Source: Eucommia ulmoides | Lineage: Eukaryota > Streptophyta > Magnoliopsida > Garryales > Eucommiaceae | Assembly (NCBI GenBank): GCA_016647705.1 | Contig: CM028335.1 | Coordinates: 10,678,905 to 10,742,904 of the forward strand | Direction of reading: 5' to 3' | Length of the DNA stretch: 64,000 nucleotides | Shown: in pieces, positions 1 to 64,000 of the stretch | Layout of the letters: every line of letters starts with the position of its first letter | Position numbering within the stretch: position 1 is the stretch's first letter | The notes under the pieces: generated by a model | The model's database searches: none | What the model saw: only the letters and a program-made list of their open reading frames with translations | What the model was told of the DNA's origin: nothing | Translations under genes and position numbers: made by a program

Positions 1-136
1 TGGGATTCGAGATTAATCTCACATCGGGAGAGTAGGAATACTCATGGAAAATTCAAAAAAATATTAGCGCATGGAAAAAATAAGAGTGAACTCTCGGAGT
101 AACTGTATAACATGAAAGAAGGCATCATAAACTCAC

Positions 137-520
137 CAAGCCGCCGGTAGTAAACTTGAGAAGCAAACAGGCGACGGCGGAACCCAGCAACTGAGCGATC
201 CAGTAGAGAATTCCCCGTAGTAGGCTGATGTTGCCGCCGACAAAGGCGCCGAACGTGACGGCGGGGTTGACGTGGCCGCCGGATATGTTGGCTCCGACGG
301 AAACCGCCACGAAAAGAGCGAAAGCATGGGCTATGGCGGCGGCGACAAGGCCGGCCGGGGTGGTTGCTCCATTGTCCGTCAGCTTGTTGAAGGCCATACC
401 GGACCCTTCGCCGGCGAAAACAAAGATCAAAGTGGAAATAAATTCGGCCAACGCCGCCTTGAGCGCGTCCGGGTGGGTGGCCTCCGCCGGCCCACCTACG
501 GCGATCCTGTTGAACGGCAT
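137..520 (-). CDS. TIP1: TIP1-type tonoplast aquaporin, exon 1 (rest of gene outside window)
   Basis: This is the first coding exon of a tonoplast intrinsic protein, a vacuolar-membrane channel for water and small neutral solutes. Its 128 residues include the N-terminal [14 protein letters not shown] segment of the first membrane helix, the second helix with a His at residue 65 (the helix-2 selectivity-filter His typical of TIPs), and the first pore motif [12 protein letters not shown] with NPA at residues 85-87. The third helix follows ([19 protein letters not shown]). The match to the gamma-TIP (TIP1) group is very close by eye. After TTGGL, codon 128, a GTGAGT splice donor begins at 136/135, a phase-0 position like the intron known in many TIP1 genes. 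Full TIP1 proteins are about 250 residues, so the second NPA half lies to the left of base 1. The start Met at 518-520 fits the family N-terminus. No damage is seen in the exon. Confidence 0.93.
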
Positions 521-760
521 CGTCGGAACTTGCTAATCGACGGCGATATTTCTGATCAAAATTTAAGCTTAGGAGTACTCACTGGTCTCCACATCGCATG
601 CTTCTTATACCAAGTGGAAAGCCCATCGTTACCGGCTATAGCCAGTTCTTCGGTTTCGTATACTATTCTCCCTCTTCTTTTTGGAGGTAATTGCTGTTTA
701 GTTTTTGTCTGGGTGTACGTCAAGTCATTTTCATTTTTACTATTTTATAGGAAACTTAGG
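521..760 (-). promoter_or_regulatory. Likely 5' leader and core promoter of the TIP1 gene
   Basis: Upstream of the TIP1 start codon on the minus strand there are two TATA-like sequences: CTATAAAATA at 741-750 and GGTATAAG at about 606-613. The first would give a leader of roughly 190 nt, the second about 60 nt. Neither can be chosen from sequence alone. Beyond about 760 the DNA becomes AT-rich repeat. Confidence 0.4.
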
Positions 761-799
761 GCTAATTTTAATAACGACTTAATTTTTAGTTAATTTTTA

Positions 800-885
800 A
801 GTACTAAAAATTAAGTATTTAAATTTTAAATATTAAAAAATTAAGTACTTAAATTTTAAATACTGAAAAATTAAAAAGATTATTT
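800..885. repeat. AT-rich short tandem repeat
   Basis: Two imperfect copies of a roughly 30-bp AT-rich unit built on AAGTACTTAAATTTTAAATA lie side by side, followed by a degenerate third. The same AAGTACTT-rich wording recurs near 2640-2660 beside the right side of the Harbinger remnant, so these may be subterminal repeats of that element. A clean terminal inverted repeat could not be read on this side. Confidence 0.5.
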
Positions 886-1124
886 AATAAATTATGCTGA
901 AAATTTAAGTGCTAATTTTTTTTTTTTATTTGATAAGTGCAAAATTTGATTTGCTCAAAATTGTTTAATTTACATAATTGCCCATGAATCAAAATAATAC
1001 AAAAAAATAAAATAAATAAAAATAGAGAATAAAATAATAAAATAAAAATACCAATAATATACTAAAAAGTTCAAATAAATAAATTATCACAAGTCAACAA
1101 TAACATAGAATTCAACAAAAAAAA

Positions 1125-2467
1125 AATTAAATCCAGGAATTAAACAATTCAATTGCAATTCTCTCTCTCAAGTTAATCATATATGTTTGATCTGCTTGCT
1201 TGCTTCCCCTTCTAGTTTCAATTTCTGAAATAATTATTTCATCATCCGATGATTTATTTGCTTCATAACTTTTAGTAAATTGGTCGAAAAAAATTATCAG
1301 CCACAATTATTTTTCGTAGATAGTTATGAATAGTTACACAAGCAATAACAATATTTCTTTACACTCTAAATGTACATGATGGCATCAATTTCAAGATTGG
1401 AAAACGCATTTTTAAAACCCCAAAAGCTCGTTCAATTACATTCCGTAATTTGGCATGAGCATGGTTGAAAAGTTCTTCTTTCGTTCTAGGACCGTTGCTC
1501 CTAAAGTTAGACAACTAATATCGTACATTACGATAGGGCACCACAAATCCCCTTGTATGCGTATATGCAGTATCGCATAAATAATAGTTATCTGTATAAT
1601 TAATATGTAGAAATATTATTCAATTGCATAACTCATAAATATACTAAATTGTATTATACAATTAAATTAATATGAAAAATAATATAAAAAAAAAACTTGT
1701 CTGGCAAAGGAAATGAAAAATTGTTCGCTGGATCATTTATAATTTTTGACAACACTCTTGCGTCATGTGCAACACCTTCCCAACCAGCCCATAAAAATGT
1801 AAAAATCATATTGAAGTCACATATCGCAAGAACATTTTGATAACATTGTCCTCTCTCTCTCTTTCTTTAAATGGAACTTGCTTATCAGGAGGAATGAATA
1901 AGAATTCCATCAAGTACTCCTACAGCACCATTTAAAAAGAATTGGTTAATTCAAACAAAACATCAAAATCAACTACTAAACAAATAATTTAGATATTTTA
2001 CATGAAATATTTGCCTAAGGCGTTGATGGTGTTGATTTGAACTTTCATTGCTTGTTATCAGGATGATCATTTCTTTAGAAAAATATATCATTACATCTAA
2101 TACCTCATGAAAATTTTTATGTATAGTTTGAGTTGAATGGTTGAATATTCTCTTTACAGAACGAATTCTTGAATTGTGACTTAAAATTAAGAAAAATAAT
2201 GTCATTTTCCCTTTATCGGAAATGTAACGACTATCTTTTAACCATCCTTTGTTTTCGAAGTAGGTACACAACCTTTTGAATGAATCAATCTTCATCCTCA
2301 ACATTTTGAGACAATGAGAATCATTTCCGTTAACAATTTCTTCTACATATAATTTTCCACTAAGAGAGGAATCGGTATCGGGTCTTATTCTATTTCTTCT
2401 GATTTTTTTCATTAATAGAAGAACTGTAACTTTCTTCAAAACGATATTTGAATTCTTTATTTTCATT
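1125..2467 (-). pseudogene. PIF/Harbinger (HARBI1-like) transposase, degenerate
   Basis: On the minus strand, pieces of one HARBI1-type nuclease follow each other in family order. SGKLYVEEIVNGND, then GWLKDSRYIS and IFNHSTQTIHKNFHEVL, are at about 1970-2467. A GVLDG catalytic region with ICDFNMIFTFLWAGWEG and AHDARVL is at about 1730-1905. NYYLCDTAYTHTRGF and an HAHAKLRNVIERAFGVLK block are at about 1370-1600, and the C-terminal tail NLRERIAIELF is at about 1125-1180. Two AT-rich interruptions look like introns, one starting GTAAAATATC after the QIF block and one before NYYLCD. Stops and small indels occur around 1540, 1870 and 1360, so no continuous protein is possible. Intact proteins of the family are about 400 residues. 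They act in the nucleus as DDE transposases and usually need a partner Myb-like protein, which is not seen here. Confidence 0.88.
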
Positions 2468-5400
2468 CTATAACAAAAATAAAGTATTTTAATCACCGGC
2501 TAAAAATATTTCATTGAAATAAAAAGTCAAACATCACATATATATAAAATCTTAAAAAATAAAACACATAATGAGTCACATATTAAAACCACTAAGCGAA
2601 TACTCAAATACTTATAAATCTAAATACTTAATTTAATCAGTTTTAAGTACTTGAATTTTTTTATCAAACATGCCCTTTGTCCGTTTCTTTCCTCATCAAT
2701 TAGGATTCGATTTTTATGAGAACATTTTGAGAATTAAAATTTTAAATTTAATTCTGAATGTACCAAATCGATGTGAGAAAATGCGCATTTAAGATCGTCA
2801 TGTGAGATGATTAGTCGAGATGCGGGTAAGTAGATCCGGATACATCTTACCGTAAAATAAAAAAAAAATAAAAAAAATTATAGGAATTTTTTAACAGACT
2901 TTAATTAAGATGGCCCAATTATTTTTTTCCCAACAAAATCCCGTTAGTGTGATTGAGATGCCTTATTTATAAATGGGTATATGTATTTATTGAAATAATG
3001 GGTGTTTGGATTTTTGAGATTTTTATTGATTAATTTCTCATGCAATATATATAATGGGGTTTTGATTGATTAATTAATGGTAGTAGAGTAAAACTTATTC
3101 TAATTTATATTTATCTTCTTAAATTTTGAATTAATGTTTAAATTTAACAAATTTAGTAAAAAATAAATAAAATTAAAATGTGTGTGACACATTATATCAG
3201 TAATTTTGGAACACAAGTTCACAACTCAATCGTAATTCATTTTGAATTATCTACATACGCATTAATTTCTCTCGAAAAATACTATATAAATTCATTCAAT
3301 ATTTTGAAAAAAAAAACAAAAAATATATTAAGATTCAACATCCAAATCTCTTACTCTTTTAGAAAAAAAAAAAATACTTATTTGACATAAAATTTTAATA
3401 TTTTAAAATTAAAAATTGATCTCATTTTTATTCATTTTTAATAATCTATATATACTTTTGCATGTTTCAATGAGTGAAGAAATAAAATTTTTAATCAATT
3501 TTAACATGAGAAGTTTGTATCAAAATTATATTTTTTACTCCCAAAAACATTAAAACCGTACATCGATTATTAAAATGGATAAAGAGATGAGTTCAATTTC
3601 GCTTTTTAAATTTTTTATGTAAAATAAATATTATTTCTTGAAAGAGATAAGCAATTTGGGAATTAAATATTATTGATTTTATTAATTTTTTAATTTCAAT
3701 TATCTTGGATGAATTTATGCATATATAAATTTTTCAGAATTTGGTTGAATAGTCAATTTATCTTTCAAAATTAAGAATTTAATATATATCAAAACTCTTT
3801 AATTATTTTGTCAATTCCATTATATTTAAAAAAAAAAAAAACACTTTTGCAGTTCAATTCAAAGTGCAAAAGTGGTTATTTTTTACAAAATATAAAAACA
3901 AATAAAAAAAATATGAGTGTAAGAAAATAAATTACAATTATCTTTTATTTTATTTATTTTATCTACTTTTTCATTTTCTCCATTTTTTATTGACAGCGTA
4001 ATATTTTTATTTTTATTTTAAGGTAAAGTGTTTCTGGCCCAACTTACACGTAACTCAATTAATCACATCTTAGAGCGATCTTAAAGACGTACTCCCCTAA
4101 CTAATAACCGTTAAATTAACATTTTTTTTACCATTTTATCCTTATAACTTTATATTTTAATATCGATATTTTTTTAAGAATTAAAAATTTGACACAAATA
4201 ATAATCTTCTTGACAAATATTTTATTATAAATATTTTAGTTAAAGACGCAAGTGAAACTTGTAGAATAAGAAAGAACGAACATGCAATAATCATGTTAAT
4301 AAATAAATAACATATCACATAATTGCAATATATTTTAAGAATTTATTAAATTTTTAAAAAAATAATGTTTGAGACTTGAGAGCCTGCAAATTGTAATAAA
4401 ATTCTTGTTTATTACTACATGTAGTCGTCACTGTTCATACAGCAAAGCAAAGAGCAGATAAGGGGCTAGATGACTGACACGTGGACGAATGGATAAGGGA
4501 CAAGCAAAGTGGTCATGCAATAGTCGCTTTTTTGTCTGTCATGTTTGGTGTCTAGAAAGATCGAATCACTTCGTATATTTTACGTTTTTGTCACTTTTAT
4601 CATAATTGTCTTTAATTTTTTTTATGCTAAAAAATACGGTCCGAATTATTCATTTAAGATTAAATTTAAAATTTAATTCTTAAAATACATTTTAAAAAAA
4701 TTGAATCTTAATTAATAAAAAATAAAAAATCTCTATTTGTCAACGTTGAGTTATTATATATATATATATACACTATCAATAATATTTTCTCTCTTTTTTT
4801 TTTTTTTTAATTTTTTTTCTTTTAATGATTTCAAATTAATTACATTATTGAACTATTAAAATAATGTATTTAAAAAAAAAATGTTGAATGAATATTTGAA
4901 AAATAATATTGACCGTTGTTAGGCTAGGTGATATCAATCGAAATTTAAATTAAAAATAATAAGACATCATTTCTCACCAAAGAAAAGCATTTAGAAGCCG
5001 GAATTTATGGATAAAGGATAATTATATTGATAAGAATGAGGCTTTTTTGTCAACAAATAAATTAATAATATGTCATTTCATGGATGACGTGGCTGAAATT
5101 AAGAATTTGAGCTATTCTTTTGGTATATTCGCCACCGAAAATTATTAATCATATCTGACAAAATAAAATTAGTTATCTTCATAGAAGGATGTGATGGATA
5201 ATTTTTTATTTTTTTTATTTTATACTTAGTTATTATATTAAAATTTAATTTTTGATGTGTTTAGGGTGCGTTTGGTCAGGCAGAAAATTAAAAAACAAAA
5301 GAAATAGAAAATGAAAAAAAAAAAAAAAAAAACCTTGTTTGTTTGGATAGAAAATGAGAAAAAAAAATAAAGGGTGAAAAAAATACAATTTTCGGAGGCA

Positions 5401-5942
5401 ATATTTTTCTACACAAAATTAGGAAGAAATAAAATGAGTGATAATGAGTAAAATTACAATTATATGATAATATAATTTTTAATTTATTTTTATAATATAC
5501 AAAGGTAAAATAATAAATTATATTAAAGTGAATTATTTTTTATTTATTTTTTTAAGAAAAATATTTTTTTTTAAAATATAAAAATATTATCCTTTTATTT
5601 TTTTTTCTCGTTTTCCATTATTTTCCTTTACATGTCTTGGTGCACGACTTTGTCATATTAAATTTATATATTTTATTATTGAACCAATAATTTTCGTGCT
5701 GAAAGTGATATATTAAATTTTTATTTTTATTTTTATTTTTATTTTTATTTTGAAAATTTACCTATTAATATATTTGAATTTTATTATTTATTATGAAATA
5801 TTATATTTGAAGTGCAAAAAGATGTTGTGAAGTGTAGATAGCATTTTGCTTAATTAATGAGATGGAGAACAATTTAATCCATCACTATCGGGGTGAAGTG
5901 CCTAGAAAAATAATCCCCGTGGAGTCATATGAATGGAGTTAG
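2468..5942. other. AT-rich intergenic stretch without a recognisable gene
   Basis: No coding segment could be recognised on either strand. The stretch holds homopolymer A/T runs and a short (TA)n tract at about 4755-4772. An isolated G-box/ABRE-like core (GACACGTGG, 4476-4484) sits in a locally less AT-rich patch at 4410-4560. At 5267 a MITE-like start (GGGTGCGTTTGGT) is followed by purine-rich sequence to about 5640. The GC-rich word at 2640-2685 (GGGCATGTTTGATAA on the minus strand) resembles an end of a Harbinger element and may close the remnant at 1125-2467. Confidence 0.55.
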
Positions 5943-6290
5943 TTACCTAATAATTATATATTTTTTATAAAAAAATACTAAAAGCACCCACGTTTAAAGA
6001 TATTTACCAAACTAATATTACCTGAGCTTAGGAACCCCAGGTTCGCAAAAACCCGGGGTTCCCAACCCTGGATACAATTTTATTTTATTTTTCGTTTTTC
6101 TGAGCAAAACCCGGGGTTCACAACCCCGGGTTTTTCCCTTAAAAAACAAGTTTTTATAAAATGAATTTTTAGCATTTTCGATAACTTTGAGTTAATTAAC
6201 GATAGTCTATCAGTATTTTAAATAAACTCATTTTTTTTGTGCATAAATTGCATCCTAAACACTGCATAATACTTTTTACAACACTAAAAA

Positions 6291-6760
6291 CGGACAAATG
6301 AATAATTTTTAAAAAATCGCCAAAGTTGGTCAGATGAGTTGTTTCGATGACGGCATAATTTTTTTCGATAATTTGGAGTGAACAAAAGATGATCTGTCCG
6401 TAACAGAAATGAACCCAATTTTTTTTTTATACAAACTATATTCATAATACTACATAATAAAATCTAGAACGCTAAGAACGGATTAATGAATAATTTTTAA
6501 ATAATCGTCAAAGTTGGTCGGATGAGTTATTTCGATGACGATACAGTTTTTTTTTGGAAACTTTGAGATAATAAAGATGGTATATCCGTAACAGAAATGA
6601 ACTTTTTTTTTTTTTTTTTGTATACAAATTACGTTCATAACACTAAATAATAAAATCAAGAACACCAAAAATGGATCAGTAAATAATTTTTAAATAATCG
6701 CCAAACTTAGTTGGATGAGTTGTATACATGACATAATTTTGTATACAAACTATGTCATGT
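6291..6760 (+). repeat. Tandem ~188-bp repeats, left arm
   Basis: Three successive units start with ACGGACAAATGAAT (6290), ACGGATTAATGAAT (6478) and a diverged ATGGATCAGTAAAT (6671). Each is followed by AATAATTTTTAA and a GATGAGTT word, and the first two by a long T run. The spacing is 188 then about 193 bp. The third unit is the most diverged and contains a short inverted repeat, GTATACATGACATAA. Confidence 0.7.
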
Positions 6761-7419
6761 CTTCTCCTGGTCCTCAGGTCATTTTTTTTCTTCAGTATTA
6801 GGTCAATTTTTTTTTTTTTTTTTTTTTTTAATTTCAAATCATGGGCTGCAAAATTCCAAAAAAATCAGTGTAGTTCACTCCTTTTATCATATGTGTCCAA
6901 TTTTTGTACTGTAATTTCTATCACTATTCTTCATTTTTTCAGGGGAAAAATGGACATATCTTGTGGTCCAGCTTGATAATTGAACCATCTCTATTATTTT
7001 GAAACATCTATTTTATTTTAGGCCTTAAATTCCAAAACATTTTATTACTCTTCATTACTCTTCAAAGTTTGAATATGCATAACTTTGTGCTCGGTGGTCC
7101 GTTAGGAGCGAATTGCTTTTTGATTTTGGGTATTTTTTTGAGATCTAGGCGTGACAAATGCCGTATGTGGTTTGGTCGACTATTTTTTCAAATAAAGCCC
7201 ATTTTCACCTTCAATTTTGGATTTGAAATGTTGGATGACTAAATTTGAAATCTTTATCGCGAGCGTGCGTCTTGTCCTGTTAGTAAAATTGAAATCTTCA
7301 AAAGCCAGAGTGATGATTCGGATCAAACCCAACTTTTAAATTAGCATTAACAGGCAAACTGATTATTTAAGAGATTTTTGTTGGTTATTTATTTCTTAAA
7401 TATTATGCTTTATTCAATC

Positions 7420-7870
7420 AATTTTTGATGATTATTTAAAAACTATTCACTAATCCGTTTTTGGTGTTCTCGATTTTATTATTTAATGTTATGAACGTAA
7501 TTTGTATACAAAAAAAAAAAAATTAGGTTCATTTTTGTTAAGGACATGTCATATTTTATTATTTCAAAGTTTTCAAAAAAACTGTATCGTCATCGAAACA
7601 ACTCATCCAACCAACTTTGACGAGTATTTAAAAATTATTCATTAATCCGTTTTTAGCGTTCTAATTTTATTATATAGTGTTATGAACATAGTTTGTATAC
7701 TAAAAAATTGGGTTCATTTTTGTTACGGATAGGTCATCTTTTGTTAACTCCAAATTGCCAAAAAAATTACACCGTCATCGAAACAGCTCATCGGGCCAAC
7801 TTTGACGATTTTTTTTAAAATCATTCACTTGTCCGTTTTTAGTGTTGTAAAAATTATTATGGAGTGTTTA
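7420..7870 (-). repeat. Tandem ~188-bp repeats, right arm
   Basis: Reverse-complement counterparts of the three units of the left arm, with the GATGAGTTGTTTCGATGACG word readable near 7580-7600 and a variant near 7780. Spacing is again about 190 bp. Agreement with the left arm is high but not perfect, so the element is not very recent. Confidence 0.65.
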
Positions 7871-8123
7871 GAATGCAATTTATGCACACAAAAAATGAGT
7901 TTATTTAAAATACCGATAGACCCTCGCTAATTAACTCAAAGTTACCGAAAACGCTAAACATTTGTTTTATAATTTTTTTTTGTTTTGTTTTTGTACCTGG
8001 GGTTGGGAACCCCAGGTTTTTGGGAACACGGGGTTCCCAACCCCGGGTAAGATTAGTTTGGTAAATATCTCTAAACGTGTGCGTTTTCAAATTTTTTTTT
8101 TTAAAAGTATAATTATTAGGTAA

Positions 8124-10290
8124 TTGACGCTATAAGGATGATCCATATTAGTTTATTTTTTGCAGCGCTAGAGTAGGTAAGGTGACGCTTGGATTAATTA
8201 ATTTTTTTAAAAAAAAAATTGAAAAAAAAATTGTTTTTATTATATTTTTTGATTTTTATGATTAAAACAAATAAAATCTTACTTGCATGTTATTACATAC
8301 CAAAAAAAATGCTCTTTATTAATAATAGTCAGTTTTATAAAATTGGAATTTAATCATTAAAATTTATAAATGCTAAAAATATTAAGATTTCGTTTGGTAA
8401 CATAATTCAACACTTAAAATTAAATGTAGTACTTATCAAATTAAATTAAATGTGTTTGATAATAAAATAAAATAATTACTTGAAATAACAAACTTTATTA
8501 AAAAATATCCAAAATTAAAAGTGACATGTGATTTTTTTTTAATCATTTTTCACTTAAAATAATCAAACATCAATCAACCACATCCATCATTTAACACCAA
8601 TACGGTAGAATTTTGGAAAAAAATAAATACAAATAATTTTAAATAGAGAAAGTACTAAATTAATAAAAAAAAAAAAAAAATAGGGAGAAACAATTATAGA
8701 GAAATAATATTTTAAAAAAACGGTAAAAATTATTTTAGGGATAACAATTTGTATAAAGATAATTTATTTAAATTTAAAAATATTTAAAAAATAAATACTT
8801 AATATATTCACCACCTAATAAATTTAGTACTTAATATTTTAGAACTTAATTTTCACTGTTAAAAATGTTTTTCTTGAATATTTCTAGTCTCAAAAAATTA
8901 TCTCTATACAGATTCTAATCTCTAAAATCATATTTGTAATTTTATTTTTCAAAAACATTCTTTCCACTCTCCACAATTGTTTATGACTTTTTCCCAATAA
9001 TTTAATAGTAATAATATTTGATGGTAGTTACAATAGATAAATCTTTAATTATTTATCTAATAACTACTAAAACAATAAGTAACTCACACATCAAATAAAT
9101 TTTTTATGTTTCTTAATTTTAAGTAGTTATTTAATTTTATTTGATGAATATTTAATACATTTAATTTTACACCAAAGTGGTCCAAAAGTCTTTTGTAAAA
9201 CTAAACTAAGACTGCATACAATAGATTTAAATAGTTTGACCTTTCCCCAAAACTCGTACATAGCGGAAGGTTTATAGTACTACTAGACTACCATTTTTAT
9301 TATTAGTTCCCATAGATAATTGCCTATTTTCTTCATAAAACATAATTTTTTTTCAAAAGAAGCTCTACCTATTTATTTTTCTAAAACATTTAAAAAAAAT
9401 TATCTTTATATTTTTTTTTAAAAAAACTATATAAAAGACAACATAATAGACAAACTCCTGTCAATATGCTGTCTAGGAAGAGTCAATATACATAATTTTA
9501 TCACTAAATATATAGATTATTTTCAAAATTTGAACTCGATAACATACATTTACATTCACAGTAGAACAATTTTACCGTTCTACCTAAAATTCACCCTAAA
9601 AAAGTAATAATAATAATAATAAATCACAAAATTAAAGCAACTTTAAGGCACCCTATTTTAGCACATGATCAATAATAATGAGTGGTGGGCACGCATGAAC
9701 AATCATGCATGTTATGTACCCGAACAGGCTGGCCATTTGATTGGCTTGACCCAGCAGGCTAATAATTGACTGCTCAATCTCCACTGTTTATCCATTTCTA
9801 GTAATTTTAGATAATTAGTTTAAAATTTTTAATTTTCATAGCAACTTCAAACTAGTAGCGTGTGTGTGTCACGTTTGGCTAATGTTCTTGTCCAAGGGAG
9901 GAGCTAGCACGTGCCGAGGGTCAGCACATGTCTCCTCAAGTTTTAGAAAACGATAAAAAAAAAAAAAAAAAAAATTAGTATTTTTTAATCTGATTATTTA
10001 TGAGGTTTTAAGTAACAGACGAATACATCAATATTTTCTTTCGGTGAGAAAATAAATGTTATATATTTATTTGAAAAAAATTCAATTAGAGGTGAATAAA
10101 AATTACCACTTAAAGTACACATTTAAAATTATTGATTGATGCACTGTGTGAGTTATTCCTCATTACTTAGTTAAGAATATTAAAAAATTATTTACTCCAT
10201 CCGTCCGCCACGCTGTGTCGGACTTGGACTTGTGGCCTTGGTTCTTGGAAAATGTTTGACTTGGCTTTACTATATTTTTAGAGACAAGTT
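8124..10290. other. AT-rich stretch with MITE-like fragments, no gene
   Basis: No coding sequence is visible. At 8391-8860 the wording TTTCGTTTGGTAAC, then CACTTAAAATTAAATG and later AGTACTTAATATTTTAG, resembles a degraded PIF/Harbinger-type MITE. At 9885-9960 the words AGGAGCTAGCACGTGCC and GGGTCAGCACATGTC resemble a terminal phrase found in several plant DNA transposons. At 10195 CTCCATCCGTCCGCCAC looks like the start of another small element. None of these could be paired with a second end. Confidence 0.4.
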
Positions 10291-10301
10291 AATTCGAAAA
10301 T

Positions 10302-10560
10302 CAGATTAACAAATCCAAATAAAACCCAATCCTTGTGATTGTTAGATTCGTAACTGCAGAGAGTTACACGATCTAATGTTTGTTCATATGTGTAATTAAT
10401 GGAAGTTACAAAATTAACTGATGTGAGTTACAAGATCTTTTCAAATAAAAGAAATTAGTTGTGAGCTTTGTGCGAATTATTTTACACAATTAAATTTGAT
10501 GAAAATAGAAAAAGCAATGTTGAGTTAAAAATCAATTAATGTACAAAGAAGCAGACCTAA

Positions 10561-10621
<61 letters not shown>

Positions 10622-11368
10622 GTAAGTTTGTTGTCCGAATCAACTTATACATATCTTGACTAATTATCTTTCTGGGTGATTATAAAGGCGCATTCCTCCA
10701 CATCGGCCTAGTGTATTCACGATTAATGAAGATTTAATTCTTGAAGTGTTCCCAAAGGAAAGTCGAATCTTGGTTGACAAAGAAAGAAAACACCTTCTCT
10801 TGCTAAACGGACTAACACAATATTCAAATAATAACAAAAATATTGTATGGATCGAACACTAGTCCACACCGTGTGAAAAAATAAAAGAGAGTAACCAACC
10901 ATGAGGCTCTTTCTTTGACAACTGCAAGGCAAGATTCGACTTTCCTTTGGGAACACTTCAAGAATTAAATCTTCATTAATCGTGAATACACTAGGCCGAT
11001 GTGGAGGAATGCGCCTTTATAATCACCCAGAAAAATAATTAGTCAAGATATGTATAAGTTGATTCGGACAACAAACTTACCCTTATATATATATATATAT
11101 ATATGTTTTAGGTCTGCTTCTTTGTACATTAATTGATTTTTAACTCAACATTGCTTTTTCTATTTTCATCAAATTTAATTGTGTAAAATAATTCGCACAA
11201 AGCTCACAACTAATTTCTTTTATTTGAAAAGATCTTGTAACTCACATCAGTTAATTTTGTAACTTCCATTAATTACACATCTGAATAAACATCAGATCGT
11301 GTAACTCTCTGCAGTTATGAATCTAACAATCACAAGGATTGGACTTTATTTGGATTTGTTAATCTGAG
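10302..11368. repeat. Large foldback palindrome (arms ~470 and ~440 bp, ~155-bp loop)
   Basis: The segment 10302-10773 is repeated in reverse complement at about 10929-11368 with few differences. Outer words TCAGATTAACAAATCC and GTTACACGATC, and inner words TTCCCAAAGGAAAGTCGAAT, are all present in both arms in mirror order. The main difference is an (AT)n run, about 54 bp in the left arm (10564-10618) and about 22 bp in the right arm (11082-11104). The loop (10774-10928) has no recognisable gene. It could be a foldback transposon, two inverted copies of one repeat, or a hairpin locus giving siRNAs. No coding function is proposed. Confidence 0.8.
10564..10618. repeat. (AT)n microsatellite
   Basis: About 27 uninterrupted AT dinucleotides within the left arm of the palindrome. 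The counterpart in the right arm is much shorter, so the tract has expanded or contracted since the arms formed. Confidence 0.95.
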
Positions 11369-11378
11369 AACGAACTCC

Positions 11379-11811
11379 ACATTATAACTACTGAAAAATA
11401 GGGTGGTAATCTCTCTCTATATAATAAAAGGGAAGGGCCGAAAGGGTATATTTTTGAAAGATATTTTGAAAACATGCTTTCAATGGATATTTTCGAAGTT
11501 TAAACGAGATAGTGTAAAGATTGCAAATGTTATATTTCATATTGACTAAATGCAAAAATGAAAAAGTGAAACAATTGCCTGCTAAATATTAACTTACAAT
11601 TTTTTTTTTCTAAAAATTAGGGTAATTTTTTAAAGGTAGCGTGTGTATATATATATATATAAGAATCGAAGAAAGTTCACAATTGTTCTCCTCAATTCTC
11701 AAATTGAATAAATTACAAATTTTAGGTTCAAAGTTTGAGTGTACTACATTTTATTTTGCTCCCTAATCTTTTAATATTTGTGTATTGCTAGTGAAGATCG
11801 TATTTTTAGGC
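11379..11811. other. Unassigned sequence between the palindrome and retrotransposon element 1
   Basis: No gene is seen. The words TCTCTCTATATAATAAAAGG at 11410-11429 resemble the 5' end of some plant Helitrons, but no CTRR-type 3' end with hairpin was found. A short (TA)n tract is at about 11646-11661. Element 1's 5' LTR appears truncated where this segment meets it. Confidence 0.35.
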
Positions 11812-12420
11812 GTCACTTCATCAACACTTGGGTCGTAGCCACATGTTCATCTCTCATCTCTTCTCCTATTCTTTGAGCGGCCATCCTAAAGGGCTTAGCC
11901 ATTTTTCTCCATCTGAGCAAACCTCTTCAAGTAAATTGGATCAAACCCATGAGCCTTCACAATGGGCCACCAAACCCAGGTCCATAGGGTTATCTCATCA
12001 AGCACTTTATTATGGTTTAAGTGCATGGTTTCGACCAATTAACCGTGTTCAAGACTTCGATTAAGCGACACTAATCGCTCTTCAACTCCTATAAATATCA
12101 ATGACAACCCAATGCCCAAAGCTAATGCTCATTATTCTTATTGAAGTAATTGTGTAACCTTTTTTTTCCCCCCCGAGTTCTTACTCTCACGCTAGAGGAA
12201 CTTCGTCAGACACACACTCAGCAAGTCCTTGAGCAGGTACCTACTTTCTGGATGTCAATTCTCTGGATCTCATCTCGGCGTTTGAAGAACACTTAACAAA
12301 TTCCGGATCTCTAATTCTCCAAGACTCAAAATCCCACCTCATCACTCCAACTTAGCACCAACTCATATGTGGAACCTGATCGGACCATACTGCTGGTACA
12401 CACCAATCTCGACACCAACA
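11812..12420 (+). repeat. 5' LTR of element 1, 5'-truncated
   Basis: Homologous to 26655-27131 over words such as AAATTGGATC, CCATAGGGTTATCTC, CAACCCAATGCCCAAAG and GGTACCTACTTTCTGGA. It contains a TATA box, CCTATAAATATC at 12088-12099. It ends in GACACCAACA just before the tRNA-primer-like junction at 12421. The upstream start is lost, since similarity to the other LTR fades near 11812-11840. Confidence 0.8.
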
Positions 12421-12440
12421 GTTTGGTGTTGTCTGTGGGA
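12421..12440 (+). promoter_or_regulatory. Primer-binding-site junction of element 1
   Basis: GTTTGGTGTTGTCTGTGGGA directly follows the LTR end. It is a mutated form of the TTGGCGCCGTCTGTGGGAA phrase common after 5' LTRs of Tat-clade elements. Element 2 has the corresponding sequence at 28561. Confidence 0.65.
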
Positions 12441-12490
12441 AGTGCACAAAAAGCATTTCTCTGGTCATCAGCTCCTATGTTAACTAAGAT

Positions 12491-14264
12491 TTGATAATCA
12501 TAAGGTCTGGTCAGGTAATCAGACAAAGAGACCAAACTCATGCAATGAATAGAAACCTGAATGATCAACCCTCTAGAGAAAGGGTCTTGAGATCTAACGC
12601 TAGGGCCCTTGACCCTACCAATGAAGACACACTACCCCCCATAGGCCAGACGGGTTCGTCGACCTTGCCCTCTGGACCTTTTGTGGGCCAGACCTCCGGA
12701 GGTGTTGAAGTTTCGAGGATCGACAACTTGGAATGCTGGCTAGATGAATTTCAAAACTACTTCTAGGTCTTCTTCTCCCGCCTGTGGCCGACCCCCTTTG
12801 AGGAGGGGTTGACTCTTTAGACCGCAGGGCGAGAGGAGCAGCCACAAGAATCTGAAGACCGTGTGATCCATTCTAATGGACACGTGCCGAGGGTCTGACT
12901 CTGACCCCGTAATCAAAGAGAAAGAGAGCGAGACTTGGCTCCCTCTGCTCCCTAAGGATCGCCATCACCGCCCCTGCTCTTGATCACCGCTGGGCAGAGC
13001 ACTTAGCCACGTTGCGAGGTCCAAGGGTAGGGCCTGATGTGCACGGGAGGTGGACTCTTACTCTCCACCATCTAGACGACAAGATGCCCATGCCACAACC
13101 AGCTATATGTGTGCAGCAACCTGAGTTGAGGCCGTCGTAGAGAGCTGCCTCGCCAACATAGAAGTAGTCTTTTCACCAGATACGGGGCACGGTGAGAGCA
13201 ATAAGACTTCCCATCGATGTGAGGTCCTCTTTTCTAAAGGACATCTTGGAAAAAGTGGTGCCCCACAGGTTCACCCACCCTAGATGAATCCTTATGACGG
13301 GGCCTTAGACTTAGTGGACCACTTAGCCATTCTTAAGTCCCATATGGATATGCATACTGCTACAGTGGCTCTGAGGTGCAAATCCTTTCCACTTACCCTT
13401 GCGGGAGCAGTTCGATCTTGGTTCCGAGATCTGGCCCCAGCCTCCATCTTTATTTTCTATAAACTCGAGAATCTCTTTCTTGTTTGGTTTAACCATTGGT
13501 GCAAAAGGCCAAAGACCATGATGTACATCCTCGCCCTCCAACAAGAGCTCGCCAAGAGCCTAGGCGATTATGTGGACCTCTTTGAGAAAGACTTTATTGC
13601 TTGTGAGGACTTCTCATATGTCGTGGCCCTAAACACCTTTATTGATGAACTTAGGCATAGGAGATTGTCTTATGACCTCTACTCCACTTCTGCACCCAAT
13701 CGTCGTGCGACCCTTGAAAGGGGCACCCAGTTCTACAATGCGGATCTAAGAGATAACGTCAAGAATGATCGAGAAGGAGGTCACAAAAAGAAAGGAAAGA
13801 CAAAAGAACTCCTGAGCAGGGCTCAGAGATCTAGAAGACTTTACACTGAAGGGAGGTTAGGACCTTTGCCCGGGGACCGGAGACTTCTCCTACCCTCAGG
13901 GGCTTCGCAAACAAGGGTTCACACTTCTGGCGGCCTCAATGGACACAATCTACGTAGAGAATGTTAGAAGGGAGTTCTTTTCCCCCCTCTACCTTTGAGG
14001 AAAAAATTGATGGGTAGATTTCTCCCTAAATATTGTGAATTTCACCGCGATTGGCGTTACGCCATGGAAGACTGTTTCCAACTCCGAGAGGAGATAGAAG
14101 CCCTCATGAGAAGAGGCTATCTCAGCAATTATATCTGTAGAGAAGATAGAGAGTTGAGGATCGAACAAAATAACCGTAGTGAGGAACACATGGGTCAGAG
14201 AAGAAGAGAAAACCACGGTCGTCCACCGCTCCGAGCTATCCCTACCCGTCTCTGTGGGGGTTAA
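12491..14264 (+). pseudogene. gag remnant of element 1
   Basis: An N-terminal piece (12491-12766) is followed by the capsid-like core at 13284-13967. The core shows the usual plant gag wording: YDGALDLVDHL, a CKSFPLTLAGAVRSWFRDLAP block and a YVDLFEKDF block. A nucleocapsid-like segment at 13995-14264 reads KYCEFHRDWRYAMEDC with EEIEALMRRGYL after it, where the usual knuckle Gly-His pair has become Arg-Tyr. Frameshifts or stops separate the pieces (about 12770-13280 and 13968-13994). In life, gag builds the cytoplasmic particle that packages the element RNA. Confidence 0.82.
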
Positions 14265-14481
14265 GCCCATACAAGCAATGGTGTGGACCAAGTTGGTGGT
14301 GGACAGACCGTCCCCCTACAACGCAATTATGAGCGAACCAACCATTTCTTCCCTTAAGGTCGTATTATCTCCGTATCACCAAATCATGAAGTTCCCCACT
14401 AAACAAGGTGTGGGAGAAGTAAGAGGTGACCAAGAGTACTCCAACGCTTATGCTCAGAGAGCTCTCGAGAAGAAGAAATAA
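14265..14481 (+). pseudogene. Protease-to-RT linker of element 1; protease itself missing
   Basis: The reading jumps from the nucleocapsid tail to VVDRPSPYNAIMSEPT and KFPTKQGVGEVRGDQ, the conserved linker that normally follows the aspartic protease. The protease core, which in element 2 lies at about 30640-30830, has no counterpart here, so a deletion of several hundred bases has removed it. A short reading-frame overlap near 14179-14264 marks the join. Confidence 0.7.
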
Positions 14482-14559
14482 CAACTAGAGGCGGGGCCTA
14501 AACTTAAGGGGCCTGAGATCGAAATTTCTATGCTCATGTCCTTAGACCCTGACCCAATC

Positions 14560-15240
14560 CTTGTGCTAATCTATGGCCCTAGATATGCAGAGGGATGAGC
14601 TCACAAACCTTATTTGAAAAAACTACGACGTCTTTGCATGGTTGCACGATGAGCTTCATGGGATTGACCGAAAGGTGGCCACGCACAAACTTCACGCTAA
14701 ACCGCACCACCCTCCTGTCGGACAGAAGAGAAGAAAGTTCCACCTAGACCATCAGAATATCATCAAAGAATAAATGAACAAATTAATTAAGTTTGATGAA
14801 GTCGAATAGGTGAAGTTCCTAGATTGGCTTTCAAATGTGGTGTTTACACCCAAGACTGGGAACAAATAGAGGCTTTGCTTGGACTTCAAGGACTTTAACA
14901 CGGCATGCCCAAAGGATTTATTTGCTCTCTTGAGGCTCAACATAGTCATCAACGCTACAACAGGGTATGGGCGCCTTAACTTCCTGGACTTCTACATGGG
15001 CTACAATCAAATCCCAATGTTTCGACTGGACAAGAGCAAAATATCTTTCGCCACGAATAGGGGTACTTACTGCTACAAGGTGATTTTCTTCGGCCTTCTA
15101 ATGTCGGGGCTAGATGTTCAAGGAAAAGATCAGAACAACCATGGAGGTTTACATCGATGATATGCTGGTGAAGAGATTGCAAGCTCCCTACCACCTAACA
15201 CACCTACAGAGATGATTCAACAATATTAGAGTTCACCGCA
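14560..15240 (+). pseudogene. Reverse transcriptase remnant of element 1
   Basis: Fragments in different frames give the RT order. DFKDFNTACPKD is at about 14882, FLDFYMGYNQIPMF (first catalytic Asp region) at about 14980, and KGTYCYKV-like wording (here RGTYCYKVIFFGL) at about 15060. YIDDMLVKR, with both catalytic Asps, is at about 15153-15180. At least one frameshift separates GTYCYKV from YIDD, and the N-terminal third is riddled with stops. Product in an intact element would copy element RNA into DNA in the cytoplasmic particle. Confidence 0.85.
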
Positions 15241-15830
15241 TGAAACTCAACCCCAATAAATGCATCTTTGTTGTTTCAGCGGGGAAGTTTCTCGGGTTCA
15301 TAGTCTATCAGCGTGAAATTGATGCCAACCCTGATCAAATAAGTGCCATACTCGGAATATCCTCGCCCCGTACGATAATGGAGGTACAAATGCTTACTGA
15401 TAGGCTTGTAGCCCTGAACCGGTTCGTCGCCAAATCTTCGGGGAGATGCCTTTTTTTTTTTTTTAAAGTCCTACGTGGCAACAAGAACTTAGAGCGGACA
15501 AACGAGTGTGAGGACACCTTTCGTGAGTTGAAGAACTATCTCTCTCGGCTTTCTTACTCATCACTCTAGGGGTGGGGGGAAGGAGGATCTATACTTATAT
15601 CTATTTGCCTTAACCACTGCAGTAAGTGTCGCCCTCGTGAGGGACGAAAGTGGAGGGCAAAGCCCAGTGTACTACTCGGGTAGAGTTTTCACGGATGCTG
15701 AGACAAGGTACTCGAGGTTCAGAAAGCTCTCCTACTCCTTGTTGATCGCCTCAAGGAAGTTGCGACAATATTTCCAAGCGCACATGATCGTCATGCTCAC
15801 CGACCAACCAATGAGGTAGATTCTATATTC
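15240..15830 (+). pseudogene. RT connection and RNase H remnant of element 1
   Basis: MKLNPNKCIFVVSAGKFLGF and a LTDRLVALNRFVAKS block continue the RT thumb/connection at 15240-15569. The RNase H region follows at about 15600-15819 with YYSGRVFTDAETRYSRFRKL and LRQYFQAHMIVMLTDQPM. A T-run (about 15451-15463) has replaced part of the FFKVL segment and a frameshift separates the two parts. Confidence 0.82.
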
Positions 15831-16045
15831 TCCCTACGTCTTGAGAAAGATGATGAAATACAGTTTTGAACTGGGACAACTCCATATAGAATATTGCCCA
15901 AGGACGTCTATCAAAGGCCAAGGTCCTCGCTGACTTCATTGTAGAATTCACCTTCCTGGATATCCAAGATTCAGTAATGGATGAGTAGAGGGTTCCACAT
16001 CTTGAAGACTTAAGAACCTTATCTAGCTTTCTCGAATTTGGGTCA

Positions 16046-16400
16046 ATGACCTGGAAATTCTACACAGATGGATCCTGCAACATGAATGGATGTGGGATAA
16101 GAATGGTTCTGGTGGCCCCAGATAAAGAGAAGGTGGAAAATGATCTCAGGCTAGGTTTTAGGGCAACGAACAATGAAGTTGAATATGAAGCTTTGCTTGT
16201 TGGCCTTTGCCTTGCAAGGGATTTCAATGTCAAAACTCTCCTAGTCTTTTGTGATTCATAGCTCGTGATCAATCAAGTAAATGAAGAATACAAGGCCAAG
16301 GACCTGAGCATGACAACATACCTGTAGAGGGTAAGGGTACTCATGGAACAAGTGACCCAAATCTCCTGGGAAGAGAACAGGTATACTGATGCCCTGGAAA
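16046..16400 (+). pseudogene. Second (archaeal-type) RNase H remnant of element 1
   Basis: WKFYTDGSCNMNGCGIRMVLVAP, with the catalytic Asp in TDGS, then [20 protein letters not shown] with the catalytic Glu, then VFCDS at 16046-16261. After a stop at 16259-16261 the text continues with LVINQVNEEY. This additional RNase H between the first RNase H and integrase is diagnostic of Tat elements. Stop codons break it, so it is inactive. Confidence 0.85.
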
Positions 16401-16639
16401 ACCTCGCCTAGGCGGTAGAATGGACCTTGAAGAAGAGCTTGTCGATCAAATACCTCAATACCCCTAATACGGCTACCTTAGACCAAGTGGCCACGATTTG
16501 TGAGGTCACAGACCAGCCTACCTGGATAGACTTGATCGTGTAATATCTATAGCACGAAACTCTTTCAGAGGACCGTGCGAAGGCCAGATGGATACGCTAC
16601 CAGTCAACGAGGTACACACTCATCGACGGGGTTATGTAC

Positions 16640-17060
16640 TAGAAATCATTCTTAGGTCCGTACTCCAGATGTCTCCGCCCAGAGGAGGCTGAATATGTGC
16701 TAAGGGAGATGCACAAGGTTATCTATGGCAACTACTCGGGGGGCAGGTCTTTTGCCCGTATAATTTTGCGTCACAGTTGTTTCTGGCTGAAGATGCTCGA
16801 AGATACCATTGAGTTTGTTAAAAAATGCAACAAGTGTCAAAGATTTGCAACGCACCCTTATGTCCCTCCAACATTCATTGTCTCAATGACCAGCCCATGG
16901 CCTTTCACCTAATGGGTATTGACCTGCTCGGGCCATTCTCCCAAGCCACCAGGCAGAGGAAATTCCTGGTCGTTGCCATCGACTATTTCACAAAGTATGT
17001 AGAAACTGAGCCCCTGGCCCGCATCACCAAGGAAAGAATCCAGGACTTCATGTGGAAGAG
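16640..17060 (+). pseudogene. Integrase of element 1, N-terminal part (interrupted by insertion)
   Basis: The zinc-binding region reads LREMHKVIYGNYSGGRS and later VKKCNKCQRFA. The second His of the HHCC finger is replaced by Tyr (GNY for GNH) while the two Cys remain. A frameshift then leads to GIDLLGPFSQATRQRKFLVV (first catalytic Asp) and DYFTKYVETEPLARIT. Coding stops at FMWKS, exactly where the 3.07-kb insertion begins, and resumes at 20135. Confidence 0.83.
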
Positions 17061-17627
17061 TGACGTACCTCAGATTTTTGAAAGTAGAAGAAACAGGGAT
17101 CGGGAATAAGATGAAACAAGTTTCATTCCTCCCTCTCGAAATCCTTAAAACTTGTTTATTTTTTAAAATGGTTTTCAGGGTTTTTTTTAGGCGTTGATTT
17201 TGAAAACTTTCTTTAGGCCGGGATTTATGTTTGAAAAGGAGTCGCTCCTTAGCATAAGTTAAATGGTGTGCTAGATCACCGAGATTTTAGAAATTCATTT
17301 TTTTGTTTTGAAATGACCCATGTTTTGACTTATAAAGGTATTGTACCAGAGATTTATTTAAGTTCGGGGGTCAGTTATACTCGGAGAATGTTTTAAGCAC
17401 CCTAAGACACCCGTCCGAAGACGACACCTCAGTCTAAATGGATGTTCACTTTTAAACAAGTCTAAGTAATTTTCTTTGGTTTTGTTTAACAAAATAATTC
17501 CTAATTTTATGTTTTTGAATTTTTTATGCATTTTGTTTTATGTAAGGAAAGCATGTAAAGGTTAATTATCTATCCACAACAATAAATAAAAGTATATAAA
17601 ATGAAAATATTTTTTTTGTATTTTTTG

Positions 17628-17820
17628 ATGACCGAACCTTGTAAAGATTGCCTACGTATCCCTATTATCACGGGAAATCAGGTCAAAATGTAGTTCATCT
17701 ATTCAAGATGAATTGATTTTTATTTAGATAGGTGACCGAACCTGTACATGGGCTATCTACGTATCTTAGATAGTTGAGAATCAGGTCAGCATGTAGTTCA
17801 TTTATGCAAAGTGAATTGAT
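17628..17820 (+). repeat. Internal tandem duplication in the inserted LTR
   Basis: Two copies about 110 bp apart share TGACCGAACC, then CTACGTATC, a gap, ATCAGGTCA and TGTAGTTCAT followed by GAATTGATTTT. This block is a recurring feature of large plant LTRs. Confidence 0.7.
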
Positions 17821-18097
17821 TTTATTTTATTTTAGTTATGAGACCAAACATGAATTATACTATGATATGTGAATAATATCTTTGATTTTGTCAAGAATAC
17901 TACTTCCAAACTCATTTTCTTAGGCAAGATTAGTGTATATGTTTGGGTTGTTAGTTGAAATTGAAAGAAAATACATAGTGAATATGTCAGTCCTATTTGT
18001 AACTAAGAAAAACGAGAACGTTTCTGAAGAAAGTGCACACATATCCTCGAAGGAATAGAGGTCCTCCATTTATCTTGAATTTTTAGCCACAAGAGTC

Positions 18098-18099
<2 letters not shown>

Positions 18100-18149
<50 letters not shown>
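18100..18149. repeat. (AT)n microsatellite
   Basis: About 24 AT dinucleotides within the 3.07-kb inserted LTR. Confidence 0.95.
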
Positions 18150-18153
<4 letters not shown>

Positions 18154-20134
18154 TCCAGTCCACGAGCTTGAAGACTTAGTGTCAGGCTGTGATCTTGACG
18201 TTTTGCATTGAAGTAAAGTCAGCTATTAACAGTATATGGTTAGTGATTAGTAGCTAATAGAGTTCGTTTGATGTGTTCAAGAGTGAATCACAGAGATTAT
18301 GCACAACTCATGGTGTGATAGATGTTTTGTCATAAGTTTCACATGTTCTTAACATGTTCTCGAATGTTTTTTTGGTCCTCACATGTTCTTAACATGTTCT
18401 CGGACGTTCTTGATGTTTTTGAACCATTTTTGACATGGTTTGATGATTTTGATGTTTTTTACTTGATTACATGTTATATATGCTATGTATATGAAATATA
18501 AGTATGAAACCTATATAAACATGCTGCATACATGCACTATAACGTGTTTAAGATAAGATCGAAGGATTTTCAAGAAACGTACATAGTTTAGGGGACGGGT
18601 CTTTCCCTAAACAATTACCTTATTCTCCTTCTTTGGATCTTCTCGGTTGTTCTCGATCGTTTGCTGTTTGAGATCTTCCTCCAAGATCCTGAAGAACTCC
18701 TTTGGGAAGGTATTTCAACGGAATTTTGAGGTGTTTATCGAATAGAATACTTGAAAACCCAATGGACCCGAGAGAAGAATTCGAGCCTGGAGAGAGAAGT
18801 TGTGGGTTCAAGCTTTTGGATTTGTGAAAAATAAGGCCTGTATTTATAGGCTGGGAGGTCTGCATATTTGGCAATGCACAGGACTTCCCAAGATGATCCT
18901 TAGGGTCTGTTTATCTTAGGGGTCCTCCTTTCATGTCTTGATGTTGAATGGTTTTGGACTAATCTTGAAGATTCTGTAAGATCTTCAAAGATTTTGTAAT
19001 GATTACCAAATCATTTAATATCTGAAAGCAATGATTGGAAATCATTGCTAATTATTACCAATCATTTTATATGATTGGTTGCACATGGGATCATTTATGG
19101 GTTGATGTGACCTTTTCGGTTTGGTTTGGTGGCTAAGTTTCTATTTCGGTTTAGTTACCACTATTGCTATGGAGGTTCAATGTATTTAGTCTCTAAGTGT
19201 TATTTTTCTTTTAATGCGTGATAGTGACACTTGATGTGATGGGCATTGAATCGGTTTGGTTTGCCTTGTAACGGGGTAGCCACATTTCAAGTAATTCAGT
19301 TTCACGAAGATATTTTGATAAAAATATCTAGGTTACTTGAATTTGGTCTTGACATATAATAACAATCATTTAATACTTGATGGGATGGGCATTTAATGTC
19401 TCATTAAATGCATGCTTAGGTGGCGAACCGGATCGGTTAGTTTCAATAACCGTTAGTTACTTCTCAAGTAACTTGGTTCTTCCCTTCGATATTTTGGTAG
19501 GGAATATCTTAGGAATATATTGGGAATTTAAAGCTCATTAATGAGTCATTAAATACTTGGTAGGGCCCTTGATTTGATGGGCGTTGATGGCTAATCATAA
19601 TGACTTAGGTTTGGTCGATTTCGAATCGAATTCTAATCCTTAGTTACTTTGGTAACTTGGACTTGTCATGACAATTCTATAACTTGATTCAAGTCTTTTG
19701 GATTTAATTCATGGATATTATAAATTTAAACAAGTATTTAAAGAAGTATTTTTGCCGTCAAATAGACAAAACCGATGATAGTAAATGTTTCGGGATCAAA
19801 ATAGGTAACAAAGGTAAATTGGTGAATTTTCCTACATTTAAAGGGTAGTAACTAATTTTTATTTATATTAAAAGTGATAAAAATCATAATTTAATAAAGT
19901 CATCTTAATCCCCCTTTAACTTTAGAAATTTCGAGGTTAACCCGAGACTTTTACTTAACCGAATTCAGTTAAATTTGACACTTTTATGTTTTTCTTATTT
20001 TTTTGGGTTTTTTTTGTATTATCCAATATGATCTAAGGTAGAAATTCATTTTCTTTAAACCTCAGTTTAAAGTATATTTGAACTTGTACTTTCAATTTAA
20101 CACCAGTTGGGTGGGACAAAATGCGATGTTTACA

Positions 20135-20860
20135 AAGAGTATGATCTATCGCTTGAATATCCCCAAGGCACTGTGTTCGATAATGGCAAGCAATTCAACA
20201 ATGACCTATTCATAGAGTTCTGATCTGGGATGAGAATCCGAACACACTTCATCTCCCCAGGGCACCCCAAGCAAATAGGCAGGTAGAGGCCATGAATCAA
20301 ACAATTCCACATGGCCTAGAGATGAGACTTAAGAAATCTAAAGAAGATGGGTGGAAGACTTATACCCGGTACTCTGGACATATCACACGACATCAAGGAC
20401 CCTTACTGAGGAGACGCCCTTCGCAATGACGTTTGACTTTGAGTTCATCATTCTTGTAGAGATTCGCATGCCTTCGCACAGAACTGTAGTGATCTTCAAC
20501 CAAGCCTAGGACGATGCAGAATTATCTATCAACCTCGACCTCCTTGAGGAGAGAATATAGCATGCCCGAGTGCAGAAAATTGCCTATCAACATAGGGCGA
20601 CTAGATACTACGACAGAGGGGTTCATCTATGATCTTTCGATGTTGGCGACCTCATCCTGAGAAAAGTAACTTTGGCCACCAAAGACCAAAATGTCGAAAA
20701 GCTAGCCCCTATTTGGGAGGGGCTGTACCGAGTCACAAGAATTGCATGTCTTGGCACTTACGAGCTTGATACGGAAGACAGAGTGGCCCCGAGATACCTA
20801 TGGAATGCCTAACATCTGAAGCGCTACTTTGTTAGGGAAGAACCACTTTTGTAAAAATTT
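20135..20860 (+). pseudogene. Integrase of element 1, core and C-terminal part
   Basis: Continuation after the insertion: SMIYRLNIPKAL, then SDNGKQFNNDLF with the second catalytic Asp, then a QVEAMNQTI segment holding the catalytic Glu. The C-terminal region includes LLEERI, TRYYDRGVH, DVGDLILRKV and GTYELD. Stops occur near 20223, 20281 and 20515 and the frame changes more than once. The catalytic triad can be recognised but no continuous protein exists. Confidence 0.82.
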
Positions 20861-21689
20861 CAAAATTCTTTAAGTGTAAAGAATTTCCCTATCAATGAAA
20901 AAGTAATTTAGTGTAATGTGTTTATGACCATGCATCCATCTACATGAAGCGGCACCCTGGGGCACAATGTCGAGGGTGATCTACAAGAAGAAGTGACATC
21001 TTGGCACACAACGTCGAGGGTGATAACCAAACTCCCTACGTAGGTTGATAATCCATACCTGGGGATAGACCAAGGTCATCATCCACCAAGGGCGGTACAT
21101 CGATCGGGTCTGAGGGCCTGCGGCTAAGTATTTATCCCCTCACAGACAACCAAGGTTAGGAGACATAAAGGGGGAAGATGCTCCCACATGGACCAAATTG
21201 GGATAACCTAAAAAATCTTAGGGATGAGTCCGACTACGGAGAACCTACTGATGACTATCCACAGAGGTCTGATCGAAGTATCGCACCCTTGGGGACCAAG
21301 AGGACCAAGTGCTGTGAAGAACCCATTACCTTAAACCCACGACATAAGTCCAAATCTGTCAAACTCCCTGGGCTGGAGGGTAAGAGGGCCATGTCCTTGG
21401 GAGGAAACAAGGAAATACAAAATTTAAAAAAAAAATACAAGTGTCGCGATTATGCCGTTCAAACAAACAAGTGCATTCAAACGAAAGAGCACAAAAAGAA
21501 GAGCCTGATTATTGATATTTTCAAAAATAAGTTATACTTTCAAAAATAAGTTATATTTTCAAAAATAAGTTATACATATTGAGGTTCCAAACGCACTATA
21601 ATTTGGCTCATCGAAAATACAAAAACAGTAAAAAGATAAAAAAGAAAAGGGTTAAAAAAAATACAAAAAATCCTAAGTGCTGAGATGAC
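20861..21689 (+). other. Post-pol region of element 1
   Basis: No recognised protein. A weak open stretch (21178-21549) has no family resemblance. The sequence is conserved with element 2 at 36060-36630: GTCGAGGGTG, CTGGGGA and GACCAAGG, ACATCGATCGGGT, TTGGGATAACCT occur in the same order. Conservation between two diverged copies without an open frame in common suggests a structural or 3'-end-processing role between the convergent pol and antisense transcripts. Confidence 0.5.
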
Positions 21690-23835
21690 AATGGGATGGG
21701 GATCAGTTCTCTACCTGGTGCCCCCGGTAGCATCCTCATGAGGGGAACGATCTGTGACCTCGCCTTCTTCAATGCCTCTCTGCTCGGTGCCTTCTACATC
21801 GTTGTCATCTTCTTCCCTGTTGGCTACAACTCCATTTTCTTACTTGAAGAGCTCTATCTCGACGTGCTTAGTAGGGAACTCTTGGTAGAAGTGATGAATG
21901 ACCCTCATGGTAGCCTACTTCCTTGTATCTAGGAGATCAGAGTCGATTTTCAACTGGAACTCTACGAAGCCGGGCCCATACTTCCACTCCTCGATGACTT
22001 CTGCCTTAGCGGTCTTGAGAGTCACCTCTGCCTTCTTGGCCTACTCCACAGTGCCCTGATGGCTCTGCTCACACCAATTCAAGTGTTGCTGGAAGTTGTT
22101 GAGCTTGGTTTCCAACATCTCGGTCTGGTTGGTGAGATTTTTAATCTCTTAGCGTAGCCCCAGGTAATATGTTTGTGAGGTGGACAACCTGGTGCAGAGT
22201 TCAGCCTCGATCTCTTCTTTTTTCTAGAAGGTGGTCCAGAAGGGCTGCAGCTTGTACAACATACTGTTCTTCAAGAAAAGCTAGGTGGCGAGCGCGTGAA
22301 ACGTGAACATGGCCTACCAAGAGAAAAAAGTTAGAAGACAAGTGTTTTATGAAAAAACACAAGTGTAAAGGAAATGACGTGTACTTACCCCGGCCATATA
22401 GCTGTAGATGTCGCCGGTAAGTCACTCGGGAGCGGTGTTCTCCATCTTTTTCTTGTTTACTGGGGGAGTCATGCGGTCCAGAAATCGTGGCACCAACTTC
22501 GAGTTGTCGAGAAGGCGGGTGCCAACCTTGAGGCCTGCATTCCTAACCCCGAAAAACTGGGGATGGCGATCCAGAATAATAGGATATGTGCTCTCATGTC
22601 GGGAATAACTCTTGCCCTTCTTCCTGTTCTAGTGATCCAAGATTTCAACGCGACGTTTTTCCTGATTTTACGAGGCCTCGGGGTGGGGATCTGTATTCGG
22701 TAAGCTAGGAGTAGATTATCGAAAATCCTTGATCAATAGCCCCATGGTTACAAGAGACCTACTTTGACCCTGAGGGGCTTGCTCCTGTACGGCGGAAGAG
22801 CTTCTGACACCCCAGCCTACTCTGAGTGGCGTGCATCTTAAGAATAGCAACGGAGTCCATTTATACGAAAAACCATAAGATGTCATACATAAATTCAAGA
22901 TGCCTTACACAGATTCAAATTGGAATGTAAGTACTGATGAAATGATGACCAGAAGAGTTGAGGTTCGACTTACTGTTAGTTGGATCGGATGGGAGCTCGA
23001 TTGGAGGTAAAGAAGATGCACGGTAGAAGTATATGTCGAACAATGTCGACTTGATGAGTTCGTTCACCTAATGGAAAGTAGTTTGCAACTCTTTTACTTG
23101 GCGATTTCTAGTTGGAGGCTCCCCGTCTTATTCTTCGAAGCCTTTTCATTCTTTGGAAAGTGAAACAAAAAGTCCAAGTTAGACAAAATCACTAATATGA
23201 TAACCTTTTTCCACTTTGGAGGTTTCCTCATAGACTCTCTCTTAGTCCCGCAAAATGGGGTTCGAGCAATCCTTCTTGTTAGGACCGAACTCCTAATCGT
23301 CCCCGTCAAAGGTAACAGAACTTTGGTCTCTATTTGTGGATCTTGAAATCCAGGTCCTTTAAAAATGTCGAACTCAAGGACATATAGCACTACCCAGCAC
23401 CTCGGGGTAAGGACAACAAAAAACAGAGCATGAAAGAGCTCTAAGCTCGTCACTATGCCTTTCGCCCTAGAAATAAGGTAGGCCGCTACCACCACCCCCA
23501 TGTTGTTTGGAGTATTTTATGACGGTCACAAACTTTACTCCTTACAGATTGCCTAGATCCACGGGTGAATGGGGATGCAGAGTCCGACCTCGAGCTGGTG
23601 AATATAAACGGTAAGAAAACCTGCAGATGGCTGGTGTGCTCTTTGCTTGACAATATGGAGCCTCAGCACTATCGAACTCGAGAAGATGTATTTGCTGTGG
23701 ACTTTCCTCAACTTCTACTCAGTAAAATTGAACTTGATCTTCCAGAGAGGACTCTAGACGGGGACGACAATGTGCAGAATTTCGGGCCATGCACCGTTGA
23801 CTATCAACGATCTCAGTGGAATTGCTTCTAGAACT
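21690..23835 (-). pseudogene. Antisense ORF of element 1 (gypsy-type transposon domain, PF04195-like)
   Basis: Read on the minus strand from about 23835, the text FLTVYIHQLEVGLCIPIHPWI leads, after stops, to MGVVVAAYLISRAKGI and LELFHALFF (23094-23501). The same order is found in element 2 (YMEYLRGGIRFPIHP then MRACVASYVICKAEGI). This wording matches the 'putative gypsy type transposon' domain known from antisense ORFs of Tat elements. The rest to 21690 is presumably the charged C-terminal region, badly broken. Function is unknown in the family. Confidence 0.68.
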
Positions 23836-24817
23836 CGTGTCTCCGTCACAAGGCCCTCCTCCAGAATGACCCCAAGATCCTATGAAGAACTCACTCCACC
23901 GTGGTCATCAGGGTGGCCGGCTAAGGTCACCAGCTTGACCATGGATTAGATGACCTTACTGGATGTGCATGGCTAATTTGTCGAGGATGGGGAGTGAGAC
24001 CTCTAAAGGACCATGACTAACTTGGCATCTTGATCAGGAGTAGATACGATCCTCTATGAAGAACTAGACCCTGAGCTATCGCAAAACGAGAAAATGAAGA
24101 ATCTGAAGAGGTTGAATATTAAATAACCATCTTTTGCTAAGAGGACGGGGAAAAGACCTCTAAAAAACTCTCAAGGAACTACAAGTGTGGGAAATAAAGC
24201 ACCCAAACCACTTATTTATAAGTGGAATGGGCCAGAAAAACGAGGTGGTCCCTCGATAAATGCAACGCGCCACACACGAAGTGACACGTGGTGAACTCTT
24301 GTAGGTTTCATGATTCCCCGCACGGAGCTCCACCTAGCGCACCCTTCAAGGAAATCCCATCCACAAGTCCGACACGGGGCTTGAGGTTGGCGCACTAAAA
24401 TCGATCATGGCGCACTACTCGAGATACCAATACGCTGCCTGAGCTTGACGCCCTTCTCGAGACCCCGACACGTTACTTAAGCACGGTGCCATGCTCAAAA
24501 CCCCTATGCGCTGCACAAGAAAGACGTATTGCATAAGGCCCAGTGCTTGGCTCGAGTTTGGCATACCTTCCGGACTTGCATGATGCAGTGATCAATGACG
24601 GCGCTTAGGAAGTCACTAGAGACACCTCGTTGATAGCTAAATGACGTGCAAATTTCTTTGGAACAGTCGAAGCCTCTGGACAACGGTGACGAAAACTCCA
24701 AGTAGAACAAAAAACGTGAGATTTTTGGCCGGCGTCATGGAATTTGGAGCCCATCATGCTACCATGTTGCGTTTGGCCTGCAACGAGCAGAAGGGATACC
24801 CCTTTGAAAGTGACAAG
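23836..24817 (+). other. 3' untranslated region of element 1, first part
   Basis: No gene is seen. Several short words recur with small changes (GCGCACTA, CTCGAGA, GACACG around 24250-24500), giving a loosely repetitive, relatively GC-rich stretch. It is cut by the solo LTR at 24818. Confidence 0.45.
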
Positions 24818-25737
24818 TGTTGAAACAATTGAATTTTAATTTAAATTTTTAGAATAGAAAGTGCCAAATGTGCAATCTCCTTTAACCCTTTTATCCCACA
24901 TTGGTTGGGAGAGGTGAAATTAATGAGGATATCTAGGGGTATGTGAGATACTTGGGGTGTGCCCCAAAGGGTACCCACATTTTGTGGAGGGGAGAGGAGT
25001 TACATCCCTACCGGTTTACCGCGCGCGCCCGCCGCCGTCCGTTTGGTCGAGTCGAGTTGCGCGTGTGATGAGGTGGCACTTATTTATTTTTTAGAAAAAT
25101 ATTTTTTTTAAAAACAGTTTATTTAAAAAAAAAAAAAAAAGAACCGTTTGAATAATAAAAAAAAAACCTTTGAATAGTTAGAATAAAAAAAAACGTTTTC
25201 ATTTATTTTAAAACGTTTTAAAAAACTGTTAACGTTTTTTTTTAAATTAAACGTTTTTATTAATTTCGGTTTTAATTTTTTAAACGGTTTTTTTTTTTTT
25301 TTTCCTCCTATAAATACAAGTTTTTTCCTCAATTTTTAAAAAAACGAAAAACAATGTGTTCTGCTTCTGTTTCTGAACTGTTTCTGTTTCTATTCTGAAC
25401 TGTTCTAAAACAATTTCGGTTTCCATTGTTTTGTTCTTCCGGAATTGTTCTGATCTGTTCTGGTACTGTTTCTTCAGTTCGATTTTGGTTTTCGAGCAGT
25501 TTGTTCGTTTTGCGAACAGTGTGTGGGGGTGTTTGGTTTTTGGGACTTCTACAGTGCAAAGAACGTCATAGACAGAGAAGAATTCTGGGTTGTTTTATCC
25601 TGGAGACGACGGGGCTGATACACTGCTTGCACGTTCTTGGGCAGAGCCACGAAACGTCTTAAAGAGAGCGACCTAGTCCGCGACTCATCTCAAGAAATTT
25701 TGGTAAACTCGTTCTTTATTTATTTTCTGCAACAACA
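24818..25737 (+). mobile_element. Solo LTR, 920 bp, TSD ACAAG
   Basis: Begins TGTTGAAACAATTG at 24818, ends TTCTGCAACAACA at 25737, and is flanked by ACAAG on both sides (24813-24817 and 25738-25742). It contains CCCACATTGGTTGGGAGAGG, a phrase frequent in plant LTRs, and a TATA box CCTATAAATAC (25308-25318). No PBS, coding region or second LTR follows. The best reading is a solo LTR left by recombination between two LTRs; the style resembles Ty1/copia LTRs but the family is not certain. Confidence 0.82.
25308..25318 (+). promoter_or_regulatory. TATA box in the solo LTR
   Basis: CCTATAAATAC, followed about 50 bp later by a pyrimidine/CTG-rich leader. This is the position expected for an LTR promoter (U3/R border). 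Confidence 0.55.
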
Positions 25738-25742
25738 ACAAG

Positions 25743-26654
25743 CACAGGGACGGGACCTCAGGTCGGTGGCAACCCAAGCGCCAAACAAAGGGACCCCTTG
25801 GCCGGCAAACAAAAACCACGTCGCCACATAGAGCCACACTGAGTGAAAGTGCCAAACAAGCGAAAACGACAATGGCTGAAGAGCCAACGGGACTGGCGAT
25901 ACCTTGGTTAGTGAATACAAAACTCTGGTTGGCATTTATGGGGAAGGGCGCCCATCGCACTGTCGTGTCTCTTTCGGTTGATAGCGAGCAGTTGGGTACC
26001 TTTAACAAAAAAGTCGATTTCAACAAATAGTGTCTTCTGACTGGCGAAGACATGAATGAAGAACGATAGGTGAGTCTTCAAGCCGATATGGCAGAAAGAA
26101 ACGCTTATCGTATCGTGCTACCGTACTACTTCTGGCCAGTAGTGGGTGGGTGAGGAATCTTGACAAAGTGCTGAGCAGGGCTACAGGTAAGTTTTCTGCC
26201 AGCAGCAGCAGCAGACTCATCGGGTATGATGCCGACAACGTTTCTGGACGGCGAACGTCTGGGTGATATCAATAAGAAGGCCGAAAAGGCCATAAGAACC
26301 TTCATCACTTCTCCTATCATCAGAGCCCTGGTCGGCGATACCAAATTATAAACCGGGAACGCTGTGAAGGGCGATAGCGTCATCTCTCGCCGTCGGGGGC
26401 TCTAACTGATAGTGTTGCTGCGTTTCTTTCCAAAAGACACCGAACAAGGGATTAGCTTTGGATCTCTGGTCGGCGATAGCAAAATGACCGCCCAGCGAGC
26501 CATCGCGTTTATCTTGGCTGGAGGCGATAGTAGAGGTTATCCCTGAAAAAATGTCAAAGTAAGGGCGGAGGGATTTCTTTGGACGCTATAGACGAAATGA
26601 GTACTCGTCGCCCTAGGTATTATCTCCGGTCGAAAAGGTTTGTAGGGTGACCCT
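25743..26654 (+). other. 3' untranslated region of element 1, second part
   Basis: No recognisable protein. The phrases GGCGATA, CTGGTCGGCGATA and GAAGGGCGATAG recur, giving an imperfect dispersed repeat at 25900-26540, and a short (CAG)n run is near 26198-26216. It leads into the 3' LTR. Confidence 0.45.
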
Positions 26655-27131
26655 ATCTCCAAAGCGTCATCTAGAAAACACGAGCTACATGTACATCTCC
26701 CATCTCCTCTCCTGGTCTCTAGGCAGCAATTCTCGGACTTAGTTATTTTCCTCTATTTGAGCAAGCCTTCTCAAGTAAATTGGATCGAACTCATGCGCCT
26801 TCACAATGGGCTACTAAGCCCAAGTCCATAGGGTTATCTCCTCAAGCATTTCATTATGGGTTAAGCACATGGTTTTGACTAAATACCAAGGCAACCCAAT
26901 GCCCAAAGATAATGCTCATCATTCTTATTGAAACAATTGTGTAGCCTTTTTTCCTCGAACTCTTACTCTCACGCTGGAGGGGCTTCGTCGGGTACACACC
27001 TGGCGGGTCCTTGTGTAGGTACCTACTTTCTGGACATTGGTTCTCTGGATCTCAGCTAGGCGTTTGAAAAACACTTAAAAATTATGGATCTCCAATTCTC
27101 TAAGACTCAAAACTCCACCTCATCACTCCTA
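26655..27131 (+). repeat. 3' LTR of element 1, truncated, TATA region deleted
   Basis: Matches the 5' LTR through AAATTGGATCGAACTCATG, CCATAGGGTTATCTCCTCAA and GGTACCTACTTTCTGGA. About 60 bases holding the TATA box of the 5' LTR are absent near 26882-26887. Similarity stops at CATCACTCC (27131), about 85 bp before the expected LTR end. Confidence 0.75.
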
Positions 27132-27500
27132 TGACCTCATCCAGCAGTGGCAATCGTTTTAACTTTATAACAATAATTTTTAACAAATGGTATATACTTT
27201 AGTCCTTGATTTTTAAATTCAATTGGTGCCAATATTTTGTTATATTGACTCAAGCATAAAAGTAGCTAAACGAAATTTAATTCAAATTGGGGTTGTTCCA
27301 GATATTTATTGGTCTTCGGTAGCCATCCTGGAAGACTAGTGATACCTTCAATTCTCAATTTGATTGTTCAGTCAGAGATGTTACCTTCCTGTTGTTAATG
27401 GCGAACTATTTTATACTCAATTCCTTGAGACCTAGGAAACAAATCCTCTATCCAAAATTTCTCTAAAATTATTTGTTTCATCAACTACTCTTATTGCTTT
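27132..27500. other. Unassigned spacer between elements 1 and 2
   Basis: No recognised gene or repeat. It does not continue the resistance-gene remnant found beyond the right end of element 2, so the original target of element 2 cannot be reconstructed from this side. Confidence 0.4.
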
Positions 27501-28560
27501 TGATGAGTGTAAAAATGGTCACTCCAACACAATCAATAGAAGACCGTCATGTGTCCACAACTCTCCATCAAGATCAACTCATACCAAAAGATTAAGTGTG
27601 AAGATTGCACCGGATAGACGAACATTTCCATCCATGCCAGTCATCCCAAAGGTCTTAGTACTCTCCAGGAAGAGCAGGAAATCGCCATTGGGATGAGGAA
27701 ACATTCCCCATCTCGGCATTCTCCACAGCGGCATTGCCCATCTCGAAAATCAACTTTGTAACCTCCTCAACAAAACCCTCATTCTTGTCTTTTCCTATCC
27801 GAGAAGGGCAGGGCAAAAAACTCCGCACAACTCCCGCTTCCCGTCTCTATCTATCTAGGAAGGACAAGAATCAAATTCCTTATCTCGGCTACAGTAGGAA
27901 AGTGCTTATCTCTAATTATGGGTTGGCTCACTTCCCCAACCATAAATATCTATAAATATATCTAAAACTCTTCTTCCCTGGCTGACACAAGGTGTTTTTA
28001 TGCCCTTTCCTCATTGGCTAAAAAGCCCATGGACGACCTGAAGATGCTCCTTGGCACCTTCTCATTGGCTACATGCTGAGATGGGACACTAATGTGACAT
28101 TAAGGGGACACTAACCCATACTTAAGCCCTTAATCTAATCATCTCCATGTCTATATAAATAAGGGCATAACAATACCCAAAGGTAGATGAATTTTGTTCC
28201 CTTTTCTTGGTAGCTTATCTATAAATTTTTCCTCTGTACACTGATTCTCACACCGGAGGGGATGCGTCGAGACCATCCCGGCAAGCCCTTTGTGTAAGTA
28301 ACCAGATGCTTCCCATCTTAGTTTTGCTTTATCTCAAGCTTCGATTTATCTCTTATCGGATCACAAAAGGTTCTAGCTCTTTTCTTTTCGACCTAGAAGG
28401 CTTTTGGGCCCGTTTCAATTCAAGCCCATCATTTCTATTCCAGAGACTTCTCCAAGGATAAGAAGCTCCACGGATTGAAGATCTCAATTCCAGACTTCTC
28501 CACCTCCACCAGCGTTGACCGGACTATGCCGTTGAGGTCGTCCAAAATCTGACATCAACA
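27501..28560 (+). repeat. 5' LTR of element 2
   Basis: 1060 bp, TG...CA ends, with a TATA box CTATATAAATAA at 28151-28162. It is about 120 bp longer than the 3' LTR because of a segment around 28320-28440 absent from the other copy. Conserved words shared by both include GTCACTCCAAC, CTCTCCATCAAG and GAATTTTG with TCCCT. Confidence 0.9.
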
Positions 28561-28580
28561 GTTTGGTGCCGTCTATGAGA
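28561..28580 (+). promoter_or_regulatory. Primer-binding-site junction of element 2
   Basis: GTTTGGTGCCGTCTATGAGA follows the LTR end directly. It retains most of the TTGGCGCCGTCTGTGGGAA phrase of Tat elements. Confidence 0.7.
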
Positions 28581-28684
28581 ATCGCTACTAAAAGTCTTTT
28601 TCTAATCATCTGCTCCTATCTCAGCTAGAGGTTAGATGATTACAATGTCTAGTTAGACTGTGCAACGAAGAGACTTGAATAACA

Positions 28685-30000
28685 CGATGGATAGTAACCT
28701 GGCTAGAGAAATGTTAAGAATCCCCAAGCTAGATGCATGGACTATAGTCCCCATCTCGGAAGAAGAAAGAAACGTACTCCCCACCAACTAGGTAGGCCCA
28801 TCGGCTCCGCCTGCAGGATTCTATGTTGGACCAGTTACCGAAGCTGCAGATACAGTATGAATTGATAATTTGGAACGACAGATATGCTAGTTTCAATCTT
28901 GTCTTGAAACCATCCTCTCTCGCCTATCATCGGCCCTGGATCAGTAGGGACCGATTCTCTTGAATACAGGGGAAGAGGAACACCACCTGCCATCGGCCAC
29001 ATACCAGAGAGGACCAGTTCTCCGGTATGCAGGGGTGAGGATCATTACTAAGGATCAGACCGTGTCATCTATTCCGAAGGACACGTGTCAAGAGAACAAT
29101 CTCATCCGCACGATCGACCAATGAGAAAGGGGGATATGGCCCCACTGGCCATTTTCGATTCCCCATCTTTACCCTATCGGGCTCGCCAGATCGAGGATTA
29201 CCGTGACCACCATCTAGGAAGAACCTTTAGTAATGTCACATGTGTTGATCGTAGAGTTCGCCGTGCTCGGGAGGTTAACTTTCACTTCTCTCCCACTGAG
29301 AGACAGGGGTCAAGAGTGGCCACTAGCCATGTTGTAGCACCACCCATGGGAGAAGATGCATCATAAGATCTCCCTTTGTCGATGATATTGTGCTTGAGGT
29401 GGTTCCGTTCAGGTTCCCTAGCCCGCAAATAACTCCATACGACGGGACAACTGATCCCGTTGATCACCTCTCTATTTTTGTTGCTTTAATAGACATGCAT
29501 ATAGATTCTGTGGTGGTAAGATGTAAGTCATTTCCTCTCACACCTACTGGAATGGATAGCACTTGGTTCTGATATTTGGCTCCAGCCTCGGTCTCATCAT
29601 TCACTCAACTGGAACAACTCTGCTTGGCCTGGTTCGACTGTTCATAAAGAAGGCCCAAAATAACGACCTACTGTCTTGCCCTCCAGTAGGAAATAACGGA
29701 AACCTTGGGTGATTTTGTTACCATATTCCATAAGGAAAGTTTGAGCTGTGGGGGCATTCCAGACGTTGTGGCCCTAAATGGTTTTATCGATAAGCTGAGG
29801 CATCAAAGACTATCTTATGATTGTGCTCCCGGTCCTCACCGAACCTAGCTGCTGCCTTGGCTAGAGGTACAAGCTTCTATGAAACAGACCTTAGAGATTT
29901 TGTAAAGCAAGAATGAGAAGGGACTCAGAAGAGAAAGGGCTGAGCAGAAGAAGGGTCAAGTAGAGCGTAGGGATAGCGAATGTTGTAGGCTGAAGGGCAG
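28685..30000 (+). pseudogene. gag remnant of element 2
   Basis: The N-terminal piece at 29085-29366 is followed by the core from about 29390: VPFRFPSPQITPYDGTTDPV, CKSFPLTPTGMDSTWF, LAPASVSSFTQLEQLCLAWF and VVALNGFIDKLRHQRLSYD. Stops follow STWF and several later codons, and there are frame changes. The wording parallels element 1's gag (13284-13967), showing shared ancestry. Confidence 0.82.
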
Positions 30001-30049
30001 TTAGGACCCCTTCCCGGGGATCGGAGGCATCCTCCACCCCCAGGGCCTC

Positions 30050-30522
30050 GCCCATTTATGATGTCCCTAATTGAATCCATAGAAACAATTTTTGCTGAAA
30101 ATTCTAGAAGATAATTCTTCTCGCCAGCTCCTCCCCCGAGAGGAAAACCTATGGAGAAATTCGTTTCCAAGTATTACGAGTTCCACTGTAACCGAGGTCA
30201 CTCAACGGACGAGTACTTCCATCTCCAAGAAGAGATTGAGACCCTTATAAAAAGGGGGTCTTTTAGTCATTACGTTTGCAAAGAAAATGCAGGCTCCAGG
30301 GAGAGCAATCGCTGAGATGAGCGCATGGATCAACCGAGAAGAGAAAATCGTGGCCGACCCCCACTGAGAAGAGAAGTTGGAGAATATGATGATGAGATTC
30401 ATATAGATGGTAAAATAAATGTGAGAGACGACAGCCTCGGCCTCGGAGGGGAGAATACCTTTTCCCGAAGAGGCAAGAGTGTAAAGCGAAGAAAAAAGCC
30501 GACGAGGTTGTGTACGAGGTGA
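30050..30522 (+). pseudogene. Nucleocapsid-like region of element 2
   Basis: MEKFVSKYYEFHCNRGHSTDEYF corresponds to the usual YCxFH...GHxTEDC knuckle, with both flanking Cys positions changed to Tyr while the Gly-His pair is retained. EEIETLIKRGSFSHYVCKEN follows. A stop (TGA, about 30313) precedes a basic stretch (DQPRRENRGRPPLRREVGEY). RNA binding by this copy would be lost. Confidence 0.72.
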
Positions 30523-31036
30523 GCACAATTGATGCTGCCTCGAACAACGTCATCTCTTTTAGTGAAGCTGACCTCCAAGGGATTTATTCCTCTTACGATG
30601 ATGCTCTGATAATTTCGGCCCTAATCAACCACTACAAAGTGGGGTAGATTCTGATTAACGGAGGAAGCTCCGCGGATATCGTTTTTAAATAGGCATTCGA
30701 CAAAGTGAACGTGAGTTCAAGCTCCGTAAGACCCACGACTTCCCCCCTTGTCGGATTTGGTGGGGACGTGGTAAATTCCATTGGTTGGATCTTCTTTCCC
30801 GTTATGATTGGCGCTGCACCTACTTTGGCCATGGTTTGGGTCAAATTCCTCATCGTGGACCGACCTTCTTTTTACAATGCAATCATTGGGTGACCCACTT
30901 TAGCAGCGTTAATGGCCGTGTCCTCCCTCTACCATCAATCAATGAAATTTCCTATAGAAAGAGGGGTGGAGGAGGTAAGGGGAGACCAGGATGCTGCTAG
31001 AACTTGCGCTAGAAGGGCACTCAAGAAGAAGAAATA
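30523..31036 (+). pseudogene. Aspartic protease remnant and linker of element 2
   Basis: ADLQGIYSSYDDALIIS leads to a protease core reading ILINGGSSADIVF, where the family has ILIDGGSSADI, so the catalytic Asp is Asn in this copy. A stop lies just before it (TAG, about 30645) and another after IVFK. The linker VDRPSFYNAIIG, a stop, then MKFPIERGVEEVRGDQDAAR completes the region. Retroviral-type proteases process Gag-Pol; this one cannot. Confidence 0.78.
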
Positions 31037-31076
31037 ATAATTAATAGCCAGGATCGGGAACAACGAGGTTGAGCTT

Positions 31077-31987
31077 ATGACCCTATCTGATCCCGGAGCT
31101 GTGCCGATCGACGACCCCCGAGATGAGGAACCCCACCTACGACCCCATAAAGACTTGTTAGAAGTATCTATTTATCCTACTATTGAGGGGAGAACTATCC
31201 GTATCGGTGCCAAGCTCAACACGGCCCAGCAGGAAGAATTAATCGATCTCCTCAAAAGAAATTATGATGTGTCTGTTTGGTCCCACAACGAGCTTCCTGG
31301 GATTGATCCGAGCGTATCCACGCACAATTTCCATGTTGAACCTCACCATCTCCCTATGAGGCAAAAACGTAGGAAATTCCACCCAGAGCGTCAAAAGCTC
31401 ATTAAGCAAGAAACGAATAAGTTAGTGAAATCTATCGTGGTGGAAGAGGTGGAATTTCTCGATTGGCTCTCTAATGTCGTCCTCGCACCCAAGACTGGAA
31501 ACAAATGACATATCTACGTGGACTTCAAATACCTTAATGAGGCGTGTCCTAAGGATTTTTTCCCTTTGCTGTGAATAGACTTGGTCATAGACGCTACGGC
31601 GAGGCACGAACGCTTGAGTTTCCTGGATGCTTACGTAGGGTACAATCAAATCCCCATGTTTCCCCTCGATAAGGAAAAGATCTTGTTCATCATGAACAAA
31701 GGCACCTACTGTTATAAGGTTATGCCTTCGACTTCCGCAATGCCGGGGCCACCCATTAAAGACTCGTGAATAAGATGTTTAAGGAAACGATTGGCTCGAC
31801 GATGGAAGTATACATTGATGATATGCTCATAAAGAGAACCAAGGCACATGATCAAATCGGCCATCTCCAAAATTGTTTCAACAAGCTTTGAACCTATTGT
31901 ATGAAGGTAAACCCCACCAAGTGCATCGGCGAAGTTTCGGCAGGAAAGTTCCTGGGCTACATGGTTTCCCAGAGGGGCATTGACGCT
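31077..31987 (+). pseudogene. Reverse transcriptase of element 2, before the nested LTR
   Basis: The longest intact piece (31077-31508, 143 codons) covers the N-terminal fingers: LLKRNYDVSVWSHNELPGID, FHVEPHHLPMRQKRRKF and FLDWLSNVVLAPKTGNK. After a stop come DFKYLNEACPKDFFPLL, FLDAYVGYNQIPMFPLDKEK and GTYCYKVM. YIDDMLIKR, with both catalytic Asps, is at about 31810. The thumb continues KVNPTKCIGEVSAGKFLGYM and SQRGIDA, where it is cut by the LTR at 31988. Confidence 0.85.
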
Positions 31988-33426
31988 TGATAGGTGTAAT
32001 TTACCTATCTATTTTCAAATCAAACCTGTTAGTTTTCAAGTACGTTTATTACATTTTATTACGCTTTAATACGCTTTAATGTATTTTTGTATAAATTAGG
32101 TGTGTGGGGGTGAAAAGGCATAAAAACGGATCATAAATGATCAAATCGGATCAAGAACGGTGGAAGAATGATAGAAAAACAAGCATAAGAGAAAAATTCA
32201 GAACTACAGCCCACCGCTACGGTGACCAGACCTCCGTCGCGGCGGTCAAAATGTAGAGTAGGCCTTAAACTTGCTTATAACCCACTGCCGCAACGGTGAG
32301 ATCCACCACCGCAGCGGTGAAACAACAGAAAGGTCTCTAATCTCACCATCGTGTCCACTGCCGAGGCCGTGACCCAGCCAACATACTCACCGTTGCGGCG
32401 ATCACTCTGCACAGCGGTTAGATTTTTATTTAGATATTTTGATCCCCTATATCTTCTTATCTCCTCTTTTCCGGCCAAGGGATAGCCCATTAGAGACCCC
32501 TTAGGGTTCTTAATATTTTGAGAGTGTTTTGGAGAGTGCTCAACCAAATCCAAAGGAGAAGAACACGTTGCGAAGAAGGAGTAGCGATCGTTGAACGATT
32601 TTAGCAGCAAACCTTCGGACTACGGCTAAGTTCTTCCGTTTCTCTCTTTATTTTCTTAATTGTGGTAGGTTGTTGAGCATGTTTAGCTCAGTTTTCATTG
32701 TATAAATGGTTATGGCCATGAGCTAAACGGATTTTGTCTAGGGATTAATATATTTTATGAAATCATTGTTTGTTTGAGTTGTGTTTCATTAATAGTTGTT
32801 CTTCGCTATTTCGATTGTGTTTATCGGTTTTATCATGATTATATGCTTGTTTAAGATATAGTGAGAAATTGGAGCTTGACACTCAGGAGAGGTAACTCCG
32901 AATTCGAACTAGGGTAAACACAATGCGACGATCTAATAACCCGGGAGGGAGTTAGAAAGTGTGCAATCAATGATGTTGGAGCGAGACTGATGTGACCTAG
33001 TGTCGTTAATATGTTGAGGGGGACTTATTCGCTGACATGAAGTCACTTATTCACTCATCTTACACTTGGAAGAGGTGGCGAGTGAGTTTACGATACAAAG
33101 ATTATCGGATAGGTTGAACGCCGTTATTGTAAACTAAACGAGATCAAACACATTTTTGTAAACAAAGTTAATCCCTAGATAATCTTTTCCCCTAAACATC
33201 TCAATATAGTATTATAGTTAATTAGTTTAATTAACTTAGTCTTGGTATTAATTAATTATAAACTCAATTTATGTCGCCTAAATAAAGTTAGGTTATGACA
33301 ATCGCAGTACTCGATAATAATCTCAACCAATCCCTGTGGATATGAAAACCCCTACTTCTTCCCATCCATACTAAAACTTGACCCGTACACTTACGGTGAA
33401 AATGGTGATGTAATATTCTGCCACCA
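31988..33426 (+). mobile_element. Athila-like solo LTR nested in the pol gene of element 2
   Basis: The pol reading GIDA|NPNK is split by 1439 bp that begin TGATAGGTG and end CTGCCACCA. The candidate duplication is ACGCT (31983-31987) versus ATGCC (33427-33431): the same length with two C/T-type differences, as expected after CpG decay. Internal phrases GAGCTAAAC with GTCTAGGGATTAA, TCGGATAGG and CCAATCCCTGTGGAT are typical of Athila-group LTRs. No coding region is present. The middle (32200-32430) has a GC-rich run of CCGC and GCGGTGA words. Confidence 0.75.
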
Positions 33427-34183
33427 ATGCCAATCCAAATAAAACCAGCGCCATTCTCAAAATGGTCTCTCCACAGACAAAGAAAGAAATTCAAATGCTT
33501 ATGGGGAGGCTGGCCACCTTGAACCGTTTCATTTCATGTTCCTCGAAAAAATTCCTCATCTTCTTCAAAGTTTTGCAGGGCATTAAAGCATTCGAGTGGA
33601 CAACAGAATGTGGGGTCGCTTTCCAAGAGCTCAAAACCTACATCTCATCAACGCCACTACTGAGCACCCCCAGAGAAAGAGAAGAATTGTTCATGTACAT
33701 CGCTACCTCAAGTACAGCAGTTAGCGCAACCCTTATCCAAAAAGAGGACTGGATTCAAATGTCGTATACTACGCAAGTCGAGTGTTGACTGATGCTGAGA
33801 CGAGATATCAACGATTTGAGAAGTTGGCTTACGCTCTTCTCATCACATCAAGAAATTTGGGGCAATATTTCCAGGATTATGTGATCGTCGTCGTTACTAA
33901 TCAACCCTTGTGACAAGTCCTCCACTCGCCTAATGTTCCTGGTTGGCTTATGAAGTACAACCTTGAGCTTGGCCAATTCCAAATTGATTACCAGCCTAGG
34001 ACAGCTATCAAAGGGCAGGTCCTAGCCGACTATATTGCTGAGATGACCTTCCCAGAAGAACCCATCCCGGATAACCATGGCCCTACCTTACAAGAGGCTC
34101 ATCTCGGCCCGACAGAGACGCCGGTCCCGGAAGGGGCACCTTCCCATCTCGGAACAAGTAATAATCTCGATCCAGACAAATAA
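33427..34183 (+). pseudogene. RT connection and RNase H of element 2, after the nested LTR
   Basis: NPNKTSAILKM, then LMGRLATLNRFISCSSKKFL and FFKVLQGIKAFEWTTEC continue the interrupted frame at 33427-33788. RNase H text follows: ASRVLTDAETRYQRFEKLAY, LGQYFQDYVIVVVTNQPL and, at 33950-34183, YNLELGQFQIDYQPRTAIKG with the linker VLADYIAEMT. A frameshift near 33780 and a stop after NQPL (TGA) disable it. Confidence 0.82.
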
Positions 34184-34560
34184 CCATTTTTTACGGATGG
34201 TTCCTCCAACATGGGGGTGTAGGGGGCTGAAATGGTCCTGATAGCCCCGGAATGAGAAACAATTGAATATGCACTCTGATTAGGGTTCAAATCCACCAAC
34301 AACGAAGTGGAGTATGAAGCCCTGCTCGCCGGACACAGGTTAGCAAGAGAATTTAGCACAAAAAATCTACAAGTCTTTTGTGATTCACAACTTGTTGTAA
34401 ACTAATTAAATGGTGAATATGTGACTAAGGATCCAAGTATGACCACTTACATTGGGAGGACAAAGGCACTTATGGAAAATTTTGAAAATATCCAAGTACG
34501 TCAAATCCCCTAAAAAGAGAATCGACACGCTGATGCTTTAGCTAACCTGGCCTCCACTAT
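34184..34560 (+). pseudogene. Second (archaeal-type) RNase H of element 2
   Basis: FFTDGSSNMGV with the catalytic Asp, then [28 protein letters not shown] with the catalytic Glu, and [12 protein letters not shown], each interrupted by stops (TAG at about 34219, TGA at about 34253). Its position between RNase H and integrase marks the element as Tat. Confidence 0.84.
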
Positions 34561-35930
34561 GGAATTCACCTTGAAGAGAAGTATTCCTGTTGAGTACCTA
34601 GAGGAGCCAAGCACGACAACTTCTGACCAAGTGTCCACTATATGTGCTCTCTCTGATGCGCCGACCTGGATAGACCCAATAAGAAAATATCTCCAAAAAT
34701 GAACACTCTCTTCTGACCGAGAAGAGGTTAAGCAGATACGGTATCGAGCATCTAGGTACACTATCATTGATGAGGTGCTTTATCGATGATCCTTCTTGGG
34801 CCAATATTCCCGTTGCCTGAGACTAGAAGAGTCGGACTACGTGATGAAGGAAATCCACGAAGGGGTGTGTGGAAACCACTTGGGAGAAAGGTCCATGGTT
34901 CACATGCTCATCAGACATGGATACTTCAGGTCGGACATATACAAACAATCCATGGAGTTTGTAAAAAAATATGATAAATGTTAAAGGTTCACCTTTCATC
35001 CCCAACTACCTCCAATTGTTCTCGTCCCCATGACGAGTCCTTGGCCCTTTGCTTAGTGGGGCATTGACCTTCTCGGACTATTCGCTCAAGGGACCGGGCA
35101 GAGAAGATTCCTCGTTGTCAAAATTGACTATTTCACAAAGTGGGTGGAAGTTAAACCACTTGCGCGCATCACTAAGGAAATAATTAGAGATTTCGTGTGG
35201 GAAAGCATTATGTGCCACTTCAAAATACCCAAGGCCATCGTCTCCGACACCGAAAAGCAATTCGACAATGATCTCTTCGTAGAATTCTGCGTTGGGCTGG
35301 GAATTTAGACCCACTTTGCATCTCTAAGGTATCCCCAAGCCAACGGACAAGTGGAAGTCACCAACCGCACAATTCTCCATGGGCTCAAAACTAGATTAGA
35401 TAAATCAAAGGGAAGATAGGTTGAAGATGTGTGTCCCGTTCTCTGGGCATATTACACTACGGCAAGGACCCATACAGGGAAAACTCCTATCGTGATGACT
35501 TTCGGATCAGAGATAGTGATTCCAATCGAGATCAGCATACTTTCTCCTTAGACAACATGATCTTCAGCACGAATGATAATAACGCCTCATTGGCCCTTAA
35601 CCTTGATCTTCTAGAAGAAATAAGAAAACATGCCCCTATTCAACAAGAAGCTTACCAGCAAACGGCGACCAGATATAATAACAGAAGGGTTCACTCTCGG
35701 TCATTCGACGTTGGCGACTTCGTCCTTTGAAACGTAACCCTGGCCACCAAGGACTCAACCGCAGACCAACTTGCTCCATCTTTGGAAGGTCCATACCGTG
35801 TCACTCGTATTGCTCGTTTAGGCACTTACGAGTTAGAAACAAAAAAAAGTATCCCCCTAAGGGACCCTTGGAATGCAAAGCATCTGAAACGCTACTACCC
35901 TGGAGAAGAAACCGCGGTGGACTTGTAAAG
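34561..35930 (+). pseudogene. Integrase remnant of element 2
   Basis: MEFTLKRSIPVEYLEEPS leads to the zinc finger MKEIHEGVCGNHLGERSMVH and VKKYDKC, in which the first Cys of the CxxC pair is Tyr, followed by a stop (TAA, about 34981). The core shows GIDLLGLFAQGTGQRRFLVV, KIDYFTKWVEVKPLARIT, IVSDTEKQFDNDLFVEF (second catalytic Asp) and QANGQVEVTNRTILHGLKTR (catalytic Glu). The C-terminal part includes a segment with SFDVGDFVL (about 35700) and ends near 35930. At least four stops or frame changes are present. Confidence 0.85.
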
Positions 35931-37320
35931 TTTTTTTTTTTTTTTTTTTTGCTTTTTGAAGCTTGTAAAGAAACTAATTATGAATGGAAGAAATGTTTTT
36001 TTCAACTAGTTCTCTATTCTCCAAAGTTTGTCGATGGCAGTGAAGTATAGCCCCCATCCTATCTCCGATTGGAATGAGCAGCCCTCACCACGAATCTGCA
36101 AATTGTATACACGCCAGGATGAGTAGCCCTTCGTCCCATCCTAGATAAAGATGTGCAACCCAGTTTCTTATTTGAAAGAAATGATATCCCGACGCGCAGC
36201 GTCAGGGGCGATCTCCATGAGGAAACCCATCCCGGCGCATCGCGTCGAGGGTGTAACCAAACCCTCTCCACATATCAGTAGTTTATGCCTGGGGACTGAC
36301 CAAGGTTGTCTTCCGACGGCCGAACATCGATCGGGTTTGAGGACCTACAGGCAGACATCTCACCCCTGATGGCCGAATTGATCTGAGGCGACATAAAAAA
36401 AAAAAAAAGATGCCCCCGGAAAGACAATTTGGGATAACCTGAAAAGGCTTAGCGATGAGCCCTACCAAGGAGAACCCATCTGTGACCGACCACAAGGGGC
36501 TGACCTAAGGTCACCCCCCCTAAGGACTACGAGGGCCAAATTCCATACAAGTACCACTTCTAGACCATACCCTACCAATCAAGCTTTGCTCGGATACTAG
36601 GCTGGGGGGCAGGGAGGATATGGATATGGTGAAACAACACAAAATGATGTCTTTCCCGAGAATGGGAGACATGATATCTTCTTAGCATTTAGTTCGAGAA
36701 GGGGAGTATGATTTTTTCTCAGCCGCTTGTCTAAGAAGAGGCGTAAAACTAAGTGAACGAAACTTAAAATATTTCAAGCAAAAATGATCGAAATAGAAAA
36801 AGTGTTAAGTATCGTCGGCCCAGAACAAAGTATTGCCGAGACCGGGAAGAGTTGCAAAAGGACGTCCAATTGGCTAAGGCAGAAAGCGAATATCATAGCT
36901 AAAATAACCGATAATGAGACGTTCGAGATGGGTTCAAGCAATTTACCAAGCAAGAATCCAACTCTATTTTTTGACAACTTGCTAAGCTCAGGCCTCTCCC
37001 CATCTCGATATTTTCGAGATAATGATAGGAGCAAAGCTCCACCACCGGGAAGAGAAGTCTTTCTGCTTCAGATGAGACAGCTCTCCAAGGACAGACAAGA
37101 ACTCAAAGACACACAGATACAAATTCAGAAGCTATAAAGAAGATCATGTAGAAAATTATGCAAGCGTTTAGAATTTTCCAAAAAGAGATAAAAAAGAAAT
37201 CTCCATTCATTCAAGTATCCGTTAGAATTCCAAGGGCCCCAAAGCCTATCACAAAAAAAAAAAAAAAAAAAAAAAAAAAGGGACAAGTGCAAGTTTTTTA
37301 GTTAAATCCAAGACTGAGTA
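35931..37320 (+). other. Post-pol region of element 2
   Basis: No recognised protein. A T-run (35931-35950) follows pol. The block at 36060-36630 aligns with 20940-21300 of element 1. An open stretch at 36784-37137 (117 codons, Ser/Lys/Asp-rich) has no known relative and may be chance. An A-run of about 28 bases lies at 37252-37279. Confidence 0.5.
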
Positions 37321-37329
37321 GGGTTGGGG

Positions 37330-39780
37330 TTGAAATTTTTTACTGGATAGAAGAGGATGGTCCAGCTTCACCATTGCCGGTGGAAGACAGTACGACTTTG
37401 CCTTTGCCAATGGGGGGTTCGTTCTGCTCAGCCTCAATGCTTCCCTAAACGGTGCCCGTTTTGCCCTTACCGATATCAACTTCCCCCATCTCAGTACCAA
37501 CGTCTTCTTACTCATCTTCGGGATTCCCCATCCCAGGACCAACATATCCTTTGACATCTGAGTAATCCATTCCAATTTTATCAACTAGAAAGTTCGGGTC
37601 CTGGTGACGTAGATTACGGATTGTATATCTATGGCTGTCCTCCACCATCTTAGTGGCCAAAAGCATTTTCATCTCGCCAAAGGCTGGGGACTCCATCCAT
37701 TCACTTACGGCCTCTTCCTTGGCCTTGGCTAGTGCAGCAACTTATTTTTTCTCCATCTCCTCCATCCTTTCCCGAACAGCATCGTGGTAATCTTCAAGCT
37801 TATTGAAACGAAATTCAAGGACCTCTTTCTTCTCAATCAGCCTTGTCCTCTCTTCGGCCATCCTTGTCACGTCCTCTCTGGCATTGCTTTCACTCATCAT
37901 CAACTGCTTGGTCATCTTATGCCATTTTCTCACTTAGGCCAGGTGTTGTCGGTACTCCTCATTAAGTTTTTACTCTCTCTCCAAGGCAAAGTAGAAGTGT
38001 ACAGATAGTGAGAAGGCCATAAACAGCACCTGTTAAAAAAAGTATCAAAGAACAAAGTGCAATGAAGAGTAAAAACGAATCTCGGTATCAGCCTTACCAA
38101 CAACGCATCCCTTTAGAGCATGGCAGCAATCTGTGCATCTGGCTCAACATTTACTTGCTCTTGGTCTTTGGGGGGAATGATATAGCTAACGTATGAAGAT
38201 AACATCTCTGAGTGGTCCAGGGCCCCTAGGAAAAGAAGAAGACTTGTGTCCGAGGTTAGAAAAGATGCAGGGGTAGAAGCTTTGCTTGGCTGGGGAGCTC
38301 CAGGAGTCCCCTCAGCTATTGCCTTTTCCAATCCCTCTGCCCCTGTCCTCTCCACCTTCCTCTTCCCCCTCTCTTGGCTTACCCCGACGCTGCTTTTCTT
38401 AAAAGAAGACGTGGGGACTTGCTCTGATCGTGATGGCATCTCCTTCCTAGCCTCAACCTTGACTTATCTCTAGTGCTGCTCTCTCCTCATTATCCTCCAT
38501 GGTTCATCATCCACCCCGGCGGGGGCCTCACTTACGGATTTCATTACGACAGTCTCTTTTCCTTCCTCAGCAGTTCACCCCTAGGGAACCTCCGCCTGAG
38601 GTCGGGGGGCTTGTCTCTTCTCAGCAGCGACTTTGGCTGCCCTCTTCTTCAATAATCTCATCAACACAACCTTGTCCATCTCTGCTAAGAGAGCAAGAAT
38701 AGCCGGATGAGTAAAAAGCGAGAAAACGCTAGAAAACTCAGGTATTTGAAAGACTTCCGAGAGGAAAAGGGAACATTACCGTTTGTTATTTTCGGATCGA
38801 TATCCGGCACGGGAAACCTTGGGGCATGATAAAAGTGGCGACAGTACAATGTTGACTCCAACAGCTCGTCGACATTCCTAAACTTTGTATTCCAGATGGC
38901 TTTCCTCTACTGTCGAATAAGCGTGTTTGGACGAACTACCTTACCACTTATTTTCTCTGGGACTGTATGGTGCAACAAAAAGGAAAAGAAGTATAGTCAA
39001 GTTTTGAAAAATTGCGCACTTATAACGTGATTCACAAATGATTTTATTCTCACCTACAACACCCCATTCCCTAGGGATGGGATCGATCCTCTCCACATCT
39101 GGACCAAAATCCTAACCTATTCATCCCAAGAAAAAGAATTGGGGCTTCCAATTCTTTACATAAGTATCCAAACCTGAAAGGAATTGTTTCCTGGACGCCA
39201 CATAAGCCTAGCCCCTCCCTTGACGACATGGATTTTGGAAAGAATAGAGACTTGAAAAGATCAATGGATAACTCAATCCCCTCAGCTTTACAGATGACGT
39301 ATGAGGCCACACAGGCCCTCATGCAATTTGGAGCCAACTGTGAAGTACACAACTGGTATTTCGCATAGAGAGCCCTTATACATGGATGGATTGGGAACCT
39401 TATGCCACCACGAAGGTATTCCATGTACACAGTGATAAAACCTTCAAGAGGTGCAAAAGTCCTTTCCCCAGGAAGGGAGAGACAGACCTTCACCCTTTCC
39501 GGGAAAGTATATGTACTACAGGCCAAACTAAGCCCTGCCTCCGACATGGTCGATTCGGTGCTCCAGACGGGGCTCCAAAGAGGAACTGCTTCATCCAAGG
39601 CCTCCTCAGGCTGCTATACCCCTGCCGCATATCCCTCAGGCCCAACCTCGCCTTCATGGCCCAAATTAATCGCAACGGCGGACTCATCACCCTTGTCCCT
39701 GTTGCGACGACCGGCGGATTGACGCCACTCGAAGAACCCTCACGCTCTTCAGGGCAGGGGCAACGCTAGTACAGGGTTAA
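37330..39780 (-). pseudogene. Antisense ORF of element 2 (gypsy-type transposon domain, PF04195-like)
   Basis: On the minus strand, from 39598, the text LEGFITVYMEYLRGGIRFPI, then a QLAPNCMRACVASYVICKAE segment, matches the 'putative gypsy type transposon' domain. A Ser/Pro-rich middle follows (38113-38439, including TSSFKKSSVG and APQPSKAST). A Lys/Glu-rich coiled-coil-like region is at 37742-37933 (ERTRLIEKKEVLEFRFNKLE, ERMEEMEKK). The tail is acidic (37508-37696). Pieces are separated by stops or possible introns. Antisense ORFs of this kind are known in the 3' region of Tat elements; their role is unresolved. Confidence 0.72.
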
Positions 39781-40302
39781 TTTGTTGGATTAGAGATGCA
39801 TTTCGGGCATGGAGAGAACAGAAGGGTTACCTAACGGGAAGGGGGAGGCGCTCCAAAAGTTGCAAAATGTGAAAATGTGTTAATGAAGCCTCCTTTATAT
39901 AGGAGGAGATCCATCCATCCCAATTATCACGATTCTCGATGATTTGATTTCGCCAGAAAGGGTGTACCGTTCGGAAGCCGTACGGACATGTATCCTCTCC
40001 CCGATGGTTTTGCAGGCATCTCTTCAAGGGTGAATTGAAGAGGCTCAGACTGATTAGACATGCGTAGGGCATGCGCATGGCGTACGCAGGCTTGATAGGA
40101 TGAGCTTTACCCTTAGCGGATTGGTAGTTTCCATCTCGAAACTGCCTATTCCTCTTCTAAAAAATTGACCTATTTTCTCCTCAACATATTTCTAAAGCCA
40201 GATCAAAGTTTCAAGCACTTCAAAGCATCCCGTAAAAATAGCATAACGTTGGGAGAGGCTCACAATAAAGTCCCTAGTGCTTCGAATCACTTCTCAACAC
40301 TT
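39781..40302 (+). other. 3' untranslated region of element 2
   Basis: No coding sequence recognised. On the minus strand this would be the promoter side of the antisense ORF; a TATATAG-like word is at 39896-39902 (TATATAGG on plus, CCTATATA on minus), placed about 300 bp upstream of the first recognisable antisense codons. Confidence 0.4.
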
Positions 40303-40319
40303 GGGCCTGGGGGGGCAAT
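40303..40319 (+). promoter_or_regulatory. Polypurine tract of element 2
   Basis: GGGCCTGGGGGGGCAAT directly precedes the 3' LTR. A G-rich tract at this place primes plus-strand DNA synthesis in LTR retrotransposons. Confidence 0.7.
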
Positions 40320-41252
40320 TGATGAGTGTAAAAATGGTCACTCCAACGCAACCAATGGAAGATCGTCACGTGTCCACAACTCTCCATCAAGGTCAACTCA
40401 TACCAAATGATTAAGTATGAAGATTGCGCCGGGCAGATGAACATCTCCATTCATGCCAACCATCCCAAAGGCCTCAGTACTCTCCAAGAAGAGCAGACAG
40501 TTGGCATCGGGATGAGGAAACCTTCCCCATTTCGGCATTCTCCACAAAGGCATTACTCATCTCGGAAATCAACTCCGCAAGTTTCTCAACAAAACCCCAC
40601 TTCCCGTTTTCGACCATCCGAGAATGGCAGGTCAGGAAGCTCCACACAACTCCCCCTTCTCGTCTTCAGCTATCCGGGAAGGGCAGGAATCAAATTTCTC
40701 ATCTCGGCTATTGCAGGAAAGTGCTCATCTCAAATTATGGGCTGGCTCACTTCCCCAACCATAAATATCTATAAGTATCTCTAAAAATCTATTGCCATAA
40801 GATGCCCTTGTGCCCTCTCCTCATTGGCTAAAAAGCCCATGGCCGACCTGAAGATGCTCTTTGGCACCCTCTCATTAGCTACATGCCGAGATGGGACACT
40901 GGTGTGACATTGAGGGGACACTAATTCATACTTAAACCCTTTATCTAATCCACTTCATGCCTATATAAAAGAGGGCATAACAATACCCAAAGGTAGATGA
41001 ATTTTGCTCCCTCTTCTCAATAGCTTATCTACAAATTTTCCCCATGTGCGTTGATTCTCACGCTGGAGGGGACGTCCCTAGACCATCCGGGTAAGTCATT
41101 TGTGCAGGTAACCAGGTGCTTCCCTTCTCGGCCAGAGACCTCTCCACGGATAAGAAGTTCCACGGATTAAAGATCTCCATTCCAGACTTCTCCACCTCCA
41201 CCAGTGCTGACCGGATCATACCGTTGAGGTCAACCAAAATCCGACATCAACA
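40320..41252 (+). repeat. 3' LTR of element 2
   Basis: 933 bp with TG...CA ends. A TATA-like CCTATATAAAAG is at 40961-40972. It lacks the roughly 120-bp segment present in the 5' LTR. Many C/T and G/A differences from the 5' LTR show considerable age. Confidence 0.9.
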
Positions 41253-42333
41253 GCGTCTATCCACTCGGGCATATTCATCAAACAAAGTTTTCTCAAATAT
41301 GCTCCGGCACTAGAACCGGTGTGGGAGAAGTAATTATCACCAATCCATGGAAGAAAGAACTTATGCACCTTCCAACTTAAGGTATTGTAGGTGTGGAAGA
41401 TGTCCGAGCGCATCTCTCACAGCCACCAACACAAGTTGGCTCAAGCGGAAGGGGCTTGGTACCCTTAAGCAACGTCCAGGGATCGAAACCTGGGGTTGTG
41501 TATGGAGTGTACTTTGTTGGGAGAGGTCCCCGCTTCGGCTCCTGACCGTACCTCGAGGGATTAGTCTCTGCCAATCGTGGTACAGGGACACCCTGGTATA
41601 TACCTAAAAAATCTCTCACAGCCTAATTACACAATGTTTTTCAAACTTGCCTAAAACACGTAGGCACTTGAATGTTCTCCAGTAGTAGTTTGTTGTTGCT
41701 GAATAACGCGTACCGCTTTTCTCTAATATTGTAGGCGTTCAGGAAACAATGCCAAGTATTGAACCTCTGGAACTTCGGTCTCTGTCGGGGAAAGGACAAA
41801 ATACTGGATTTTGAGCTAATGGTCTCCGTAAACCTTTTGAGCGAGGGTCATCTTCCCAACACCCGCCATGCCAACAAAGATAAGTCATCTGCATCCATTG
41901 GCAACTCAACTGTCAAACTCCACGAATGGGTGAGTTGCAGGCCTAATTGCTTTGGCTTCCGCATAATGACACTTCTACAGGCTTAAGCCCAATTTCGCCT
42001 GCTGCTTTGTAGATTTCGCGGAACAAGGAGTTGATGTTCTTCGCCATCTAGAGATGGAATGCCAGTGGATTCGAGAGGGAGAAGAAGTTGCCTACCTTGT
42101 TCTTGAGCCTGTTTTGCAGCTCCAACTTTCGTAGTATTCCAACTCATCAAACAGATCGTTCGCCTTACGTGCCGAGATTTTTTAGCCAGAGTTGCACAGC
42201 TGGCATGGCATCGCCGAAGTTTTGAAGGTCACCCTTGAGACCCCATGCCAGTTTGGTGTACTCAAGCAGTACGCGAGGCCACCTTCTTCAGCATTAGCTC
42301 AAAGAGGAGCAGAAGGAAGACTTGATCCGCCAT
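41253..42333 (-). pseudogene. CC-NBS-LRR resistance-gene remnant (RGA-like), split by a SINE
   Basis: On the minus strand a start-like MADQVFLLLL (42333) is followed by coiled-coil-domain wording: ANDLFDELEYYE, NFFSLSNPLAFHL and MAKNINSLFREIYKAAGEIG. The P-loop then reads VGMAGVGKMTLAQKVYGDH at about 41810-41870, where the usual GKTTLA has Met for the first Thr. Only about 150 bases later come LRR-like pieces (LRTFKCLRVLGKFEKHCVIRL region without stops up to the SINE; LRKLCLMNMPEWIDAV at about 41260-41300). Most of the NB-ARC and LRR domains are therefore deleted, and several frameshifts are present. Intact proteins of this type (about 900-1100 residues) are cytoplasmic immune receptors. The left edge coincides with the 3' LTR of element 2. 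Confidence 0.75.
41425..41610 (+). mobile_element. tRNA-derived SINE, 186 bp, TSD ATCTCTCACAGCC
   Basis: The 13-bp sequence ATCTCTCACAGCC occurs at 41412-41424 and again at 41611-41623, bounding a 186-bp insert. The insert has RNA polymerase III boxes: an A-box-like TGGCTCAAGCGG at 41436-41447 and a B-box-like GGATCGAAACC at 41480-41490. It ends TACCTAAAAA. The body includes CCCCGCTTCGGCTCCTGACC, a phrase common to a plant SINE family. Perfect duplication and uninterrupted body suggest a relatively recent retroposition into the resistance-gene remnant. Confidence 0.85.
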
Positions 42334-43095
42334 CTATGAATTTCCAACAAGAGGAGTATTTGGAATGGTTTGTTTTGTTTTGTCTCAAGAATCTCTCCTT
42401 AATTCCTTTCCTTCTTGTTTCTCTTAAAACATGTTCTATCATTGGGCGGCAAAAGCATGGCTACTTATGTTTTGTATTTATTAGTTTTTTTCTATTTTTT
42501 TTTTCCTTTCTACTATTCAGTTTTTGTTTTATTCTTTTTTTTTTTTTTCAATTTTTTTTTGTTTTATTATTATTTTGTTATAGTATTTTTCAACTTATTT
42601 TTGTCTTAAAATTTTTATTTTTCAACATTTATCCATCATTATTAATATCAATAACGAGAGACAAGAGACAGTAGTATGTCTTTAAATCCAATAGGACGAA
42701 TCGGATAAGATGATTATTTACTATTTTTTTAATAAAAAAGTGGGTTGAATTTGCAATTATTGGTGTCAGAAGTTTTACCTTTTCTTCTATTCACTATGCG
42801 CGGAATACCAGGTCCCGTTTTATTACTATTTCGATTTCCTAATTTAAGTTTACGTTTTTAAAATTTTAGAATTAATATACAGAAAATGTGTTTTGTAGGC
42901 ATATTTTTATTTCATAAATTAAAAAATATATTTTCAATAATGATTGTAAATATGATTTTATTCTCGAAACATTTTAAAATCAAAACAAAATTTCCATCTC
43001 AATTTATTAAAAAAATAAAATAAAACATTGATCAAATGCCACCCTAGTTTCTTTGCGTACATATGACTGGGGAATCAAATGGGAATGGTTTAGAT
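42334..43095. other. Spacer with pyrimidine-rich and AT-rich sequence
   Basis: No gene. A strongly T-rich stretch is at 42480-42610, and AT-rich filler follows. The T-rich strand gives spurious Phe-rich frames. Confidence 0.5.
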
Positions 43096-43673
43096 GGCTT
43101 TTGGTAACCGTTTCTGTTTCAATTCCAGCAGTGGGATGGGAATGGGATGGGATGGGATGAGAATTTTGTTTTCTTTTTGGGAGTAGAATTGCGTTTGGTA
43201 ACGATAATTTTTTTTTATTTTGGGAAGGGAATTGTATTTGATAACGATTTTATCCTAAAATCTTTTTTTTTTTTTTCTTCTTTTCAGTTTTGGCCTGACG
43301 GCGGCGGCGCCGTCGCCGGCCGGCAACGGGCGGCGGCGGTTCGCCGGCGGCGGAGACGGCGGTGCCCCCGCCGGCGATGACCGGAAGTGGCCGGAAAAAT
43401 TCCGGCCGGACGGTGACCGGCGACGGTCGCCGGAGATGACCGGCGGCGGGCGGTGATCGGCCGGTAGGTGAATAGTGATCATGGGTTTTGGGAATGGAAT
43501 GGGAATAATGAGAAACAACTTTTTTTTGTTTCTCATTTCTTAAGAAAAAAGTTGGCACAATTCTCAAATGGGAATGAAATGGAAACGGAAACAAAAATTA
43601 CCAAACGCTATTTCCAAACAAAATTCCCAAAAATCTGGGAATGGAATGGGATGGAAATAGTTACCAAACGGGG
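43096..43673 (+). mobile_element. MITE-like unit A with GC-rich core
   Basis: Starts GGCTTTTGGTAACC and ends in GTTACCAAACG, a terminal inverted repeat of the GTTTGGTAAC type seen in hAT-like MITEs. The left part has GGGATGGGAATGGGATGG and two further internal GTTTGGTAAC-like words. The core (43295-43470) is a CCGG/CGGCGG minisatellite in an otherwise AT-rich region. Unit B repeats the whole arrangement head to tail after a 4-base gap. Confidence 0.65.
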
Positions 43674-43677
43674 GGGT

Positions 43678-44412
43678 GGCGTTTGGTAACCGTTTCTGTT
43701 TCAATTCCAGCAGTGGGATGGGAATGGGATGGGATGGGATGGGAATTTTGTTTTCTTTTTGGGAGTAGAATTGCGTTTGGTAACGATAATTTTTTTTTTT
43801 GTTTTGGGAAGGGAATTGTGTTTGGTAACGATTTTATCCTAAAATCTTCTTTTTTTTTTTTTTTTTTCTTTTCAGTTTTGGCCGGCCGGCGGTGGCGCCG
43901 TCGCCGGTAGGCGGCGGTGCTCCGGCGGCGCCGTCGCCGGCCGGCCGGCAACGGTTCTCCGGCATCGGAGACGGCGGTGCCCCCGCCGGCGATGACCGGA
44001 CGGCGGTGGCGCCGTCGCCGGCGACTGCCAGAAGTGGCCGGAAAAATTCCGGCCGGACGGTGACCGGCGACGGTCGCCGGAGATGACCGGCGGCGGCGGA
44101 CGGTGGCCGGCGGCGGCGGACGGTGGCCGCCGGCGGCGGACGGTGGCCGCCGGCGGCGGACGGTGGCCGCCGGCGGCGACGGCGGCGGACGGTGGTCGGC
44201 CGGTAGGTGAATAGTGATCATGGGTTTTGAGAATGGAATGGGAATAATGAGAAACAACTTTTTTTTGTTTCTCATTTCTTAAGAAAAAAGTGGGCACAAT
44301 TCTCAAATGGGAATGAAATGGAAACGGAAACAAAAATTACCAAACGCTATTCTCAAACAGAATTCCCAAAAATCTGGGAATGGAATGGGATGAAAATGGT
44401 TACAAACGGGCC
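43678..44412 (+). mobile_element. MITE-like unit B with GC-rich core
   Basis: A second, longer copy of unit A: the same left arm from GGCGTTTGGTAACCG and the same right arm ending GGTTACAAACGGGCC. The GC core (43878-44205) is expanded, with about four tandem copies of a 20-bp unit ACGGTGGCCGCCGGCGGCGG at 44098-44190. Arms of A and B are almost identical over more than 100 bp each side, so this is a recent tandem duplication or two insertions of one family. Confidence 0.65.
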
Positions 44413-44562
44413 TTATTTTTTGGTACAAATATTTATTCATTTTTATTTTTCAACCATCTGGGACTTTTCTCTGAGAATGTGCTTAAAAAGTTTTAAAAAA
44501 TAATATTTTAAAAAAAATATTTGAAGAGAAAGAAAGGCAAATAAGATCTAAACAACAAAAAA

Positions 44563-44756
44563 GTCCTTTATTAACTGATTAGAGATGATGAAGTATAGAA
44601 AGAAAAAAAACATTTATAAATATTATTTTATGGATTTGATGTCGGCAAACATTAATTATGTCCTTTATTAATTGATTAGAGATGATGAAGTATAGAAAAA
44701 AAAAAACATTTATTAATATTATTTTATGAATTTGACGTCGGCAAACATTAATTAAT
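44563..44756 (+). repeat. 97-bp tandem duplication
   Basis: Two adjacent copies of a unit beginning GTCCTTTATTAA (44563 and 44660) and ending GTCGGCAAACATTAAT. They differ at a few positions. Confidence 0.85.
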
Positions 44757-44894
44757 TAATTAATAGAATTTTTATTGTTTAAACCATATTTTAATTTCTC
44801 TTACTTCAATAGACTTTTTTAAAAAATAGGTTGTTATTTAGTCTTCAATAAAACATAGTTTTTAGTTCTTAAGATGAAGGGATAAAAAAAAAAA

Positions 44895-46645
44895 TTGTCC
44901 TTGACAAAAGGTTCGAGTGTCCAATTGGTCCCTATTATTTACAACTCGACACATTTATCTTTGATATTTCAAAATCGTTTCAAATTAGTCCCTGAAGTAA
45001 ATTCCGTTAAGTCAACTAACGATCAACGTTTCATTAAAGACATTTTAGTGTTTTTATTCAAAGAGGTTAATTTTAAAAAGTCATATAAACTTAAGGGGTC
45101 AAAATATTTTTTTTTTACTTTTAATTTTGTCTCTTCTTCTTTGTCTCTGCACCACCAAACCAAACACCCTCCACACACAGCCAACATACAAACCTTAAAA
45201 ACAAAGATTATCAATTTGTGTTCTACACATATTGTAGTTTCGTACTATAGTACAATTTATTTTCGTACACAAGCTCAAAACTTCTTCAAACCAATAACAC
45301 AACGCATACCAATCTAAATGATAAAAATATTGGAAAAATTACACAATTTCTAATTTATTTTTCTGCAATACAATTTGTAATTTATTTTTCTGCAATATTA
45401 TGTTTATTCTAAACTAATTTTGTATAGGCCACCATTTGATAACACTTTTCTTATTTAATTTTTCGCTTTTACATGAAAAAATAATTAAAAATATAAACAT
45501 CCTTTGTTTTGCACTTTAAAAAAAGTACTCTCGAACGAACCAGGATTTCGATTTCGAAATCGAAACCCAATTAACCATTTTAATTAAAAAAAAAAAATAC
45601 TTACAAAAACTTTTGGTACCAAACGGTACCTAATGACACTCTTTTATACACAGCGGTTTAGACAAATCAATAATACAATACATACTTCACATATCTAACC
45701 AATATAATTTAAAAAAATCAGCAGATTGTAAAAAATAAAACATATGTGCAAATCTAAAAAAATAAATAGAAACCCAATAAATGACAAAATTATTGAAAAA
45801 CAAATCCTAAACCACAATTAAACTCTAAGCCACAATTAAAATCAAAATCAAAATCCTAAACCCTTATTGAAATTGAAATTAAAATCGAACTCTAAACTCC
45901 AATCGAAATCGAAACTCTATAAGCAGACGAAATCGATGACAACGGCAACGAGGTCGATTTCTAAATGGAGAATAAGACGAAGACGACGAAGACGAAGATG
46001 ACGAAGACGAAGACGACGAACATGAACGAACCAGGGTTTCGATTTCAAAATCGAAATTGAAACCCAAATCGAAACCCAATTTCGAAATCGAAATCGAAAT
46101 AGAGAAGAAGACGAAGACGATGAATGTGACGGAGAAGACGACGATGAAGACGATGCAGGTGATAGCGAAAAAGACGAAGATGATGATGAGGGAGAACAGG
46201 GACGGTGAGGGAGAGCATGCGTCTTTGGCGAAGGCCGACGGGACCATGGACGGTTCTCCTCCATTTTCTTCTCCTTCGGCGCACACGTCGCTGACGTGGC
46301 GGAGGGATCAGAAGTACTGTTGGTGTGGGAGTAGTGGAGTTTGGGGGCGGTGCTGCAGAGAAAGAAAAAAACATTAAAAAGAAAAGAAAAAAAATATTTG
46401 ACCCTTTAAGTTTAACAAAATATGCAAATAATTCCCATTAAATTAATAAGAATGAAATGGCGTATGTACCCTTAGTCAAATAATCACATGCTTATCATGT
46501 GACTGTTTCCATCAAATTTCTCCAAATTTTATTAACGGAATCCGACCCAAGGGCCAATTTAAAATAATTTTAAAATATTAAAGACAAATATATCGAGTTA
46601 CAAATAATAGAGACCAATTGGACACATGAGTTATTTGTCAAGAAC
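44895..46645. mobile_element. Element with ~115-bp terminal inverted repeats, Pack-MULE-like
   Basis: The left end (TTGTCCTTGACAAAAGG, GTGTCCAATTGGTCCCTATT, AACTCGACACATTT, 44895-45012) is mirrored at 46521-46645 (TTGTTCTTGACAAATAAC, GTGTCCAATTGGTCTCTATT, AACTCGATATATTT on the minus strand). The interior is not transposon-like: a pyrimidine-rich stretch (45115-45190) and, at 45960-46370, a less AT-rich stretch with (GAAGAC)n and GGTTTCGATTTC words. A capture of genomic sequence is possible. No protein family was recognised in the interior. The flanks are A-runs, so a target duplication cannot be judged. Confidence 0.55.
45965..46025. repeat. (GAAGAC/GACGAA)n microsatellite-like tract
   Basis: Imperfect hexamer repeats of GAAGACGAC type, giving spurious Ser-rich frames on the minus strand and Asp/Glu-rich ones on the plus strand. 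Confidence 0.8.
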
Positions 46646-47563
46646 AAAAAAAAATCTTTATTCCTAAGATAAATGAATAGATATATTTACCCATATACAT
46701 AAATATAATGAACAACCCTACTTCCATTTCAGACTTCAGCTTGCCCTCTGTTCTCTCTCTCTCTCTATCTTCCTCACAGCTGCTACCTAACGCTAGTGCT
46801 AGACGAAAACGACGACGCCGAAACCACCAGACCGCCATCGGTGCAACATAGAGGGAGAGCGGCGAGTTCATGGGCTTCCGGCAGCCTTCTACTCTATGAA
46901 ATCAACGCCGCCTCTTCGCTCCCAGCGTTCATTGTACGAAATCAATAGTGCCTCTTCGCTCCCACCGCCATTGACATCTAACTGCAAAGTAGATTAGGTT
47001 GTATAGAGATAAAAGCCTTATTCTTCCACTTCTATTTTGTGGTTTCGATTCATATTATTTTCGTTTGCCTATTTATCGAAATTTAGGTTTGATTTTGTAT
47101 GGATCTATCTTCTAGGGTGCCTGATTTCATCGTCCTTTCGTTCGTTTTCATCTTTTTTTTTTTCCTCCTTTCCTTGCTCGCACATTTTTCTAGGGCTTCG
47201 GCAGCCATTATTTCTGACGGCTACGTTGTCACTGGCCGTTGCCGTCGGGCGTTGCCGGTTGGTTTGGGGTGGTTCTGTATTTCTGATTATTGCACATTTC
47301 TCCCGTTATTAATTCCTTTCTTTTCCTATCCAAAAAAAAATAGGGTAATTGTATTTCGTTAATCGTCAGATCTGGAATTCCCAGATGCTCCGTGCTCGCC
47401 ATTCACCGCTCGTCGTACCATGCTCGTTTCTGTGATTTCTGTTGCCCTGTTAGTTTGGAATTTTTCGGGGTGAATGTTCATTTTTTAGTGTTTTGTATTT
47501 TCCAGATCTTTGGGTGGACGTTCGTTTTGCGTTGTTTTTTTGGTGGATCGGTACAGATTTGAT
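46646..47563. other. Left flank of the large MULE, no gene recognised
   Basis: A (CT)n tract is at about 46755-46772. A GC-richer patch at 46780-46980 holds two copies of GTACGAAATCAA/CTATGAAATCAA followed by GCCTCTTCGCTCCCA. From 47040 the sequence is T-rich and intron-like. The phrase GTGAATGTTCATTT (about 47471) recurs several times beyond the right end of the MULE, so both flanks probably belonged to one repeat-rich locus before the insertion. Confidence 0.4.
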
Positions 47564-47573
47564 ATGATTTATT
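47564..47573 (+). repeat. Target-site duplication, left
   Basis: ATGATTTATT, identical to 61688-61697. Confidence 0.92.
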
Positions 47574-48100
47574 GAGTTGTTTACCTATTAAATATTAAAA
47601 AAAAAAAAAATTACTGAATGAGAATAGTTTTTAACTTATTTACGTGAATAATGCATTTCGCCCTTGTGAAGGGCGAAATCGAATTTTTTTTTTTTTTTTT
47701 TTTTTTTATCCCGCGCTTGTGAACAGCGGGATCAAAAAAAATTAATTTAATTTGATCCCGCCCTTGTGAAGGGCGGGATCAATCCCGCCCTTCACAAGGG
47801 CGGGATCAAATGGATTTTTTTATTTTTTTTAAAATGTGATCCCACCCTTATGAAGGGCGGGATCACCAAACGGCGACCAGCCGTTAACACGGCTGGTCGC
47901 CGTTTGCTTTGGCCGGTCAAACGACCGGCCAAAGCTGCAGAGAAGGCAGCCTAAAAAGGCTGCCTTTTCCCCTTTTTTTTTTTCGCAGGCTATTTTTTGT
48001 TTTTTTATAGGTATAGGTATAGGTTTAGCTTTAATTTGAAATTTTAAAATCTCGATATATGTGCACAATTTCGCCTATAAATATCACTTACCGGATTTCA
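47574..48100 (+). repeat. Left terminal inverted repeat, outer part with eight hairpins
   Basis: Outermost 80 bp are AT-rich. Then, at 47655-47968, come eight short palindromes. The first is ATTTCGCCCTT with its complement, followed by four of the ATCCCGCCCTT type (one pair abutting at 47754-47807, one with CGC/CAG changes in the stem). The last three are AACGGCGACCAGCCGT, CTTTGGCCGGTC and AAGGCAGCC stems with 3-6 base loops. The same eight recur in mirror order at 61274-61607. Confidence 0.88.
48075..48085 (+). promoter_or_regulatory. TATA box of the left (transposase) promoter
   Basis: CTATAAATATC, about 135 bp upstream of a GT splice donor and identical to the right-end copy at 61183-61193 on the minus strand. 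Transcription would start near 48107-48115. Confidence 0.7.
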
Positions 48101-48106
48101 TTAAAA

Positions 48107-48209
48107 TTCACATTTCTTCATTTACTCCTTCTCTCATTTGTTCTTCATTTTGATATTTTTTTGTTCTAGTTACACTTCTTCTATTCAGACTTCTACTCCT
48201 CTATTCACA
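48107..48209 (+). other. Predicted non-coding leader exon of the transposase transcript
   Basis: A pyrimidine-rich, ATG-poor leader ending TCTATTCACAG before the donor GTTAGTATA at 48210. The matching acceptor is proposed at AATGATAG (50968), 9 bases before the transposase start codon. The resulting intron is about 2.76 kb. Confidence 0.6.
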
Positions 48210-48539
48210 GGTTAGTATATTTTTAACGTTTTTTTAATTTATTTGTTAATTTAATTAGTATATTTTTTATCTTTATTTGTTAGTTAGTTGGTTAGTTTAA
48301 TTTGTTAATTTAATTGTTGAATTAAAAATTATACTTTGGTCATTTTTACATGTTTAAGAAAATATAAAATAATATATTATTTCAAAAAAAATGTTAGTTA
48401 GTTAGTTTAATTTTTTACTCTAGCTATTTAATTAAAAAAATATACACTTTGACCCCTAAAAGTATAACAACTAGAAAAATATAAATTTTTAATATATTAT
48501 TTTAAAATAAATTATTAGTTAGTTTGTTTGTTTTGTTAA

Positions 48540-50710
48540 TTTAATTTGTTTAATTAGTTGGTTAGTTTAATTTGTTAATTTAGTTGTTAAATTAAAAATT
48601 ACACTTTGTCTCCTTTCACATGTGTAGAAAAATATACACTTTGGCCCCTGAAATTTTTTCAATTACAAAAATATAAAATTTTCAACCTAACGTTTTAAAA
48701 TAAATTGTTAGTTAGTTTCATTTTTGAATTTTGTTATTTAATTTAAAATGTATTTATTTAATTTGTTAATTTAGTTGTTAAATTAAAAATTACACTTTCG
48801 CCCCATGTGTACGAAAATATAAATCAACATATTACATTTTTAGTTAGTTTAATTTTCTAATTTAGCTATTTAATTAAAAATACACTTTGGCCACTGAAAT
48901 TTTGATAATTAGAAAAATATAAAATTAAAATACCTATTATTTTGTTTAATTTGTTAATTTAGTTGTTAAATTAAAAATTACACTTTCGCCCCGTTCACAT
49001 GTGTAGGAAAATATAAATCAACATATTACATTTTTAGTTAGTTTAATTTTCTAATTTAGCTATTTAATTAAAAATATACACTTTGGCCCCTTAAATTTTG
49101 ATAATTAGAAAAATATAAAATTAAAATACCTATTATTTGTTTAATTTAGTTGTTAAATTAAAAATTACACTTTGTCTCCTTTCACATGTGTAGAAAAATA
49201 TACACTTTGGCCCCTGAAATTTTTTCAATTACAAAAATATAAAATTTTCAACCTAACGTTTTAAAATAAATTGTTAGTTAGTTTCATTTTTGAATTTTGT
49301 TATTTAATTTAAAATGTATTTATTTAATTTTTTAATTTAGTTGTTAAATTAAAAATTACACTTTCGCCCCATGTGTACGAAAATATAAATCAACATATTA
49401 CATTTTTAGTTAGTTTAATTTTCTAATTTAGCTATTTAATTAAAAATACACTTTGGCCACTGAAATTTTGATAATTAGAAAAATATAAAATTAAAATACC
49501 TATTATTTTGTTTAATTTGTTAATTTAGTTGTTAAATTAAAAATTACACTTTCGCCCCGTTCACATGTGTAGGAAAATATAAATCAACATATTACATTTT
49601 TAGTTAGTTTAATTTTGTAATTTAGCTATTTAATTAAAAATATACACTTTGGCCCCTTAAATTTTGATAATTAGAAAAATATAAAATTAAAATACCTATT
49701 ATTTGTTTAATTTAGTTGTTAAATTAAAAATTACACTTTGTCTCCTTTCACATGTGTAGAAAAATATACACTTTGGCCCCTGAAATTTTTTCAATTACAA
49801 AAATATAAAATTTTCAACCTAACGTTTTAAAATAAATTGTTAGTTAGTTTCATTTTTGAATTTTGTTATTTAATTTAAAATGTATTTATTTAATTTGTTA
49901 ATTTAGTTGTTAAATTAAAAATTACACTTTCGCCCCATGTGTACGAAAATATAAATCAACATATTACATTTTTAGTTAGTTTAATTTTCTAATTTAGCTA
50001 TTTAATTAAAAATACACTTTGGCCCCTGAAATTTTGATAATTAGAAAAATATAAAATTAAAATACCTATTATTTTGTTTAATTTGTTAATTTAGTTGTTA
50101 AATTAAAAATTACACTTTCGCCCCGTTCACATGTATAGGAAAATATAAATCAACATATTACATTTTTAGTTAGTTTAATTTTCTAATTTAGCTATTTAAT
50201 TAAAAATATACACTTTGGCCCCTTAAATTTTGATAATTAGAAAAATATAAAATTAAAATACCTATTATTTGTTTAATTTAGTTGTTAAATTAAAAATTAC
50301 ACTTTCGCCCCTTTCACATGTGTACGAAAATATACACTTTGGCCCTTGAAATTTTTTCAATTACAAAAATATTAAATATCAACCTATTGTTTTAAAATAA
50401 ATTGTTAGTTAGTTTCATTTTTTAATTTCGTTATTTAATTTAAAATGTATTTATTTAATTTGTTAATTTAGTTGTTAAATTAAAAATTACACTTTCGCCC
50501 CTTTCACATGTGTACGAAAATATACACTTTGGCTCTTGAAATTTTTTCAATTAGAAAAATATTAAATATTCAACCTATTGTTTTAAAATAAATTGTTAGT
50601 TAGTTTCATTTTTTAATTTCGTTATTTAATTTAAAATGTATTTATTTAATTTGTTAATTTAGTTATTAAATTAAAAATTACACTTTCGCCTCTTTCACAT
50701 TGGAATATGA
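48540..50710 (+). repeat. Left intronic array of ~188-bp tandem repeats (higher-order ~565 bp)
   Basis: About 12 copies of a unit containing CACTTTCGCCCC or CACTTTGTCTCC, ATGTGTA, CACTTTGGCCCCT and AAATTAAAAATTA. Marker positions near 48604, 48793, 48981, 49169, 49358, 49546, 49734, 49925, 50115, 50304, 50491 and 50682 give a period of about 188. The CTTTGTCTCC variant recurs every third unit (48604, 49169, 49734), so a 565-bp triplet was itself amplified. Confidence 0.88.
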
Positions 50711-50977
50711 TGTACAAATTGTGCACTTTCATTCCTCAAATTAATTGAATCTATTTAGTTGATATTAGCTTGACGTGGAATTTATATTCGATTTAGAGTT
50801 AAAGTTAAAATAATTATTGAATAAATTCAAAATAAGTAAAATATTAAGGATTGAAAATAAATTACTCTAACCCATAAAAAATGAACATTATAAACCAACA
50901 TACTTTTGTGATTGAGTTTTAGTTAACGATATTTTTTTCTTGTTTTGTTTTGCCTTGTCAAATGATAGCCGCTTGAA

Positions 50978-53778
50978 ATGGATCACGTTCGATTGTTATT
51001 GTATTGGGGTGGTAGAATATTGGAAGGTACGGAGTTCGGGGTTTGTTATAGTACATCAGTTGTAAAATCTTTGGTTGTCCGTAGGGGAACAAGCTTAAAT
51101 GAATTAATTGAGACGCTAAAACCATGTGTTCTTGAAGATGGGGTTACTGGAATTTTGAAACTAAAGTGTAGGATGCCGATGGCTCTTTTCGGGTCGAACT
51201 ATAAATATACCTTGTTTTCTATCGAGGATGACTCAGCATTAAACCAAGTGCTTGAGTTACCTCTTTATATACCCTCCCTTCTTGCTGTTGAAGTATATGT
51301 AGAGATAGAACGGGCATTTGATGATGGTCCAAATTTTTTTCCCCCAAGTGGTCATTTTACCAACTTAATGACCCAGAGTTTAAATCCGTACAGTACCCAA
51401 TCTGACGGACAATTTTTCGGCACCGTTCCCCAAGCAGTCCAATCTAATTACACCATCCCACCCCCTTACAGTCTAGAACAATATCATTCCCACAATACTC
51501 CTATGCTGCACCCCCAATTACTTGAGTCTAATTACACCGTCCCACTCCTCTATATTCCAGAGCAAGATCATTCTCATAGTATGATTGACCGTGGTCATGG
51601 CACCAGCTCTGCTCTTCCACATCCCCATTATTCACCGAGTAGTCCGCCGCAAGATAACATAAGTAATTATGGTGGTGACTTTGATACAATTGATAGTCGC
51701 GACGATGTGTCAGAAGAAGAGTTCGATGCGGATTTAGCGTTTCAGCCAGACGAAGATGTAGATACTGGGCCTAGCGGGCAAGGGGGTGAAAATCAGCAAT
51801 TGGAGTTAGACAATGTAATTTCATTTTTCAATAACTTGGAATGGGGTGACGACGATGACTTGGCGAAATACGAGCCGAAGTTGCGGAAGAATTTTTGGAC
51901 ACCGGAGATGGACGAATTCCGTACTGGTATGGTCTTTAAGGACAAGGAACATCTCCAGCAGGCCGTCAAATTTTACCACTTGAAAAAGAACAAAGAGTTT
52001 TATGTCTCGCAAACGAACAAGAAGCTCTGGTCGATTAATTGTTCGCATGGATGCGATTGGAGGTTGCGGGCGGGGAGGAAAAAAAGTCACGGTATGTTTG
52101 AGATTACACAGTATGAGGGGCAACACACATGTTTCTATAATCATACTGCTGTAGATCATAAAAATTTGGATTCTGCACTCATTTCGAACCTAATACTTGG
52201 ACAAGTAGAACAGGATCCAGAATTGAAGATTGGCGTCATTGTGGCTTACGTGAAGGAGGCTCATGGATACACTATCTCCTATAGAAAAGCTTGGTTGGCT
52301 AGATCTAAAGCCATTGAGACCTTGTTCGGAGATTGGGATGAATCATACCGGAAGTTACCGAAATTTATGGTCGCGTTGCAGCACTACAATGCAGGTACGA
52401 TTGTCGAGTGGCGCACTGTGTCGACTGATATGCCTGACTATAGGATGTTCGACATGGTATTTTGGGCATTCAAAGCTTCAGTCGACGGATGGCGTTATTG
52501 TCGCCCTGTAATCACCATTGACGGGACCCATTTGTATGGTAAATATGATGGAAAGATTTTAATCGCCATAGGAATGACGTCGTCCAACAAGTGCTACCCA
52601 TTGGCTTTTGCAGTCGTACCGACGGAGGATTACCGATGTTGGCGCTGGTTCATCTACATGCTTAAGCGTCATATTGTCGGTGATCGTCCTGAGGTTACAT
52701 TGATATCTGATAGACACGCCGGCATTATTAGTGCAGTTGACAATATTTGGCTTAATCAACATAACGAGCCCCTCCGATATCATCGATTTTGTTTGCGGCA
52801 CCTTTGTAGCAATTTCAATAAGATTGCTAAAAATCAGCATCTCAAAGATCTTGCTTGGAATGCAGGTGCTGCAACACAAATTCGAAAATACGATGCTATC
52901 ATGGAAGAGATCAAAAAGATTGATGTTCAGGCGCATGCATGGTTGAGCAATCATGCACCTTACAAATGGACCAGGGCACACGACAATGGTAAGCGTTGGG
53001 GAGTCATGACGACCAATTATGCAGAGGTATTTAACAATTGTTTAAAGGGTGCAAGAAATGTTCCAATAACTGCAGCCGTCAAGATTACGTTCTACAGGAT
53101 GGTTAAATACTTTGATATTGGTCGACAACAAGCTTTAAAGGACTCAGCTGACGGTTACGTATATGCTAAACACGTCGTTGATAAAATACAGAAATCTCAA
53201 GCCAAGTCTAAAACATACGAGATTCAAATATTCAATCGGTAATTTAGTATTCATTATTATTTTTTCACGTTACATATAATTGTTACGACATAATTTAACA
53301 ACTAAATATTTTTTTTTCTAGAGAGAATATGATCTTCCATGTGAAAACTAGGAAGACCCTTACTGGGGGCTTGATTCCTCATGAAGTCACACTAGGAGAT
53401 AACCCTGATTGCACATGTGGGAAGTTTAAAATTTGGCGATATCCGTGCTCCCATATGCTTGCGGCCACGGAGTATAGTGGAGTTAATGCATTCCGCTATA
53501 TTGCTGCTGAGTATACAATGACAAACCAATTGATGGCATGGGAGTCTTCGTTTAGGCCGATTCTTCATGAGGACTACTGGCTAGAGACCAATTTTCCGAA
53601 CCTCATTCCAGACCATGATAGACTTCGAGTTGTGCATCGTGGTCGACCCAATTCCACTCGCATTCAAAACGAGATGGATCAGTCGCGCAGAACAATGACA
53701 AATCGTTGCGGTTTATGTTCCCAAACTGGACATGATAGGCCAAAATGTCCATCCCGACCCCGCCATACACCCAATTGA
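50978..53778 (+). CDS. MURA-type (MULE) transposase, two exons, 905 aa
   Basis: Coding exons are 50978-53238 and 53322-53778. The donor CG|GTAATT and acceptor CTAG|AGAG join in phase to read IFNRENMIFHVKTRK. The N-terminal region (1-110) resembles the domain found at the start of many eudicot MULE proteins. An acidic, Pro/Tyr-rich linker follows (110-300). The MuDR DNA-binding zinc region is at about 307-385 (WTPEMDEF, CSHGCDWRLRAG, GQHTC). The DDE catalytic domain has D515 (TIDGTHL), D578 (ISDRHAG) and E683 (NYAEVFNN). The SWIM zinc finger has C784, C786, C796 and H798, and a CCHC knuckle has C883, C886, H891 and C896. Length and order fit the family, with no stops or missing catalytic residues. 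In the nucleus it should bind the element ends and catalyse cut-and-paste transposition. Confidence 0.95.
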
Positions 53779-53933
53779 TCTTATCGGTTTATTGTAATGA
53801 ATGTTTATGCTATTTTTTTTTGTTTTGTCAACTGTTATGTATTATAAATTCTATGCACTTGTTGCGCATATTGCCTTTATAATGAATCTTATATTTTGTT
53901 TATAAATATGATTAAATTTTAATTTCGTACTAA
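53733..53933 (+). repeat. Transposase 3'-end/spacer segment, inverted copy at 58056-58257
   Basis: This ~200-bp segment spans the last ~45 bases of the transposase CDS, its stop and most of the spacer to small gene 1, including a TATAAATA at 53901-53908. Its inverted counterpart lies just upstream of the PMD start codon. Shared words include AAATGTCCATCCCGACCC, CACCCAATTGATCTT and TTTATAAATATGATTAAA. Confidence 0.88.
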
Positions 53934-53950
53934 AATTAAAAGGATTGAAA

Positions 53951-54385
53951 ATGTACACGGTGAGAGATTTGTATCGTTCAATGGGACGTAACTGGCTTTT
54001 GGAAGACGAATTCTCATACTCTTTAGATCCAAGAGTTCGTTACTCTTCACGGTCGGTTGCAAGGATGCGGGAGGAATACACTTATCGTGTCAACCAATCA
54101 GAGGTTATGGTGGACGGATGCAGGCAATATAATATTCCAATAGTGCATCAATTGGCCAGAACAATGCCAACAGACACGCCGCATAATCTTCAAATGGCGT
54201 TGCATCGCTACCGTGAAGAAAATAACCGAATGCAAATTCGAATTTTTCGACATGAGCTTAAAACGACGGCACGTGAGTGTCTTGAACAAGGTTTGTTCGC
54301 CGAATCGCGTACTTACATGAGACATGCAAAGAGTCCTCAATATCAGTCAGATATTGAAATGTCTGATGATGAGAGTAATGTTTAA
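53951..54385 (+). CDS. Small MULE accessory gene 1, 144 aa, function unknown
   Basis: No known family was recognised. The ATG at 53951 is chosen because it follows a TATAAATA (53901) at a plausible distance and is the first ATG of the frame. The protein is basic in the centre and acidic at the end (SDIEMSDDESNV). Residues 39-48 (MREEYTYRVN), a Pro-containing segment (YNIPIVHQL) and 84-95 (LHRYREENNRMQ) align with small gene 2, so the two are paralogues. The 90-120 region is rich in Arg/Glu and likely helical. It lies 172 bp after the transposase stop on the same strand. By position it could be an accessory factor like those some MULEs encode beside the transposase, but no resemblance to MURB is visible. 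Confidence 0.75.
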   Translation: MYTVRDLYRSMGRNWLLEDEFSYSLDPRVRYSSRSVARMREEYTYRVNQSEVMVDGCRQYNIPIVHQLARTMPTDTPHNLQMALHRYREENNRMQIRIFRHELKTTARECLEQGLFAESRTYMRHAKSPQYQSDIEMSDDESNV

Positions 54386-54672
54386 TGAAGTAACGTTGGT
54401 GAATTGTAGTTTAATTATGTATTTCCTTTGAAATCTAATGTATCATTTCTACGTTAAATTATAATAACGTTACTTCTCCCAAACAACTGACTTTTTCTCT
54501 TTCAATTGATAGGTGATGTTGGGTTAGTTTTTTTTTTAATTTAAGGCTCGTATACATAAGTTATAAAACATAATTTTTCATTAATTATCTTTTTAAAAAA
54601 CTAATTTTTTTGTGAACTCTTAATTTGCAGTATAATATTTGTAAAGAAACTGTTCAGCCTATTATTTTCGTA

Positions 54673-55179
54673 ATGTCTTCACATATTAATTCAAGTGAAG
54701 AAAGTTCATATGGTTTTTCAAGTGAGGAGAACTCATATGGTGTTTGGGGTTGGCATGGACCGTGGGATCACCAAAGATGTTGGGTTTTAAAACCATATTA
54801 TGATGATTACTGGAGTGATCAAGAGACCAACCCGATAGAGTATCGCGTCGGTCTACGCCAAGAATGGGAATACAGGGTGAATGAGTCTAACAACCTTGTA
54901 TTTTGTTTGAGAAATCTTAATGCACCAGTTCCGCATCGTCGAAGTCTTCAGATGCCTCGACGATGTATAATTGATGACACAACCGAGATTGAAGATGCTA
55001 TTACACGAATTCGCCTGGAGAATAATCGAATGTTGTTGCGCAGAAATAGATATTATCTACTACAACTAGCCAATGAAATGGCTGCCGCAAGCAACAGAGC
55101 ACTCTCTCCAAACGAATACCATAACGTGATAAATAACAATGAATATTTGTCTGAGGGGTACATGTCGAATGAAGAATAA
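54673..55179 (+). CDS. Small MULE accessory gene 2, 168 aa, paralogue of gene 1
   Basis: Unrecognised protein. The frame is open further upstream, but the first ATG is at 54673 (MSSHINSSEESSYGF). A T-rich tract ending in TTTGCAG at 54630 looks like a splice acceptor, so a short leader exon probably precedes it; a candidate donor is GATAG|GTGATG near 54513. The Ser/Gly/Tyr/Trp-rich N-terminus (1-45) is unlike gene 1. The core shares LRQEWEYRVNESN (61-73), NAPVPH, a QMP word and TRIRLENNRMLLRR (111-124) with gene 1, and the tail is acidic (YMSNEE). It ends 438 bp from the convergent PMD stop. Confidence 0.75.
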   Translation: MSSHINSSEESSYGFSSEENSYGVWGWHGPWDHQRCWVLKPYYDDYWSDQETNPIEYRVGLRQEWEYRVNESNNLVFCLRNLNAPVPHRRSLQMPRRCIIDDTTEIEDAITRIRLENNRMLLRRNRYYLLQLANEMAAASNRALSPNEYHNVINNNEYLSEGYMSNEE

Positions 55180-55617
55180 TTAATTTTTTGCTCTGGTATT
55201 TTATTTTGGAGTGTTTTTATTGTCACTATTTTTATGATATTATGTACTGTATTTCTTATATACTGTCTTTGTTATGAGTTTTGTAACAAATATCGTTAAA
55301 TTTGTTTCCGTCTATGTAATATTTTTTTAATATAATATTTATGATTATTTTAACTTTAATCGCCTTTAATATTATACCGTTACGAGTTGTTTTGCCTTTT
55401 TAAGAATCTTTCCGGAATGTTAGACACATTGCTCGATCTCTCATTCAAATTCTGTATCTATTTGCGAAGCAATATATACGGTACATCAACAACTTTCTAA
55501 ATCTCCAGACGTTACAAAAAAATGTATTTACTAACTACATAAATTACTATATAACTATATATTTACAAAAAAAATGTATTTACATTTCTATAACTAAACT
55601 ATCAACTACATAACTAA

Positions 55618-58016
55618 TTATGTACCGCAAGGCCTCCGACGGACGTTCCTCCGCCCTCGTCGTTGTGCAACAGGAGGTTCCTCAGCCTCCTCATGAACTT
55701 GTGTAACTTGTCCGAAGTTCGTGAACGCCTGATGCATACTCCCCGGGATAGCATCGACGTCGTCCTCGAACCACGGCACCGGCGACACTTGTCTTTGCAA
55801 TCTTGTGGGTTCGGCAAATGCCACCGGAGGAATGACGCCTGAAGTTGAAATAAATTCATCCATCTCCGGAGTGACGAATGACGATGACGGGTGTGTACCT
55901 AGCTGCGATGCGTAATGCGAATAAGGGTCATGCATCTGGTACACGTTGGATGGCCCAGCATCGTCACCCATGCCGTACGAACTAGATGATACGGCATGAG
56001 CGCCCATGCCGTACGTACTAGATGATCCGGCATAAGCGCCCATGCCGTACGATGTAGAAGGTTCGGCATCGCCCACACTACCTGGACGATAGGCATCAGA
56101 AGTCCATGGCTGAGGAGAAGGCTGAGGAGCAGCCTGAGGAGATGAAGGAACGTCAGCTGCCACATGGCGTGGTACTCCTCGATACATCCTCCCAATGGTG
56201 CCATCATTGATGGCATGAGCCAGCTCGATACCCGATTCTGCAGTACCGGACCGTAGGGTTAGATCACTCAAGCGTATCAAGTTTGATACCTCCGTATCCT
56301 ACGAAACACATAAATTGGTTTAATTAATACATGAATAATAACAACATAATCTAACTCATATAACTAAACAGATGGTACAGTCAATGTGATCATACATCTA
56401 ATCCCAGTCGTCCTCCTATTGGTAGATACCCAAATTGAGGTTGGTACGCCGGGTTGACCAAAAATCTTCGTGTGATTCGCCAATACCAATCTATGTATTC
56501 TTGGTCAACCCCTATCCCTTGCTCAAAATTGGCGACATCTGGTGCTTGCCGATTATTCCACGCAACTATATGTGCATGGTGATGGTCAGCCCAGTTTGCA
56601 CGGAAGTATCCTCGCCGAGTAATTTTGTGCAAGTTCCTGTCCCACATTACCGGTTCAGGAACCCCTTGGCGATAACCAAACTGTCGTAGCACGCGGAGGG
56701 GATACGTGTACTCGACAATCTCATAGCATATTAGGGGCAACTTTGCCATCCAAATATCTTCTCCATCTTTAGTATATGGAGGCAAAGTCGGCAAGGTATA
56801 GGGCATCCAAATGACCTGTAAAATAAAATATAAACAAACAAATAAAAAAATTAAAATTTCGATATAAGTAAATAAATAACCTCGTCATTCTTCAAGCGAT
56901 CTAACTGATCGCGATACACCACCAAAATATGCATCGGCAAATTATCCAAATTAAATTGAAGAGTCCACCTGTACACCAAAAATATAAATCATAAGTTTAA
57001 TATCCATAAATAAATATCTATTACATGATAAATGAAATTAAAAATAAAATACTAATTACTTACCAATAACCCCTCGGAGCAGCTGGGAACTTCAAGTCGC
57101 CGTCGTAGTCGAGCTCTCCGAATGATATATTATAGTCGGGGAGAGGGACTACTTCAGGCCGAAGCCTTGGAAATCGCTCCCAAGCCCAACACTCCAACAA
57201 AAATAGGCACCCGGCAATGTGTTTCGTGTTGGGCTTCGTCGCCTTACAGAGCTCGCGGTAGAGGATCGCTAGGGTCGCACTGCCCCAGCTATACTTGACG
57301 AAAGGTGTCAAGTCACGCAGCAGTAGGAGGTAGGCTAACTTAACTCTGTTGTGTGATTTATCAGAAAACAACATCTCACCAAGCATAAGCAAGCAATATG
57401 CATGTGCGTAGCAATGCATAACCTCCTCGTCGGCCTCGTCAGGAACTATAGCAAAGGTATCCCGTAACCACTTCAGCGTCAAAGACCCATTCCTAATCTT
57501 ATCCACTGGTGGTTGTACTCCGAGTAGCTCACCGCAGAGTCTCTGCCAGACGGTATCCTCATGCGAGTCATCATTCTGGATAACTGGCAACCCATGCACG
57601 GGTAACCCCAATAAGACGGTCACGTCCTGCAATGTGACAGTCATCTCCCCGACGGGTAGATGGAAAGTGTGCATCTCTGGACGCCATCTCTCTACCAACG
57701 CGGTTATGAGGGCCCTATCTAACCGCTTCGGCCACAACCTAAATGGGCCGTACAAACCAACTGATTCTATTAACTGTATAACTCTAGGGGGGACATTTTC
57801 TCTCCATTCCCTTACATCGTGTCCAACACAGTCAAAAGTATTGATATCCTGAAATATTTAATAAGACATAATAAATAACATTAAAAAATTAAAAAACTTA
57901 AATAAAAAAAAAACAAATGCAATAACCTAAATGTTTACCTGCGCTAACCAAACTAGTTCGGACCTGTGCTGTCCCTGTTGGTGTAGAACTGAAGTATCTT
58001 CAGGCCCAGGATGCAT
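55618..58016 (-). CDS. Plant mobile domain (PMD, MAIN/MAIL-like) protein, five coding exons, 683 aa
   Basis: Minus-strand exons are 57939-58016 (residues 1-26, MHPGPEDTSVLHQQGQHRSE), 57064-57848, 56881-56968, 56396-56815 and 55618-56298. All introns have GT and AG ends and the frame carries through (78+785+88+420+681 bases). The PMD (aminotransferase-like plant mobile domain) spans roughly residues 40-430: WRPEMHTFHLPVGEMTVTLQ and DVTVLLGLPVHG, then LLRDLTPFVKYSWGSATLA, YRDQLDRL and VIWMPYT. The C-terminal exon is Pro/Ser-rich with four 12-residue repeats around YGMG or YQM (Tyr 541, 553, 565, 577). It ends RRGRRNVRRRPCGT, a tail typical of PMD-C proteins. Host relatives (MAIN, MAIL1) are nuclear and act in silencing and genome stability. 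No inactivating change is seen. Confidence 0.88.
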
Positions 58017-58055
58017 AGCTGAAATTTTTTCCCACAACACTCGTGGTAAATTTGT

Positions 58056-58257
58056 TAGTACGAAATTAAAATTTAATCATATTTATAAACAAAATATAAG
58101 ATTCATTATAAAGAAATGTGCGCGACAAGTACATAAAATTTATAATACATAAAAGTTGACATAACAAAAAAATAAAGTAGCATAAACATTCATTACAATA
58201 AACCGACAAGATCAATTGGGTGCAAGGCAGGGTCGGGATGGACATTTTCGCCTATCA
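58056..58257 (-). repeat. Inverted copy of the transposase 3' end, upstream of PMD
   Basis: Reverse complement of 53733-53933 with about 10% difference. It holds a non-functional fragment of the transposase C-terminal knuckle (GATAGGCGAAAATGTCC...), and a TATAAATA at 58080-58087 on the minus strand, 65-70 bases before the PMD ATG. It could give PMD a local promoter in addition to the end-repeat promoter. Confidence 0.88.
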
Positions 58258-58259
58258 AA

Positions 58260-60740
58260 ATTTAATAAATAAAATAACAAATTAAACAAATAATAGGTAT
58301 TTAAATTTTATATTTTTCTAATTGTCAAATTTTCAGGGGCCAAAGTGTATATTTTTAATTAAATAGCTAAATTAGAAAATTAAACTAACTAAAAATGTAA
58401 TATGTTGATTTATATTTTCCTACACATGTGAAAGGGGCGAAAGTGTAATTTTTAATTTAACAACTAAATTAAACAAATAATAGGTATTTTAATTTTATAT
58501 TTTTCTAATTATCAAAATTTAAGGGGCCAAAGTGTATATTTTTAATTAAATAGCTAAATTAAAAAATAAAACTAACTAAAAGTGTAATTTTTAATTTAAC
58601 AACTAAATTAACAAATTAAATAAATACATTTTAAATTAAATAACAAAATTCAAAAATGAAACTAACTAACAATTTATTTTAAAATAATAGGTTGAAAATT
58701 TTATATTTTTGTAATTGAAAAAATTTCAGGGGCCAAAGTGTATATTTTTCTACACATGTGAAAAGGGCGAAAGTGTAATTTTTAATTTAACAACTAAATT
58801 AACAAATTAAATAAATACATTTTAAATTAAATAACAAAATTCAAAAATGAAACTAACTAATAATTTATTTTAAAACAATAGGTTGATATTTAATATTTTT
58901 CTAATTGAAAAAATTTCAAGGGCCAAAGTGTATATTTTCGTACACATGTGAAAGGGGCGAAAGTGTAATTTTTAATTTAACAACTAAATTAACAAATTAA
59001 ATAAATATATTTTAAATTAAATAACGAAATTAAAAAATGAAACTAACTAATAATTTATTTTAAAACAATAGGTTGATATTTAATATTTTTCTAATTGAAA
59101 AAATTTCAAGGGCCAAAGTGTATATTTTCGTACACATGTGAAAGGGGCGAAAGTGTAATTTTTAATTTAACAACTAAATTAACAAATTAAATAAATACAT
59201 TTTAAATTAAATAACAAAATTAAAAAATGAAACTAACTAACAATTTATTTTAAAACAATAGGTTGAATATTTAATATTTTTCTAATTGAAAAAATTTCAA
59301 GGGCCAAAGTATATATTTTCGTACACATGTGAAAGGGGCGAAAGTGTAATTTTTAATTTAACAACTAAATTAAACAAATAATAGGTATTTTAATTTTATA
59401 TTTTTCTAATTATCAAAATTTAAGGGGCCAAAGTGTATATTTTTAATTAAATAGCTAAATTAAAAAATTAAACTAACTAAAAATGTAATATGTTGATTTA
59501 TATTTTCGTACACATGTGAACGGGGTGAAAGTGTAATTTTTAATTTAACAACTAAATTAACAAATTAAATAAATACATTTTAAATTAAATAACGAAATTA
59601 AAAAATGAAATTAACTAATAATTTATTTTAAAACAATAGGTTGAATATTTAATATTTTTCTAATTGAAAAAATTTCAAGGGCCAAAGTGTATATTTTCCT
59701 ACACATGTGAACGGGACGAAAGTATAATTTTTAATTTAACAACTAAATTAAACAAATAATAGGTATTTTAATTTTATATTTTTTTAATTATCAAAATTTA
59801 AGGGGCCAAAGTGTATATTTTTAATTAAATAGCTAAATTAAAAAATTAAACTAACTAAAATGTAATATGTTGATTTATATTTTCGTACACATGTGAAAGG
59901 GGCGAAAGTGTAATTTTTAATTTAACAACTAAATTAACAAATTAAATAAATACATTTTAAATTAAATAACAAAATTAAAAAATGAAACTAACTAACAATT
60001 TATTTTAAAACAATAGGTTGAATATTTAATATTTTTCTAATTGAAAAAATTTTAAGGGCCAAAGTATATATTTTCGTACACATGTGAAAGGGGCGAAAGT
60101 GTAATTTTTAATTTAACAACTAAATTAAACAAATAATAGGTATTTTAATTTTATATTTTTCTAATTATCAAAATTTAAGGGGCCAAAGTGTATATTTTTA
60201 ATTAAATAGCTAAATTAAAAAATTAAACTAACTAAAAATGTAATATGTTGATTTATATTTTCCTACACATGTGAATGGGGCGAAAGTGTAATTTTTAATT
60301 TAACAACTAAATTAACAAATTAAACAAAATAATAGGTATTTTAATTTTATATTTTTCTAATTATCAAAATTTCAGGGGCTAAAGTGTATTTTTAATAAAA
60401 TAGCTAAATTAGAAAATTAAACTGACTAAAAATGTAATATGTTGATTTATATTTTCGTACACATGGGGCGAAAGTGTAATTTTTAATTTAACAACTAAAT
60501 TAATAAATTAAATAAATACATTTTAAATTAAATAACAAAATTCAAAAATGAAACTAACTAACAATTTATTTTAAAACGTTAGGTCGAAAATTTTATATTT
60601 TTGTAATTGAAAAAATTTCAGGGGTCAAAGTGTATATTTTTCTACATATGTGAAAGGAGACAAAGTGTAATTTTTAATTTAACAACTAAATTAACAAATT
60701 AAACTAACCAACTAATTAAACAACTAAACCAACAAATTAA
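58260..60740 (-). repeat. Right intronic array of ~188-190-bp tandem repeats
   Basis: Reverse-complement counterpart of the left array. Marker word GGGGCGAAAGTG or variants occurs near 58436, 58760, 58954, 59142, 59334, 59523, 59715, 59899, 60090, 60282, 60466 and 60655, about 188-192 apart except near the inner edge. The order of variants differs from the left array, so the arms have been reshuffled independently. Confidence 0.87.
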
Positions 60741-61059
60741 ATTAACAAAACAAACAAACTAACTAATAATTTATTTTAAAATAATATATTAAAAATTTAT
60801 ATTTTTCTAGTTGTTAAACTTTTAGGGGTCAAAGTGCATATTTTTTTTAATTAAATAGCTAGAGTAAAAAATTAAACTAACTAACTAACATTTTTTTTAA
60901 AATAATATATTATTTTATATTTTCTTAAACATGTGAAAATGGTCAAAGTATAATTTTTACTTCAACAATTAAATTAACCAACTAACTAACAAATAAAGGT
61001 AAAAAATATACTAATTAAATTAACAAATAAATTAAAAAAACGTTAAAAATATACTAACC

Positions 61060-61155
61060 TGTGAATAGAGGAGTAGAAGTCTGAATAGAAGAAGTATAAC
61101 TAGAACAAAAAATATCAAAATGAAGAACAAATGAGAGAAGGAGGAAATGAAGAAA
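61060..61155 (-). other. Predicted non-coding leader exon of the PMD transcript
   Basis: Mirror of 48107-48209: ends in CTATTCACAG before a GTTAGTATA donor (61058 leftwards). The matching acceptor is TTTCAG|CT immediately before the PMD ATG (exon starts 58018). The intron is about 3.04 kb and includes the repeat array and the transposase-derived segment. Confidence 0.6.
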
Positions 61156-61159
61156 TGTG

Positions 61160-61687
61160 AATTTTAATGAAATCCGGCAAGTGATATTTATAGGCGAAGT
61201 TGTGCACATATACCGAGATTTCAAAAATTCAAAAATTCAAATTCAAAAGGGAGAGGGGAAAGGGAGGGGGGAAAGAAGCAGCCTAAAGGCTGCCTTCTCT
61301 GCAGCTTTGGCCGGTCGTTTGACCGGCCAAAGCAAACGGCGACCAGCCGTGTAAACGGCTGGTCGCCGTTTGGTGATCCCGCCCTTCATAAGGGCGGGAT
61401 CACATTTTAAAAAAAAAAAAAAAATTCATTTGATCCCGCCCTTGTGAAGGGCGGGATCAAATAAAAAAAAAAAAAAAATTATTGATCCCGCCCTTCGCAA
61501 GGGCGGGATCAAATTAAATTAATTTTTTTTGATCCCGCTGTTCACAAGCGCGGGATCAAAAAAAAAAAAAAAAAAAATTTCGATTTCGCCCTTCACAAGG
61601 GCGAAATGCATTATTCACGTAAATAAGTTAAAAACTATTTTCATTCAGTAATTTTTTTTTTTTTAATATTTAATAGGTAAACAACTC
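61160..61687 (-). repeat. Right terminal inverted repeat, outer part with eight hairpins
   Basis: Mirror of the left end. Hairpins at 61274-61607 show the same eight stems, with compensating or small changes in some: one loop reads TTCGCAA instead of TTCACAA, and one stem has CTG/CGC. The distal ~80 bp end at GGTAAACAACTC. Confidence 0.88.
61183..61193 (-). promoter_or_regulatory. TATA box of the right (PMD) promoter
   Basis: CTATAAATATC on the minus strand, identical to the left-end box, about 125 bp before the shared splice donor. Confidence 0.68.
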
Positions 61688-61697
61688 ATGATTTATT
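61688..61697 (+). repeat. Target-site duplication, right
   Basis: ATGATTTATT, identical to 47564-47573. Confidence 0.92.
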
Positions 61698-62847
61698 TGT
61701 TTTTTTTTTCCTGATTTTAGTGGAGTTATTATTTATTGGTTGTGATTATTTTTTTGTTAATTTTTGTTTTGTTCTTCCGGTTTATTTTTTAACGATCATT
61801 GTCTTTTTCAATGCTTTTCTATTTATTTTATTTTTTGTTGAATGTTTGTTGGATGTCTTTAGATTTTTTAAGTTTTTACATTTTTTCTTGAACATCCACC
61901 ACTAATTTTAATAACTAATTTTAAATAACAATGTGAATGATCATAGAGCATTATAAAAAATAATGTGAATAAAAATGCGAACATTCACAGTAACATAATT
62001 AATATCAATATGTATTAAAATATTTAAAAATAAAAATATGAATATTCATATCTTATCATATTTTTCATAATTACATTTTATGTAAATTATGATAAAAAAA
62101 AAAAAAAGTTCAAGAACATATGACTATTTTCTAAAATAATTTTGAAGACTAAAAATTTGATTATAGTAGCTAAGGATTTATTTTTTTATTTCTAAATAAT
62201 AAAATTTCCTTAATTAATAAATGACCCTAACCCCAATACTTCATTTTCTCATGTAGTCCTTGTCTCCATTTTCTTCAAAGCCTAATACTTCATTTTCTTC
62301 AACTTTCCCTCTCTATTTTTTTCAATTTTCAAAATAGCTTGTTCTTTCTGCCTTCTCTCTCCGCACAAAACCACTTCTGAACCCATATTTCATGTCGTTC
62401 TTTTTCGTGTTTGTCACCATAATCATCTTCCTACATCCAAATGACACCGTCGTCGCCTTTACTCTACTTGTTGTTCGTCTTCGTGTATCGTGCTCAATCT
62501 GTGGGTGATCTGAATGACATATGATGTGAATAGCGGTCGTGGTAGACGAACGGCGATTGACGATTGTGGTGGACAATTTGAACGACGATTGCGGTGGACG
62601 TTTGTCTTCTCATCCGCTCTCTCTCTGGTCTGGAAAATTCCGGATATGAGAAGTCTAGATCTGGATTTTTCCAAATCTGATCGTTCATGTGAATGTTCTA
62701 GTTGGTCGTCATGAAGTTCGGATCAGAGAATGTTCGTGTGAATTTTTTTTTTGAATATTTGCACCATTTTTCAATTATATTTTTTTGGCATTTCTTGATT
62801 TTTGGATGAGTTTTTGGGTCCATTTCATTATGAATATATTTTTTATT

Positions 62848-62883
<36 letters not shown>

Positions 62884-63493
62884 TCTCAATGAATGTTCAT
62901 ATCGATTAGATTTTTGGTGAATGTTCATTGTAATTCAGTGTACGTTTATACTGATTATTAGTTTACGGGCTAAATGTGTCATTGTGGTTAAAATTTCAGA
63001 TCTGGAATTTTTGAGATCTGATTTGAATGTTCATGTAAAATACATAGATTCAATACATAGATATGAATCTTTATTCCCAGTGTTTGCTTTGGTGGGCGTT
63101 TGTTTGTGTTTTGGTGAATGTTCATGCCGATTTTGTTAAATCTAATTTGATTTTGTTAATTTTTGTGAAGCTTTTTATTTATTTAGGTGAATGTTCTTTT
63201 CGTTGATCTTAGGTTTCTTTCATATTTCTTGATTTATGTTTTTTGTAATTGTTCACATAGGGATGTAGAGCGATTAGATTTAGTTTTTGGGTTGAATGTG
63301 TCATTTGTGGTTGGTAAAAGTTCATGTCGATTTTGTTTTGGTTGATTTTAGGGATTTTTGATGTTTTGATTTATTGTTTATGGTGTTTTGGGTGAACATT
63401 TATATGGTTTGATAAATTTTTCACACTGAGATTGTATTTTGTTGATTTATTCACTTAAAGAATAATGCACATTTATAACAACATAATCAATGT
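61698..63493. other. Right flank of the MULE, T-rich, no gene recognised
   Basis: A less AT-rich patch at 62340-62720 (with CTCTCTCTGGTCTGG and GATCTGGATTTTTCC) does not encode a recognisable protein. An (ATT)n microsatellite is at 62857-62881. The phrase GAATGTTCAT recurs near 62891, 62921, 63023 and 63116, often followed by CGATT, and also occurs left of the MULE. Confidence 0.4.
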
Positions 63494-63505
63494 TAACATA
63501 ATCTC

Positions 63506-63581
63506 GAACCCCTAACCTTACAGAGACCCCTCAATTGCTTTAACTCAAATGTGTCTTACCACTTGAGCTACACCTTGTTGG
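63506..63581 (-). mobile_element. Short tRNA-derived (SINE-like) insert with 12-bp flanking repeats
   Basis: On the minus strand: CCAACAAGGTGTAGCTCAAG, then an A-box-like TAGCTCAAGTGG and, near the other end, a B-box-like GGGGTTC running into GAGATT. The insert of 76 bp is bounded by TAACATAATCTC at 63494-63505 and 63582-63593. It does not fold as a proper tRNA by eye (no acceptor stem pairing). It is best read as a truncated tRNA-type SINE or a tRNA-like retrocopy. Confidence 0.55.
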
Positions 63582-63593
63582 TAACATAATCTC

Positions 63594-64000
63594 TTATGTT
63601 TATACAACATTCTACACATGTTTTATTAAAATATCAACAATAATTAACATTTAAAAAATATTTGATATTAACAATGTTTATTACAAAGTATCAATAAAGT
63701 TGATACTCATCTATTAAAATAATCACAATTAAACATGAGTTAAACTAAAACAAAATCAAAGCAAAAAATGTTTATTGTCTATCCAAATCATAAAATTTTA
63801 ATGCAACATTTTGCACATGTAACTAAATAATTAATAATTTAAAAATCAAAACATTGTTCTATGGGAACTAAAAACATTAAATAAATAGAAATAGAAAAAG
63901 GGCTTTGGAATTTAAAATGAGAAAGAGTCTCACATTACTTTTTATATGGCTCTAGTTTGTTTTTCTTTGACAAAGTCAGCTTTACCTTATTTTATTGAAC
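63594..64000. other. AT-rich right edge, nothing recognised
   Basis: No coding region, RNA gene or repeat with a partner could be seen. Confidence 0.5.

Follow-up and report, generated by a model that had tools for sequence, protein, structure and literature searches.

A recently amplified MULE with an opposed PMD gene in Eucommia ulmoides, probably a mosaic of two older MULE lineages

The stretch of DNA analyzed here (the window) comprises 64,000 nt of the Eucommia ulmoides assembly GCA_016647705.1 (CM028335.1:10,678,905-10,742,904, forward strand). A complete MULE of 14,114 bp occupies window positions 47574-61687. The exact 12-mer GAGTTGTTTACC is found in the 64-kb window only at the two element ends, and directly outside them lie the left (47564-47573) and right (61688-61697) copies of the unstranded target site duplication ATGATTTATT. 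The first-pass annotation had reported an intact 14.1-kb element with a perfect 10-bp target duplication at 47564..61697. The intact element stands and the duplication is exact on both sides, but those coordinates include both of its copies, and the element proper is shorter. Global alignment of the two arms, the check proposed with that annotation, confirmed its near-identical ends: 15 of the 16 outermost 100-column blocks are 94-99% identical, and block 400-499 is 62% identical. Further in, to about 3.2 kb, most blocks are 88-99% identical; a large gap falls near 1800-2000, and the blocks near 2600-2800 align poorly. Past about 3.2 kb identity is at background. An assembly artefact at the ends is very unlikely, because the same ends and junctions are seen again in independent copies. 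Arm-versus-arm divergence was not accepted as a clock, because an element with terminal inverted repeats may insert with arms that already differ.

The transposase gene MURA (905 aa; exons 50978-53238 and 53322-53778, plus strand) codes for the Pfam domains MULE (PF10551, 4.5e-17), DBD_Tnp_Mut (PF03108, 1.6e-7) and SWIM (PF04434, 3.2e-6), all above the cut-off. It is followed on the same strand by two small genes with uninterrupted frames, sA (53951-54385, 144 aa) and sB (54673-55179, 168 aa). Their products are paralogous, with 33% identity over 108 aa, and neither matched a Pfam family. The PMD gene (683 aa; exons 58016-57939, 57848-57064, 56968-56881, 56815-56396 and 56298-55618) lies on the minus strand as a separate gene opposed to the transposase, and its domain match is PF10536 (4.8e-58). 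A sequence search of PMD exon 2 against PDB returned nothing at E ≤ 0.01. In the predicted gene models all five introns of MURA and PMD are GT-AG. The four open genes with canonical splice sites recognized at first pass, namely a MURA-type transposase, two paralogous small proteins and a PMD protein, are all upheld by these models and matches.

The outer part of the left terminal inverted repeat, as given by the GAGTTGTTTACC end and the arm alignment, spans 47574-48220 (plus strand) and contains a cluster of GC-rich palindromes at 47655-47966 (plus strand). Its right counterpart at 61049-61687 (minus strand) also has palindromes. Across lineages the GC palindromes of the end repeats are alike in form, not in sequence. 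Each arm carries a putative promoter, TATAAATA, at 48076-48083 on the plus strand and at 61185-61192 on the minus strand, and a putative splice donor (the 5'UTR donor GT at 48211, plus strand; the right donor at about 61058, minus strand), all predicted from sequence only. These mirrored TATA and donor sequences agree with the mirrored promoters proposed earlier, and the arrangement would resemble that of maize MuDR, where convergent genes are driven from mirrored terminal repeats. The left tandem array, with units of about 190/375 bp, lies at 48221-50700 (plus strand) within a putative 5'UTR intron; the right array at 58266-61048 (minus strand) is its mirror. The motif ACTTT[GC]GC occurs 20 times per arm (on the left within 48217-50700), whereas 47.5 kb of the window, counted on both strands, hold 4 occurrences.

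The element belongs to the MULE/Mutator superfamily: its duplication has exactly 10 bp, where MULEs have 9-11 bp, and its terminal inverted repeats are common to the family. Its ends are long and matching, whereas those of VANDAL elements are absent or short and degenerate, and its MURA is open over 905 aa, whereas Pack-MULEs have no transposase of their own. By its separate opposed PMD gene it fits MULE groups 42 and 50, a likeness of gene layout. The relevant entries of a 2019 survey (PMC6446971) place PMD in antisense for most MUDR group members and describe MULE-Solanaceae_1 with "unknown ORF and PMD (antisens)", so that the novelty implied at first pass for a MULE with PMD cannot be kept. 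As listed in Table 1 of that survey, MUDR group 50 and group 42 (MULE-Solanaceae_1) share with our element a SWIM-finger transposase, a 9-10 bp target duplication and the antisense PMD, and group 42 additionally contains an unknown ORF. Compared with these entries, the window element has two paralogous small genes between MURA and PMD, in an order derived from a collinear one, and its arms are alignable over about 3.2 kb against 14-500 bp in the passages of the survey's text and up to 640 bp in its table. According to the same survey entries, maize MuDR (mudrA/mudrB) likewise combines a transposase with an accessory gene; the window element has four genes including PMD. Arabidopsis VANDAL (vanA, vanB, vanC) resembles it in having a transposase, two further proteins and noncoding tandem repeats which differ between relatives; unlike VANDAL, it has long end repeats, tandem repeats in mirrored arms and small proteins without a Pfam match. 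In the grass and Amborella MULEs treated in the relevant part of PMC5418596, a PMD-C protein is also carried, fused there to the transposase.

A genome search set beforehand found other copies, so the absence of copies which could have spoken against the element does not apply. Eight of the ten fetched relatives had all four genes matched in the window's order, and two had internal deletions. Among the nine relatives with both ends fetched, the 10-bp target duplication was exact in six, while the other three showed 9 of 10 bp, a TA run, and 5 bp of common flank (C6_6.4). The MURA frame and splice sites were intact in seven of nine related cores, and all four frames were open over full length in five of ten aligned cores, the window counted. 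Divergence in the 7-kb core of the window and nine fetched relatives was 0.16-0.83%, and therefore the spread was recent, in line with the recent insertion suggested at first pass.

Have all four genes come down along one line? Two older lineages, each read in one full copy (lineage B as C67, lineage C as C83), have MURA followed by PMD on one strand. In such collinear copies the sA-sB unit either faces MURA-PMD or is absent. In MURA and PMD the window is more similar to C83 than to C67, and C83 has no sA or sB match. Between the window and B, dS is 0.22 for sA and 0.32 for sB (90-100 synonymous sites), against 0.50-0.76 in three pieces of MURA, 1.36 in a short fourth piece, and 1.0 in PMD; the MURA genes of C67 and C83 are decayed, and dS is inflated because some pieces extend into an intron or into stretches that align poorly. 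Between the window and C, dS is 0.38-0.43 for MURA and 0.34-0.48 for PMD. These dS values point to a B-like lineage as the source of sA-sB and to a C-like one as the source of MURA/PMD. We consider it probable that the window holds a recently amplified, apparently autonomous MULE with opposed PMD whose lineage arose as a mosaic from two older ones. That sA-sB instead descended vertically with MURA and PMD, its low dS being due to gene conversion, codon constraint or a slower local rate, is possible but rather unlikely. Both genes are short with small counts, and lineage C, of which one full copy was read, could have lost them. The gap between dS of 0.22-0.32 and 0.50-1.0 is nevertheless large, the closer C83 lacks a match to either gene, and at 53932-53933 similarity switches sharply, the C83 match stopping where the C67 match starts.

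The small proteins are not confined to this element. A profile search for sA/sB over 5.8 billion proteins returned 27 proteins, the named ones from Rhododendron, Vaccinium, Camellia and Daucus and none from Arabidopsis. Small proteins of this type, borne by transposons, thus seem to form a family that has asterid relatives and lacks a known domain. With sA alone, a database search gave no relative at E ≤ 0.01. The sB model from 24 sequences has a mean pLDDT of 72.6 and two long helices, with residues 1-34 below 50; an earlier model from 12 sequences was weaker. A fold search with the sB model against PDB gave no match at E ≤ 0.001. By analogy with VANC of VANDAL, sA and sB may bind lineage-specific arm repeats and remove silencing marks, a reading we hold only tentatively. 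The mirrored noncoding arrays with their ACTTT[GC]GC motifs would suit it, and the targets of VANC, in the relevant passages of PMC5735166, are tandem noncoding repeats varying between related elements. The C83 slice has no ACTTT[GC]GC and carries the related motif TTTGACCC instead, and two C15 slices have 11 and 2 ACTTT[GC]GC motifs. Against it stand the missing Pfam and fold matches and the k-mer counts on one strand, in which the A, C83 and C67 slices had no 8- or 10-mer of chosen G+C in common, the C67 slice not being established as array; because of this the array-motif argument rests on lineage A, plus TTTGACCC in C83. Equally tentative is the reading of sA and sB as helpers of integration or regulation like maize MURB. 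They too are small second proteins travelling with MURA, and mudrB is apparently required for integration, as stated in the pertinent part of PMC6446971. However, no maize protein is among the named of the 27 hits, in a search which requires shared 5-residue words and could let a distant link escape.

MULEs capture host genes, and sA, sB and PMD could be passengers, that is, host gene fragments taken by transduplication without a role in the life cycle. In the relevant part of PMC5418596 (Ikeda et al.) MULE PMDs are inferred to come from host PMD-C genes. Among recent copies pN/pS is 0.75 for MURA, 0.92 for sA, 0.34 for sB and 0.43 for PMD, and in two closer decayed copies dN/dS is 1.45 and 0.86 for sA, 0.54 and 0.74 for sB. 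The values near 1 or above for sA would fit passengers. Yet between window and B dN/dS is 0.13-0.18 for sB in all 11 comparisons and 0.27-0.45 for sA in all nine, comparisons which are non-independent, the window branch being common to all; within-B pairs, with their few changes, give widely spread values. For PMD the ratio is 0.22 in the comparison with B and 0.35-0.38 in that with C. Among the best 150 sB matches, moreover, PMD lies within 8 kb in 95, always opposed and downstream. These observations make passengers quite improbable. Between lineages sA and sB are under purifying selection, and for this reason they probably serve the element.

The gene-order counts come from the best matches in three sets: 150 of 1487 candidates, 146 of 1711 and 150 of 4000. 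Among the 150 best-scored MURA matches, 59 (the window counted) have the order MURA-sA-sB facing PMD, and ten have an intermediate order with PMD on the same strand and sB opposed. PMD lies on the same strand without an sB match in 12 and is opposed without sB in nine; sB is present without PMD in six, and 54 have neither within 9 kb. The PMD and MURA identities of the intermediate copies fall partly among the lowest ones of the window type. Upstream of the window PMD, at 58017-58257 (minus strand), a MURA 3' remnant with the original MURA-PMD leader continues into PMD, as it does in C67, C83 and three intermediate copies; a deletion junction lies at 58257. This remnant is best read as a fossil of the older collinear order. 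On the other side, the MURA 3' end with the older MURA-PMD leader (53733-53933, plus strand) is joined to sA at a sharp junction at 53933, after GTACTAA. Nine left-arm tails form one clade (support 100/98) in a tree that leaves 11 of its 13 inner forks open and whose bootstrap had not settled. The gene order of the window element is derived; that it is ancestral and the collinear order later is highly improbable despite its being the commonest class among the best-scored MURA matches, in view of the remnant and of the collinear full copies of both other lineages. These historical points, the derived order and the apparent mosaic make-up, had been missed at first pass.

A C-like MURA-PMD element may have taken up a facing sA-sB unit akin to the one in B elements. 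The arm holding the array, MURA and the PMD leader would then have been copied inversely onto the sA side and joined at TAA microhomology, and MURA lost from the PMD side at TGATA microhomology. In the resulting element MURA would bind the end repeats and move the element by cut-and-paste, one end promoter would drive MURA-sA-sB and its mirror PMD, and the arrays would sit in 5'UTR introns. sA and sB may act as helical helpers or regulators of transposition or silencing, while PMD most likely interferes with a host silencing route of MAIN/MAIL type. A bolder scheme, which we think unlikely, makes sA, sB and PMD an exchangeable "survival cassette" traded by MULE lineages. There sA and sB would recognize their own fast-changing arrays, PMD would block host silencing, and the GC palindromes would be transposase sites read by structure; through the move of MURA to the sA-sB arm, transposase and anti-silencing would have come to share one promoter, and this would have started the present burst.

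At this locus the gain and re-ordering of genes by a DNA transposon can be followed down to the junctions, and the same genome also holds other lineages, intermediates and a recent burst. sA and sB adjoin a PMD gene of the kind which others have proposed as an anti-silencing factor, and the role of MULE accessory genes becomes testable through natural variants in gene order and content. One further variant, C15:42258088-42267495, was at first a candidate for the intermediate. The fetched stretches 42255000-42261400 and 42264240-42270400, between which 2.8 kb were unread, yielded no MURA, and we now interpret this variant as an intermediate-order copy with a deletion.

The four-gene MULE recognised in the first-pass annotation is quite probably a chimeric and apparently autonomous element. 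It lies at 47574-61687 (14,114 bp), is bounded on each side by ATGATTTATT, and carries the end motif GAGTTGTTTACC, of which exact matches in the 64-kb window were found at both element ends alone. The MURA transposase gene has two exons encoding 905 aa, with Pfam MULE, DBD_Tnp_Mut and SWIM all exceeding the cut-off, and the plant mobile domain (PMD) gene on the minus strand has five exons encoding 683 aa, exon 2 matching PF10536 at 4.8e-58. The small proteins sA and sB had no Pfam match at E <= 0.1 and share 33% identity across 108 aa (E = 3e-11, single comparison). All five introns have GT-AG borders, and splice sites, where present, are identical across nine related cores save for the PMD intron-3 donor, gone by deletion in the relative C6_6.4 and altered in C2_1.5. 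Codons private to the window copy number three in MURA, one in sA and five in PMD, four of these last residue-changing.

A 327-base end probe was run against the host genome (946.7 Mb in 391 contigs), 40 of 614 candidates being scored. Of the 145 rows returned, the best 40 cover most of the probe and the remainder are short palindrome cross-matches at the same places. Ten relatives were fetched, 20 kb apiece; eight match all four genes in window order (MURA, sA and sB facing PMD), and C2_1.5 and C16_52 have internal deletions. The right end of C49 was not found within the 20 kb fetched, and its PMD ends prematurely. Six of the nine relatives having both ends show an exact 10-bp duplication; the inexact ones are C5_0.5 (in a TA run), C5_42 (9/10 bp) and C6_6.4 (5 bp). 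In this last copy, the near-identical C6:6402897-6416731, only 5 bp are common to both flanks, which perhaps reflects recombination between copies. Across the 7-kb core of the window element and nine relatives (without C16_52), pairwise divergence is 0.16-0.83%. Full-length open frames among these ten cores number eight for MURA, eight for sA, nine for sB and six for PMD, and all four are open in five (window, C5_60, C11_5.5, C6_31 and C8_6).

How common is this gene order in the genome? Among the best 150 of 4000 candidates scored with a 200-aa MURA piece, 59 matches, the window itself included, have the window order. In ten, PMD shares the strand of MURA and sB is opposed, here called the intermediate order; the others have PMD on the MURA strand without an sB match (12), PMD opposed without an sB match (9), sB without a PMD match (6), or neither within 9 kb (54), and such missing matches are weak evidence of absence because the best matches alone were scored. 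In searches with sB (best 150 of 1487 candidates) and PMD exon 2 (best 146 of 1711), PMD lay within 8 kb of 95 of the 150 best sB matches, opposed and downstream in all 95. By eye, 12 of the 59 window-order copies combine an open MURA exon 1 of 757 codons with stop-free sB and PMD exon 2, a count that covers these three parts for unfetched copies. Identity is 91-97% for MURA, 90-98% for sB and 86-91% for PMD in the ten intermediates, and 91-100%, 92-100% and 88-100% in the 59 window-type copies (PMD at least 92% in 55). In the twelve collinear copies without sB, PMD identity is 73-75% in nine and 87-90% in three. The intermediates thus overlap with window-type copies at the lower end of their range, yet are closer to the window than are the nine C-like ones.

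Two other lineages are each represented by one full copy. That of lineage B (C67:568336-580101, perfect 10-bp TSD CTATTTAATA) has sA and sB running from its left end; from its right end run a decayed MURA and PMD, both on one strand. Ten further sB copies of 87-90% identity were fetched, and none of the nine having sA showed a MURA match in the ~500 bp upstream of it. In the lineage C copy (C83:275867-285430, TSD 8/10), MURA followed by PMD runs from one end, and neither sA nor sB was matched. A 9.4-kb element, C15:42258088-42267495, with perfect TSD GTTATTATTA, contains array-like arms, sA (three stops), sB and PMD; the stretches fetched gave no match to MURA.

The junctions between genes mark the window order as derived. 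The window retains, upstream of PMD, the final MURA codons and the MURA-PMD leader, and the same leader links MURA to PMD in C67, C83 and three intermediates (C5, C9 and C4, compared from short junction pieces). As far as GTACTAA at 53933, the MURA-sA leader of the window matches the MURA-PMD leader; beyond that point it becomes the sA leader, which array-like DNA precedes in C9, C4 and C15; the piece fetched from C5 is array alone, the sA start falling outside it. In our reading, the switch sits at a shared TAA, and the lost PMD-side MURA ends at a shared TGATA. Among ten copies including the window, eight have both left and right tails, C49 the left only and C2_1.5 the right only; the nine left tails form one clade (support 100/98), and the right tails are unresolved from the intermediates. 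Judged from these sequence comparisons, the MURA remnant is a fossil of the earlier arrangement.

Values of dS, compared with the decayed genes of C67 and C83 and inflated where pieces reach into intron or poorly aligned stretches, are between window and B 0.22 for sA, 0.32 for sB, 1.0 for PMD and, for MURA, 0.50-0.76 in three pieces and 1.36 in another, short one. Between window and C they are 0.38-0.43 (MURA) and 0.34-0.48 (PMD), and between B and C 0.62-0.98 (MURA) and 0.96 (PMD, 1.44 in a short piece). Taken at face value, the sA-sB unit would be younger than the other parts between window and B. This, together with the similarity switch at 53932-53933, suggests that a C-like element acquired sA-sB from a B-like element and that the genes were re-ordered afterwards.

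Comparisons of the window with B give a dN/dS of 0.13-0.18 for sB (11 of 11 comparisons) and 0.27-0.45 for sA (9 of 9, leaving out L035, without an sA match, and L041, with a split sA), all comparisons having the window branch in common. Within-B pairs show few changes and scattered dN/dS; the closer, decayed copies L042 and L043 give 1.45 and 0.86 for sA and 0.54 and 0.74 for sB. In young copies pN/pS, from few sites, is 0.75 (MURA), 0.92 (sA), 0.34 (sB) and 0.43 (PMD), and C>T and G>A changes predominate. Both patterns fit a history of long-term constraint in which inserted copies have decayed recently.

A profile search with sA and sB gave 27 proteins, the organism-named ones from the asterids Rhododendron, Vaccinium, Camellia and Daucus; no MURB or VANC was among the named matches of this word-limited search. 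ENNRM is unchanged in 24 of 24 aligned sequences, a smaller alignment showing ENNQM and ENNRI in one copy each, and most family members have an acidic stretch at their end. AlphaFold2 modelled sB with two long helices (mean pLDDT 72.6), and the model has no match to PDB folds at E <= 0.001. One predicted Rhododendron griersonianum protein (P0003) joins an sB-like stretch to part of a D-isomer dehydrogenase domain, by gene-prediction fusion or gene capture.

From what is known of MULEs, MURA would move the element by acting at its end repeats. No one role can be proposed more than tentatively for the accessory proteins sA, sB and PMD; we give most weight to possible helper or anti-silencing roles, because arrays and palindromes differ from lineage to lineage and these three proteins stay conserved. 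PMC6446971 already lists MULEs with an opposed PMD gene in a table, and Ikeda et al. (PMC5418596) call captured PMD for anti-silencing a 'tempting' speculation. In the available portions of the literature searched, including these two, PMC5735166, PMC10398659 and PMC6419827, we noticed neither a description of the sA/sB family nor a gene-order swap of this sort, which leaves absence unproven.

Aligned globally, the arms (end repeat plus tandem array) are 94-99% identical in 15 of the 16 outermost 100-column blocks (62% in one) and mostly 88-99% in deeper blocks, to ~3.2 kb; the large gap at about 1800-2000 and the poorly matching blocks around 2600-2800 are expected of a tandem array. The mirrored arrays (48217-50700 and 58266-61048) hold 20 ACTTT[GC]GC motifs in each arm; the C15 slices have 11 and 2, those examined from C83 and C67 lack the motif, and TTTGACCC is present in C83. 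Each arm has a TATAAATA box and a putative CTATTCACAG|GTTAGT donor at mirrored positions, which suggests that the two gene sets may each start within an end repeat, the array then forming a 5'UTR intron. Perfect G+C-rich palindromes cluster at 47655-47966 and in the mirrored right arm, within the outermost 480 bp of each end repeat: four and five in the window arms, six and four in C67, three and two in C83, one and three in C15, with at most one in 60 shuffles each and just four in the rest of the window; their sequence varies from lineage to lineage.

Other mobile-element remains near the MULE are open frames at 13284-13967 and 39071-39598, with matches to gag PF03732, slightly below cut-off, and Transposase_28, 'putative gypsy type'.
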